From assembly GCA_032622095.1 (NCBI GenBank), contig CP136067.1, positions 78,952,705 through 79,016,704 on the forward strand: 64,000 nt of DNA, written 5' to 3'. Every line of letters starts with the position of its first letter. Position 1 is the stretch's first letter. The notes beneath the pieces are model-generated. The model was not told the origin of the DNA and ran no database searches. It was given only the letters and a program-made list of their open reading frames with translations. Positions 1-64,000 of this stretch are shown here, in pieces. A program made the translations under genes and the position numbers. This DNA comes from Siphonodentalium dalli. Lineage: Eukaryota; Mollusca; Scaphopoda; Gadilida; Siphonodentaliidae.

Positions 1-120
1 TTTGTTTTTTGGTCGGATTTTTTTTTTTTTGCAATGGCAATAAAAAGTTTAGGGTCGGGGGTTTAAAATAGGGTCGGTCGGGTTAGCGGAAACAAACGTC
101 TTTTTTGTTTAGGCCTAATC
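1..120. repeat. T-tract / GGTCGG low-complexity repeat fragment
   Basis: The window opens with a T-run after GGTCGGA, then AGGGTCGGGGG and GGGTCGGTCGGG. The mix of G-tracts, GTCGG and A/T-runs recalls the G-tract blocks at about 1.25-1.85, 53.8, 54.5 and 60.5 kb. No coding sequence is seen. Confidence 0.4.
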
Positions 121-175
121 GATTGATTGATTGAACATATTTATTGTGACCCACAAATGTATATACAAATTACAC

Positions 176-690
176 ATAAGGATTAACTGTCATGTGGACT
201 GTTTTTATGGAGATGTAACGGTGAGGTAAGTGGACATAACTTGTGTAAAACCCGAAGGGTTTTACATACAAGTTATGACCACTTACCTCACCGTTACATC
301 TCCATAAAAATAGTCCACATGACAGTTAATCCTTATATTTATATACATTTAGCGAGAAAGTCACTTTTGTAAATATATTTAAATCGAAAAGTGTATCGTG
401 ACAAGATCAGCCCAAAATACCCAATAGCACCCTTGCCAAAAGTTAATAGGAACAATTTATCTTCATATTGAAACCCGATGATGTATTAAGTCAATCCTGC
501 GCGAGTCCAAATGCGCCCAAAACATTACGCGTTCGTATTTCCAAACCTAATGACGTATCGATGGTGTTATTAGCTTGGTGTTATGAGGCGTTGCGCATTC
601 ACCGAGAAATAACTGCAACTAGCCACGTGGGCGCCGACCAATCAGAATGCTGGATTTAGTGATGACAACACTTAGTGTGTAAATATATAT
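176..690 (+). mobile_element. Foldback element family A, copy 1
   Basis: A long hairpin occupies 176-336, with arms of about 75 bp that are almost exact reverse complements and a tip reading ACCCGAAGGGT. A unique-looking body follows, to about 690. The same ~515 bp unit occurs at 14584-15160 on the same strand and at 33416-33930 on the opposite strand, which defines it as a dispersed element. Its ends are ATAAGGATTAACTG and TTAGTRTGTAAATATA. The 63-residue open stretch at 468-659 recurs in the repeat and is not a gene. No transposase is encoded, so it is non-autonomous. The superfamily is unknown because I find no convincing target-site duplication. Confidence 0.85.
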
Positions 691-856
691 TATTATAGAC
701 ATAGATAGTTGTGTGGGGACAGAGGATCGGAGCACAAGCTGCGGAACTTATCAGAGCCCCTCTCCTCTGGCATTCGGCTGCTAATAAAAGTATTTAGAGA
801 TAGGTTCAAAATTTGTGTTTAAAGTGGATGCTGCACGCTGTAGCTGTTTGGAGTGG

Positions 857-1255
857 CTATGGTCTCGCGGTAGGGGGTAGGATAACATTTATGAGAAGCG
901 GTCTGTCGATGCCGAACAGGAGATCTTTTTCAGAGACGATAGAATCATTAAGTTCATCCAACCTTGCCCACATAAGTTTTCTGGAGTCTGCGTACCAAGG
1001 ACAACTGAAGAAAAAATGGTTAGCGTCTTCACATGGATGACCACAACTACATGATGGTTGAGCCGAGATGTAATTTTCATGTTTGTCGAAGTTTAGATCA
1101 CTGCAGTTATTTCTGAGTCTACAGTGCAGTATGTTTAGTTTCCTCTGACCAGCGTTATAGTATGATGGAGGTTTTATAGTAATTTCTTGTTTGCAGAAAG
1201 TTTTATACATGTTACTTATTATTTCATCTTTGGTTGGTTCTGATGAGGGGTCGGT
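857..1255 (-). pseudogene. LINE ORF2 C-terminal Cys/His domain
   Basis: This frame encodes about 117 residues with LNILHCRLRNNCSDLN followed by a C-x-C ... H-x4-C arrangement (CSCG, EDANHFFFSCP). That is the usual C-terminus of Jockey/CR1-type LINE ORF2 proteins, thought to help bind RNA or DNA during target-primed reverse transcription. It is the best preserved part of the element at 690-3875 and is separated from the rest by the G/C-tract insertion upstream of it. Confidence 0.75.
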
Positions 1256-1845
1256 AAGTTTTTTGTTGTCGGTACAGGGGGGGGGGGGGGTCGGAAAAAA
1301 AATTCAGGCACGTATGGCATTTTTTCCCTTTCATCATTTTTTGTACCCACCCACCCCCACCGCCAAATTTTTTTCCGTTTTCGGCAGTTTTTTTCCGACC
1401 ATTTTTTGACACCCACCCCCATTTTAACACTAAAACAGAGATTTGCGGGGGGAAATTCACTGTAAACAGCTGTATATGAATTTATGTGCATACTATTTAT
1501 CATGGATGTTAACATGGACATGTAAATAGGAATGAGTCATTTAGAGGTCATTCGGCCAAAAAAACATGGCTGCCAGCGGCCATCTTGGATTTAAAAATTT
1601 GCAACAAAATACAACACGATAACTGCCTGCAGTCAGTTTACAGTTAGAATTACATTATTTCTCTCATTCAAAGTGGGTTTGAAGCCCAACTCATTGCCAA
1701 AACACTAAAAAACAAGCAGGATTTTTTTTTTGTTAGTTGCGGAAAAAATTGCTTGTTGGTGGCTTTGACCACCCACCCACCCCGGCATATTTTTCACCCC
1801 CACCTGGTCGGTAGTGGTTTTTCATGATAAATTCCATTCATCGAT
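1245..1845. repeat. G/C-tract insertion inside the LINE
   Basis: This stretch holds runs of G or C (around 1278-1290 and 1350-1420) together with GTCGGAAAAAAA and TTTTTTTCCGACC. It interrupts the LINE between its distal RT region and its Cys/His tail, so it arrived after the LINE. It includes the ATGGCTGCCAGCGGCCATCT motif near 1566 that is also found at 18.2 and 60.1 kb. Open frames here come from base composition and are not genes. Confidence 0.6.
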
Positions 1846-2209
1846 CATGGACGGAATGAAACTCGATTTGAAACGGGCCGTATTAGTGAAGTAGTTTATG
1901 TATCGCAAAGGGTTTCTGATGGGGTATCGAGATGCTTCACTGACAGTATGGGGTAGTAAATGTGTGAGGTAGTTTGGGACATGATTGGTTACCAACTATA
2001 AGACACGTTGTGATCTGTTTGAGAGATAGCTGTTGAGCCAGTTGTGGATGTTTCCAGGAACTCCGTATTGTTCCAGTTTGAATAACAACCCCCTGTGCCA
2101 GACTCTCTCAAACGCTTTGGAAATATCGCAAAATATTGCTGACGTATTTAACTTCTCATCGAGGGCCTGGCACAGGGTGTGGTATATCTCAAGTAACTGG
2201 AAAGTTGTG

Positions 2210-3122
2210 CTATGCCCGGGGACAAATCCTGATTGATATTGGAATAGTATATATATTATTATTTGAGAAGTGGGCGGATAAGGATTTCAGAACGATTTTC
2301 TCCATGATCTTACTGAGGCACGGGAGTAAGGATATAGGGCGGTAGTTTTTACAGCTGGATTTATCATTTTTCTTGTAGATAGGGATAACATTTGCCTGTT
2401 TCCACTGTGTCGGAAAATCGCTAAACTCGAATGATTTCTTAAAAAGAGCTTTAAGGGGGGGGGGGGGGGGTGGCAATAGCTGGGCTTGTGATTTGGATCA
2501 TTTTAACGGTAATTCCATCGTGGCCAGATGCGTTATTCGGTTTCAAAGTTCTAATAGCACAAATTATATCTTCGATAGTGAATTCAATGTCTGTGACTAT
2601 GTTGCTACATTTCTGAATAAATATTGGTAGACTACACGACGACTCGTCGAGGTCTGAATTAGAGATGAACACACCATTGAGCATGGATGCTATGGTGTGG
2701 TCGTCAAACACTAAGTTGCCACTGTCATCGGTAAGAGGGGGGGAAAGCGTCTTTGCGTTTGGATTGCATAATTTCTTTATGCAGTGCCAGAAGTATTTGG
2801 ATGATGGATGCTCTCGGACAGTTTTTTGAAGTGTTTCTTCATAGCGGGCTCTGGCGTATTTTTTCATGTTATTGACTGTGTTTCGCACTTTTTTGTATTT
2901 TGCCAAATCATGGTCATTTTTTGACTTCATTGCAATTTTACGCAGTCTGTCTCTTTTGCGGATCATCGTTCGCAGTTCTGAGGTGAACCAATGTTTATCC
3001 TTATGTCTTATTAATACTCTAGACTGAGGGACGGTTTTGTCCATAATATCAAGGAATTTTGAGGTGAAATTATCAGTAGCTGAATCAATGTCGGGTGCTG
3101 TTTCGATAGCGTATATAGCCAC
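2210..3122 (-). pseudogene. LINE linker and RT finger region
   Basis: Two open frames meet at a poly-G/poly-C run at 2455-2472. The upstream part (about 223 residues) carries the basic linker KDKHWFTSELRTMIRKRD and the NNASGHDG turn that precedes RT domains. The downstream part carries SDFPTQWKQANVIPIYKK and NYRPISLLPCLSKIMEK, the conserved RT fingers. The homopolymer adds proline codons to an otherwise normal junction, so it looks like local tract expansion rather than a functional change. Confidence 0.8.
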
Positions 3123-3850
3123 TCTGGATCCAGAATGAGTTTTATAGCTTCATCAAGATTAAATCTGGTATAATTCCTGACTAACCGAAAGGAGGGGACA
3201 TTACTGCCTGAATCATAATTTAGGTACCCAATGACGGCGCAGTGATCTGATATGGCTCTTCCAAAGTCGATCACTTCAGATTGACATGTAACATAGTCAT
3301 TCACTATGATGGAATCTAGTAGAGTGGATGTGGTCGAAGTAACTCTGGTTGGTGATTCAATGACATTTCGTAGACTATAGAAAGCTATAATTTCCCTGAT
3401 TTTTGATGAGGGGTCTAATGCGTTTGAATTGAAGTCGCCAGTCAGGACCATAGGGATATTAAGGTCAAGAGCGTCAGATATGGATTGGTCAATCAGCTCC
3501 CAGTATGTTTACCTCCCGCAACAAAATTGATCGGAACGGTAAGAGACACATAATAGGTAGCGGGAGGCCCTGGAAGTCAGCTTGAACCAGAGGATTGAAT
3601 CATCGAATTCGAGAGAGGGTATTCGTTCAAAGACGAGATGATCAGAGAAATAAACCGCGATACCTCCTCCATGACTCGAACCGTCGTATCTCACAGGGTC
3701 GGAGAAACCGCGGAGCTGTATGTTGCTACTAGGAAATGTTGCATCGATGTGGGTTTCGGTGAAACATAAAATGTCATAGTCTTCTATTTCGTCTAACAGC
3801 TTCGAAAGTTTATTAATTAATCGATTCTGATTACTGAAGCGACATTTCAA
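3011..3850 (-). pseudogene. LINE AP-endonuclease domain, split
   Basis: The first part (3850-3510) reads from a Q-rich CAA repeat into KLLDEIEDYDILCFTETHID, matching the early APE-type endonuclease motif with its catalytic TET. The second part (3451-3011) begins MVLTGDFNSN, the GDFN active-site motif, and later has SDHCAVIG, the SDH motif near the domain end. One frameshift at about 3500 separates them. In the family this domain nicks the target DNA. Catalytic residues survive but the frame does not. Confidence 0.8.
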
Positions 3851-3875
3851 GAAATGCTGTTGTTGTTGTTGTTGG

Positions 3876-5195
3876 AAATTGATAATATGGGGACCATCGA
3901 ATCGGATTGTGTACCTTTCATGTAGCCTAATTGCACTGCCGGGGATCCCCAGTCACACCTCTATTGTTTCGCATCGATATGAGACTAACGCTCTTTAGTT
4001 TTACCATATCAGGAATAGACTAACAATAGGCCCTCTTTAATGTTCCACGGTCCGTATTTCTAAATGGCGTAAGTCCTTATGCCTATGACGCCCGTATAAA
4101 CTATTTCACGTATGCTGTTTTACTATTGACATATATTGTCCCCGCACCCTCAACTGGACCTGGGTGGGATGTAACTATAGCGCTTATAATTTCAGGATTC
4201 AAACAGTATTTCCGCTACTGTACAGGTATATGCATACGGTCAATTTCAATCAGCATATTTCACAGTGCACATGGTTCACAAACCTCTTACAGTTAATAAT
4301 TTCGAGTATAGGGGAGGGGCACCAAAATTTCAAAACAATATTTTTAGCGACGATTTCCACCAAATTAGTATATTTAAGGGGATTATAATCGTGTGATTTA
4401 AAGACGCCATAATTTGTGTAGTTCGGGTCAGGGATGGGGAGGGTGTCACATTGGAGGGGCACTTAATTTTGATAAGAATGTTTTTAGTCGTCGCCAATAA
4501 TATTTCCACCAATCTCATGTCCATTATACTAGAAATCTAATGGGGTAATTTAAAGAAACAGAAGTGGCAGTGATGGGGAGGGGAGGGGCACCAAAAGTGT
4601 CGGTGATTGTCATCAAATATAAGCATATCCATGTTATAATGAATCTAATGGTGGGCTTTAAAGTTCGAACCCCAAAATGTTGTATACATAAGAGGTACGT
4701 ATCTCAAATAATATGGTATGAATAAAGAGCGTTAATCTCACTAATATGAGGACAACTGAAACAGCTGGAAAATAGCATCCTTAAGTTTTACAAAGTGTAT
4801 AGTTTTCATATTCCGTTAGTTCGTGTAGTTACGGACCTATATAGTTCATACTACCGAATTACGTATACAAGATATTGAGTTTCTTTCCAGGTTGGACATA
4901 TCTTCAATGTACATTAGTTGAGTGCGAGGATATGAGTACATCTAGCCAGGAATTCCGTTGTTAAAATGACTTAACAATTTCGCATTTGGCTATTTTATTA
5001 TTGAATGCGAATATCCATTACATATCATGATATCATACCCGCCCACCATGGCGCAGATTCGTAATTGGGGCGTGCACGCGCAGTAGCATGTTATCATCGG
5101 TTGGACTGTTTTACGTGGAAACATTCAACACTCATGCTTTGTGTGTTGACATCCAATATTTTGATAAACTGATGCTTGTATGTTCTAAATATGTA
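3876..5195. other. Stretch with no recognised gene
   Basis: I find no coding signal. Between about 4300 and 4610 there are three loosely repeated G-rich patches reading GGGGAGGGGCACC or similar, each followed by a related A/T-rich tail containing ATTTCCACCAA. This suggests an old tandem repeat with a unit of 130-140 bp. Confidence 0.4.
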
Positions 5196-7461
5196 GGCCG
5201 GATTCGTCATCTCCGGTTTAAACCTCCGAGTTTAAACCTGGTTTAAACCTACATTGGCGGTCCAGCCAAACCGGGTCTAAGGGGGCGTTTTTGTCGTTCA
5301 GTTGCCAGCTAATTGACAACTCGACTCGGTGATATGATTATGCAACCAAACTACCCTCTTACCAATCGGACCAAAATATAGGCCGATATAATGGTTATTG
5401 ACAAGTCATAAATTATCGTGACCGCGTGCACACTCAATGGATTTATTCATAGAGAAACAAGTATCGCTCATTGACTATTAATCCAATCTCATTCTGTGTT
5501 TAAATCAATTTAACAAAGGGCATGTCTCTCAACACGAGAATCACGCTCTGTTCATCATTTTCTTGTGATAGATTTCTGCAAGATGCTTCACCCGCAAAGA
5601 CAAAATTTGGTGTATTTACATGTATATGAGCTGTCTATCTGTTTGTCTGTTCCGAACTGTTCTCCAATACCCCTGGACCGATTTCAATTAAATTAGGTGT
5701 GGTGATTCGTGTGGTACAACTGCGTTAGGTTTTTTTAATTTTGATTTAAAAATAAGTAAAATATAATTTAAAACAAAATAAAAATTGAGTTAAATTGAGT
5801 AAGGAGTTGAATCTATAAAGAAACAACATTTAAAATTTAAATTAACATTTGTTTGTTTTAAACTAAAATGTTCAAATGATCAAAATGTGCGCAAAGCCTC
5901 TGGCGCTGAATAAAGTCTCCATAATCGAGTCAATCCTGGTCCAAGAGGCCAGTCAAGTAAAGGCAATTTGCTTATGAGCGCACACCATAAGCGGCATCTG
6001 AACTGTTGGAAGTGGGCAACCATGCAGAGGGACAGCTTTTAATAAAGAAATATATTACATGCGTTGATTTTTGTTCAATGTCATAAATTTCCCGTCATGC
6101 AGAAAATCAACTGGTTTTGAACTGGTAGAATATTATGGGAATTTATGGGCGTAGCCAGAGTAGAGCTTTGTGGCATGATCTACATCACAATAAGTTATCA
6201 AATTTGACTCATATAGCAATATAAGTTTAGGATTGCAAGCTATGCGTATAGCATATCTGGTCATGCAGTATCATCGTGTTGGTGTCAAAGTTAAAACGTT
6301 GAACGCTACAAATGAATTCGTAGAAAACACCAATATTTCTGATTGCCACAAGCCAAAAAAAAACCCACAAGATAGTTGTAAAATTCATATATTTAGGAAC
6401 ATGTCCATATCTGAGCAAAGCTCGCGTGCGAATGAATCAACTGCCGACAACACCAGTCGGCAGTCGCCACTTAGACACGCCCTCACTCGAGATTATTTAC
6501 GGCTCCACACTTTGACTGATTGTTTGACAATTCTAAACCGCGATGAAGAAAAGACGGATTCGTCATCTCAAGTTTAGCCTCGATAAAGCTGGTTTAGCTG
6601 GATCGCCGAATTAGATGGTTTAGTTGCCGGTTTAAGCTTATAAAACGCAAAAACAATATTGAAATTGACAAAAACTTATCCCCATACGCTTTATATGTGT
6701 AACTGCTTCTCGCTTATAAATTTCCAATCAAAATATGACCGCTGCCGTAATTATTGATTTTCGTAATCAATAAAACGAGGCGGTCCGCATTAGGAAAGTA
6801 CGTTTAATTATCTCGACGATACAGAGACACTGCTGCTAAACCACTGGTCTGGCTGGACCAGGTAGGTACTCAATCCGTAAAGAGGGTCCCCATCTCAACA
6901 GATTCCAACAACAACAATCCGATCAGAGGGTCCTATATTACTATTTCTTTGGCTTTGGGGGTAAAACATATTTGATTCGAGTCGAGGAACCCATCAAACA
7001 AAGCTCAGAGTTATTAGATATTGATTTTTGAAATTTGTTAATTGCTCGAGATGAGTACTAATAACTGCCGTCAATTTGGTAACCTGCTCGAGATTTTACG
7101 CCAAAACTCTATTCAAACAGACAAGGATGGATAACTCTATAATCAAGTGGTAATAATAACGAAATTTTGACTGTCTTCTGGGCCAGAAAGAATTCCCGAT
7201 AATGAAAAATAATAGATTTCTAAAATCGATATCTAACAAATCTGAGCTTTGATGGGTGACTTCCTCGACTCGAATCAAATATTTTTGACACCCGAAGCCA
7301 TTGAAATAGTAATTGAGAGGAGTTTTATCGGATTGAGTACCTTTAAACCAGAGATGACGAATGCGGTCTCGGGTTTAAACCACGGATTTTGCTGACTCAC
7401 GGCGGTTTAAACCTAGAGGTTTACGTAGACCAGGTTTAAACCTGAGATGACGAATCCGGCC
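5196..7461. mobile_element. Nested TIR transposon with GTTTAAAC subterminal repeats
   Basis: The outer ends are inverted copies of GGCCGGATTCGTCATCTC. Each is followed by several GGTTTAAACC boxes (around 5216, 5230 and 5242 at the left, 7374-7442 at the right), the usual place for transposase-binding repeats. A second related pair of ends lies inside at about 6555 and 7366, and a palindromic element with ends AGGTACTCAATCCG lies inside that, at 6864-7342. The 2.27 kb carries no transposase reading frame that I can recognise. The 114-codon frame at 6233-6577 shows no domain. No clear target-site duplication is visible. A degraded fragment of another repeat lies at about 5640-5890. Confidence 0.75.
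6864..7342. mobile_element. Palindromic TTAA-type element, copy 1
   Basis: The ends are AGGTACTCAATCCG and its reverse complement. Arms of about 165 bp share TTTGATTCGAGTCGAGGA and AAAGCTCAGA in inverted order. A second copy is at 63458-63910. The right end is followed by TTTAA; the left flank has diverged. It is non-coding and non-autonomous. Confidence 0.75.
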
Positions 7462-7589
7462 ACTGTGTTTAACCTTCGCTCTGCATGTGTCGTTCATTTG
7501 TATACGCCTGTATCCCCTCAAACCGGGCTATCAATGCACCGGCACCAAATCACAATCAAATGATGATATCCGATAATCCATGCCCATTC

Positions 7590-7975
7590 AAATTACAAAC
7601 TCAAAATTAACAAATTATCAAATTAATGGACGAAACCTGTAGTAAGTCGGTATCCTTTACCCCGAGATGTGCTTTCGCCATACCAAAGCCCAGCTGAATC
7701 AGAATATCCTTGTCCTATAGTTACAAGCTGAAATGTTCTTTCGGAATTTTTTTTTACAAATTTCCATGTCAAACAAGGGTCGTATCTCTGTTAAACTTGA
7801 ATGGATGAAACCCGTAGTATGTGAGTATATCCTTTCCCCCAACCGTACTATCACCGTGACAACGAAGTCCGATAATTAACACCCGAGTTAGAAGCTGAAA
7901 TATTCGTACGGACACAATTTAACATAAAAAAAAACATCAAAGTCCAATAAGGGCCGTAACTCTGGTTAAAAAAAA
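7590..7975. repeat. Imperfect tandem repeat, two units
   Basis: Two diverged units each contain a variant of GCTGAAATRTTCKTWCGG, then an A- or T-run, then AAGGGYCGTAWCTCTG and ATGGAYGAAACCYGTAGTA. No coding sequence is seen. Confidence 0.6.
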
Positions 7976-8029
7976 AAATATCCCAGACCACACGTCCCCC
8001 GAATCGATGTAGCTTTTTGGGACGTTGGC

Positions 8030-8665
8030 TTTTATAAGAACAAATGACCTGTATGTTCTCAAATGTGAGCCACACACCAAGTATCAAGAGATTCTTTTGA
8101 AGAATGCTCAATTCATCATTGAGACATGCAACACAACTATTATTTCTAAATGGAATATAATAATATTTGGCTTGCGTCTTCTCAAGTGAGAACCACGTGC
8201 CAATTATCAAGAAATTATTTTGAATATTGCTCGTTACTATGCGGAAAACCCGAAAACAGCGATTTATAAGTCGAAAAATGGGCATAACTCTATCAAAATT
8301 CATCGTACCGTGGCCAAATACGAACTTATAGTATGCATCTTCTCAAATGTGAACCAATTACCAAATATCAAGAAATAATCTTGAATATTGCTCAAGTTGC
8401 CATGCGTACAACACGAAAACAGTGCTTTCTAAGTAAAAAAAAAGAAGAAAAAAGGTGCATAAATCCGTCAAAATCATCGGACCGTGTCCAAATTCGAACT
8501 TGTCCCGTGTCTTCTCAAATATGAACCACGTACCAAATATCAAGAAACTGTTTTGAATATTGCTCAAGTTATCCTCCGTCAAAAATCATCGGACTGTGAC
8601 CACATTCGAACTTGGCTTGCGCCTTCTCAAGTTTGAACCACATACCAAACCACAAACACTAAATA
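8030..8665. repeat. ~170-bp tandem repeat, about four units
   Basis: Units begin near 8050, 8180, 8340 and 8515. They share TTCTCAAATGTGAACCA, ACCAAATATCAAGAAA, TTGAATATTGCTCAAGTT and AATCATCGGACCGTG. The fourth unit is shortened. Open frames crossing this region on both strands follow the repeat and are not genes. Confidence 0.8.
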
Positions 8666-8799
8666 AAATAAGTACTTCAAAGCTTGTTCTCCAGTCCAAG
8701 ATGGTAGATGTTGTTAATACTTGGTGTGGCTTATTGCCATGAATCGTAGTTTCCAACTTGTTCATACTGGCATGGTTGATTGAATTTTAGGGGCCACAG

Positions 8800-9065
8800 A
8801 GAGTAAACCATTGTAATTGTGTGAAACCATTTTAGTGTGGGCTACTTACTGTCCGTTGTGTTTCAAGCCCGAAGGCGTTAGTTTATCTGAATTTCATTTA
8901 AAAATTTAAAAACAATCAATTCATTTTAATTTTAAAAAAACTATTGTTTTGATAAATTGAGCTACGAATTCAATCTAAACAAAAAAAAATTAAATTAATT
9001 TGTTTTTAGATGTACATTTAAATTCTATTGAAATTCTTGATATATATATATTTAAATAAAAAGTG
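8800..9065. repeat. Short dispersed motif plus AT-rich tract
   Basis: GTGTGAAACCATTTTA with TACTTACTGTC at 8817-8855 recurs at about 16750-16785. From 8880 the sequence is nearly pure A/T with many ATTTAAATTTAA-like words. Similar AT-rich blocks lie at 5720-5880, 28280-28440 and 30130-30240. Confidence 0.5.
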
Positions 9066-9600
9066 CACACGTCATGTTCGCTGGTTTGGATTCTTACTCC
9101 CCGAATTGTAGGGAGAATCTAAACCGGCCAACATGGCGTGGCAGTGTTCCCGAATAACTATTCGCATGACCTGACCGACTTATAGCACAATTGACTGCAC
9201 ACAATGACATTAAATGGAAATCGACAAAGAGCACGTGCTGATCACGACACACAATCCGGGAGCGGAACGATTTCTTTGCAAGCCTTGATAATTGGTGTAC
9301 TTTACCGACAATTGGTGTTCTTTACCGACAATCGGGAAACGATTGTAACACTGGGATTAATATAGATAGTCTCTTTGAAAAGCCGACGAAAGTCCTATAT
9401 CTGATGTACATCTCTTGGACTCTCTATTTAAATTAGGTCCTGTATTGAAGGGATTCCCTACATTTCATTGGAGATTGGCGCAGATTTTGCAGATATTTTT
9501 TCAGTTTATTACGCCTTTCGTCGCATTTGACTATACATGCGATTCAGTTATAAACAGTGTACATAATATAAATGGGTACATGTATGTGAAGTGACATATA

Positions 9601-9745
9601 GAGGATCTCACATGAGTTTCTATTTTATACGGAATTTATCAACCGAGTTCACTAAATTCGATTTGAGCCGAGGTTTACCGAGGCTCAAATAGAATTTAGA
9701 GGACGAGGTTGATAAATTACGTATAAAATAGGACGAGTGTGAGAT
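9601..9745. repeat. Hairpin with mirrored CGAG boxes (H1)
   Basis: The two arms are inverted copies of about 70 bp, meeting at GAGCCGAGGTTTACCGAGGCTC. CGAG boxes at 9644-9647 and 9669-9672 face CGAG boxes at 9704-9707 and 9679-9682. TGAG at 9613-9616 faces CGAG at 9734-9737. In a true palindrome the partner would read CTCG. See the finding on G.A mismatches. Confidence 0.8.
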
Positions 9746-10089
9746 ACCTTTTATCACATGATCAAATAAACCCGAAGCAACGCGAAATATTCATCGAAAA
9801 CAACAATCATAAATTACAGCGATCGCAAGTTATTTGAAGAACGCCGTGACGTCATCGCACGCGCTGATATTAAACGTGTCTATTACCGATAATTATGAAA
9901 CTGCTTTTATGGCCAAATTATGTGATAAATTCATATACATACACAATACACACAATAAAGGTTGCAGTTATTGTGTAATACGTGTGCATGGTATCTAGAT
10001 TGAAGGTAGCTAACATATGTGGTGTTTAATGTAAGGGGGTCGGGGTGTTGTACGAGTCAACTGTACATGTCTTTTAACACGACTATTTT

Positions 10090-12010
10090 AGATTTTTTAT
10101 GTTTACCCATACCATAGTATGGTAAACATAGTGTCGTTGCCCGGATTGACCACTCGTCGTTGGTCCGTCTGGCCGTCTGTATGTCCGTCTGTCTGTCCGT
10201 AGACACTTTACGAGTAATGCGATAACTCAAACATTTTCTATCCGATCGAAACCAAATTTTGTATATGGGTTTCTCAACCTAAAATACAGATCGAGTTCGA
10301 ATTTGGGTTTGATCCGAGATTTTGTTACAGAGTTATGGCCCTTTTTCAACTTAGAATTAACGCATTCTGCCATAACTCAAACATTATGTATCTGATTGGA
10401 ACCAAATTTGGTATGCGAGTTTCAGAGCCCAAAATACAGATCGAGTTCGAATATGGGTTTGATCCGATTTATTTTAAAGGAGTTATGACCCTTTTTCGAA
10501 AATAAAATTAAAAAAACAAAAATCCGATGCTATAACCAAAGTATATTTTGTCCGATTGTGTTCATATTTGATATGTAGGTTTATGATGACATGCCCCTCA
10601 TCTGTATAGTTTATGGTATTGATTGGTTGATCGGTTTAGAAAATAATTAACCCTTTACACAGTACACACATGCTATCCAATGCAATAAGTTGAACATATT
10701 TCTTCTGATCTGCCTCATATTTCTTACCCAGGTTTTTCTTAGCACGTTCTTAGTCAGTATGGTTTTTGGTATTGTTTAATTAACCCTTTTCACTCTTATG
10801 TTTACTTAGAATTCACCCAAGCTGCTATGACTCAAAACATTTTTCATCTGATCAGCACCAAATTTGGTATATGAATTTATCACCCCTAAATACAGATCGA
10901 GTTCGAATATGGGTTTGATCCGATATATTTTAACAGAGTTATGACCCTTTATAATTCAAATAATTACTGCTGGGAATTTTAAGAGAACATATCTGGCAGA
11001 CCATGTGTTATTGAAATGAGTTAATTATCACTATGTCTATGGACATGCTATAAAGCCTGATAGTGGTACTCCTGGCTGGCAGGATTTGTTATCATATTAA
11101 TGTAAAATTGATTGATGGCTATCTGGTGGAGTGCTGTTTTCTGTGCAATATTAAGTTAACCCCTTTGCTGAAACAGGTTCATTACTAAAGTTTATGTAAA
11201 CACTATAGGACACCTATTCTAAAATATTAAATTGGAATAGTCCATTGTTACTTAATTTGTAGGGATGTTTTACAGACATTGTTGTCTACATACACTGTTG
11301 TCTTATCTTAGACAAAAATTAATCCACACATTCCTCAGTTCCATGATGTGATGTCATTGCAAATGATTAACCCTCTCCACACATCATATGGTTTTGAAGC
11401 TTTTCGTTTGATCATTCTCCTATATTATGTCCAGGTTGATGGTGATCCACTTTTGATTTGCATGGATTTGGGATTAAAATTAAACCATTCCATAGACACA
11501 TATTATGCGATTGACAGATATAATATTATCCCTTTCACTTTGATCCAGGTTCAGTAAGGGTTTCAATAAATCACCAATTATATATTCATCATTAGAGGAA
11601 ATGTCTTATTTTGAAATTCCCTCAGTTGCATTTGGGCTCCAGGGTAATATTAATGGTGCTGGTATTCTTGAGACTGACTTATTGTATGGGTTTCTAAATC
11701 CAATGACATGCTTTGTATAGACTATTTTGTGTTTATCAGTTCATTAGTTTGGGTAAGATTAACCCTATTCTATCCGATTTGATAACTCAAATATTTCCAT
11801 TGACTATGTTTATACATGTAGTTCTTGGCATAGTTGACAAGAACACACCCCTAACCTGCATAGTGAGGGTCATTTGGTTTATTTGCTTAAAAATATTAAC
11901 ATCCTCCGCCAATCCTGTTGACACAATGTGATAACTAAATATTTTTCACATGATCACTATATTAAGTGTGAATTGTTGAAACTTTAGCACTCATGAAAAG
12001 GTTGATGTAA
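10090..12010. repeat. Internally repetitive dispersed element
   Basis: The block starts near CCATACCATAGTATGGTAAAC, a short palindrome, followed by GTCCGTCTGTCTGTCC. It contains at least three copies of a ~120 bp module with ACCAAATTTGGTATATG, ATACAGATCGAGTTCGAAT and GGGTTTGATCCGA, then ACAGAGTTATGGCCC (around 10220-10340, 10380-10500 and 10830-10950). Homologous stretches occur at 36480-36870, 38340-38640 and 42270-42600. It is non-coding. Confidence 0.75.
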
Positions 12011-12053
12011 GGATTTATAAAATTTATAAAAATAGCTAATCGCTATCGCCAAG

Positions 12054-12350
12054 GTATGGGTTAAACATCTGCCGATCGTGATCGGCCTCTCGTTCATATA
12101 TTTATATATCGTGGTGCGTTAATCATAGCCTCCGGAGTGCAAAACAATTTCTAGTGCTTTCTTTATAAATAGTGAAAGGTTTCTGATCGTGCGATTATTG
12201 CGGATGTCTTCTGAAGTAATACGGCTTGATAAATTTAATATTCTGAGGTCATTTAGAAATTCACAATTCAGGACAAGGTGGAATTCATCTCCGAGTTCTG
12301 ACTTGCAAAGGGTGCATACTCTAGCTAAGTAGTTAAGTAGGTATTATACC
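12054..12350 (-). mobile_element. LINE 3' remnant with Cys-rich C-terminus
   Basis: The minus strand from about 12350 to 12140 translates into a CTLC ... GDEFHLVLNC Cys/His tail. Then come LNDLRILNLSSR and a helix-rich stretch with SLFIKKALEIVLHSGG before a stop near 12132. That is a typical LINE ORF2 C-terminus (C-x2-C ... H-x4-C). The 3' UTR that follows ends in the motif GATCACGATCGGCAGATG. The same motif is found at 13973-14003 and in diverged form at 16849-16878, so it is a recurrent LINE tail. The rest of the element is absent. Confidence 0.6.
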
Positions 12351-12359
12351 AGGAGCCCT

Positions 12360-13960
12360 GCTCAACTGGAAGTCGGTGGTTTCGTGTGCGGAATCATACA
12401 AGTGTATGTGTGGTGTTTTGGTCTTCGTGCAGCAGGTATCGTTCCCGACTAATGTCAATTTAAATTATGCGATACATGTACCGGTATATTGAGCTGACTT
12501 TCAGGCGCGATACTGGCTCCAGTGGGAAATAAACGGAGTTTGGATGATATTAAAATGGCATTCACTGGTACTGCTTCAGCCATTTAACCCTTTCAGTGCC
12601 AAGTCCGATTTTTGTATCAACCCATATTTCCTTGATCATTTTTCAAATTTATTGATTATAATAATGTGATACATTTCATTGGTTTATGGCATAACAGATC
12701 ACTTCAGAGATCAGAGGCCAATGACCAGTTGGCAGTTTTCCCACGCATTGTCAAACTCAACTGTTGTTGGATAACTGCATGAATACAGCCGATATATCTA
12801 TAACTCATTTTACTCATCGCAACATAAGATACATCAGCTTCGAGTTATTGTCAGTCAACGATATTCATGACTGATTATTCTTTCGCATCTTGATTTATTT
12901 GTAACTATTTCTAAATACTACGATTCTCACAAATTTTACTACGCCAGGAATGCACTCCATATTTGGAACCGGTTTATCACGTCATGTTGGGAATGCCGCG
13001 TCGTCGTAGAAATGAAATATAATTGACACATCTAGAGACGTACATCCGTTAGGATATTCGTCGGCTTTTAAATATCACGATAGCCTTTCGTTCACGAACA
13101 TAGAAGAACACGGATTCGAATCCACCCTATATGAAATATGGTAATCTATTTCGATTTAAGTGACAGGCTCTTCAGTTCAGATGTTATAATAACCCTTCCC
13201 TTAACCCATTAATTCCAATAATTTGAGAATTTGTATCGTTGTATACATTTGTCTACACTACTTTAGTTTATACTAATGCATTGTGCTCGAATTTAAAACT
13301 GAGTGAAAAATAGTACGACTCTTGAGTTTATACTAAGCCACAGGGAAAATCAGAGGGCAATATATGCCATTGAGTTACAAACATTGCGGAAGGTTGGACT
13401 GAATATAGACATGTTATTATATTTACATGCGGGTAGGCATTATCTACACCATTATTCATATCTAAACCATGGTAAAATCATCGATATTGTAATACTTGTA
13501 AGAAATACACATATTCCCGTACGAAGGGACACAAAGTCATATCTCCATATCCACAACCTGAAGTAACAATGCGGGCATGCAGTCTAAGTTAAATAATGAT
13601 TTTCTCTTAAAGTCAGTCGCCTATACGCAGTTGTTGTTTTACTTCTTTCGAGTTAACTTCAATGATGTTTTGAGCGTATTACCACCCATTTCTAAATAAA
13701 ATGTTGATGCAGTTACAATCGACTCGATGTTAATTTTCATCATTGTAGTCTATTATATACATATGTTACTTCGGGAACGATTAAGAACTGAAACTCTCTC
13801 CAGATAATAAGTCAAATACGCAGAGTGCGCGAATTCAAAATGCGCGAATTCAAAACTGAGCGAAAATAGTACTGCGTGAATTTAAATACGAGTAAGGTGT
13901 ACTCTATAATTCAACATCAAAACTCTATATTATGATTCCGGTCATAGCTTTTCAGAACGG
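12360..13960. other. Stretch with no recognised gene
   Basis: I see no coding signal beyond short chance frames. A small repeat is present: GAATTTAAAACTGAG with GAAAAATAGTAC near 13290, and a related set (GCGCGAATTCAAAA twice, AACTGAGCGAAAATAGTAC) near 13830-13880. Confidence 0.4.
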
Positions 13961-13969
13961 CGAGGGATG

Positions 13970-14005
13970 GGTTAAACATCTGCCGATCATGATCGGACTC
14001 GTGGT
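13970..14005. repeat. Orphan LINE-type 3' tail motif
   Basis: ATGGGTTAAACATCTGCCG followed by ATCATGATCGG matches the tail at 12054-12090 with one change. No LINE coding sequence is recognisable next to it. Confidence 0.5.
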
Positions 14006-14583
14006 TCAAATGAACCATGTCAAACCATGGTTGTTTAATTTACATATATACCGGCGAACGTCGTATATAGTGTGATGAAGATGTTAACGCGTGGGACAGG
14101 GACGTGGTAACAGGGTGTGGAAATGTCCTGTCCGACCCAAAATAGGTTGAAATAATCATAACTTTATTTTCCAATCACACATAATACTGGATATATTTAC
14201 ATGTCGCAGACTTTCTATTTAGCGCTAATCATAACTCCTATTAGTAGATCCAGTATAAAATTGTCCAATCGAAACGATTAACGTAGGACATAATATGGGG
14301 GGGGGGGTAGCCCACATTCTTCAGAGAAATGACACATGGGCGATGATACGATCAGTCTATTTTAAAAGCTTACGATATTCTTGTCAGATTTACATCTCTT
14401 GATCTGCGATTCAGATGGGATTTATGTAATGATGGGATTGCCTTCATCAGTCATGTATCAGACTGGGCGCTATTTCATTGGCTGTTCCGCAACAGCTCAT
14501 TGTATACAAGGCGGAATCAAGTCTCTATATAAAAAAAGCGATAATAATTACAAATACTCCTTCGTGAGCAGTCATGACTTGTT

Positions 14584-15160
14584 ATATAAGGATTAACTGT
14601 CATGTGGACTATTTTTATGGAGATGTAACCGTGAGGTAAGTGGACATAACTTGTGTAAAACCCGAAGGGTTTTACATACAAGTTATGACCACTTACCTCA
14701 CGGTTACATTTCCGGCGAGGCGGGCCAACTCGGCCGAGCATCCCTTCCGAAAGTGGACATGTCGGCGTCCATAAAAATAGTCCACATGACAGTTAATCCT
14801 TATATTTATATACATTTAGCGAAAAAGCCACTTTTGTAAATGTATTTAAATCGAAAAGTGTATCGTGACAAAAACAGCCCAAAATACCCAATAGTACCCT
14901 TGGCAAAAGTTAATAGGAACAATTTATCTTCGTATTGAAACCCGATGATGTATTAAGTCAATCCTGCGCGAGTCCAAATGCGCCCAAAACATTACGCGTT
15001 CGTCTTTCCAAACCCAATGACGTATCGATGTTGTTATGAGCTTGGTGTTATTGAGCCGTTGCGCATTCACCGATAAATAACTGCAACTAGCCACGTGGGC
15101 GCCGACCAATCAGAATGCTGGATTTAGTGATGACAACACTTAGTATGTAAATATATATAT
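14584..15160 (+). mobile_element. Foldback element family A, copy 2
   Basis: This copy has the same layout and strand as the one at 176-690. The hairpin's right arm is interrupted at about 14708-14770 by about 60 bp of GC-rich sequence (TTCCGGCGAGGCGGGCC ... GACATGTCGGCG) that the other two copies lack. The hairpin tip ACCCGAAGGGT is unchanged. Confidence 0.85.
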
Positions 15161-15164
15161 ATAA

Positions 15165-16505
15165 ATTGCGAGATCGGAGTTCAATTTGTTGACAATTTTC
15201 CAATTCCGGCTTTTAAAAGAGACTGAGTATGACCCTGAGTGTATGTTCACAGACTGTATTCGGTCGTGTTATAACGTAAAAAAAACTTCTGTTTTCCATC
15301 GTCACAGTTTGTATGCACGTATATACAGTCAATATATTTAGTTCTAGTTTACTGTTTCAGCCGGTGTTGTAAATCTGGTCGAAGGTCAATGACGATATGG
15401 GTTAACATTTAGCCTCCTTTGATCAAATAATCATAATAGTCATGATAGCCGGTGTGTGGTGACGGGGTTTTTTCAACTCCTGACTTGAGACCTATGTTAT
15501 CTTTACAGTTGTGTATACTGTAATTTGTGATAATAGCGCGGTCGGTGCAAGTATAAATTGCGGGGCATATTGGCACATTAAGGTTATCTGATTAAATCAC
15601 AAATGTTATGTAAAATGATGCCGGTGACAGCTGGGGATACTGGGTGTGTTCATATGAATGGGAACACCGACTCCATTGTAATCGATTTCGCTATTGTTTA
15701 GGTCCCGGGCCATCATGTTGTAACCCTTCCTGAATTCGGTCGATACTTGCTTTGTCTCACTGCGCCTATTTATAAATAGCTTAAATACCCAGTCAACATG
15801 TTCTGCTGATCTAATTGGAACTGGGTCCATAACATGGGTGCAGCATGTTGCCGCCTCGCGTATAGCTTGCTTAAATTGACAATTTACTTAATATAACAAT
15901 TCTGTCACAGGTTTTGAAGTATCACGGTGAAAATTTTTGCAAAGACCCCTTCTAAGTGATGGAACACTGAAACGGAGATAAACCTATAACACGTTTAACT
16001 TACTACTTAGGGACATACCATGAATATTAGTCCGATCTAACTGGGACCAAACACCGGGCAACAAAAGGCCAGGATGGCTGTCAAATTGGTGACCGAAAAG
16101 AAACAAATGACGAAATTTTATTTCATCACTTATTTCTGACTTAAAGCAGCACATGTTTTTACCACGTTCCATAGATCAATATAGGTCTGTCGTTACAAGA
16201 ACTACATGTATTTGTGAGCAGCCTAAATATGATTCGGAAATAAATTAAGTGATAGTAATCATTACCCTGAAAAAAGTCCTATTTCTGTACAGAATGCATA
16301 ATAAAGACCGACAGTTGTAATTTTGCGGTTATATTAATGATGCAGTTGGGAAGATAAAATTTAAAAACTGTTAACAAATTCTTTATAATGTGTTATAGTG
16401 CATACCGTCAGAAAGTGTTGCGATTATATAGCGTACGTGTGTTAATTAAGTCATATATGGTTAAATGGTATAGGCCCCTGCAACTGGAGTTAACGACACC
16501 CCGAA
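15165..16505. other. Stretch with no recognised gene
   Basis: Only short frames occur, with no recognisable domain. A weak ATGGGTTAACATTT near 15397 resembles the LINE-tail motif. Confidence 0.35.
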
Positions 16506-16508
16506 GTT

Positions 16509-16510
16509 AC

Positions 16511-16559
<49 letters not shown>

Positions 16560-16632
16560 CTCTCTCTCTCCCTCTCTCTCTCCCTCGCGCTCTCTCTCTC
16601 TCTCGCTCTCTCGCTCTCTCTCTCCCTCTCTT
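16509..16632. repeat. CT/GA microsatellite
   Basis: About 120 bp of nearly pure CT dinucleotides, broken by CCCTC and CGCTC variants and followed by GTGTGTGTGTGG. The serine/leucine-rich and arginine/glutamate-rich frames over it come from the repeat. Confidence 0.95.
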
Positions 16633-16848
16633 CTGTGTGTGTGTGGTGTGAAATTCAAACCCTGCACATTTGGTGTTGATAGCAACGCCAGACTTGGCTT
16701 TTACCTGGGTGTGTGGCAGTCGCTAACAGTAGTTGTAACACATTGTAATGTGTGAAACCATTTTATTTAGGGCTGCTTACTGTCTTTGATGTGAACTGTG
16801 GTAATCTGTTTCGAGTTAAGGGTCGCTGTAAAAAATATTATATAATGG

Positions 16849-17310
16849 GTTAAACATTTTCCGATGGTGATCGGCCTCTTGCTGTTAGTTATTATTTTGT
16901 GAATTCCATTAATTCCACTAATTCCAATTTCATACGAACAATATGTTGAAATTGTTCTCGTAGTTTGATTTTCCAACAATTAATAGTGGGTAATTTGTTC
17001 TTTTTAGACCAATATTTGCATATTTTCATACTTTTGGTCAACATTTTCCAACCTTAAATTTCCAACCTCAGGGGGAGTGGCAGTTGGACATTTCCAACAA
17101 TTGGAAAGCTATAGGATTTTGCAACTTTAATGTTCAGATTTCAAAATTTTCTCCCCAGTAGCCAGTGAAAAGCCTAATTAATTTGAGAAAAACAAATCGA
17201 TGTGTGAATTTGCCTGGCGTCAGACAACCATATGTTAGGATTTTGGAATTTCAGGTTCAGATCTAAACTTTTTCCATGGATTGTGTTCCTCCCCTTGCTT
17301 CTGTATGGCC
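16849..17310. repeat. TTCCAACCT dispersed repeat, copy with LINE-tail motif
   Basis: It begins with ATGGGTTAAACATTTTCCG and a diverged GATCGG motif. It then contains TTGTTCTCGTAGTTTGATTT, GACCAATATTTGCATA, TTTCCAACCTCAGGGGGAG and TTTCCAACAATTGGAAAGCT. The same set of motifs occurs at 44570-44900 and 61180-62060 and, in inverted order, near 48110-48260. It is non-coding. Confidence 0.6.
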
Positions 17311-17314
17311 ACCA

Positions 17315-17955
17315 GACTACTGATCCATTAGAATAGTATGATGGGCCAACCATCCAGGTCTGTGAGGAACAGTTAAAAGGTCATTTGAAGACCAAGGGGT
17401 GGGTTGCAAATGGACTTACGCAAGCTTGTGAGCTTGGTGTGGTTAAATGGGGGTGTAGTTAGACAACTCATCCCCATTGAGAGCCTCTAGACACGTCCCT
17501 GTACATAGAGCAATAATCTTAATTGACATTGAAGATTGTATTATATTTACTTGCGATTGTTCGCGCATGCAGAAGTTGGGCATGTGATCGATGGAATAAA
17601 TATATATAAATAACGTGGGCACAGCGCGTAGAAGCGCTGACACTATCGGCAATTGCATGTCGCTGACATGGTCACAATGGAAGTGCAGTAAACGTATTAT
17701 CGTAGGTCAAGTTCTACGCACCAGTTCGTCCTATTCTTGTGATGAATGTAAGTCTAGCTTCGATTTTCCCACTGGGACCCGACATCAGCCTCCATGTCTA
17801 TATCGATCGTCTCTCCTTGTTGTAATTATCACTTCTAAAAGAACACTTTTTCGTCTACCGCGGGCTATACAAAACCAGTATTCAGAAACAGACGCCTAGT
17901 TAGTAGAGCTTTGGTCACACGACGAGTATAGTGGCATCAAATAATTGTAATAGTA
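17315..17955. other. Stretch with no recognised gene
   Basis: A 94-codon frame at 17615-17899 has no recognisable domain and no convincing splice or start context. I do not call it a gene. Confidence 0.35.
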
Positions 17956-17959
17956 AAAA

Positions 17960-18250
17960 ATATGGATCTTTGTGGTGACCTCTATATGAGAGTCATCGAT
18001 ATTTTCCCCGAAACTCGTTAAAAACATGACCACTTTCAGTATTGGATTTCGAATTCAAATTCATCGGCACACCATGCAGACCGCATTTATTGGAGAATGT
18101 ATAGGCATGTGTAACTTTAATTAAAAACCACCTCTAGATGGGAGCTATCGAATTTGAACGATTTTCGATGAAAATCATGGCCGCCGCCAGCCACATGGCC
18201 GCCGGCAGCCATCTTGGATTTACTCGTTGCATGACTAAATTCTTTGGCGA
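17960..18250. repeat. GGCCGCCGGCAGCCATCTTGG repeat
   Basis: This stretch contains ACCTCTAGATGGGAGCTRTC, TTTGAACGATTTTCGA, ATGGCCGCCGGCAGCCATCT and TGCATGACTAAATTCTTTGG. A three-unit array of the same sequence is at 59885-60420. Confidence 0.7.
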
Positions 18251-18789
18251 TCATCAACAAATAAAACATGGCCGATGTTGACATCCAGTATTACACAGAC
18301 ATTCTAACTTTCCGCATTCCTTTTTTTTTTTATTTTTTTTTATTGAGGAAGTATACAAAACGAATGAGACAGACAGACATACGTATAGCACAAGCATTAT
18401 AGTAACAATACATTGATACATATTATATTCTAGCACTAACTTTTGCACGCTCCCACGTGAATTTCACTTGGGCTACTTTCTCACTGGCGACATTAGTAAA
18501 ATCATACGTGAATCATATATATAGTTGTGGTAAAGAGATAAATATATTGTTATTCCGTTGGCCATTGGGCGACACAACGTTAGCGCACTGAATTAAGAAT
18601 GTCATTTATACTGTAACATAAAGAGTTAGGATTGGCGCAGATAAATTTGTGTCGGCCTTTTGATAATCGAGTTAAGAAATGATTAATGTTAATTTGAGAG
18701 ATGGCTCGGGTTCCGGGCTATATGTATATAACTGTGTTATTCGGGGTATATACATGTATAAAGTTAGTTTTATTTGTGGATGTCAGAAA

Positions 18790-19237
18790 GTCAATCAGTG
18801 TTGTCATTAATTACATTTTCTAAGGGTAGCCATCGCTTTTTAAACTCTTGATATCGCATGTTGCATCTGGATGTGTACTTATCGCATTCATATTTGAATT
18901 TAAATTCAGCGACAAACGTCTTTATTGAGAGTTGGATCGGGTCAAATTTAGTCCTATAAATATATTGCTTTAGCACAAGTAGAAAGTAGTTTATGATGGA
19001 ATTCACTTGACAGTGATTAGCGCCAAAAAGCATATTTGGTTTGGTAATATGTATAGACACTTGATTTGTTTTCAGCCAAGACTGAAGTTCGGTTATGAAC
19101 CGATTTGTGTGTGGGCAGTCCCAGAAAATGTGAGAAATATTTTCTTGAGTATTTTCGCATCTCTTACATAGATCATCAGCTCTTATGCCTGCTATCTTCA
19201 GAAATTTGTTCGTCGAGAGGATTCTCGTATTAATTAC
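18790..19237 (-). pseudogene. L1/Tx1 LINE C-terminal Cys/His domain
   Basis: The minus strand reads continuously from INTRILSTNKFLKIAGIRAD through CKRC ... HIFWDC to a lysine/phenylalanine-rich end at 18791. The C-x2-C ... H-x4-C signature and the INTRIL ... NKFL lead-in are typical of the L1/Tx1 ORF2 tail. It lies directly beyond the insertion at 19240-20215 and belongs to the same element as the RT at 21-22 kb. Confidence 0.75.
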
Positions 19238-19239
19238 GT

Positions 19240-20215
19240 GCGCTCGCGCAACAGTATGGCGATCAGACAGATTCGTACGTTGGTGTCACCCTACTCCGTT
19301 TCACTCCATGACGTCACCAAAAACGACGTAAAACCTCGTGGCGTTCTGACATTTTTACTGTGCCGCGTTTTTGCTATGTTTATTTTATGTGTTGTTTTCG
19401 ATTATTTGTTTGTCGCCGATATCGCAATTTGTCGGGATTCCCTGTTTCTATATTTAAAACTGGCATGCTCGCAGTGAGCCTCGATTTCGATTTGTTCTCC
19501 CAGGTCAAAATACGTCAGAGTTATGATAAAAATAGATCGACCTACATTTTCTCCATCAGGACTCTACATCAAAGAGTCTATAGACTCCTTCGGGACCTAC
19601 ATAGACTCCTTCATTTGGGTATTTTGACTTATAATTGGGAAGTTTTATCATTTTTGGTTCGTGCGAAGACCTCTTTTTATCGTGCGGGAAAAGAGAGACA
19701 TTCAAAACGCGATTTCGTAATTCGATGCAATAGGCTGAATAGCCTAACCTTCAGCCGAGTTCCGGGTCAAATACGACGAATGGCGTAACACAAAACAAAA
19801 CGCATTTGTTGACACAAACACCGTTTGAAGAGTTTATTATTACAAAAAATGATCGTTATTGATTAATTATTGATTAATTGTTGATATTTATTGTTGCATA
19901 TTGGCTGCTATCAATATTTACACAAATGGTATTAATTATTTCTTATAATTGCTCCTTTGGTCAACTTTGACTATTGGAAAATGAAAATGAAAATATGCCG
20001 CTGATAAAAATGTAATCGATATTAAAGTCTCATCCTTTCGGCAACATGGAATTGGTTTTAATTATTTAAATGATTAATATAGTAATTTGCCTTTTATCTG
20101 TGATGAAATGAGAAATGGTAATTGTTTTTTTTTGCTAACATTAAATTAAATTAAATAAATAAATAAAAATACAGTGAAATTATTTTTTAAATTATTGTTT
20201 ATTACATTTTTACAG
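19240..20215. mobile_element. Unidentified ~1 kb insertion in the LINE
   Basis: This segment separates the LINE's TTTPV region (20215-20260) from its INTRIL region (ending near 19237), which are normally close together in the protein. It is moderately GC-rich to 19790 and AT-rich after that. A 142-codon plus-strand frame (19360-19788) has no domain I recognise, although it includes an internal near-repeat of AGACTCCTTC. No clear terminal repeats were found, so the class is unknown. Confidence 0.55.
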
Positions 20216-21091
20216 GCGTGGTAGTAAATGGATTGCGAAATATATTATCCCATGATTGTGAGTCGTCTTTTATTTCCGATTTCCATTTTTTACATGAGTT
20301 TGGCACCCATGTTCCCAGGTTCCCTATTGACAGGGTTCTATGAAAGAGTTGACCGCCTTTATGATCCCTTAATAACGGGCTCAAATGTTTGGGTAAGAAC
20401 GGAGAGTGTAATCATAGGAGGGGCTGATTTCGAGAGTTTGACAGGCTATATATTTGCCGTTTTAGGTTAGCCATAGTAATGAAGTTAGTAGAAATATTGA
20501 ATGTAGCCTTAAGGGAGTCGGGGGTGTGAAATTCCCCATTGTCTTGGAACATATCGTTTACAAAATATATGCCTTCATTTATCCACGAATTAAAGTTAAT
20601 GGGGGTTCCTTCCATTCTAATGTTAGAATTATTCCATATGGTCGCTGACATGATATTACCATTTTTATCATCTATGCTTATGAATTTGCACCAAGAGCTG
20701 AGAAAATCCCTCCAAAATGGGTTAGACATTTTTGAAGTTTGTTTTGACAGGAACTTAGCATCATATGTTAGGTACAGGGGGGTCATAGATAATGGGGTTG
20801 TCTTTTAGGAGAGGTGCCCATTTTGATTGTTTACATATTGACGTCTCAGCCATGTGATTTTCATTGCGTCTTTAAAATGTTCCAAGTTGACCATTTTGAA
20901 TACTCCTAGGGAGTAATCAAGACATAACTGATTCCTTTGTACTCTGTCTCGTTTCGAGTTCCAGATAAAATGGAATAAAATTGTGTTTAACTTCTTAACG
21001 AAAGCATCGTCTGGACTGGGGAGAGACATGAATATGTAGGTTAGCTTTGGAAGAATAGGTGTCTTAATGACAGTTATTCTTCCAATTGGGG

Positions 21092-21975
21092 TTAATAGCC
21101 TGTGGCTCCATGTCTTGGTTCTATTTCGTCCAATTTACCGGAGTAGTTTGACATCATTTTTTGAAGATCAGTGTTGAAATTAATGCCCAGAAAGTTGAAG
21201 GTTTTTGAGTAAGATAATTTTAAATCTTGGCACATGGTTGACTCATAGTTTGTTCTTGATCCTATCCATGCCGCCTGGCATTTCTCCGGGTTAATACGCA
21301 GTCCCGAAACCCGAGCATATAGGTCAAGTATTGAGTAGGCCTCACGTATGCTACTTTCATTGCCATCAAGTATGAACGTTGTGTCGTCCGCATATTGTGA
21401 TAGTTTATACTCTGAACCACCGAGGATTATTCCTTTAATTTTGTCATTCTGTCTTACCAACAATGCTAACACCTCAGCGCAGAGGAGAAAAATATACGGG
21501 GATATAGGATCACCCTGTCGACAGCCACGCCATAATTTAAAACTTTGTGATATGTGACCGTTAATCAGTATAGACGAACTAGCGTCTTCATATAGAATGG
21601 CTATCCATTTTTTTATGGAATCGCCAAATTCGAAAAAATTGAGGCATTTATGTACGAACGACCAGGACACTGAGTAAAATGCTTTTTCGAAGTCTACTAG
21701 GAGCAGGACTCCAGGCTTATCGTCGGTTTTCGCTTGATACATTATGTCATATATGAGCCTTGTATTATCTCCAATGTACCTGTCAGCAAGAAAACCTGTT
21801 TGGTCAGAATTAATTATATACGGGAGGACGCGTTTAAGCCTATATGCGATACAAGATGAGGCGAGTTTATAAGTTGTGTTCAAAAGAGAGATGGGACGCC
21901 AGTTTTTCAACAATTGACAGGTTTTGTCCTTCTTTGGAATAAGTGTTATAATACCCTGTTTTGTGTGATCGATAA
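21092..21975 (-). pseudogene. L1/Tx1 LINE reverse transcriptase
   Basis: This is an open frame of about 290 residues covering RT blocks 1 to 7. It has the NWRPISLLNT fingers, the catalytic aspartate in VDFEKAF, the GCRQGDPISP block, the two catalytic aspartates in YADD, and the FNFLGINFN block at the end. The residue after EKAF is tyrosine where L1/Tx1 relatives usually have aspartate, a change outside the metal-binding set. The frame breaks at both ends. In an active element the enzyme would copy its RNA at a nicked target. Confidence 0.9.
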
Positions 21976-22544
21976 TTCTCCGACTGAAAATGATTCATTA
22001 AGTGAGTCTGTCACAAAGGGCCCCAGATTAGACCAGAACAATTTGAAGAATTCATATGTGTAACCAGATGGTCCCGGGCATTTACAGTTTTTCGATTGTT
22101 TTAATGCATGTGTCAATTCTTGTAAAGTTAGCGGACCCTCAATGCTCGATGCTAGAGATGGGGTAAGTTTTGGAGTTTCAGAATTTTTTAACATTTGGTT
22201 TAGATATTGATCAGAAGTATATTTATGTGAATAAAGAGTTTGGTAGAAATTTCGAGCTTCCGACAGGATACTGTCTTGTGTTGTCAAATTATTACCGTTA
22301 TTATCTGTCAAACTGGTCAGGGTTTTCGAAATATAGTTACGTTTCTCTAAATTCAGAAAATATTTTGTGGGTTTTTCTCCTTCCTCGACCCATTTCGTTC
22401 GGGACCTAATCATTCTGCTTACCGCATTCCTGATAGCTCCATTTGACATTTGCCCCTCTCCGAGTTGAGATTCAGTGACACTTTCATTAAAAACAGGGGT
22501 ATAGTTATCACACTTGGGCAGTGTATCATAATGTAATATGGCGT

Positions 22545-23420
22545 GACAAGGTCATTTGAGATAAAGTATTCACACGATAATTATCTAATGTGTTTACAGT
22601 ATAGTGGAATTCGTGTCGCTTTGTTCAGATAAGTTATCTGGTTGATGGATATCACAGGTGAACATTATGTAATTGTTATTATACAACCTTTCCTGCTGAA
22701 TGAAATTTGGAATGGAGGCTCGCCATCACGATTGCTTTCAATACAGTGGGGAAAATGACCAATGTACAACTTTGTTAAAACGCTGTTAATCTATTCCAGG
22801 TATGATATGAATAAAGGTCGTTTATCTGACTTACACTTGAACACAACTGGAGAGATTACTGATTATAGACGACATGAAGGAAACCGAGAGAAAATACACA
22901 TTGTTTATTATTTAAGGATACATAAGACAATAACTGAAAAAACACAATCCATGGGTCGTATCACCTTCTTCTGTATCAGAACTCCAGATATTTGATTCTA
23001 ATGGGCCATCCTTACTACTCCTTGTGGAATGTTACATTCTTTAATTGTATAAAAACCGAAATTCCAAATGTGCATCAATTGTGTGACACATGCAATCAGT
23101 ATGCTTATAGGTCTATATATAGTAGATTTGTAGTACTAGTATTTAGTTTTAACGTGTTTTCAGCAAAATGATATGTGTATTAGCCTCCTTGATAGAAGAG
23201 GGTATATACAGTGTCATGGTTGTGTAATTATGGGTAGCTTACTACCGCAATGCCCAGTGGACAGGAAAGACAATAAGAATTCGCGATTTCAGAGTCATGC
23301 AGTTGAACAAGCCTTTGAATCGATAGTACTGTTTCTATCACATGTTCAATGTCGTAAATTATTTTCGAGATGTCTGTTTTTGTGCAGTAGTTAATACACG
23401 TCTGTAGAATCATTGAGTTT
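22545..23420. other. Stretch with no recognised gene
   Basis: Only short chance frames occur. I see no repeats, RNA genes or convincing exons here. Confidence 0.35.
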
Positions 23421-23423
23421 CGA

Positions 23424-23893
23424 TCGCAGATCTAGTCACGATCCGACAGGTGCAAAGTAAGAAGAATTATGGCGTCCAGGATATAACGTGGCAGATCGTG
23501 GGTGATGTGCTGGTGGGGTGCACCAAGAAATATAGCGGACAATTTAACCGGTTGTAGATTGATCACGTGGAGAAAGATTTGGTATTCCGAACCAGTTTAT
23601 AGTGTTGTCACAGAATACATCCCTTGCATATATACAACAGCAGTTGATTGACATGAGAACATAATGTGTTCCACTTTGTCTGCGAAGCGCACATTACAAA
23701 CAAAATTGTTATTGAATGTTCTGTGAAGCAAGCCTGCCATATTTTTGAACTTATGTGCATGACGTGGAGAGAGACGCATGCGTTCCCAGACACAGGTCCC
23801 CTGGTGCGACAACTCCACCGCGAGTATCCACCATAATACTTCAAGGTTTGTATCTATCGGATCTGTATTGAGCATAGACTCACTTGCGATCAA
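23424..23893 (-). pseudogene. LINE ORF2 C-terminal remnant
   Basis: The minus strand from 23893 reads about 98 residues including NNNFVCNVRFADKVEHIMFSC. This fits the C-x2-C ... H-x4-C LINE tail with the second cysteine replaced by arginine. After one in-frame stop near 23597 the same frame continues with VKLSAIFLGAP and THDLPRYILDAIILL, spellings seen after the Cys/His motif in LINE proteins. I take it as the last ~150 codons of a LINE. A host exon is possible but less likely. Confidence 0.5.
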
Positions 23894-24442
23894 AATTCAT
23901 CAAAACCCCCTGTCTTGAGACAATGTCACATAACCATTTCGTTAGGCCATATTCGCACCATTAATTTGATGTATCTGCCGCGTCGATACGTGAAAGATCA
24001 CCAAAGCTATATGAAAATGTGCACACTTTCGAAATAGGACAACCCTTGAACAGATTCCATCAAATAAAGCATAGCTATCACTGCATAATTCCACTTGTCA
24101 CAATGATTCACAATGTGACCTCAACAGAGTAAATTAGGATAGGATAGGATAAGTGTTTTTTACAATATACATACTTGAATATCACAAACATATGAACAAC
24201 ACAATATGAATGTTTTGTATGTTGCACGGGGTGATTATGTAGTGCTACTATGCTATATTTGATGGGAATCTGTTCAAGTGTTTGTCCGATTTTGAAAGTG
24301 TGCACATATTCATATATATCTTTGGTAATCTTCAACGTATCAATGCGGGAGCTACATCACATAAAAGGTGCGAATATGGTCTAAAGAAGTGTGTTTGTTG
24401 CATTATCTCATGCACAGGGGATTTTGATGAATTTTGTTCGCA
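23888..24442. repeat. Large imperfect inverted repeat
   Basis: Arms of about 190 bp (23888-24080 and 24235-24442) face each other across a ~155 bp centre. Matching landmarks are AAAATTCATCAAAA with CCCCTGT, CATATTCGCACC, GATACGT with GA, and GTGCACACTTTC with AACAGATTCC, each found inverted on the other side. Arm identity is roughly 75-80% by eye, so the structure is old. Its right arm runs directly into the 30-bp minisatellite. Confidence 0.75.
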
Positions 24443-24450
24443 GGCTGTCA

Positions 24451-25514
24451 AATGTTATCCACTCCTCGTATAGGCTGCCAAACAATATCCACTCCTCGTA
24501 TAGGCTGCCAAACGATATCCACTCCTCGTATAGGCTGCCAAACGATATCGACTCCTCGTATATGCTGCCAAACGATATCGACTCCTCGTATAGGCTGCCA
24601 AACGATATCCACTCCTCGTATAGGCTGCCAAACAATATCCACTCCTCGTATAGGCTGCCAAACGATATCCACTTCTCGTATAGGCTGCCAAACGATATCG
24701 ACTCCTCGTATATGCTGCCAAACGATATCCACTCCTCGTATATGCTGCCAAACAATATCCACTCCTCGTATAGGCTGCCAAACGATATCCACTCCTCGTA
24801 TAGGCTGCCAAACAATATCCACTCCTCGTATAGGCTGCCAAACAATATCCACTCCTCGTATAGGCTGCCAAACGATATCCACTCCTCGTATAGGCTGCCA
24901 AACAATACCCACCCCTCGTATAGGCTGCCAAACGATATCCACTCCTCGTATAGGCTGCCAAACGATATCCACTCCTCGTATAGGCTGCCAAACGATATCC
25001 ACTCCTCGTATATAGGCTGACGAACGATATCCACTCCTCGTATAGGCTGCCAAACGATATCCACTCCTCGTATAGGCTGCCAAACGATATCCACTCCTCG
25101 TATAGGCTGCCAAACGATATCCACTCCTCGTATAGGCTGCCAAACGATATCCACTCCTCGTATATAGGCTGACGAACGATATCCACTCCTCGTATAGGCT
25201 GCCAAACGATATCCACTCCTCGTATAGGCTGCCAAACAATATCCACTCCTCGTATATAGGCTGTCAAATGATATCCACTCCTCGTATATAGGCTGACGAA
25301 CGATATCCACTCCTCGTATAGGCTGACAAACGATATCCACTCCTCGTATATAGGCTGACAAACGATATCCACTCCTCGTATAGGCTGCCAAACGATATCC
25401 ACTCCTCGTATAGGCTGCCAAACGATATCCACTCCTCGTATATAGGCTGACGAACGATATCCACTCCTCGTATATAGGCTGACGAACGATATCCACTCCT
25501 CGTATAGGCTGCCA
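24451..25514. repeat. 30-bp minisatellite, 35 units
   Basis: The unit reads AACGATATCCACTCCTCG then TATAGGCTGCCA. I count 35 units with no spacers. The first 18 are 30 bp long. From about 24991 onward a 32-bp variant (TATATAGGCTGACG) is interspersed. Other variants are AACAATATCC, ATATCGACTCC and TATATGCTGCC. Because 30 is divisible by three, several frames stay open on both strands (up to ~390 codons). These repetitive frames are artefacts. Confidence 0.97.
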
Positions 25515-25839
25515 AACAAGTTCCGTACATGATGTGTGCTGTTAGCAAGGTGGTAGAGAATGAAAATGCTCCAATCTTGATCATGTTTGTATTCCGCACC
25601 ACGTGCGTCAAATTGTCCACGAACAGAAATCATTGCTCAACAAATACTGGTCAATCGCGTTTCCCCGCGAAGGTGTGCACCATGCACAGGAGAATGGAAT
25701 ATGGAAGATTCCAATGGCTTAGCAACTAACGAAGATATATGGCATGCCATATTGTTCGGGTATAGGAGGTATTGTTTAACAGCCTAATGAAATGACGAGT
25801 TGATCTGCATGTATATACTATAACCAATACAGAAGAAAT

Positions 25840-26200
25840 CCTTTTTACCTGAATTACGGCCCTTAGTTTGTCTATTTTAGGAAGTTTTATGGTCTGTTAG
25901 CGCGATAACTTGAACAAACGTCCACCAATTTCATTCATGAATCGATTATGGATCTTTCACAAAAATATAACGAACGAGTTCGAAAACCAGATTTGTCCGA
26001 TTTATTTTACCTGCGTTATGACCCTTAGTTTGTCTATTTTTAACAATTTTATTAACATTAGCGCGATAACTAGAACAAGCGTCAACCGATTCCATTCATG
26101 TCGGGTATATGGATCTTTCATAAAAATATCTTGATTGAGTTCAAAAACCAGGTTTGTCCGATTTGTTTTACCTGAATTGTAGCCTTTAGTTTTGAGTTAT
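25840..26200. repeat. ~165-bp tandem repeat, about two units
   Basis: Two diverged units share TTAGCGCGATAACT, GAACAAGCGTC, TTCCATTCATG, TATGGATCTTTCA, AAAAATAT and CCTTAGTTTGTCTATTTT. The style is close to the array at 8030-8665 but the sequence differs. Confidence 0.7.
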
Positions 26201-26339
26201 GGTTATTGAGTTCGTCCATTTTTAGTGATTCTCGGTCGGACAGATTCAACCTTATGGGCAAAAATACTAGACCATAACCATCTCTAATGCGCAATCCCTG
26301 TTTTAATTTTCTAATGAGGTTAATCCTAGACATAATCAA

Positions 26340-27870
26340 TTATTTTCACACACCATTACTATTTAGTATAACCGAAAATAACATATTTAGCCAATCTCGC
26401 GAGACCGGAGATGTAGTAAATTAACTATAGTCTCTGAATGTGTATACGAGGACAATTATGTTGCGAGATGAAGTGTTATAGAAATGGCTTTCGGAAACGA
26501 TAAGCATAAGGCGTAGCATGCCTTCTATGAAAACATATCGTATATACACACATTAATTTCGCTGTTATTTACAGTATCTTTCATGAAATCACTAAGGCTT
26601 AAACCCATACTACTCTATTCATGCACCATACTACTCTATGCATGCATGACTGGTATTACAACCGCCTACCTGAATCCTTTTCCCAAATGTTCACTAAACG
26701 TATATTGCCGGACCGGATACTAGACAACAGCGCCCATTATTCCTCAAAACCCCGAGAACCTCCTTTTCTGAACAGCTACCATTTCATGCATTCCCAACCT
26801 CATGGAACAACTTAGATAACATTATGACTAAAAATCAAAGTAGGCACGTATTTAAAAAAAACATCACAGAGACAACAATAAGCGCATATTCTAACAATAT
26901 CAAATGCAAGAATCGAGGATGCCCAGACTGCCATCAGAACGTACCCAGTTAAAAAGTATACATATAACACGTTCAACGTCAATCTATACGAATCAGTAGT
27001 CCCTGTAACCTCATCCGCCAAACATACTACCCGATCATCTGAATTTGAACCATATACATGATATTGAACATCCCTCGGGTAGTATCCATTTTCGCACACT
27101 CTTGAACTAAGCCCTAAACTCATAAATTACATATACACAATATGTGCACGGCTCACCCGAGGCCATCTTACTATAAGTTATTACGTTCTATATTTACCAT
27201 ACTGGGGATGGCAGGAAGACAGTCTTGCCAGATTATGCCATCCCCCACAATATACGACATAATTATCCATAATTTTCATCATTATTATGTAATATGTATG
27301 TGTATTGGAAATAAAATATCCTATACTAACCTATGTGTACTTGCATGTGCTGGTAGAGTGCTGAAGTTCATTCGTGTAACCTTTCTATTACTCATTGACG
27401 ACTAGTTATCCTTTAGGAATTGTTCAGATAATAAGTCCAACAAACGACCTTAGGAACTTATTATCTGAACATTTCCCACCAATGAATAGGATAGTGTCTA
27501 TCGTCTGCTCATATTTCCTGAACATCCCTTCGGATGATTAAATTAATAAGACCCTTTTAATGTATCCTAGTTGTGAGAATCCATTTAGTGTGCAAAGTTT
27601 AAATTTAGATCGAGACATAGTTCACTGAATGGTTATCGACATTCTATACTGAGTTTCGTCACAGTCCTTGCATGTCTTTGATATTTTTCTGTCAATAATA
27701 GGACCTTGTGTTCCAAAGAAATATCTTCTAATATATATACATCTAGGTGCATTAGCACTACATCCTACTTACATTGTCGCAAAACCAATCGGAAATCATT
27801 ACGGATATCGGCTGGCATATACCCGCGCCATTGTCATGGTAACGAACTCTATACGCTTTCTTCTGCTGTC
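26340..27870. other. Stretch with no recognised gene; small hairpin at 27420-27471
   Basis: A 103-codon minus-strand frame at 26812-27123 is hydrophobic in its second half but has no recognisable domain or splice context. At 27420-27471 TTCAGATAATAAGT and its reverse complement flank a ~20 bp loop. Confidence 0.4.
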
Positions 27871-27874
27871 TCCA

Positions 27875-28480
27875 ATTTTTAGCTCACCTGAGACGAAATA
27901 TCTAGTGGAGCTATAGTCATCACTCGTCCGTCGTCCGTCGTCAGTCCGTCCGGCCGTCCGTCTAGCTGTCCATCCGTCCGTCAACAATTCTTTAAACATC
28001 TTCTCCAGACCCGAAAGACCGAATAGGTCCATATTTGGTGTGGATGTTCCCTAGGTGACTCATATTCAGATTTGTTAAAATGAGTCACCAAGTCAAATAG
28101 TTGCGAATCCAGGGCCATAACTATTTCCCTCCATAGTAATTCTTAAAACGACTTCTCATGCACCATCGGGTCGAATGGCTTCATATTTGGTATGAAGGCC
28201 CCTTGGGTGACTGTGGTTCAGATTTGCTCAAATGAGGTCACTGGGTCAAATGTGGGTGGAGCCAGGGACATAACTCCAAAACAAATTATTTACATTTAAC
28301 TCCTTGCTCAATTTAACAAAAAACACATAAAAAAAATTCAATTTAATTTTTGTTTAAATGTTTTTGTTTTTTTTTAATCCTTGCTCAATTTTTGTTTATG
28401 AAAATTTATTTTTTATTTTAAAATTTAATTTTGAAAAAATAACCACGATATAACATCCGCCAGGGTACATCGACTCTTCC
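27875..28480 (+). repeat. AGCTCACC-type composite repeat, copy 1
   Basis: It opens with TTTTTAGCTCACCTGAGACG and ends its head in GTCCGTCCGTC runs. Two or more ~150 bp modules follow, containing CATATTTGGTGTGGATG, TTCCCTAGGTGACTC, CAGATTTGTTCAAATGAGG and CAGGGCCATAACT, then an AT-rich tail. Relatives lie at 37741, 40950, 41687 and 58236, with module-only pieces at 29840-30130 and 30470-31080. It is non-coding. Confidence 0.85.
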
Positions 28481-28739
28481 CATCAAATTTAGTTGAAATC
28501 GGTCCAGGGATCTGGGAGAAAATTCAAGAACAGACAGATTGTTGCCCTTGCCAATTGAAAGGTCAAAGTCTATAATATACCATTTAAATTTACCTTATTT
28601 ACATTTGGTTCAAGTAGGGGCAGACATAGAAGATATAACACCCCGCGCCCACCCTGTATATGCAATGAATTCATGTTTGGTATATAGATTCCTATATTAC
28701 ATGTAGTAATTTTGATATATACCGGTGGTTAGTGTGCCG

Positions 28740-28945
28740 TTAGAAATTTCAAGGTGTTAACCCCCCATATCCCCTCCCATCGTTCAACAAAGACCTCTAC
28801 GTGTGTCCCTGTTTAGAACTACTTGTTGTAAAGTTATTTGATAAGTACTGACTATTGTAGTCTTCATAGTCCCAATCTTCTCCGTCTTTACAGTCTGGCG
28901 AGCGACCCCACAGTCATTGACTGTCTTGTTTACTATATGATCGGT
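28740..28945 (+). repeat. Tail module ending in CATTGACTGTCTTGTTT
   Basis: It contains CCCCATATCCCCTCCCA, CCTGTTTAGAACTACTTGTT, AGTCTTCATAGTCCCA and CGACCCCACAGTCATTGACTG. The same module is at 31225-31375, 41485-41615 and 44935-45062, and inverted at 58907-59100. It regularly lies just outside AGCTCACC-type repeats and may be their distal end. Confidence 0.75.
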
Positions 28946-29700
28946 CAATCTGTAGAATAATACGTAAGGTGGGCGCGAATATTCGACCGGGTAAGAATAC
29001 ATAATACAGGTACACCATGTTCTCCATCCATGCGGCGAACTTCGAAGATATATCCACAGAAAATAAGATGTGTGAATTAATGCTTTATGTCCGTACATAT
29101 CACTCAGATATTACACAGATGGTAACTTTATATGGATTCCTGGCGGGTTAACTCATCTTGGTTCAAGAGAATGATTGATATGCAACCTGGTGTTACCGGA
29201 ATTATAAAAGGGCACTCTCGATGGTATATTACACATAACCCATTCTTTCAAACATTGCTTCACCGCGTTACATGATGCAAAGAGGTCGTGCGAATATATC
29301 ATGAATACAGTCCGGCAGCCAAATGGGTCGACCCCTAATTTTGTGTCTCAAAGCTATTTATTGCATTAGTATATGTTTTTTATGAAATAACACACTTTGC
29401 ATTGTATATACAGTACATGTCTTGACCACAGGTCAGCATTTTAGATAAATCAACTCCGGTAGTATTGTTTATTCTCGAAGAATATTGTTGGCTTAGATCA
29501 GACAGATATAGCGGCATCAGAAAGAACTTGTTTCTTTTGCGTTAGCCATCACTGACACCAAAATCAATGTTTGTGTACAGGTGTATATATTCAGAATCCC
29601 ACCAGTCACTGGTTACCAAGGTTACCAAACCATTTTCTTTTGCATAGGATGGTATACTACACATAAGCAATCAAACAATCACTGACATACTGCACACTCC
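28946..29700. other. Stretch with no recognised gene
   Basis: No coding or RNA signal is seen. Confidence 0.35.
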
Positions 29701-29739
29701 ATTTAATTATGATGCATTGGCCAAAAACAAGGCTGGATA

Positions 29740-30240
29740 TAGTGCATGTGTCTGACATTTGCAGAATAAGGTCCCCAGAGAGTGAAATTAATGACGATAT
29801 CCCCCACAACGGGCTAGCATCAGCAAATTCACCAGTTAAACATCTTCTTCTCCAGAACAACAACACCGAGTGGGTTCATATTTGGTTTGAGTATTCACTA
29901 GGCGACTCACATCAATATTTGTTCAAATGAAGTCACCCGGTCCAATATGGGCGGAACCAGTGACATAATTCTTTCCCGCCATAGTAATTCTCTAAAGGAC
30001 TTCTTCTCGAGAACCATCGGGCTGATTTAGCTTATATTGGGTATGGAGGTTCCTTGCGTCACTGGAATTCAAATTTGTTCAAATGGGATCATCAGGTCAA
30101 ATATGAGCGAGCTAGGCCCATAATTCTTTATAAACAAAACAAAACGTTGATTGAACTCAATTTAACCACACACAAAAATACCAACAAAAAATTCAAATAT
30201 AGTTAAATATTATGTTTTGTTTTATTATTTAATTGATATA
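29740..30240 (+). repeat. Diverged repeat modules and AT-rich tail
   Basis: A GTCTGACATTTGCAGAATAAG / GGTCCCCAGAG arm (about 29750-29830) joins AGCTCACC-type internal modules (CATATTTGGTTTGAGTATTC and similar). An A/T-rich block from 30130 closes it. Confidence 0.65.
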
Positions 30241-30346
30241 TTTGCCGTCAATGATATTATATTTGGCCAGCTAGACTTGATTGTTCATATGTCATCAATT
30301 TAATTTAGATTTTATCTGACATACTGCTGCAATATTATTTTCTGAA

Positions 30347-30384
30347 CCCCCCCCCCCCCCCCCCCCCGGGCCCCCCCCCCCCCC
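30347..30384. repeat. Poly-C tract with GGG interruption
   Basis: Two runs of about 20 and 18 C are separated by GGG, with ACC after the second. The minus strand would be G-rich enough for quadruplex structures, and exact run lengths are prone to assembly error. Confidence 0.95.
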
Positions 30385-30419
30385 ACCAGGTTAACTCATT
30401 TTACTCTGATTTTACCCAA

Positions 30420-31375
30420 AACAATGGGGGTATACTGGATTGAATTCGCCTGTCGGGATGTCTTTCCGCTCGTTATTCTCCTTCCGTCCATCCATCCATC
30501 AACACTTGTCTTCTCAAGAATCATTAGACGCAATGCATTCATATTTTGTGTGGATGTTCCCTAGGTGACACACATTCATATTTGTTCAAATGAGGTCACC
30601 AGGCCAAATAGGTACGAAGCCAGGGCAATAACTCTTTCCCTCTATAGTAATTCTTAAAACGACTTCTAATCAAGAACCATCCGGCCTATATAGCTTATAT
30701 TTGGTATGGATTTCTTTGTGTGACTGGGATTCATATTTGTTCAATTGGGGTCACTTTGGTGAAATGGGGTCGGAGCCAGGGACGTTGAATTTTTTTCTTC
30801 CATGGTAATTCTTCTCCAGAACTGCAAGACCGAATGGGGTCATATTTGGTGGGGGTACTAGCAAGGTGACTGGGATTCCGATTTGTTCAAATTGGGTCAC
30901 CATGTCAAATATGGGCGGGGCCATGGACACGACTTTTTACCACCATTGTAATTCTTAGAACAACTTCTTCTCAATATACATTAGACCGATTTAGCTTATA
31001 TTTGGTATGGATGTTCATTGTGTGACTGGGATTCAAATTTGTTCAAATTGGGTCACCGAGTCAAATATGGGCGGATCCAAGGACATAAATCTGTAATTCT
31101 TAAAACGACCATGACCATTGGTCATCAGAGGCTTAGGACTTATAATTTTGAACATTTAACCATTTTGATTTTAAAACAAATATATTTTGTTTTCAAATTA
31201 TAATTCTTTTTTTTTAGATTTAACTCCTAGTTCTGGCTATATCCCTGTTTAGAACTACTTGTTTTACGTGAAATTGATAAGGAGTGACTATTGATGCCTT
31301 CAGAATCCCAGTCTTGTCAGTCTTTGCAGCCAGGTGACCTCTCCACACTCATTGACTGCCTTGTTATGATCTTGC
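30420..31375 (+). repeat. AGCTCACC-type modules plus tail module
   Basis: Four diverged modules run from about 30500 to 31110, each with a form of CATATTTGGTRTGGATG and GATTTGTTCAAATTGGGTCA. The tail module with CATTGACTGCCTTGTT follows at 31225-31375. The head hairpin is missing. Confidence 0.75.
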
Positions 31376-31379
31376 TTCC

Positions 31380-33410
31380 GATCTTGCTACCACTCCACTG
31401 TTTTGTGTTGTATTAATATGTTGGAATATGCTAAAAAGTAATTGCTGGAAATAATCAGGCTGATATCATTGTTTTCATATTAAAGGCCCATTGTATTTTC
31501 GAGTAACTGATTACTTTTTATAGTGCCTTGATATACGGTTTTAATAACACTATAATTCATCACCATTTGGAATGTCTGTGTCTCTCAGAAGGTGCCCATA
31601 GAGTAATAGAAAAAAGCTGAAGTCATAGAAACATTTACCCAATCTCGCTCCCAGAATGCAACAATTTTTTTTCTTTTTCGATCATGTATGCAATTTTTTT
31701 CAAAAGCCCCTCTGAACCTAATGAGTAATAGATCATTCCAATATATACATTTATAGCTGAATGGAAAAATACATTTAGTATAAAAAGGGTTAGTTTGTTT
31801 TATTTCAATGTGTGTATAGCATGTGTATAGCAAAACAAAAGTTTTTGTTATAGCAAAACAAAAGGTTATTTCGCTATCTGGACGTTAAGCTTTATAGTAA
31901 TGTTGGTAAATCGTCAAATGCTATCACACATTTACACGTTTTATTAGAAGAAATAGGTCCTTTTATCGAATACCCAACATTGCGTGTACGAGCAAAGACG
32001 CATGCAATTATTATCAAGACAACAGTCACTTGGTTTTGTCGCCATAAGAAACTATTGTGCGTGATTTCTTTTCATTGCCACATTGCTCGATACGATGCGA
32101 TATATATCACATCACCTGCCATTTATTCACCAAACACTCATGCACTGTGGCACAATTGTTGGTCGCCCACGCGTCAACACTGAGACGACGTATATAACCG
32201 ACAGTTCATCAAAATGTAATAGGAAAGAAATCGATTAACCGATTACTGTTACCTTACATTATCTCGTTGTCTTATTTGCAGGGTCGGATAGGAGAGGATT
32301 GGTGGCCAGCTTCTGCTTAGCAGACAGAATGCGAACTCAGCAAATATAGTATTGATTCCGGCGAGCGATTTGAGGAGAGAACAGGTAATGGTCTGTTAAA
32401 TTATTGACATTCTGGGGATTATTATTTCCTCCCGAATGTAGGATAACCGCTAAACTAAATGAACGTCGACAAATTGTGTATATAATTGTCTTATCTTCGA
32501 TTTGCATTGCTGTGACCAGACGTGCACCATTGGCATATGTAGTGTGGTTAGATGTGCATGCCCCATTAAAAGCAGTGCGCACAGAAAGTTGCTGGCTGCA
32601 GATACATATCACCATATACATGTAGATCACACTTTCTGGAAAATGTCCTGGTATGTCACTATGCTCAAGAAAATCATTCTTTAAAAATATTTCGGCATGT
32701 CGTGATGGTGAGGTATTTGCAAATCCAAATAGAAGAATTATGACAGATATATAAGTCGATAGATATTGTTGTCAGTTTGATTGCATTTCTATTCCATTAC
32801 TTCATCGAAATAAGTTATAAAATAGAGTTATCAGATTACTTGCACTGAATACATGCACTTCAAGGCATATGTTTTCAATTGTATTGACCGGGCAGAGCTA
32901 TTATCTAATAGAACAATTCGCTGACAATGACTAGGTTATGTAAAAGAATGGTTAAGTTTCTGTTGTTTGACAAATACAGCAACAGTGTAACGCTTCCAGT
33001 AACGACGGGCCATGTCCTCCCAGTTATTACAGCATAAAGAAATGTTTACTCCGGGTGCAAAGTTAGCATATCATTCTAGGGATACGGTGGTTGAGTGTCA
33101 AATATTGCCGCAACAACTTCATAAATAATTAACGGAAATGCATTGTAGCGTAGCTATAGGATGTACCCCTTTGTTAAAATATCATTTGTATTGTTTTATA
33201 ATATTAGGCATTGTTAGATTAATTGGCAGTAATAATTTGTGATGCACATTATCCTCATCGGAAATACGTTTCCGATTCCGTACTTTATATGTCATTTCAC
33301 TCCACTTTCATCGCATCAAATTACACTTTAAAATCATCTTTGATTGTCATATATGTCGTCTAATATTCTAGCAAATCCAGTTCATAATCTGCATATTCAT
33401 CCAGTTGTTA
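31380..33410. other. 2-kb stretch with no recognised gene
   Basis: I find no repeat shared with the rest of the window and no convincing exon. Short frames at 31585-31833 (minus), 31980-32183 and 32337-32630 carry no recognised domain. It may be ordinary single-copy intergenic or intronic DNA. Confidence 0.4.
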
Positions 33411-33415
33411 TTCAA

Positions 33416-33930
33416 TTATATTTACATACTAAGTGTTGTCATCACTAAATCCAGCATTCTGATTTGTCGGCACCCACGTGGCTAGTTGCAGTTATTTCTC
33501 GGTGAATGCGCAACGGCTCATAACACCAAGCTCATAACACCATCGATACGTCATTGGGTTTGGAAAGACGAACGCGTAATGTTTTGGGCGCATTTGGACT
33601 CGCGCAGGATTGACTTAATACATCATCGGGTTTCAATATGAAGAGAAATTGTTCCTATTAACTTTTGCCAAGGGTGCTATTGGGTATTTTGGGCTGTTTT
33701 TGTCACGATACACTTTTCGATTTAAATACATTTACAAAAGTGGCTTTTTCGCTAAATGTATATAAATATAAGGATTAACTGTCATGTGGACTATTTTTAT
33801 GGAGATGTAACCGTGAGGTAAGTGGTCATAACTTGTATGTAAAACCCTTCGGGTTTTACACAAGTTATGTCCACTTACCTCACGGTTACATCTCCATAAA
33901 AACAGTCCACATGACAGTTAATCCTTATAT
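33416..33930 (-). mobile_element. Foldback element family A, copy 3 (inverted)
   Basis: This is a full-length reverse-strand copy of the element at 176-690, with its hairpin at about 33770-33927 and tip ACCCTTCGGGT. It lacks the GC-rich insertion seen in copy 2. The three copies share both ends, so element boundaries can be set by comparison. Confidence 0.88.
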
Positions 33931-34029
33931 CACTAATTGTTTAGCATATTAACGTATTTTATCGGCAATCTATTATGACATTTCTTCACTATCTGTCTAT
34001 TCGTTGCTCAATTGGCGGATGTTATTTAA

Positions 34030-34550
34030 AGGCACGGGCGGCGTTCGTTGCAGAAATATTCATATTTGTTCAAATCGCCACCTGCAGAAGGAATATTAAA
34101 TTATATATAGTTTTGTTCATATGCCAAAAATAATCAGCGCGCAAATAGTATATTGTCGTCAAGACGTATGATGGTGTACGTAAACAAGAGCCTGCTCGTG
34201 TTACAGAAGTTTTGCTTCTGTTTACATACCACACAGCTCAATTCTATTGGTTACTCACACACACATGATACAAACGCTCTTTATTATTTCCATATCAGGA
34301 AAACAGTAACAAAAAACGCTCTTTATGTTTACCATATCCGGATCTAAACAAAAGCCAGGTTCTGTAACGTTTTTTGCTTTTGTTTACATAACAAAGGAAA
34401 AACATTTGACAATAACATACTGTTTATGCCATATTTCTGATTGGTATAAGACCACAGTCTGTCTATATTTTACTTTATTTCTGTTTATGGCGGTTTTTGA
34501 CGGAGGTGAATATTTTAACAGCTTACCCACCGCCAACGCCGCCCGTATCT
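34030..34550. mobile_element. TTAA-flanked MITE, copy A
   Basis: The 521 bp lie between TTAA at 34026-34029 and TTAA at 34551-34554. The ends are AGGCACGGGCGGCGTT and an inverted, slightly diverged AACGCCGCCCGTATCT. The interior matches the copy at 34975-35468 along its length (AACGCTCTTTA repeated, GTTTACATAACAA, GTGTTACAGAAG). It carries no coding sequence. TTAA duplication is typical of piggyBac-type transposition, so mobilisation by such a transposase is an inference. Confidence 0.85.
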
Positions 34551-34702
34551 TTAAGCTCCGCCCATCGCCTGTCACTCGTGTTACCCGGCAGATTCAAACG
34601 TTTCGCTGGGTCGTGTATTCTCATCTTGTGGCTTTTATGGTTGCATTTGCAGTGCATCGTGAGAAAGGGTCGTTCTTAGTAGACAGTTCAGAACATTTGT
34701 CA

Positions 34703-34828
34703 GTGTTTTAAGTCAGGATTAATGAACGAGCGACTGGACATTCGGAAACTAGATGGGCGAGCCCGAAGGGCGAGACCATTTAGTTTCCGAATGTCCAGTC
34801 GCCAGTCCATTAACTGACTTAAAACACA
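34703..34828. repeat. Hairpin with mirrored CGAG boxes (H3)
   Basis: Arms of about 45-55 bp (GTGTTTTAAGTCA ... GGACATTCGGAAACT and its inverse) meet at GGGCGAGCCCGAAGGGCGAG. CGAG at 34758-34761 and 34771-34774 are mirror-placed around 34766. CGAG at 34727-34730 faces CCAG at 34802-34805, one base from the same rule. The tip is C-GAA-G. Confidence 0.8.
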
Positions 34829-35590
34829 GGTTTGAAATATACAACGATGAACTATATTTTCATGGCGATGAATTATTCTGATAAATCTCGATAACTGAGA
34901 CATATATATACGAACGTTTTATGTTAACAAAATAACTTCCGAATGTCCAGTCGCCAGTCCATTAACTGACTTAAAGGCACGTGCGGCCTTAATTGTCGAA
35001 AATATTCATATTTGTTCCAAACACCGTAAACATTAAAACATTAAAACGCATACAGTTCCGTTCATATATACCATGACCATCGCGTAAACAGCATGTTATC
35101 ATAAAGATTTACTATATTTTACCTAAGCAAGAGCCTGATTGTGTTACAGAAGACAGCACAGTGCTGTTGGCTAATCACACACAAATGGCATAAACGCTCT
35201 TTATTCGTTCCATATCAGAAATTCACCCACAAAGAACGCTCTTTATGTTTACCATCATAATATAAACAAACACCAGAAAAGTAACTTTTTATGCTGTTGT
35301 TTACATAACAATGGTCAAACATATGACCATAACACACTGTTTATGCGATATTTCTTATTTGTATACGGACAAAGTCTATCTACATTTTTATGTTCTTTCT
35401 GTTTGTGGCGGTTTTTGACGGGTGGATATATTTTCACAGGATACCCACCGCCAAGGCCGCACGTGCCTTTAAAACACAGGTTTGAAATATACAACGATGA
35501 ACTATATTTTCATGGCGATGAATTATTCTGATAAATCTCGATAACTGAGACATATATATACGAACGTTTTATGTTAACAAAATAACTCCT
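34782..35590. repeat. Tandem duplication split by MITE copy B
   Basis: A ~155 bp unit running from TTCCGAATGTCCAGTCGCC through TTAACTGACTTAAAACACAG to GTTAACAAAATAACT occurs uninterrupted at 34785-34937. It occurs again from 34937 to 35588, where the same TTAA holds the MITE. The two units are nearly identical apart from the insertion. Confidence 0.9.
34975..35468. mobile_element. TTAA-flanked MITE, copy B, with empty-site control
   Basis: The 494-bp element has ends AGGCACGTGCGGCCTT and the exact inverse AAGGCCGCACGTGCCT. TTAA lies on both sides, at 34971-34974 and 35469-35472. The neighbouring duplicate at 34785-34937 has a single TTAA (34819-34822) at the matching point, so the insertion boundaries and the 4-bp duplication are directly visible. 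It is non-coding and non-autonomous. Confidence 0.93.
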
Positions 35591-35756
35591 TGGCTGAGAA
35601 CAAAACCACGCCCATTGACACGAATCGTTTGAGTGGGGTTTGAACACGGAGTAGGTATGCCGTGATAACAATTGTTTGGGCATTACATTCGCCATGTACA
35701 GCTTATTCGAAACTAAACGTCGATATACGCAAGCATGTAATAAAATATTTGTTTTC

Positions 35757-36342
35757 TATGGGAGGCCAAATTCACATTTAATAATTAATTGGTTTGGCTG
35801 ACTCGCAATAGTATTACCTTCTGTTTTGGTTGCAGCGACTCGTGATAGTATATATTAGTTGGGACTACTAGCGATGGCATTTTTGGGACAGGGATACTGA
35901 TAATGTGAAAATAGGGGTTTTTGCTGTATTTTAAATATATGAATATGTCCATGTATATATTGTCAATAAAGAATAAAAAAACAAACAAACAAAACAAAAC
36001 AAAAAAACAAAAAAAAATATAAATAATTACTAGAGTTCCGGGAAGGAGACATCAATTCTTTGGATATAGGGATGCTGATAATATGTAATTAGGGATTATC
36101 ATTGTTGAACACATAGTCACCGTTGACTGTTGAGTACTCAGGCTAATGCTCAGGCCAATGCTCCTCTTGTGTTGCTAGGTGATACACCAGGTCATACCAT
36201 TAGTTTATGGGTAGGTCAGATAGTAGTTACAATTAAGCGCAGCGCAATTCATTACGCGTAAGCGTAAATGCCCTATTTGTGCTTAAGCACAATATGTGGT
36301 ATTTGCGCATTTCATTATTAAATGTGAATTTGGCCTCCCATA
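35757..36342. mobile_element. TIR element, ends TATGGGAGGCCAAATTCACA
   Basis: The ends TATGGGAGGCC ... TTTAATAAT and their inverse (about 28 bp, nearly perfect) are flanked by GTTTTC on both sides (35751-35756 and 36343-36348). Depending on where the TIR starts, the duplication is 4 to 6 bp. The interior has an A-rich AAACAAAC block at about 35970-36018 and no transposase. Confidence 0.8.
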
Positions 36343-36479
36343 GTTTTCACTGTAAATATAACGTAGAATGTATATACGTAGTATATACTGTCGACGCAAT
36401 TATCTGTATTTTGGGCACGAATGGATTTTAGGATACATGTGGTTTTGACTCGCGAATTATTTTTGGAAACTATTAACCC

Positions 36480-36870
36480 CTTCCATCGTAGCATAGACAT
36501 ATGCTATCTAAATGATAACTCAAATATTTATCATCCGATTGTGTTTATGTTTCATGGCACTATTTATGATGGTACTCCCCTATATAGTGCATGAGTGCCA
36601 TTTGGTTGATTTGGCTGTTAAACCCGTCCACTAATTCCGGATAGACACAATCAGTCATGCTATCGAATGTGATAACTCAAATATCTTTTATTCTATCACC
36701 AGCATATATCACATTCAGGTTAATCGTGGCACAGTACTTATTCGCCTCTATCGATTTGGTTATTGATTGATTAGTTTTGAAATATTAACCCGATCTCTAA
36801 GCACGACACAGACACATGCTATTCAAAGCAATACTGTATCAGATCAGTCTGATATTATGTTACGGAGCGC
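36480..36870. repeat. Fragment of the 10.1-12.0 kb repeat family
   Basis: It contains ACACATGCTATNCAA, GATAACTCAAATATTT, TGATTGATTAGTTT and TAACCC blocks matching parts of 10620-11970. It is followed by a short palindrome, GTGAGGCTCAG ... CTGAGCCTCAC, at about 36880-36910. Confidence 0.6.
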
Positions 36871-37139
36871 TTGAGTGTTACGTGAGGCTCAGGATCTCAC
36901 TGAGCCTCACATGACACAATATCCGATCACTAAGCGTCCCCAAACGTATTTATTATGTCAGCGGTCAAATTCAAGCATATCATTTTAATTAATCATCCCT
37001 GTAATTTATTTTAGTTTGGTAAGTTTTGTGTCGTCTATGGCTATTAACTTATGTAACGTCACAGTTACGCGACATGGGCGTTGAACGTCAACGAGACCCG
37101 CATGTATATACACTACAGTCATAATACCAAACAAATATG

Positions 37140-37735
37140 ATAAAGGAACGTTGGAACTCGAAACTCCTGTCGTCGAATTAGCTAAACGTTTGCCATCGTT
37201 TCAATCACTTCCCTAGATCAAGCAAAATGCTCTGTCTGTCTCGTATACGATGAAGTTCGACTAGTTCACCAGCTCTCAAATTGGAACATTGACTCACTTC
37301 TCGCAGAGCACCATTCCATACTGCGGTTCGCAGACTAATATTCGATTTATTCGGTTCCAGCATAAATATGCCGGTCGCAACATTAATGGACAAACCGAGC
37401 GTGATGGGTTATCGATCTTACGTTGCGTGTTTTTCACCGGTAATTGCTGTGGGTGGTGCATTATTGGCAGGTTTGAATCAGCGTTTTATGCTATTACCCC
37501 AATTCTGCGGAATCAGCAAAAGAGACACCCGGAAGAACATTCACCTGTTCGTCGGATGCCAGACTACTTTATTGACTATTGAATCCGTTCCCAGTGATTA
37601 CCGATGTCCACGAGAGACACATATTTATGAAGCAATTATTATCTGTTGGAGAATATGTACGTTCTTTCAACCAAAATGGCGATTCTGCCCATATATTGAA
37701 CTCATTTTGTACTTTATTATCTGTGGTCTGCTTGT
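37140..37735. other. Unassigned, possibly single-copy sequence
   Basis: Overlapping frames occur on both strands: plus 37368-37742 (124 codons) and minus 37205-37393 (62 codons, ending RAGELVELHRIRDRQSILL). The minus frame has a protein-like composition faintly like an OB-fold strand pattern, but it has no ATG, no upstream acceptor and an upstream stop. I do not call a gene. Confidence 0.3.
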
Positions 37736-37740
37736 TTTTT

Positions 37741-39990
37741 AGCTCACCTGAGACAAAGTCTCCGGTGGAGCTATAGTCATCACTCCTCGTCCGTCGTCCG
37801 TCCGTCCGTCTGTCTGTCTGTCTGTCTGTCCGTCAACTTTTTAAAAAACATCTTCTCCTCTGAAACCATCATACCGTATTGGTTCATATTTGGTGTGGAT
37901 GTTCCCTAGGTGACTCTCATTCAGATTTGTTCAAATGAGGTCACTGGGTCAAATAGTTGCGAAGCCAGGGCCATAACTCTATTCCTCCATAGTAATTCTT
38001 ACAACGACTTCTTGTTCAGAACCATTGGGCCGATTTAGCTAATATTTTGTATGGAGGGTCCTTGGGTCACTGGTGTTCAGATTTGTTCAAATGAGGTCAC
38101 CCGGTCAATTAGTTGAGAAACCAGGGCCATAACTCATAGTGATTCTTACAATGACTTCTTATAAAAAATATTTGGCCGATTTAGCTTATATTTGGTACAT
38201 AGATACCTTGGGTGACTGGGGTTCAGATTTGTTTAAATGGGGTCACTGGGTCAAATAGGGGCAGAGCCAGGGACATAACTTTAAAAACAAAAAAAATTAT
38301 TTTTGCATTTTGACCTTTAATTTTTGTTTAGGACACACCACAGCCTCATATTTCTTACCTAGATTTTTCTTAGCATGTTCTTCATCTGTATGCATTTTGG
38401 TATTGTTTATTTAACCCCGTCCACTCTTGTTTTGATATAGAATTCATCCAAGACATGATTACTCAAACATTTTTCATCTGATCAACACCAAATTTGGTAT
38501 ATGAATTTTTGACACTTATATACAGATCAAGTTAAAATATGGGTTTGATCCGATATATTTTAACAGAGTTATGGCCCTTTATAATTCAGACCTCTTTGCT
38601 ATGCACTATTAATTTTTAAGAGAACACTGTAGCCTGCATTATTGAAAAAGCCAATTTATCATAGTGTGGTCACCCGATATTCTTGCTTCAGACTGCTTGC
38701 TTCAGACCAGTTTGCCATCTGTCATTACATGACATGACATTATCTAAACAACTATTCTACCAGTCTACAATGAATAGTCCATTGTTCATTTATCCAAGCC
38801 TGGACATAGTGTGTCTGACATTTGCAGAATGAAGTCCCCAGATGGTGAATTTAGTGTTGCTACCCCATACAGCAGGCTAGCATCACCAAATACACCCTCA
38901 ATTACCTTATTCTGCTTAGGCCTCATCTTCTGGGACAATTTTTTTTAAACATTTGAAAAAAAGTGACACCATTATATATAACATCTGCAGAGTTATGAAA
39001 CTTTACTCTTTAATGAAATTATGGAAACATTCCACCCTCCCCCACCCCACCCCCTCCCACATGGCCCAGGCTCAACCCTGCCATCAACCAACATCCCTTC
39101 CAAGCCATATCACCTCTCAATTTAATACCTCTTCTCACCACAGAGGCATATATATCTGTAAAGGTACAGGTCATTAATTATATAAACTGGCCAGATGACA
39201 TGTATTATTCTAATCTAAACATATCTGTAGCAATTTAACAACAAACTGGTGCTTCCATTCAATGTTAGGTGATGACTGACATTCAATGATACTGTGAATG
39301 GCTTTGATTTCTTCAAGTCTGGAAATAGTGTGTCTGACATTTACATAGTGAGGTCCCCAGATGGTGAATTTAGTGTTGCTACACCATACAGCATGCTAGC
39401 ATCACCAAATACACCCGCCAGGGACCTAATTCTGCTTAGTCGTCATCTTCTGGGAAGTATCCTAAGTATCAAATTGACAGTTTGATTTAGTCACTTTTTC
39501 CACCTGTTCAGTTTCAATGTCCCCCTAATTTGCAGAAGATAAAATGCATAATTGAGGTGCTCAATGGGTGTGTATCACCAACTTCAACTGTAGGACTTCA
39601 TTGATTTAGTCACTTTTTTCCACCTGTTCAGTTTCAATGTCCCCCTAATTTGCAGAAGATAAAATGCATAATTGAGGTGCTCAATGGGTGTGTATCACCA
39701 ACTTCAACTGTAGGACTTCAATCTGTTCCTTGGTTTTATTGGCCATTGAGGCCTAATCAGATTGAGGATGAATTTGGTGATGCTAGCCTGCCTTACAGAA
39801 TATTGTCATTAAATCCACATTTTTGGGACCTAATTCTGCAAATGTCAGACATACTAAATTTAGGTTTGGCCATTTCATATTATTGTTTTGATCACCACTT
39901 ATCCAGATGAAATCATACGACTAATATTCAAAGAAAAATGGGGGGGGGTATATATTGGATTAAATTTGTCTTCTATCTGGCATTTGCAGA
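37741..39990 (+). repeat. Segmental duplication, copy 1
   Basis: This ~2.2 kb block and the one at 41687-43825 run in parallel. Both have an AGCTCACC head, GTCCGTC run, Tc1/MITE-like modules, the 10.1-kb-family segment (CACAGCCTCATATTTCTTAC), GGTCCCCAGA hairpins, a CACCCTCCC-rich stretch, and GGGGTATATATTGGATTAAA at the end. Small indels separate them. Short frames occur at matching places in both copies and follow the repeat. Confidence 0.88.
39482..39720. repeat. 119/120-bp tandem duplication
   Basis: The segment TTGATTTAGTCACTTTTT ... CTGTAGGACTTCA occurs twice back to back and differs only by one T. The matching place in the other large duplicate (about 43445-43562) has one copy, so this is a local, recent event. 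Confidence 0.93.
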
Positions 39991-40384
39991 ATGAGGTCCC
40001 CAGAGGGTGAATTTAGTTATGCTACCCTGCACAGCAGTCTAGCATCACCAAATACACTAGCCAGGGTCCTCATTCTGCTTAGGCCTCATCTTCTGGGAAG
40101 TATATAGGCACTTAAATTGACATCTTTAGCCCTTATGTTTAGTTTCTATATCCCCTAATTTGTGAATATAAAATGCATAATTGAGGTGGCCAATGGGTGC
40201 ACATCACCAACTTTAACTGGAGAACTTCAATATAATGCTATGTCTCCCATAGCAGTTGAGGCCTACACAGAATGAGGTCCCCAGAGGCAGAATTTGGTGA
40301 TGCTAGCCCGCATTGCAGGATTGTGTCATTAAATTCACCCTTTGGGGACCTCATTCTGCAAATGTCAGACAATTTGTTCAGGCT

Positions 40385-41470
40385 TGTCTGTTCGAATATT
40401 ATGTTCTTAACCACCAGTATCCAGTTGAACTCATTATACCCTGATTTTGCAAAGAAAACTTGGGGGGGGGGATATTGGATTGAATTTGTCAGTCTCTATG
40501 TCAGACTGTTCTCCCATCCATCCATCTGTCATTATGTCTCTATCCGTCCATCAATTGTTTTCTTCTCCAGATACATATTCAAGACCAAATGGGTTTATAT
40601 ATTTAGGTGTGGATGTCCCCCAGGTGACTCACATTCAGATTTGTTCAAATGAGTTCATCAGGTCAAATAGGTGAGAAGTCAGGGCCATAACTCTTTCCTT
40701 CCATAGTAATTCTTAAAACAATTTCTTCTCAAGAACCATCTGGACTATTTAGATTATGTTTGGTATGGATGGTCCTTCGGTGACTGGGGTTTAGATTTTT
40801 TCAGATTTGGTCATTTTAGGAAAATCAGTTCAGTTCAACTCTTAAAATCTAATGTCTGAAATTACCAAATGAATGGATCTCATAGATGGGGATAACGTTT
40901 GTTCAAATAGGGGCGGAGATAAGAGATTTAATTACCAACCAGCCACCCTACCCGTGCTCCGGTGGAGCTATAGTCATCACTCCTCGTCCGTCCATCGTCT
41001 GTCCGTCCATCCGTCCGACAACAATTATTTGAACATCTACTCTGGAACCATAAGACCAAATGGGTTCATATTTGGTGTGGATATTCCCTAGGTGATTCTC
41101 ATTCAGATTTGTTCAAATGCGGTCACTGGGTCAAATAGTTGCGAAGCCAGGGCCATAACTCTTTCCCACCATAGTAATTCTTTTAAACATCTTCAGAACA
41201 ATAAGACAGAATGGTTTCATATTTGGTGTGGATGTTCCCTAGGTGACTCACATTCAGATTTGTTCGAATGAGTTCACTTGAAATAGTTGCGAAGCCAGGG
41301 CCATAACTCTTTCCCTCCATAGTATTCTTAAAGTGACTTCTTCTCAAATACCATCAGGCTATATGGGTTCATATTTGGTATGAAGGATCCTTGTGTGACT
41401 GGGGTTCAGATTTGTTCAAATCAGGTCACTGGGTCAAATGTGGGCGGGGCCAGGGACATAACTCCAAATT
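40385..41470 (+). repeat. AGCTCACC-type modules between the large duplicates
   Basis: Modules with GGTGTGGATGTYCCC, TCAGATTTGTTCAAATGAG and GCCAGGGCCATAACTCTTTCC run from 40560 to 40800 and again from 41040 to 41465. A partial head (CTCCGGTGGAGCTATAGTCA then GTCCGTC) is at about 40958. Confidence 0.75.
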
Positions 41471-41686
41471 TTTTGTTTTAGATTTAACTCTTTAGATATC
41501 TACTTCTTTTAAAGTGATTATGAAAAGTTCTGACTGTTGTGGTCTCCAGAGTCCCAGTCTTATCAGTCTTTGCAGTCTGGTGAGCGACCCCACAGTCATT
41601 GACTGTCTTGTTTCCTGAACCCCTCCATATGAGTAATATACAGTAATACAGTTATTATACAATGTTGTGTACAGTATGTGTTTTTT

Positions 41687-43825
41687 AGCTCACCTGAGAT
41701 GAAGTCTCCGGTGGAGCTATAGCCATCACTCCTCGTCCGTCGTCCGTCCGCCCGTCTGTCCGTCTGTTCGTCCATCCGTCTGTCCGTCCGTCAAGAATCA
41801 TCTTCTCCTCTAGAACCGTAAGATGGAACAGGTTCATATTTGGTGTGGATGTTCCCTAGGTGAATCTCATTCAGATTTGTTCAAATGAGGTCATCAGGTC
41901 AATTAGTTGAAAAAGCAGGGCCACAACTCTAATTCTTCATAGTAATTCTTAGAACGACTTCTTTTCCATAACTATACGGCCTAATGGGTTCATATTTGGT
42001 GTGGATGTTCCCTATCTGACTCCCATTCAGATTTGTTCAAATGAGGTCACCAGGTTGATTAGTTGAGAAACCAGGGCCATAACTTATAGTAATTCTTACA
42101 ATGTCTTCTTCTCAAGGAATATTGTGCTGATTAAGCTTATATTTGGTACGGAGGGACCTTGGTTGACTGGGGTTCAGATTTGTTCAAATGGGGGTCACTG
42201 GGTCAAATAGGGGCAGAGTCAGGGACATAACTTAAAAAAAAAAAAAATTAGCATTTTGACCTTTAATTTTTGTTTAGACACATCACAGCCTCATATTTCT
42301 TACCTAGATGTTTCTTAACACGTTCTTCAACTGTATGGATTTTAGTATTGTTTATTTAACCTTTCCACTCTTGTTTTTATATAGATTTTCATCCAAGACA
42401 GGATTACTCAAACATTTTTCATCTGATCGACACCAAATTTGGTATATAAATTTTTGACACTTATATACAGATCAAGTTAAAATATGGGTTTGATCCGATA
42501 TATTTTAACAGAGTTATGGCCCTTTTATAATTCACACCTCTTTGCTAGACTATGAATTTTTAAGAGAACACTGAAGCCTGTATTATTGAAAAAGCCAATT
42601 TATCACAGTGTGGACACCTGATACTCTGGCTAAAGACTGCTTGCTTCAGACCAGTTTACCATATGTCATTACATGACATGACATTAGTTAAACACCTATT
42701 CTACAAGAATAAATAGGAATAGTCCATTGTTCATTTCATCAAGCCTGGACATAGTGTGGCTGACATTTGCAGAATGAGGTCCCCAGATGGTGAATTTAGT
42801 GTTGCTACCCCCGTACAGCATGCTAGCATCACCAAATACACCCTCCAGGACCTAATTCTGCTTAGGCCTCATCTTCTGGGACAAAAAAAATAGTTTTTAA
42901 ACATGTTATAAAATTTGAAAATTTGAAAAAAGTGACACCATTATAACATCTGCAGAGTTATGAAACTTTACTCTTTAATGAAATTATGGAAACATTCCAC
43001 CCTCCCACGCCCACCCCCTCCCACATGGCCCAGACCCCACCCTGCCATCAACCAACATCCCTTCCAAGCCATATCACCTCTCAATTTAATTAATACCTCT
43101 TCTCACCACAGAAGCATATATATATGCAAAGACACAGGTAATTAATTTAGAGTAGAATAATAGATGTCATCTGGCTAGTTTATGCAAACATATCTGCAAT
43201 TTAAAAACAAACTGGTGCTCCCAAGGTTATGTGATGACTGACATTCAATGGTACTGTGAACGGCTTAGATTTCTTCAAGTCTGGAAATAGTTTGTCTGAC
43301 ATTTACAGAGTGAGGTCCCCAGATGGTGAATTTAGTATTGCTACCCCATACAGCATGCTAGCATAACCAAATACACCCTCCATGGACCTAATTCTGCTTA
43401 GGCCTCATCTTCTGGGAAGTATCCTAAGTATCAAATTGACAGTTTGTTTTAGTCACTTTTTTTCACCTGTTCAGTTTCAATGTCCCCCTAATTTGCAGAA
43501 GATAAAATACATAATTGAGGTGCTCAATGGGTGTGTATCACCAACTTCAACTGTAGGACTTCAATCTGTTCCTAGGTTTTATTGGCCATTGAGGCCTAAT
43601 CATATTGAGGAAGAATTCGTTGATGCTAGCCTGCCTTACGGAATATTGTCATTAAATCCACATTTTGGGGACCTAATTCTGCAAATGTCAGACATACTAA
43701 ATTCAGGCTTTGCCATTTCATATTATTTTCTTCATCACCACTTATCCAGATGAAATCATATCACTAATTTTCAAAGAAAAATTGGGGGGTATATATTGGA
43801 TTAAATTTGTCTTCTATCTGTCAGG
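41687..43825 (+). repeat. Segmental duplication, copy 2
   Basis: This block is the partner of 37741-39990, in the same order and orientation. It lacks the 119-bp tandem duplication. Just before it, at 41645-41680, ATTATACAATGTTGTGTACAG matches, in inverted orientation, sequence right of the 97-bp satellite at about 47680-47705. Confidence 0.88.
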
Positions 43826-44439
43826 CTTCTATCCGTCTGCCTGTTGAGATGTCTATCCATCCATATATCAACAATTGTTTTCTTCTCCATATTAAAGACG
43901 GAATGTGTTTATATAGTTCAGTGTGCATGTTCCATAGGTGTCTCACAATCAGATTTGTTCAATTAAGTTCATCTCATCAAATACATGTAGGTGCGAAGCC
44001 AGTGCCATAACTATTTCCCTCCATAGTAATTCTTAAAACAGTTTTTTCTCAAGAACCATTGGGCCTATATAGCTTTTATTTGGTATGGAGGGGCCTTGGG
44101 TGACCGGGGTTCAGATTTGTTCAAATGGGGTCATTTTTAGGAAATGAGGTCCCCAGACGGTGAATTCGGTGATGTTAGTCCACCTTGCGGAATACTGTCA
44201 TTAAAGTCGCCTGCAAAGGTCAGACACACTAAATACAGACTCGGATGTTCCAATATTAGTTTCTTAACCACCACTTATCCAGGTGAAATCATACCCTGAT
44301 TTTTCAAAGAAAAATTGGGGGTTTTTATTGATATTACTAGATGAATGGATCTCATAGATGAGGATTCACATTTGTTCTAATAGGGGCAGAGATAAGAGAT
44401 TTAACTCTCCTCTATGCTGTTTGGTACTGGTATAATAAT

Positions 44440-45065
44440 ATTGATTTCTAGACAGCCTGGGTGGGGGCAATGTTTGAGGCAATGGGGGGGAGTGTAGATG
44501 GGTGAAGATATGACCCCCTACTTTGATCAAAAGTTAAACAGTTAACAATTTCATGCCTGATACTACATTAGTTGTAGATTAGATGTTCACACCAAAAATA
44601 AGTTAGAATTGTTCTCGTAGTTTGGTTTGATTTTCTAACATGTATGTTTTTAAACCATCAGTCCATATGTTCCTACTTCAGGTTAAACTGTTGGACCGAA
44701 TTGGCCACAAATTTTAACTTTATGGGGGGTGTCAGGTTGGTAATCATCAAACGTTTGAGAGCTTGAAGTACTGGTACCAGTCGTAAAATTCAACCTAAGA
44801 GAAATGTACAAAAGGATTTTTGTGAACTTAGTACTGTGGTATGGTTGTTCTCTTTAAAAGGTAAGAGGTTGGAGATTTGTCAGTGATGTGCAATTAAAAA
44901 TTACAAGGTTAAGAGCCCTGCTCATCTGAGAACATCCAGCTATGTCTATGTTTAGAAATACTTGTCTTAAGTGATTTTGTCAAGTACTGACTCTTGTAGT
45001 CTTCTCAGTCCTCCCAGTCCTTACAGTCTGGTGAGCGACCCACAGTCATTGACTGTCTTGTCTTG
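44440..45065. repeat. TTCCAAC-family remnant and tail module
   Basis: TTGTTCTCGTAGTTTGRTTT and a GGGGGGTGTCAGGTTGG motif at 44605-44740 belong to the family at 16.9 and 61.2 kb. From 44935 the CATTGACTGTCTTGTC tail module follows and leads straight into the satellite. Confidence 0.6.
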
Positions 45066-45087
45066 TAGGAGTCCAGGTCGTTGTGAA

Positions 45088-47637
45088 AATAAGTAGTATA
45101 ATGAGATCCCACTCACCACCCCATCCCGCCACCCATAGTATCTTATGCGCCACAGGCGCCCGTATAGAGGCTACTGACCACATAAATAAGTAGTATAATG
45201 AGATCCCACCCACCACCCCATCCCGCCACCCATAGTATATTATGCGCCACAGGCGCCCGTATAGAAGCTACTGCCCACATAAATAAGTAGTATAATGAGA
45301 TCCCACCACCACCCCATCGCGCCACCCATAGTATCTTATGCGCCACAGGCGCCCGTATAGAGGCTACTGACCACATAAATAAGTAGTATAATGAGATCAC
45401 ACCCACCACCCCATCCCGCCACCCATAGTATATTATGCGCCACAGGCGCCCGTATAGAGTCTACTGCCCACATAAATAAGTAGTATAATGAGATCCCACC
45501 CACCACCCCATCCCGCCACCATAGTATCTTATGCGCCACAGGCGCCCGTATAGAGTCTACTGCCCACATAAATAAGTGTTATAATGAGATCCCACCCACC
45601 ACCCCATCCCGCCACCCATAGTATCTTATGCGCCACAGGCGCCCGTATAGAGGCAACTGCCCACATAAATAAGTATTATAATGAGATCCCACCCACCACC
45701 CCATCCCGCCACCCATAGTATCTTATGCGCCACAGGCGCCCGTATAGAGTCTACTGCCCACATAAATAAGTAGTATAATGAGATCCCACCCACCACCCCA
45801 TCCCGCCACCCATAGTATCTTATGCGCCACAGGCGCCCGTATAGAGGCTACTGCCCACATAAATAAGTAGTATAATGAGATCCCACCCACCACCCCATCC
45901 CGCCACCCATAGTATCTTATGCGCCACAGGCGCCCGTATAGAGGCTACTGCCCACATAAATAAGTAGTATAATGAGATCCCACCCACCACCCCATCCCGC
46001 CACCCATAGTATCTTATGCGCCACAGGCGCCCGTATAGAGTCTACTGCCCACATAAATAAGTGTTATAATGAGATCCCACCCACCACCCCATCCCGCCAC
46101 CCATAGTATCTTATGCGCCACAGGCGCCCGTATAGAGGCTACTGCCCACATAAATAAGTATTATAATGAGATCCCACCCACCACCCCATCCCGCCACCCA
46201 TAGTATCTTATGCGCCACAGGCGCCCGTATAGAGTCTACTGCCCACATAAATAAGTAGTATAATGAGATCCCACCCACCACCCCATCCCGCCACCCATAG
46301 TATCTTATGCGCCACAGGCGCCCGTATAGAGGCTACTGCCCACATAAATAAGTAGTATAATGAGATCCCACCCACCACCCCATCCCGCCACCCATAGTAT
46401 CTTATGCGCCACAGGCGCCCGTATAGAGGCTACTGCCCACATAAATAAGTAGTATAATGAGATCCCACCCACCACCCCATCCCGCCACCCATAGTATCTT
46501 ATGCGCCACAGGCGCCCGTATAGAGTCTACTGCCCACATAAATAAGTAGTATAATGAGATCCCACCCACCACCCCATCCCGCCACCCATAGTATCTTATG
46601 CGCCACAGGCGCCCGTATAGAGGCTACTGCCCACATAAATAAGTAGTATAATGAGATCCCACCCACCACCCCATCCCGCCACCCATAGTATCTTATGCGC
46701 CACAGGCGCCCGTATAGAGGCTACTGCCCACATAAATAAGTAGTATAATGAGATCCCACCCACCACCCCATCCCGCCACCCATAGTATCTTATGCGCCAC
46801 AGGCGCCCGCATAGAGGTTACTGCCCACATAATTAAGTAGTATAATGAGATCCCACCCATCACCCCATCCCGCCACACATAGTATCTTATGCGCCACAGG
46901 TGCCCGTATAAGGGCTACTGCCCACATAAATAAGTATTATAATGAGATCCCACCCACCACCCCATCCCGCCACCCATAGTATCTTATGCGCCACAGGCGC
47001 CCGTATAGAGGCTACTGCCCACATAAATAAGTATTATAATGAGATCCCACCCACCACCCCATCCCGCCACCCATAGTATCTTATGCGCCACAGGCGCCCG
47101 TATAGAGGCTACTGCCCACATAAATAAGTAGTATAATGAGATCCCACCCACCACCCCATCCCACCACCCATAGTATCTTATGCGCCACCGGCGCCCGTAT
47201 AGAGGCTACTGCCCACATAAATAAGTAGTATAATGAGATCCCACCCACCACCCCATCCCGCCACCCATAGTATCTTATGCGCCACAGGCGCCCGTATAGA
47301 GTCTACTGCCCACATAAATAAGTAGTATAATGAGATCCCACCCACCACCCCATCCCACCACCCATAGTATCTTATGCGCCACCGGCGCCCGTATAGAGGC
47401 TACTGCCCACATAAATAAGTAGTATAATGAGATCCCACCCACCACCCCATCCCGCCACCCATAGTATCTTATGCGCCACAGGCGCCCGTATAGAGTCTAC
47501 TGCCCACATAAATAAGTAGTATAATGAGATCCCACTCACGACCCCATCCCGCCACCCATAGTATCTTGTGCGTCACAGGCGCCCGTATAGAGGCTACTGC
47601 CCACATAAATAAGTAGTATAATGAGTGTTGAGTCCAA
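45088..47637. repeat. 97-bp satellite array, 26 units
   Basis: The unit contains CATAGTATCTTATGCGCCAC, AGGCGCCCGTATAGAG, CTACTGCCCACATAAATAAG and a CCCACCCACCACCCC stretch. GCGCCACAGGCGC forms a small hairpin in each unit. I count 26 units, most over 95% alike by eye. Variant positions (GAGGCT/GAGTCT; AAGTAGT/AAGTATT/AAGTGTT) form a five-unit higher-order repeat. Proline- and tryptophan-rich frames here are not genes. Confidence 0.97.
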
Positions 47638-48975
47638 TATGACTTTTCACCACAACCTGGACGAGTACAAAAAAAACACATATACTGTACACAACATTGT
47701 ATAATGACATTTTTATTATCCATCTGTATGTTTATCAAAATTTTGGGAATAAAACTTTTGTGGTTATATTTGGTATTTGTCGGCACTTGATTCTCTTTAA
47801 GAGCCTGTATTTGATCATTAGGAAGCATGATTTGAAACAGTAAACACGGAATTGAAAAAAACTAAATGCGGAAGTGAAACGCCTGCTAAATACATCAGAG
47901 TAATGCGCGCGCATTACAATTTCACCGATTCATTTGGCAAATAGAGTTACTTCGTGACGTGACGGTGTCCCGATAAAACAGTCGATTGAGTCCAATATGA
48001 CTTTCGAGAGTCCAATATGACTTTTTCCAGTAATATCATGTGACGGCTTTTATCCAATCAAAAATAGTAAGGGATGGATGATAGATTCCATATTGTATAT
48101 ATAGAGAGGGCTAATTTCCAACTTCACCCCCTTTAAACATGGGAAGTTCCATTTGCATCCCCATTGGGTTGAACGTTTCCGACTATTGACTCCCGCTTTC
48201 AACCTGTTCCAGCCTAACACCCCTAAGATTTGCACTTTCCAACTGATGGCCACTTAAGTCTCAAATTTGAATTAAAGTCCAAAAATACTCGACTATCGGC
48301 CAAACAATAATATAATTTACGCACAATATTGGTCATAGATATAGAAATTCAAAATATAAGAACAATCTCAACCTATTTTGGTCTGAAATTTCCAACTGAT
48401 AACGCGGTTGTTTCATGCACGAAATAACTGTCCAATTGTTTAAAATCTTGTACAACCACTTGTCTCAACGTCCCTGGATAGATCAAATACCAATTTTTGC
48501 AATGCGGCCGTTGTGTTGTATCCCACCAACATAAACTGTTGGACTGATTAATGTCCCTTCACGAGAAGTTAATAGAAGTCAAGTACAACTCGTTTTCATG
48601 AGAACAAATATGATTATCAAATTTCCTATCAACAGGTTAAGAGAAATATGATTATCTTTAACTCTAAAGCCCGAAACTGTACCACACGGTGATTTCACCG
48701 AAAGATACAATCATTCGAAAGTTGACGCTTTCCTGTGAAAAAAAGTTTATCGATAATGTTTAATTTTCATTTGGATATGTCTTTGTAAATTGTTGGATAC
48801 ATTTCCGTCTATATTTTGGTTTGATGTTGACTCTGTTCATTGTTTTTGTTTGTTCATGCGAGTTCGGTATAGTATTGTGCTCAATTTATTTATTCAGGTG
48901 GTAACTATTCCGTGACCAAATAGAGACCATGGTTCATTCCTTAAAGAATGTTTATACGCAATATACTAATTCCGT
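47638..48975. other. Non-coding stretch upstream of the zinc-finger gene
   Basis: GAGTCCAATATGACTTT occurs three times (about 47630, 47990 and 48010). A piece of the TTCCAAC family lies in inverted orientation at 48110-48260. The remainder to 48975 shows nothing recognisable and would be intron if the acceptor at 48993 is used. I cannot identify a promoter. Confidence 0.4.
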
Positions 48976-48993
48976 TCATTCCACTTGTTGCAG
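48974..48993 (+). promoter_or_regulatory. Splice acceptor before the zinc-finger gene
   Basis: A pyrimidine-rich stretch, TTCATTCCACTTGTTGCAG, ends at 48993. The next exon starts ACAATCGACATGG, with ATG at 49003-49005 in good context (G at -3, G at +4). This places a 5' UTR intron upstream and argues against a processed retrocopy. Confidence 0.65.
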
Positions 48994-49002
48994 ACAATCG
49001 AC

Positions 49003-49627
49003 ATGGGCAACCATCAGTCTGTGCGCAAAGTTATCGAAGATAACCTAGAAAGGGATATGGCTGCCGAGGAACTACTTGGTCCACCACCAAAGGGGCGACC
49101 AGCAACCAGGAGCGACGATGATGATGCCGCTGTTGCGGGGAAGTCAAGGAGTGCGAGCTTCAGTTACCCGGGGGAATATCGTCACCACAGCACTGTGACG
49201 TTGGAGGACATAAAGAAACAAGACGTCGTTTCAAACGTCAATAAAAAGTCACTAGCTCCTTCTGAAAATACTAAACAGGACAATGTAATAGAGAAATCAC
49301 CGAATGGAGGGAAAATACCCTTGCGAAACAGAGGCCAAGTTCCGTTCAAAGAGACGATTGATATGTTTATTGAAGGTTACTTATTAGAGAAGGATATAGT
49401 TTTGTCTGACGAACTTGGGAAAGTTAAAGCTGTTTACAGTAATCATGACCTGTATAAAACAGGACCCACTTCTTCGCTAGTAGCGACCGAGCAGAAGACG
49501 ATGTGCGAAGGAAAGTTCTTGAGTTTTTCTGAAAACAATGATGAATTCAAGGTAATTACTGATTCGAATAACAAAGAACACCGAGATACATATGCAGACG
49601 TTGTTGAGAAGATTTGTGTGAAAAAAC
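49003..49627 (+). CDS. Zinc-finger gene, N-terminal block
   Basis: This frame-1 block of about 207 residues starts at the ATG eight bases after the predicted acceptor junction. It has VRKVIEDNL at residues ~7-15 and an acidic run DDDD near residue 40. A Ser-rich patch (KSRSASFSYPGEYRHHS) follows, then TIDMFIEGYL at residues ~118-127. Both helices fit the hydrophobic spacing of CoRNR boxes. It loses frame in a run of six A at 49622-49627, where the sequence continues in frame 2 as NEVSGLATKTFDRKSPDDSH. There is no GT-AG intron at that point. Confidence 0.7.
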
Positions 49628-50098
49628 GAGGTATCTGGTTTAGCCACGAAAACTTTTGATCGAAAAAGCCCGGATGACTCTCACAGGAAAATGGTGGACA
49701 TAAACCAGTTAATTGAAATCGTTATCGACAATTCTTTAAACGACAAACTGACCAGTAATGAAGAAAAAGTCGTGGACATGTGTACTATTCAGCCCAATAA
49801 GCCAGTAACACCTGTGGTAAAACGAGAAATCGTCAAGGAACAAGAGGACAAGAAGGCTGTCGATGAAATCAATGACGTCAAATCACTCAGGGAGCACATC
49901 GATAGGATAGTTCAGGAGAGCATACGGGAATGTAATAGTGATGAATCTAAGTCGGAAAACTTAGTCTCTATGGTGGACAGAAGTTCTGGTCGTAGGTCTT
50001 CGTCATTTAGTAAACCGAAAGCATCACTGCCATCGCGTCCAACATCACCAGGATCGCGCAGACAACATGCTCCTAATGAGAAACATGCTGGACAGTAA
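49622..50098 (+). CDS. Zinc-finger gene, second block
   Basis: Frame 2 continues for about 158 residues. It holds two more helix motifs, INQLIEIVIDNSL (about 49703-49739) and LREHIDRIVQESI (about 49889-49927), the first a textbook I-x-x-V-I-x-x-x-L CoRNR spacing. A Ser/Arg/Pro-rich stretch follows (SGRRSSSFSKPKASLPSR). The frame stops at 50098. Frame 3 offers plausible continuation (MLLMRNMLDSNTAVRHGNSD) from about 50067. Confidence 0.65.
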   Translation, partial: KNEVSGLATKTFDRKSPDDSHRKMVDINQLIEIVIDNSLNDKLTSNEEKVVDMCTIQPNKPVTPVVKREIVKEQEDKKAVDEINDVKSLREHIDRIVQESIRECNSDESKSENLVSMVDRSSGRRSSSFSKPKASLPSRPTSPGSRRQHAPNEKHAGQ

Positions 50099-50154
50099 CA
50101 CGGCTGTTCGACACGGTAATTCTGACAACGCACGAACTATTTCTCATCGCGGAC

Positions 50155-50395
50155 TGAAAATATCAAGATTCCAAACCAGCCACAACAAACATGCCATTCA
50201 CAAGAGAAATGCCTCCGTTGGCGGAAGCAATTGATGAAGCTTATCGCTACCCGACGAATTCCAGACCAGCAGAAATGCATCGCGAGAAGTCACATTCTTG
50301 GGGATCGCAACATGCAGCATTTTCCGCGCCGAAGAAACACAGGGAATACCACGGCATTGAAAGGGCGTCGATTCCACATTTAGTCCCATGCTGAA
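50155..50395 (+). CDS. Zinc-finger gene, third block
   Basis: Frame 1 reads TNMPFTREMPPLAEAIDEAYRY and then a His/Ser-rich stretch with REKSHSWGSQHAAFSAPKKH. LAEAIDEAY could be a weak fifth copy of the helix motif. It ends at a stop at about 50394. Frame 2 continues with SHAEKYYSEQN. Confidence 0.5.
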
Positions 50396-51050
50396 AAATA
50401 TTATTCTGAGCAGAATATGTCTCCGGCTACTAATCCAACCTTGAGTGCACAATATCATGAGCACGTGCGCGCAAGTGAAGGTGCTCGGACAGCTGCTCGT
50501 CGAGTAGCCTATCCACATGCAGCTAGCGATGTAGGAATCGTGCCATCGCCACAACTGTTCAGCAGCGAATATCAGGCCGCTCTCAGAACTCAGCTCAGAC
50601 CTGAAGTTTCGGCTGAGTCTGTGCATCCGTCTTCGTGTGATTGTAATCGGTGTGTGGCAGAGATGACCCGAAACATCGGACTAGCCGACGGATACAGTCG
50701 ATTCCTCGCTCAAGTTGGAAATGTTCCGCCGATCGGACTGCATTCCGTACAAACAGCTTGTACAAAGGGAAATTACTCTGCACTCATGTCACAATCTCAG
50801 CACAATCTCCACGCCGTGGCGCCGCACCACCAACCTCCGAATGACCCGCCATCGCAACCAAGTCACCCGATGTATCCACAACCGCATGTCGGGATCATCC
50901 CTCCGCCTGGTCCTTTCAATACATATGCATCAAATATTCCTCACGACGATCGTGAAACAGTTGTTAGAGCTAGTCCGCGAGAGGAGGAGAGGCCTGCACC
51001 ACGGCAGTACCAACGTAACTGGAAGCCCACCCTACTCCCAGCTCCGGCGT
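50384..51050 (+). CDS. Zinc-finger gene, Pro/His-rich block
   Basis: Frame 2 encodes about 220 residues. They include SAQYHEHVRASEGARTAARR, SCDCNRCVAEMTRNIGLAD and a Pro/His-rich linker (HHQPPNDPPSQPSHPMYPQ). The DCNRC pair could be part of a degenerate metal site. The linker looks disordered, as is common between motifs in large zinc-finger regulators. The productive frame moves to frame 3 at about 51.04 kb. Confidence 0.6.
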
Positions 51051-51645
51051 TCTCCCATACCTCAAGAAACAGCACCAACTACTGCCACTGCAAACGGAAC
51101 ATCCCCCCTCGACCTATCTGTCAAAACAACACGGCCTACTCCGGACAAGCCGCCCCATACCATTCCAAACGCCCGCATGCCGTCGTACATATGCGGTTAT
51201 CAAGCTGATGATTACCAACGCCAGCATATGCGTCGCGCGTTTGATGGCACACCACCCATGGAATCCGGAAATACAACATCGAATGAGCAGTACCCTCAGT
51301 GGAAGTCTGCTGCGTATTCCAAGTCGGTTGAATATCGGCGTTCAATGTCACCACGTCACAAAACAAGCCCGTCACACCCGTTCTCGTCATTTCTGTCAAA
51401 CCTACCGAACCCACCACTCTGGCACTTCGAGTCGAAAATATTATCACCCCCTCAACCATCACCGACGGACCAAGGACCAGTTCGTTCCGTGGAGACTTGG
51501 TCTCACGATGCTAGCCGAAATTCTGCGTCGCCATCCAATGACGCCGATAGGAAAGATTCGGCTGGTGCTCGTCGTGGTTCGGTGTCCAAGCACGAACCAA
51601 TACAAAACATACTAGGGGCCAACCCACAAGTGATATTCTGTATTT
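51030..51645 (+). CDS. Zinc-finger gene, PLDLSVK block
   Basis: Frame 3 encodes about 200 residues starting near SPIPQETAPTTATANG and running straight into PLDLSVK (51105-51125). PxDLS is the established recruitment motif for the CtBP corepressor. A Ser/Pro-rich region (RRSMSPRHKTSPSHPFSSF; LSPPQPSPTDQGP) and a charged end (SNDADRKDSAGARRGS) follow. The frame stops at 51647, just where the first zinc finger begins in frame 2. Confidence 0.65.
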
Positions 51646-52332
51646 AATATGTCGGCTGTGTGGACAAACGTGTGGCAGTCTGTATGCTTTCAGGAAACAT
51701 TTTAGGAACCAGCATGATTTGAACCACACGCCGATCATACGATTGTTCAAACTATTTCCGCTACTAAAAGCGCAATGAACTCATCCGTGTCCGAATTTCC
51801 CATTCATCATCAGGACGGTATTCCGGTGCAATACTCTTGCGATAGATCGCGTACGCCAAGTTCAAACTCGGGTTCTATGACCGAATTGACCGTTGGATCT
51901 GGCTTGTCTAAGAAAATGGACATCGGAGAACATTTACTCTTTCAACAGCAATCGCGGGATACTAGAACTGAGATTCCGTTGGACACTGAGGCTGATGGCC
52001 TCAACAAAGCAAAGTGTCTCGAATGTCCTGAATGTGGACAAACGTTCCAACTTAATGACTTCGGTGCCTACAAACGTCACTGCCGCCAACATAGTTGCGT
52101 TTCCAGGAATTCTGGTCTTATATCATGTTCTGAGTGCAGCACATGTGTTCGCGATCTACTGGAATTAAAGGAACACAAGCAGATTCACACCTCCAGACAA
52201 TCGAGCGTTTGTCGGATTTGTTCTATTGAATTCAGAGACGATGATCTTCTGCGGGATCACGTTCGTGATGCTCATGGGGCTACAACTCCGATAGATTTGT
52301 TGAGCGAAAACCTAATGCTTCTGATAGACTAA
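51602..52332 (+). CDS. Zinc-finger gene, C2H2 finger block
   Basis: Frame 2 (51602-51735) carries finger 1, CRLCGQTC ... H-x4-H, with C-x2-C-x12-H-x4-H spacing from 51650. Frame 1 (about 51730-52332) carries MNSSVSEFPIHHQ and a Ser/Thr-rich linker. Finger 2 (CPECGQTF ... HCRQH) has 14 residues between the second Cys and first His instead of 12. Finger 3 is CSECSTC ... HKQIH with 12, and finger 4 is CRICSIEF ... HVRDAH with 12. Zinc ligands are complete in all four. The linkers between fingers are not the TGEKP type, so some fingers may bind proteins rather than DNA. Confidence 0.75.
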
Positions 52333-53090
52333 GTCCTCTTTCATTAGAGCCTATGGTTCGGTCTAGGGACGTGACACTGCAGCCGGCCTGCCCAGTTGGG
52401 CGCGGTATCTGCTAGTCCAGACAGTAGCACACCCCATGAATCATCGGGTCCTGGGTCGGGCAATTCACCTCCGGTTGTTCCATTGAATTCCAGAAGTTCG
52501 CCTGTGTCTGACTGTGGTGCTTCTACTGACAATGCTGAACAATGTTCGGCCGAAAATCAGCCCCAAGAAGACGATGATAAAACAACTCAGTTTGAAAACA
52601 ATTCTAATGCAGCAGGCGAACGCCCCACTAGCGAATTCAGCTACAAACACAAAAAGTTCGGAAAACATAGGTTGAGCTCCATGAACGACAATTCTTGTGA
52701 CCAAAGTCCTCCCCGTAAGACCAAACGCAGCGACTCCGTTGATAGTAATGGGAGTCAGTACAACTCTGTAGACAGCACGCAATCGCTGTCTAAGAACGAT
52801 GTTTCCGGGGCGGACACGGCTCCCTGTGTCGTCTCTTCCTCACTTCCGGTAGAAAAAGAAACCAGATTTTGTCGATGGGGCCGACAAAGAACTAATCAAA
52901 TCATCCGTGGTTTGCGACGAAAAATATGCTGTCGATGTATGTGGCACAGAAAGTCAGAAACATATTCCCGACGACAAACTTTCGAGTGGGGCTCAGAAAA
53001 CCGAAGCCAGACATAATATGCCATTTATGTGTGACAGGACGAAACCCGGTCAGAGACAAACTGGTGTTCTTGTCGCGGGCAAGAAATGAA
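52303..53090 (+). CDS. Zinc-finger gene, C-terminal Ser/Asp-rich block
   Basis: Frame 3 (52305-52395) reads RKPNASDRLSPLSLEPMVR, then frame 1 (52396 to about 52865) gives a disordered Ser/Asn/Asp-rich region. That region has the basic patch PPRKTKRSDSVDS, a likely nuclear-localisation signal. Frame 2 (52865-53089) continues as DFVDGADKELIKSSVVCDEK to a stop at 53089. In frame 3 a CHLC pair at about 53018 could mark the start of a further finger. Which C-terminus is real is unclear. Confidence 0.5.
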
Positions 53091-53099
53091 CGCTTTAAA

Positions 53100-53810
53100 A
53101 TTGAGATATATACATGTTTTAAGCTCTGGATATATTTGGTCAATATTCGTGCCTCATATTTTTGGAAGCTGAACGTGTGTTTATTGTCCTGGCAACACAA
53201 TAATAGAGCAAAAAATTGTCAGGTTACTACAAATCGGTCGGCTGGATCAATTTGGACAAGCACCAGTCTATCTAATATGCGAATTTATACGAAATTAGGA
53301 AGCAACTGTAAAAGTTTCTACTTAAGTAAAAGTTAACAAGGATATTTTCAACACAAAGTAGACACAAATGCTTAGTGAATGAACAATGCTATCTAAGTTG
53401 TCGTCTGCCATTTTTTGTCTGACTCGAATGTCTGTTTATTGGCGCACACTCAATTCTCTTATTGAGAAGACTGGTTCCTTTTCAAAAACCGCGGATATCT
53501 GAAAATGTAGTGACCTGACCCCGTCCGCGATAATAGGACAGGTTCAGTTACTTCTGATTCGTATTTATATAATATCACTATAGTCTTTAACCTGGTTGGA
53601 AATATCACATGCTTTGGTAGCAGGAATACTTCATGTTAGTAAGTATAGACCCGTCTATACGAACGGCCACGTAATCCAACGTTAACGAACGTATATTGTG
53701 ACTGACCATCGGCTCATATATCCATTGATGTGGCCACCTTACGGGAATCTCAAAGAAGTTTACCATTGGTCGAATAATTAGTACTCTTCATTTAAAGTGG
53801 AATATTATTG
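53100..53810. other. Stretch after the zinc-finger gene
   Basis: No feature is recognised. It could hold the 3' UTR, but I see no clear AATAAA in the expected orientation. Confidence 0.35.
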
Positions 53811-53814
53811 TATA

Positions 53815-53970
53815 ATATAGCAGGGGGTGGGCGGAAAAAAACTGCGGGACACAACGTACCGGGGGTGGGGGGTACCTAGGCGTCAAAAATTTACACGTAA
53901 ATTTTTTCCTTATTCATTTAGGGGGGGGGGTTGTCGGAAAAAATTTGCATGTATTTTTTTCCAAATATGT
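53815..53970. repeat. G-tract / CGGAAAAAA repeat block
   Basis: It contains GGGGGTGGGCGGAAAAAAAC, GGGGGTGGGGGGTACC, AATTTTTTCC and GGGGGGGGGGTTGTCGGAAA. The same combination is seen at 1245-1845, 54540-54690, 59370-59490 and 60520-60620. Confidence 0.7.
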
Positions 53971-54534
53971 ATTTTCAGACTCACAACTTCAATTTGATAG
54001 AATATGGATTAACCTTAATATCCAAATCATATATACATGAGTAGTACAATCCACCTAAAACAATTTTGGATAACCACTGTCTTGGTTTACATGTGATATT
54101 GACCCCATTAACCCTCTTAATAATGCCGACTATGTCAGTGTCTACCAGTCGAATGCAGAATTCTACCCTGCGATCGCTTATCTGGCAAATTTGTACTGCA
54201 GAACTATCCCATGTATTAAACAATTTCTCCTCCAATGGTATCAGAATACAGTTATATGCTGGTATCTCACTCATCTCATTTGCATCTTTTTCAAAGTCGA
54301 GGTAATGACTAGTTGTCATTTTTTAAAGTGCATACAAAGCGTTGCGATCACCAATATACATGTTTGTACATGTCATGACATCACGAGGTACACATCTGCG
54401 TTCTACTGGTAGACAATGACCATTTTAGTCATAATAATCTAAACTAAGTTACCAAGCACCTTCTCGTGAATTGTATGCTCCGGTGTTTTTTTCGGTTTCC
54501 GGTCAAACCGAGTTGTTATCCGGCTGGGGTAGAT

Positions 54535-54695
54535 TTGATTTTTTTTTTTCTGGGGGGGGGGGGGGGGGCAAATGGTCAGTGGAAAAACTGCAGTTTTTGC
54601 TGTTTGGGGGGGGGGGGTACCCAAACCGAAGAAAACAGTTTTTTCCACCCTGTGTCTGCAGTTTTTTTTCCGCCCCCCCCCCCTGAAATATAGTG
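54535..54695. repeat. G-tract / C-tract repeat block
   Basis: Long G runs at about 54552-54568 and 54605-54617 and a C run at 54672-54683 lie with CAGTTTTTTTTCCGCC. The two halves are roughly inverted (GGGG ... GCAGTTTTTGC / CTGCAGTTTTTTTTCC). Run lengths are unreliable in assemblies. Confidence 0.75.
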
Positions 54696-54914
54696 GAATT
54701 TTCCCCCTTTGCTATATATACACATGAAATGAAATGAAATGGACGTACGCTTGCATTTGCAGCGTCCATGTTGCATACTGGACATTCGTTGGCCATAGTA
54801 ACATACATGATAAGTCGCATGTACGTGTGTGTGTATGTGTGTGTGTCGCTAATATCGACCAGTAACTCAATGCCTATATAAAGTTATATGGACATATTAA
54901 AATCCCCCACTTAT

Positions 54915-55172
54915 ATACAGTAATGCCCTAAGTAATCGACCTCTTAACCACAGCAGAATTATGGGTAACTTTTCAGGATTTAGTAGGAAATATGGCTTGT
55001 TGCCATTCATCGGAAAGCTCTCGGGGAAAATATGGCTTGTTGCCATTCATCGGAAAGCTCTCGGGGAGAGCTTTCCGATGAATGGCAACAAGCCATATTT
55101 CCGACTAAATCCTGAAAAGTTACCCATAATTCTGCTGTGGTTAAGAGGTCGATTACTTAGGGCATTTACTGT
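54915..55172. repeat. Near-perfect long palindrome
   Basis: The left arm (CAGTAATGCCCTAAGTAATC ... GGAAAGCTCTC) and right arm are reverse complements over about 110 bp, with one internal mismatch and one short indel near the outer end. The left arm has a 40-bp tandem duplication (TATGGCTTGTTGCCATTCAT at 54991 and 55031) that the right arm lacks. The tip is GCTCTCGGGGAGAGC. A plus-strand frame through it has no protein meaning. Confidence 0.9.
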
Positions 55173-55426
55173 AGTTAATCTTTTCATTTTAATGTTGTAA
55201 CTGAATCTCGCTATTATCGAGTAGCTTTAGAATATCATAAGACTCTAGCCAAGTTTTGTCATGTAAGCCAACTGCTCAAACACATATTTGAGTGAATCTC
55301 TTAACTCAGGTTGTATCGGAATCCGGGTTTCTGTGGTGTTCCCTGAAATGCTGTTGCCGAGACCTGCAGAAAGACACAATTCGAACACCGAGAACAGGTT
55401 CACGAACACCATTACGTCATGTTCAC

Positions 55427-55575
55427 CGGCCGGATTCGCACTCCCCGAAAACAATTGAAGGGTGTGAGCTTTTTCAAGCAGCTGACATATAACGTCGGGG
55501 TTTGTTTTGTTTTTTAAACCGCTTCTCGGCGTTCGAACCCGAACCGCCGATTGCAGAACGCCACCGAACCAGGAT
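55427..55575 (-). CDS. Possible isolated exon
   Basis: On the minus strand an acceptor-like TAAAAATTATATTCAG is followed by an open 149-bp stretch encoding SWFGGVLQSAVRVRTPRSG and NPDVICQLLEKAHTLQLFSG, with a possible GTGAAC donor. The frame stays open beyond the donor to 55245, so the exon end is uncertain. I do not recognise the protein. It could be chance. Confidence 0.25.
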
Positions 55576-55699
55576 CTGAATATAATTTTTACTATTTGTA
55601 CAATCACGATTATTTTCTGGTGGAATAGGTTTTGGTACAGTTGAATTCCTGTGCTATCCATATATATATTGTTGTATAAGGCGTATTTACGCACATTTA

Positions 55700-56455
55700 T
55701 TTACTCATTCGCCTATCAAGAATCGAATGCACAGAACAGAGTGCTCTTGACCCATATGGAAGTTGCACACTTTACTTCCTGTTTGAGATAAAGATGTACC
55801 CTACTATCGAGTGACCTTGCATTACGTTGTTTGTGTAAACACATATTGGCACATATCCTAAACCGAGTCCAACACAACAGGCAGAGAGCTATGGTAATAT
55901 TACACCAAAGCGATAATGATGATATATTTGTGACAATTCGTGAATTACATTTAATTTTAACAGTAAATTGTCTAATTGCATCATTTTAGTGACATCGAGT
56001 ATAAACTTCCCAGTGATCAGCTAGCTCTTGCACCGCCACCGTTTTATTGTGGAATATTTACAAAGGCCGTCTGTGTTACACTAAATCATGTTCGGTGATT
56101 GGTCGACTGCCAATTGGGTCACCCGTTTCATACCACAATAACACACAGAATATAACACGAACACGACGTCGCAAATTATTAACCTAATCTACTAAAAGCG
56201 GGTCAGCAGAAATAATTGGGCGTGCTTTTCAAAGTTCAGCCGAATTGCATCTGAAGATAGTTATTTATATCAATCACGTTATTGTTGCTAAGTGCTTGGA
56301 AATATTATATTGGGTTGACTTAATGTGCTGCGTGGGCTAGTCGCAAATTCTCGGCAAATTTTGTGAAAAATAAATAAGAATACACTCAGCTTTTTATGCG
56401 AATAAATCATCAAAGAGCTAATTAAATGTACGAAATTAATGTAGTGTGTGGGTGT
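55700..56455. other. Stretch with no recognised gene
   Basis: Nothing recognisable is seen. Confidence 0.35.
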
Positions 56456-56507
56456 GTGTTATTGGGGGCATATGTTGGGGGCATATTTAGTGAGAACAAT
56501 GTTCACA

Positions 56508-57314
56508 CACACTCTCAAATAAAGCAATTGATTTAGGTACCCCATGGAACCAAAAGCCGCGATAGTACCAGACAGTTTGGTACTATAAGCATTTAGAGCC
56601 TGTTTAGCGTTATAGAACCACATGAGTTGGTACTCCACAGAGGGCCAATCGTTGGCTCCATGCTGATTGGGTGAGACCGTGGGTGTGTCAATATCGAGTG
56701 CCGTGTGCAAACGATTAAATTAAAGTGAAAAATGGCCACCCGTCGACTCGCGGTCGTAGATCTGTCGGATTATTTCATTTAGCACTACGCAAGGGAGTCT
56801 TTGTGGTTTTGTACTTAATTGGATGTTTAAACGCGGCAGCATAATTTGGAATCTAACATGTCACATTGTTAAATTTGCCGCTATCAGGGCTGTTTTGTTC
56901 TCTGGAGTATCAAATTGCTAGATCTATGCATAATACCTAAATACTTCAGAGTACCTGTCTTGATATTTTGGCACTTCAGATAATATATAGGGCGTATCAT
57001 GAAAGCATCTATTTCTTGGCACCTCATATCGTGAGCGTCATGGCTTCGGTGACATAAATGCGGGGTCGGTATTGTATGCACAATGCCCGGGTAGAACTTA
57101 AATAATTATTAGGTAATCCAGAGTACCAACAATTTGGTACTCTAGAGTACCAAGAAGTTGGTACTCCAGAGTACCAAACATTTTGGTACTCTAGAGTACC
57201 TAAACTTTTGGTACTCCAGAGTACCAAAACGTTGGTATTCCCCCCGGGACAAAGCTTAGTAAGTTAGTACCTACATAGGTACTCTGAAGTACCTATATTT
57301 TTAAGAGTGCAATG
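56508..57314. mobile_element. Possible TIR element with GGTACT boxes
   Basis: CACTCTCAAATAAAGC ... TTTAGGTACC at the left resembles the inverse of GGTACTCTGAAGTACCTATA / TTTTTAAGAGTG at the right. GGTACT or AGTACC boxes occur near both ends, and a tandem palindrome cluster lies at 57115-57245. The centre has no transposase. Confidence 0.5.
57115..57245. repeat. Tandem array of GGTACTCYAGAGTACC palindromes
   Basis: Four or five palindromic units (TTGGTACTCTAGAGTACCAA and close variants) follow each other at about 28-30 bp spacing, separated by 5-8 bp such as AGAAG, ACATT or AACTT. Each unit is an inverted repeat with CTCTAGAG or CTCCAGAG at its centre. Confidence 0.88.
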
Positions 57315-57319
57315 TGCCC

Positions 57320-58230
57320 CATCGACTACAGCGCCGCATCCACCAATAAAAAACATCATGCACCCGGCACTGCATTTATTTCTTAAATATATATATGCGT
57401 TTCATATCTAAGAATTGTATTGGGTTTATACACAAAATCAATCAATCTAAGTGCCCGAAATATATATGTAGTTTTTACCATTAAGTTGCCTAGTTGTCTC
57501 ATTTGAGCAGCATCGATTGCTAAACTTTCAATGTGGACAGAACTCCGTGCGCCGCCACCGTTACGTCATGAAATAAGCGCTATATATATGTATCAGCATG
57601 GTATACGTTTATACACAAAATAGAGACAGAAGTTCATGACGTGTTGCTAATGTTGTGTATAAATCGCACGCCGGTCTCATATAACATCTTTTATAACACA
57701 CAATCAACCCTCGACCAATGAACATAATCCTACGAGGTCCTGTGACCTGCCTTTCTTTGTAATATCAAGATCATCGCAAATCGATCTTTCGTGATTGCAG
57801 TTGTATCATTATTATGGCGCATACATTAATGGTTTCGTTTTGTGAAATATACGCATAACAAATGCTGTTTTGTTACAGTATAAAAAACTATTATAATCTC
57901 TATTTTCATTGCAAATATGGCTCAATTTATAGGAACTGAATCGTCACCTCTTTTGTAATAACGTATACATGGGATATGGATATTTCCTGTTTTATGATGA
58001 CTCTGATGGCACTAGATTGCTGGAATGTAAAACAAAAACCATTCACGACAAACCAGAGCGTCATTGTGTGGGTGTTACTCCCGCCCCCTGAATCCTGAAT
58101 ACCAGTTAATTGTGTATGGTGAATATTGCATTAGTGGCAGTTAACAGAGGGGTGAATACCGAATACCAGTTAAGAAAATAGGTGATGAAGGACACATATT
58201 TCACACTTCATTATCATCTATTTTCATCAC
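57320..58230. other. Stretch with no recognised gene
   Basis: No coding sequence is recognised. The end, near 58105-58180, has AATACCAGTTAA twice. Confidence 0.35.
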
Positions 58231-58235
58231 TTTTT

Positions 58236-58906
58236 AGCTCACCTGAGACGAAGTCTCCAGTGGCGCTATAGTCATCACTCCTCGTCCGCCGTCCGTCCAT
58301 CCGTCCGTCCGCACTAACCAGAGAGTACTTGTGGGGTGCGATGAATTTAACATGAATTAACATGCTTTTTTTCTAATTGTTTTATTTACAAACCATCTCC
58401 GTTATTTCGTTAAAAATACGCTCTTTAAAAAATCGTCAGTTGTGGGTTGCACCCCACAAATTACTCAAACAAAAGATCGCAACCCACAAGTATTATCTGA
58501 CCAGTGCGGTCACCCCACAACTATACTCTGACCAGTACGTCTATAGCCGTTCATCCGCCCGTCAACAATTCTTTAAATATCTTCTCCAGAACCATAAGAC
58601 CGAATGGGTTCATGTTTGGTGTGGATGTTCCCTTGGTGACTCTCAATTCATTTTTGTTAAAATGAGTCACCAAGTCAAATAGTTGCGAAGCCAGGGCCAT
58701 AACTCTTTCCCTTCATAGTAGTTCTTAAAGTGACCTCTTATCGTCGGATCGAATGGGTTCATATTTGGTATAAAGGGTCCTTTGGTGCCTGGGGTTGAGA
58801 TTTGTTAACACAAGGACCCTTCATATGGACGGACGGTTAGACGGACGGATGGACGGACGAGGGGTGATGACTATAGCTCCACCGGTGACTTCGTCTCATG
58901 TGAGCT
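58236..58906. mobile_element. AGCTCACC-type element with both ends
   Basis: The left end AGCTCACCTGAGACGAAGTC and an inverted copy at the right (GACTTCGTCTCATGTGAGCT) bracket ~670 bp. GTCCGTCCGTC runs lie inside the left end and GGACGGACGG runs inside the right. This copy shows that the head is a terminal inverted repeat. Internal modules (GGTTCATGTTTGGTGTGG) are present and no coding sequence. TA follows the right end. Confidence 0.75.
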
Positions 58907-59100
58907 AGCAAGGCAGTCAATGACTGTGGTCGCTGAACAGACTGTAAAGACGGAGAAGACTGGGACTCCGTAGACTACAATAGCCATTACTTGTCAAATC
59001 ACTTTAAAACAAGTATTTCTAAACATGGACACAGGTAGAGGGTCTCTGTTGAACGGTGGGAGGGAATATGGGGGTGGCCACCTTGGAATTTCTAACTGCA
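58907..59100 (-). repeat. Inverted tail module
   Basis: It reads GCAGTCAATGACTGTGG ... AGACGGAGAAGACTGGGACT ... GTTGAACGGTGGGAGGGAAT, which is the reverse complement of the module at 28740-28945. Confidence 0.75.
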
Positions 59101-59364
59101 CATCCACCCCCTCCCCAAATAGATCATTGCCCATTACCTCTCAACTGGACCAAACTAAATTACAACTGGTACTTCAAGATCTCCAATGTTGGACATTTAT
59201 CAAAACCTTACTGATATACGGGTATATATCAAAATTATTACATGTAATATAGCAATCTATATACAAGTACCAAACATGAATTCATAGCATAGACAGGGTA
59301 GTAATTGGTCAAGAAATGACGTTTGGTGTATATGGCACATGGAGAGTTGGGATAAACAAAATTG

Positions 59365-59495
59365 AATGGGGTCCACCCAGGGGCGGGGGCGGTCTGCAAA
59401 TTTGTTCCGAACTCAAGGTGGGGGTGGGTGGGTGGTTCAACAGCCCGGCTAACACAATTTTTCCTTGCCCCGTAATTTTTTTCCTGTAGACATTT
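59365..59495. repeat. G-rich repeat fragment
   Basis: GGGGCGGGGGCGG, GGTGGGGGTGGGTGGGTGG and AATTTTTCCTTGCCCCG are present, similar in style to the G-tract blocks. It is non-coding. Confidence 0.5.
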
Positions 59496-59884
59496 TTCTT
59501 CAAAATAATGGGACAAAGGGTTCTAAGATGAGGAGCCAGCGTCCACTAAAAACATAAGAAACCATAAGTATAAGTAAGAATGCTTCTATTATGTAATTGG
59601 TATGAACTTAACTATTGGTAGGGGGTTTGAGTTCACCATCAGTTAATAATGAGGGATGATTACACAATGGGTAATGAACAACGGTCAGTTGCTAAATGTC
59701 ATCAAGGATCTATCAATGCACATTGACATGGAAAGGCTCAGGTTTAAATAGTTCTATTAAAAATCATGTATTCAACCTGATATAAATGAAAACATAACAC
59801 AATAATAGATTCTTCAAATAAATGTAAACTCTTCAAATAAAAATAGACTATTCAAAAAACCATAATAAAATAAAACATAATGGT

Positions 59885-60420
59885 GTTAAAACAAACTTTA
59901 ACCGATTTCAACGATATTCGGTACATGGGTCTACCTCTAGATGGGAGCTGTCAAATTTGAACGATTTTCGAAGAAAAAAATGGCCACCGGCAGCCATCTT
60001 GGGTTTTACTCTTTGCATCACTGAATCATTTAGCACACCATACAGAGCTTATCCCTCATTATCACCAAACTTCATCTGAATTCTCAGTGTGACCTCTTGA
60101 TGGGTGCCTACCATTTTTCCCGAATTCTGTAAAAAGCATGGCTGCCAGCGGCCATCTTGGATTTTTATCTTTGTATGACTAAATCCTTTAGCGCACCTTA
60201 CAGGTCACATTTATCATCCAATCGTCATCAAACTTCATATGGATCTTCGGGGCGACCTCAAGATGGGAGCTTCCGTTTCTTGCCTGAAATTTGTTCAAAA
60301 CAAACATGGCCACCAGCAACCATCTTGGATTTCAAATGTGAATCCATCAGCACAACCTACAACCCACATTTATTCGAGAATTGCTTTGAAACTTTACAGC
60401 TTTTCTGTAAATAAAGTAGG
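59885..60420. repeat. ~150-bp tandem repeat with GGCCACCGGCAGCCATCTTGG
   Basis: Three units contain ATGGCCACCGGCAGCCATCT, ATGGCTGCCAGCGGCCATCT and ATGGCCACCAGCAACCATCT. Each is followed by TGGRTTTT, and nearby stretches share TTTAGCRCACC and TCATCAAACTTCAT. Single units occur at 17960-18250 and 1566-1590. Confidence 0.85.
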
Positions 60421-60519
60421 AATGATTCTATAATCATGATGCAGAACTTTGATCGGATAAGATCAGGACAACTAAGTAAAATAGTCATTTGAAGCAGTTT
60501 GAAGGGTGTGTGTCCCTAT

Positions 60520-60630
60520 CCCAGAATCGGGAAAAAAAATTAAAAAAATTTAGGGGGTGGTGGGTACCCAGAGGGCGGAAAAAATGAAAAAGCGCCTAGT
60601 GTCCGGAAATGTTCCCACCCCCTGCATGGT
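60520..60630. repeat. GGGTGGTGGGTACC / CGGAAAAAATG repeat fragment
   Basis: An A-rich run, then TTTAGGGGGTGGTGGGTACC and GGCGGAAAAAATGAAAAA. This again belongs to the G-tract family. Confidence 0.6.
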
Positions 60631-61129
60631 CCACCATTAAAAGGAGGCATGTCCGGTTGGAACTTTAAAACAGTTAGGAAGGCTTGAAGTATCAGTTGTA
60701 AAATTCTAACATGTGCAAAGGAATTTTACGAACTTAGGAGTGTGTTTGCTTCAGTTTGGGAGAGAGCATACTATGGACTATGTGGGTGTGGGATCAGGGC
60801 CACCAAATCATAGCAAACTCATTTGTAGCCACACATCTCACTGATTAATTGAGTTAATAATAAACACACGCGAGTGTCACTCAAATTTTTATATTATTTA
60901 CCAAGTACATTGTCATATATAGCCTCATATAGGATATCGTATCATTCTATAATATTTCCTCGAACTCGCTCATCGGTCGCTGATCAAGGGATATTGCATC
61001 ATTCGCATTCCCATGCAGTTGCGGTAGAAATCTTCATTCTGACGATATTCACTATCCCGTAAAGTTTTCGGGTCAATCGAATAAACCACAATCCAAAGCA
61101 GAGACGTGGCGACAGGGGGTGGTTTGGGG

Positions 61130-62290
61130 GGGGGGGGGGTCTCACTGTTTGGTAATTTCATACCTGCCGAAACATTAGTTGGAAATTTCACACCAACAAT
61201 AGGTTGAAAATGTTCTTGTAGTTTAATTTTCAAACAATATATTGGGGAGATTAATTGTTTTTGGACCAATATTTGCATAATTATATTCCTAATTTTTTGG
61301 TCAAAATTTTGGACTGAAATGGTCATCAGTTGGAAATTTTCCAACCTTAGGCGGGTGACAGGTTGGAAATTTCCAACACTTGGAAAGCTTGTGTCCTGGT
61401 CCCTCCCCCGTGGCCAGTCAAAAACTGCTAGTTAATTTAAGAAAACAATATTGTCATACATTTGGTCAACATTGTCATTGGAATTGTCATCAGTTGGAAG
61501 TTTTCCAACCTAAATGGGGGTGTCAGGTTTGAAATTTCCAACTCTAGGAAGGCTTGAGGCTAGTCTAGATGCTAGGATTTTGCTATTTTCTTGTTCAGAA
61601 TTCAAAATTTTCGCACACCGGGCCTAACCATGGTCTGCTCGTTGTCCCTCCCCGTGGCCAATACAAAACTGCTAATTAGTTTAACAAAACAATATTTTAC
61701 TAACAAAACAATATTTTACTCTATTTGGTCAAACTGAAATGGTCATCAGTTGGAGAATTTTCCAACCTGAGGGGGAGTATGAGGTTTGAAATTTCCAACA
61801 CTAGGAAAGCTTGAGGCTAGTCTAGATGCTAGGATTTTGCTATTTTCTTGTTCAGAATTCAAAATTTTCGCACACCGGGCCTAACCATGGTCTGCTCGTT
61901 GTCCCTCCCCGTGGCCAATACAAAACTGCTAATTAGTTTAACAAAACAATATTTTACTAACAAAACAATATTTTACTCTATTTGGTCAAACTGAAATGGT
62001 CATCAGTTGGAGAATTTTCCAACCTGAGGGGGAGTATGAGGTTTGAAATTTCCAACACTAGGAAAGCTTCAGTTGAGGACAGTCTAGATGCTGGCATTTG
62101 CGATTTTCTTGTATAGTTTTCAAAATGTTCTCACACCGGGCAGAACCGGTCAACCCGGTGTGTCCTGGTCTCTTGCCGGTAACCGTGTGCATTTGTCTGG
62201 AGTTAGACCACTAGATGTTAGGATTTATGCAATTTTTCAGGTTATAATATCTGAATTTTCTCATACCGGGAATATAGAATCATAGTTTAT
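61130..62290. repeat. TTCCAACCT-family tandem array
   Basis: Units of about 240-260 bp share CCAACCTNAGGGGGNGTNAGG, TTGGAAATTTCCAACACT, AGGAAAGCTTGAGGCTAGTC, CACACCGGGC and TTTGGTCAAACTGAAATGGTC. The last full units (61574-61830 and 61831 to about 62077) are nearly identical. It opens with a G-run at 61125-61138. Confidence 0.85.
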
Positions 62291-62458
62291 GAATATATAT
62301 GATATTAGGCCTGAGCACTGATGTGCAAGGGGGTGCAAATGAAATTATTCAAAACTTGTGTTTGGTCTGATTCTGATTCAAGTTGGAATTTCCCATGGTG
62401 GACACCCAATTTGTGACCCAAACGGAGACCATCTAGCCACGTCCCTGATCACAAGCGC

Positions 62459-62724
62459 TCAATCGATCGGTGGTGAGTGTCGCAGTGTCGCATTCAAATC
62501 ATATTTGTGTTCCTGAAGCATCCGATATTGTGTATCAGATTCAGGCTGTATGCTCATGATACTATAGTTTGACCGATATGCATATGACACCACATTACCA
62601 CGCGTATTGCCATTCGGTGTATGCCGACCGTTAAAACAGGACGAATGCCATATGTTACACGCATACCGTCTACAATAGGAATGTTGACGGAAAATGTCTG
62701 GATCACCTCGCTCATAATGTTGAC
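62459..62724 (-). CDS. Possible terminal exon
   Basis: The minus strand has an acceptor-like ATGGTATGTTTCTCTGCAG ending at 62725, then two open frames. One reads QHYERGDPDIFRQHSYCRRY to a stop at 62459 (about 88 residues). The other reads MSEVIQTFSVNIPIVDGM for about 54 residues. The acceptor looks good but neither protein is recognised. Confidence 0.22.
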
Positions 62725-62924
62725 CTGCAGAGAAACATACCATTGTTGATCTGTTGTGAATAATGATGCTATCTCACCAACTGCGTGTACTTGAGATAGT
62801 GTACTTTGGAAATTCCGGTGGCAGGTTTATGGTAAATATATTGCGTTTGTTACACATAGAAAAACGTTATACAATTGTTGATCGGTTGTCTATAACGTGA
62901 ACCGCCCCCTAATTGATTGAGATA

Positions 62925-63090
62925 TAGAGGATATCCAACGAGTTATGTTGGGATATACGATTTTATGAAACGAGTTTGATAAATTTGATTCACAACGAGT
63001 CGTAGACGAGTTGTGAATCAAATTTATCAAACGAGTTTCATAAAATCTTCTATCCCAACATTACGAGTTGAAGATCTTGTATATCACATG
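62925..63090. repeat. Hairpin with mirrored CGAG boxes (H2)
   Basis: Arms of about 75 bp meet at AACGAGTCGTAGACGAGTT. CGAG boxes at 62939-62942, 62971-62974 and 62996-62999 face CGAG boxes at 63064-63067, 63032-63035 and 63007-63010. All three pairs are centred exactly on 63003. The rest of the stem pairs normally except a short mismatch at about 62957-62960. Confidence 0.88.
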
Positions 63091-63141
63091 GAAAAAAACT
63101 AGAGTAGAGCTTTATGAATTTTTAAGAAATCAAAATCATTA

Positions 63142-63453
63142 AGCCGCTTTCACACATGTCCGTTTCTCGGATGCGTTTCCTTGCGTTTCTAATATTTTAA
63201 CGCATCCGGAAAACGCATCGGTCGAAATAGTGAAGCTAGCCACACATGCTTGTGTATGCTTTTTTAGAAACGCAGGCGAAACGCAGCATTTCAAGTCCGA
63301 GACATGAAAAAAAAGAAACGCATCCGGCAAACGCACATGTGTGAAATACCCAGTGATATTATCACTGTTTTGACCGATGCGTTTTCCCGATGCGTTAAAA
63401 TATTAGAAACGCAAGGAAACGCATCGGAGAAACGGACATGTGTGAAAGCGGCT
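63142..63453. mobile_element. MITE with 81-bp TIRs (PIF/Harbinger-like)
   Basis: Both ends begin AGCCGCTTTCACACATGTCC and are inverted copies over about 81 bp with two mismatches. The flanks are TTA on both sides (63139-63141 and 63454-63456), or TTAA if the end base is counted differently. A 3-bp TTA duplication is typical of PIF/Harbinger elements. The inner part repeats AAACGCA-type words. It is non-coding. Confidence 0.85.
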
Positions 63454-63457
63454 TTAA

Positions 63458-63910
63458 AGGTACTCAATCCGATCAGACGTTCCCCATATCATCAAGTTAT
63501 AACAACAAAATTTCTTCAAAATATGCTTTTGTTATCAGAATCGATTAATTACAACAAAATAGTGCTAACCGCTGTCAACTATGCTATGAAATTTCCCAAA
63601 ACGTGTTATTTATCAACATGTTGTTCAACGAAATATGGCCGTATTGTCACTTTCATATCACGAAATTTGGCTGTATTACCACTTGATTTTAGAGTTATCC
63701 ATCTTCATCTGCGATTTTGTCCAAGACAATCGGTTTGACTAGTCGTTTCTGGGCCACAAATAATTTCGAGAAATAACAAATTTCAAAACCCGATATCTAA
63801 TCACTCTGAGCTTTGATGTGTGGGTTCTTCGACTCGAATCAAATATTTTTCACCCCCGACGCCGAAGAAATAGTTATTTGGAAGCATTAATTCGGATTAT
63901 GCATTATTAA
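63458..63910. mobile_element. Palindromic TTAA-type element, copy 2
   Basis: It starts AGGTACTCAATCCGATCAG directly after TTAA at 63454-63457. It ends near TTCGGATTATGCATTATTAA, a diverged inverse. The right arm shares TTCGACTCGAATCAAATATT and TGAGCTTTGATG with the copy at 6864-7342. The left arm is more diverged. Confidence 0.75.
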
Positions 63911-63944
63911 CCCTTTACCCAACATAAGGGCCCTGTGCCAATGA

Positions 63945-63997
63945 ATTCTATTATATATGCGAGTCGACCATAGGTCGCCTCGCATATATAAGAGAAT
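63945..63997. repeat. Hairpin at window end
   Basis: ATTCTATTATATATGCGAG and the inverse CTCGCATATATAAGAGAAT enclose TCGACCATAGGTCGC, which itself folds (CGACC / GGTCG). The element may continue past the window. Confidence 0.8.
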
Positions 63998-64000
63998 GCA

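Follow-up and report, generated by a model that had tools for sequence, protein, structure and literature searches.

Mirrored CGAG boxes appear to be retained in a small family of palindromic repeats

In a palindrome with complementary arms, a CGAG box of the left arm should be faced by CTCG in the right one. Why, then, does a palindrome carry CGAG in both arms, at mirrored positions and in the same orientation, so that each box pair of the folded strand encloses two adjacent G·A mismatches? We addressed this question within the window, i.e., the complete stretch of 64,000 nucleotides that was analysed. The sequence-only reading had reported three mirrored CGAG pairs, and all six boxes are indeed present (copy A, Table 1), each within an ACGAGT and in exact mirror symmetry (i+j = 126006). 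It had also described the surrounding stem as close to perfectly complementary. This holds for the inner part, where S2 and S3 together show 46/49 Watson-Crick pairs, and less so for the ends, i.e., over the whole arms (62918-63001 vs 63005-63088) 70 of 84 positions are Watson-Crick paired, with the G·A of the boxes making up six of the 14 remaining positions. Furthermore, the palindrome is longer than first noted, and two further such hairpins (copy B and hairpin C) lie in the 64-kb window. The DNA folding energy of copy A is -52.2 kcal/mol (62900-63110; z = -12.9), and none of the 200 shuffles was as good. We rejected a description of the boxes as kink-turns, in which tandem G·A is combined with a three-nucleotide bulge, since the boxes of A are symmetric and its stems ungapped.

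Table 1. Palindromic elements of the window, with the parts of copy A and the boxes of copy B.
Feature	Position	Strand	Evidence or remark
Copy A, whole palindromic element, 173 bp	62918..63090	+	MAFFT alignment with B; cmsearch with R1, 190 bits (by construction, as the covariance model R1 was derived from A and B)
A conserved 5' end (TGANATATAGAGGATNTC...)	62918..62938	+	17/21 identical to B
A outer box, left CGAG (partner 63064-63067)	62939..62942	+	
A stem S2, left arm, 28 nt	62943..62970	+	25/28 Watson-Crick vs S2 right
A middle box, left CGAG (partner 63032-63035)	62971..62974	+	
A stem S3, left arm, 21 nt	62975..62995	+	21/21 Watson-Crick vs S3 right
A inner box, left CGAG (partner 63007-63010)	62996..62999	+	
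A apical loop TCGTAGA (GTA triloop, C-G closing)	63000..63006	+	
A inner box, right CGAG	63007..63010	+	
A stem S3, right arm	63011..63031	+	
A middle box, right CGAG	63032..63035	+	
A stem S2, right arm	63036..63063	+	
A outer box, right CGAG	63064..63067	+	
A conserved 3' end (...TATCACATG)	63068..63090	+	15/23 identical to B; final nine 9/9
Copy B, second element, 169 bp	9592..9760	+	blastn vs A 73% over 75 bp, E about 3e-4; alignment
B boxes	TGAG 9613; CGAG 9644, 9669, 9679, 9704, 9734	+	
Hairpin C, arms unrelated to A and B	34703..34827	+	blastn vs A and B without match at E 0.01
Palindrome family D, near-perfect arms, CCC-GAA-GGG loop	155-350; 14619-14713 (truncated); 33766-33930 (reverse orientation)		
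Palindrome E	54916-55173		88% over whole; CGAG zero, CTCG two

Copy B, located 53 kb from A, is a relative of the same anatomy. Counted from the first base of the element, the boxes start at 21/53/78/89/114/146 in A and at 21/52/77/87/112/142 in B, i.e., their order is the same and their spacing near-identical. The ends are conserved as well: within the window, the 5' end ATATAGAGGATNTC is found in A and B only, with up to two mismatches allowed, and the alignment shows TATCACATG to be common to both 3' ends. The arms of B are Watson-Crick paired at 65/80 aligned positions. According to the sequence-only reading, a CTCG in the right arm of other copies would have spoken against its interpretation. 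In B, the one further copy, all three right-arm boxes read CGAG and none reads CTCG; in the left arm, CGAG is kept in two of three boxes, and the outer one (TGAG) is the outcome expected of a CpG to TpG change.

The immediate context of the boxes bears on the possibility that they are double-stranded protein-binding sites, i.e., ACGAGT in direct orientation, six per element, with an incidental palindrome. While all six boxes of A share this hexamer, as such a reading would have it, only one of the six does so in B (the others are ATGAGT, CCGAGT, CCGAGG, CCGAGG, and ACGAGG). Mirrored positions combined with a single orientation are moreover the outcome of a folded strand and nothing that a duplex-binding protein needs. 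We regard duplex-binding sites as quite improbable.

Outside the hairpin, no blastn similarity between A and B was found at E 0.01 (flanks of at least 300 bp per side for A and of about 240-290 bp for B), suggesting the hairpin itself as the unit. When scanning the window with R1 using default filters, A and B are returned on both strands each, given that they are palindromes, together with one weak match. The latter (10280-10478, E 0.07) was rejected as a further copy since it sits inside a tandem duplication. The same applies to a third exact match of an end motif at 23334, for which reading revealed no adjoining hairpin.

With regard to sequence conservation between A and B, 23/24 bases of the boxes are identical compared to 57/92 aligned bases of S2 and S3 (Fisher p = 6e-4) or to 22/42 when considering S3 only (p = 1.4e-4). 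At the same time, S3 pairs with itself at 21/21 positions in A and 18/21 in B, while cross-pairing of the left arm of A with the right arm of B (10/21) or of the left arm of B with the right arm of A (12/21) is much poorer. That is, the stems changed in pairs: in the A/B alignment, 16 of 72 stem pairs are altered on both sides with pairing retained, a number that was reached in 0/500 shuffles (mean 8.1), and slid partners give 1-4 such double changes. For 18 of the 72 pairs one copy is unpaired, namely nine in S2 (where the alignment has indels), seven in the end stem, and two in S3. For this count, we used the structure of A and omitted beforehand all pairs that lack pairing in both copies (including the boxes) or are gapped in B, which inflates the percentage paired (87.5%) and leaves the number of double changes unaffected.

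The boxes had been argued not to stem from random decay, and both their presence in the relative B and their conservation above that of the stems agree with this. Whether they are binding sites or structural joints had been left as two suggestions; a box conservation exceeding that of the stems would be expected of either. Judged from the two sequences, the mismatches appear to have been retained within a small repeat family and not to have arisen by decay.

To relate the CGAG boxes to other motifs, we compared all 48 tetramers that, placed opposite a second copy of themselves, show two mismatches enclosed by closing pairs, counting each within well-paired stems of the whole window. Using a strict cut-off (75% of the flanking positions paired), six mirrored CGAG pairs are observed, of which A provides three, B two, and C one. 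The respective counts for AAAT, CCAG, AGTT, and ATTT are 2, 2, 1, and 1, and 43/48 tetramers have none, including CTCG, i.e., the same boxes seen on the opposite strand. Both strict CCAG pairs belong to either a 73% palindrome or a short tandem array; the palindrome (39986-40078) places CCAG opposite CCAG. If the boxes were a chance coincidence, other tetramers should do similarly well, which is what a loose cut-off (65%) gives (AAAT 7, CCAG 7, CGAG 6, ATTT 3), with AAAT drawing on far more pairs than CGAG (1839 vs 79). At the strict cut-off, on the other hand, dinucleotide shuffles of the window (n=200) yield on average 0.005 CGAG pairs with a maximum of 1, compared to the six seen, and the pattern of A recurs in copy B and in hairpin C. 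Chance is hardly credible as an explanation.

This third hairpin, C, carries its inner CGAG boxes (34758/34771) next to a CCC-GAA-GGG loop, while 31 bases farther out an outer CGAG (34727) is found opposite CCAG (34802). The inner boxes are part of a direct repeat, with GGGCGAG occurring twice at a distance of 13 bases, and could therefore derive from a short tandem duplication. C is thin evidence for a class, yet independent of A and B. The surroundings of C (34400-35590) are rich in nested duplications, e.g., an identical 119-bp stretch occurs at 34819-34937 and again at 35469-35587, while 34937-34975 repeats 39 bp from the right arm of C.

The remaining palindromes of the window serve as control. 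The D palindromes contain neither CGAG nor CTCG, and since D and E come without CGAG boxes, such boxes are not the rule for palindromes here. Two-base mismatches of various kinds are found in further gapped palindromes of the window. As minor observations, E contains close to its centre 40 bp that are perfectly duplicated in tandem (54988-55067), and in a short-loop palindrome that ends at the window edge (63942-64000) CGAG faces CTCG normally.

The full copies of D (D1 and D3) differ in the alignment by one inner pair, G-C vs C-G, which suggests as the simplest reading that one arm served as the template for the other, i.e., arm-to-arm correction. This difference is present in both arms, showing that covariation does not require selection. 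Arms can thus change together in palindromes devoid of such boxes; paired arms are nothing special as such, and their paired change alone does not demonstrate that a folded strand is under selection. The peculiarity of A and B lies in their boxes, which evaded this matching of the arms and were left unaltered.

This leads to the main rival of a recognised folded strand, the latter being our first choice. Here, A and B would be an ordinary palindromic repeat and would owe the boxes to an ancestor that had them by accident; template switching or repair would match the arms, and the functionless boxes would escape since G·A joints are not treated as mismatches. Arm-to-arm correction seems to occur in this genome, as seen for the inner pair of D1/D3, and the available excerpt of PMC3820800 describes for imperfect palindromes of yeast mutations that extend the identity between the arms. 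In addition, the boxes of A and B are shared by descent, for which a single origin suffices. Such a passive escape leaves unexplained, however, both the three identical mirrored boxes of the ancestor and the CGAG boxes of the unrelated hairpin C. Arm correction, perfecting quasi-palindromes, would furthermore yield CGAG/CTCG, and the D copies retain an A·A mismatch as well as a two-base bulge, i.e., escape is not special to G·A. We consider passive escape a possible but rather unlikely origin of the pattern.

We also compared the folding energies of both strands. Using RNA parameters, the energies of the + vs - strand are -88.9 vs -81.6 kcal/mol for A, -84.1 vs -69.4 for B, and -83.8 vs -83.0 for C. 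The respective values for DNA parameters are -52.0 vs -51.6, -46.0 vs -40.7, and -51.0 vs -48.8. The + strand is thus favoured by RNA energies for A and B (hardly for C) and by DNA energies for B and C (hardly for A), a preference that rests partly on how the energy tables treat G·A. Among A, B, and C, six G·T face three A·C, which are too few to decide; leaving aside the A·C of the decayed box of C, G·T make up 6/8 (p = 0.14).

A better + strand fold under RNA parameters in A and B is what would be expected if the palindrome is transcribed, with the double-stranded RNA feeding a small RNA or other dsRNA pathway and G·A joints that mark or limit processing in steps of about 21 and 28 bp. The length of S3, 21 bp in both copies, fits this as well, as do weak Rfam matches to families of palindromic miRNA precursors. 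These weak matches look like palindromy alone, though, with three families matching both strands, and no Rfam 15 family reaches its gathering cut-off within the whole window (best weak match 51.3 bits of 119 required). A hairpin RNA thus appears improbable to us.

Our first choice, held tentatively and with slightly less than even confidence, is that A and B form a MITE-like palindromic repeat, the folded + strand of which is handled with its G·A joints in propagation, where ends and joints are recognised. They would be copies of a small, non-autonomous, fully palindromic repeat of about 170 bp that is presumably mobile. The + strand would fold into one hairpin composed of conserved end, G·A joint, a stem of 26-28 bp, joint, a stem of 21 bp, joint, and a loop of 6-7 nt. 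The propagation machinery would then handle this folded strand, either as single-stranded DNA or as RNA, and probably recognise the ends along with the CGAG/CGAG joints, such that the letters of the stems may vary freely provided pairing holds. The CGAG context is expected to give stable sheared tandem G·A pairs, with which the joints would act as rigid landmarks in the hairpin and not as holes.

With regard to MITE features, A and B are short, non-coding, and bordered by terminal inverted repeats; with 173 and 169 bp they are too short for a transposase. Dispersal is represented by two copies in the 64-kb window, which are 53 kb apart and share no flanks. No target-site duplication is evident by eye beside A or B, the copies being diverged and their exact ends uncertain. 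The MITE-like reading gains from the CGAG boxes of C, whose arms are unrelated, and suffers from comprising only two copies in one window.

Full-length palindromic MITEs, such as MADE1, resemble A and B in being short, non-coding, and palindromic throughout, with more than one copy and conserved ends. MADE1 itself is palindromic. In contrast to such MITEs, no target-site duplication is seen by eye for A and B (given their uncertain ends), the conservation of their mirrored tandem G·A boxes exceeds that of the stems, and the stems differ between the copies while pairing within each. The accessible part of PMC1784062 names human MADE1 as the source of hsa-mir-548.

For REPINs, the consulted part of PMC3116915 reports conserved ends with a less conserved middle, length and hairpin formation as the critical features, and common compensatory changes; movement through a folded single strand is proposed there, too. 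As far as that excerpt goes, REPINs thus share with A and B conserved ends that flank a less conserved, hairpin-forming middle. Unlike A and B, they are bacterial and tied to RAYT transposases, while the 64-kb window is eukaryote-like; its LINE-like reverse transcriptase, C2H2 zinc finger, and repeat content suggest an animal-like genome. We know of no CGAG boxes in REPINs. The resemblance would be one of working, not of membership.

A third system to compare with is the left-end hairpin of parvoviruses. The available part of PMC1185569 (on LuIII; we read the passage as referring to minute virus of mice) describes a mismatched GA doublet vs a GAA triplet and states that the letters of the doublet are unimportant. 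Following that passage, the hairpin is like A and B in its G/A-rich mismatch within a stem, which in parvovirus matters for end processing. It differs in that it is asymmetric, has a single bubble, and forms a viral genome end instead of a dispersed repeat.

A wider reading would take A/B and C as members of a eukaryotic mobile-hairpin class with at least two unrelated families in the window, which would propagate via a folded single strand and employ tandem sheared G·A joints (CGAG/CGAG) at fixed distances as recognition marks while the stems drift in pairs. We think this doubtful.

Descriptions of palindromic repeats usually concern their letters. In the present case, it is a non-Watson-Crick joint that is kept along with its spacing, and the stems drift pairwise, which suggests that a folded strand is read in this eukaryotic repeat. 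Should this hold throughout the genome, it would provide a simple, testable example of a mobile repeat recognised by its structure or, alternatively, of tandem G·A joints that are invisible to the processes making palindrome arms identical.

Concerning relatives elsewhere, neither an exact piece of A nor the two conserved ends had matches in viral contigs, and no blastn match of A was obtained at E 0.01 in phages and plasmids. The bare box pattern occurs in at least 120 stretches of the viral contigs (137 pattern occurrences in those loci). We took these for chance and not for relatives, as the best arms among the matches listed pair at 14/21 positions with G-T allowed, compared to 19 and 21 in the window. 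The stricter ACGAGT pattern gave five stretches in prokaryote contigs, all of which proved on reading to be tandem repeats or of low complexity (3 to 10 of 19 positions paired) and were likewise rejected. Within the accessible parts of the literature on tandem or sheared G·A, palindromic or foldback repeats, palindrome repair, and parvovirus hairpins, we found no palindromic repeat for which tandem G·A boxes at mirrored positions are described. The A/B family may already be catalogued under some name.

Beside these palindromes, the window holds a MITE-like inverted repeat at 63141-63454, which begins with AGCCGCTTTCACAC, has 93-nt arms that are 96% complementary, and shows TTA on both sides by eye; it resembles a non-autonomous element of PIF/Harbinger type. 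A 30-bp unit forms a tandem array of about 35 copies at 24442-25517, which contains CTCGTAT and is open in several frames. Finally, a satellite-like array with a 97-bp unit (45087-47625; about 26 copies, 97% matches) is found along with a LINE-like reverse transcriptase ORF and a C2H2 zinc finger.
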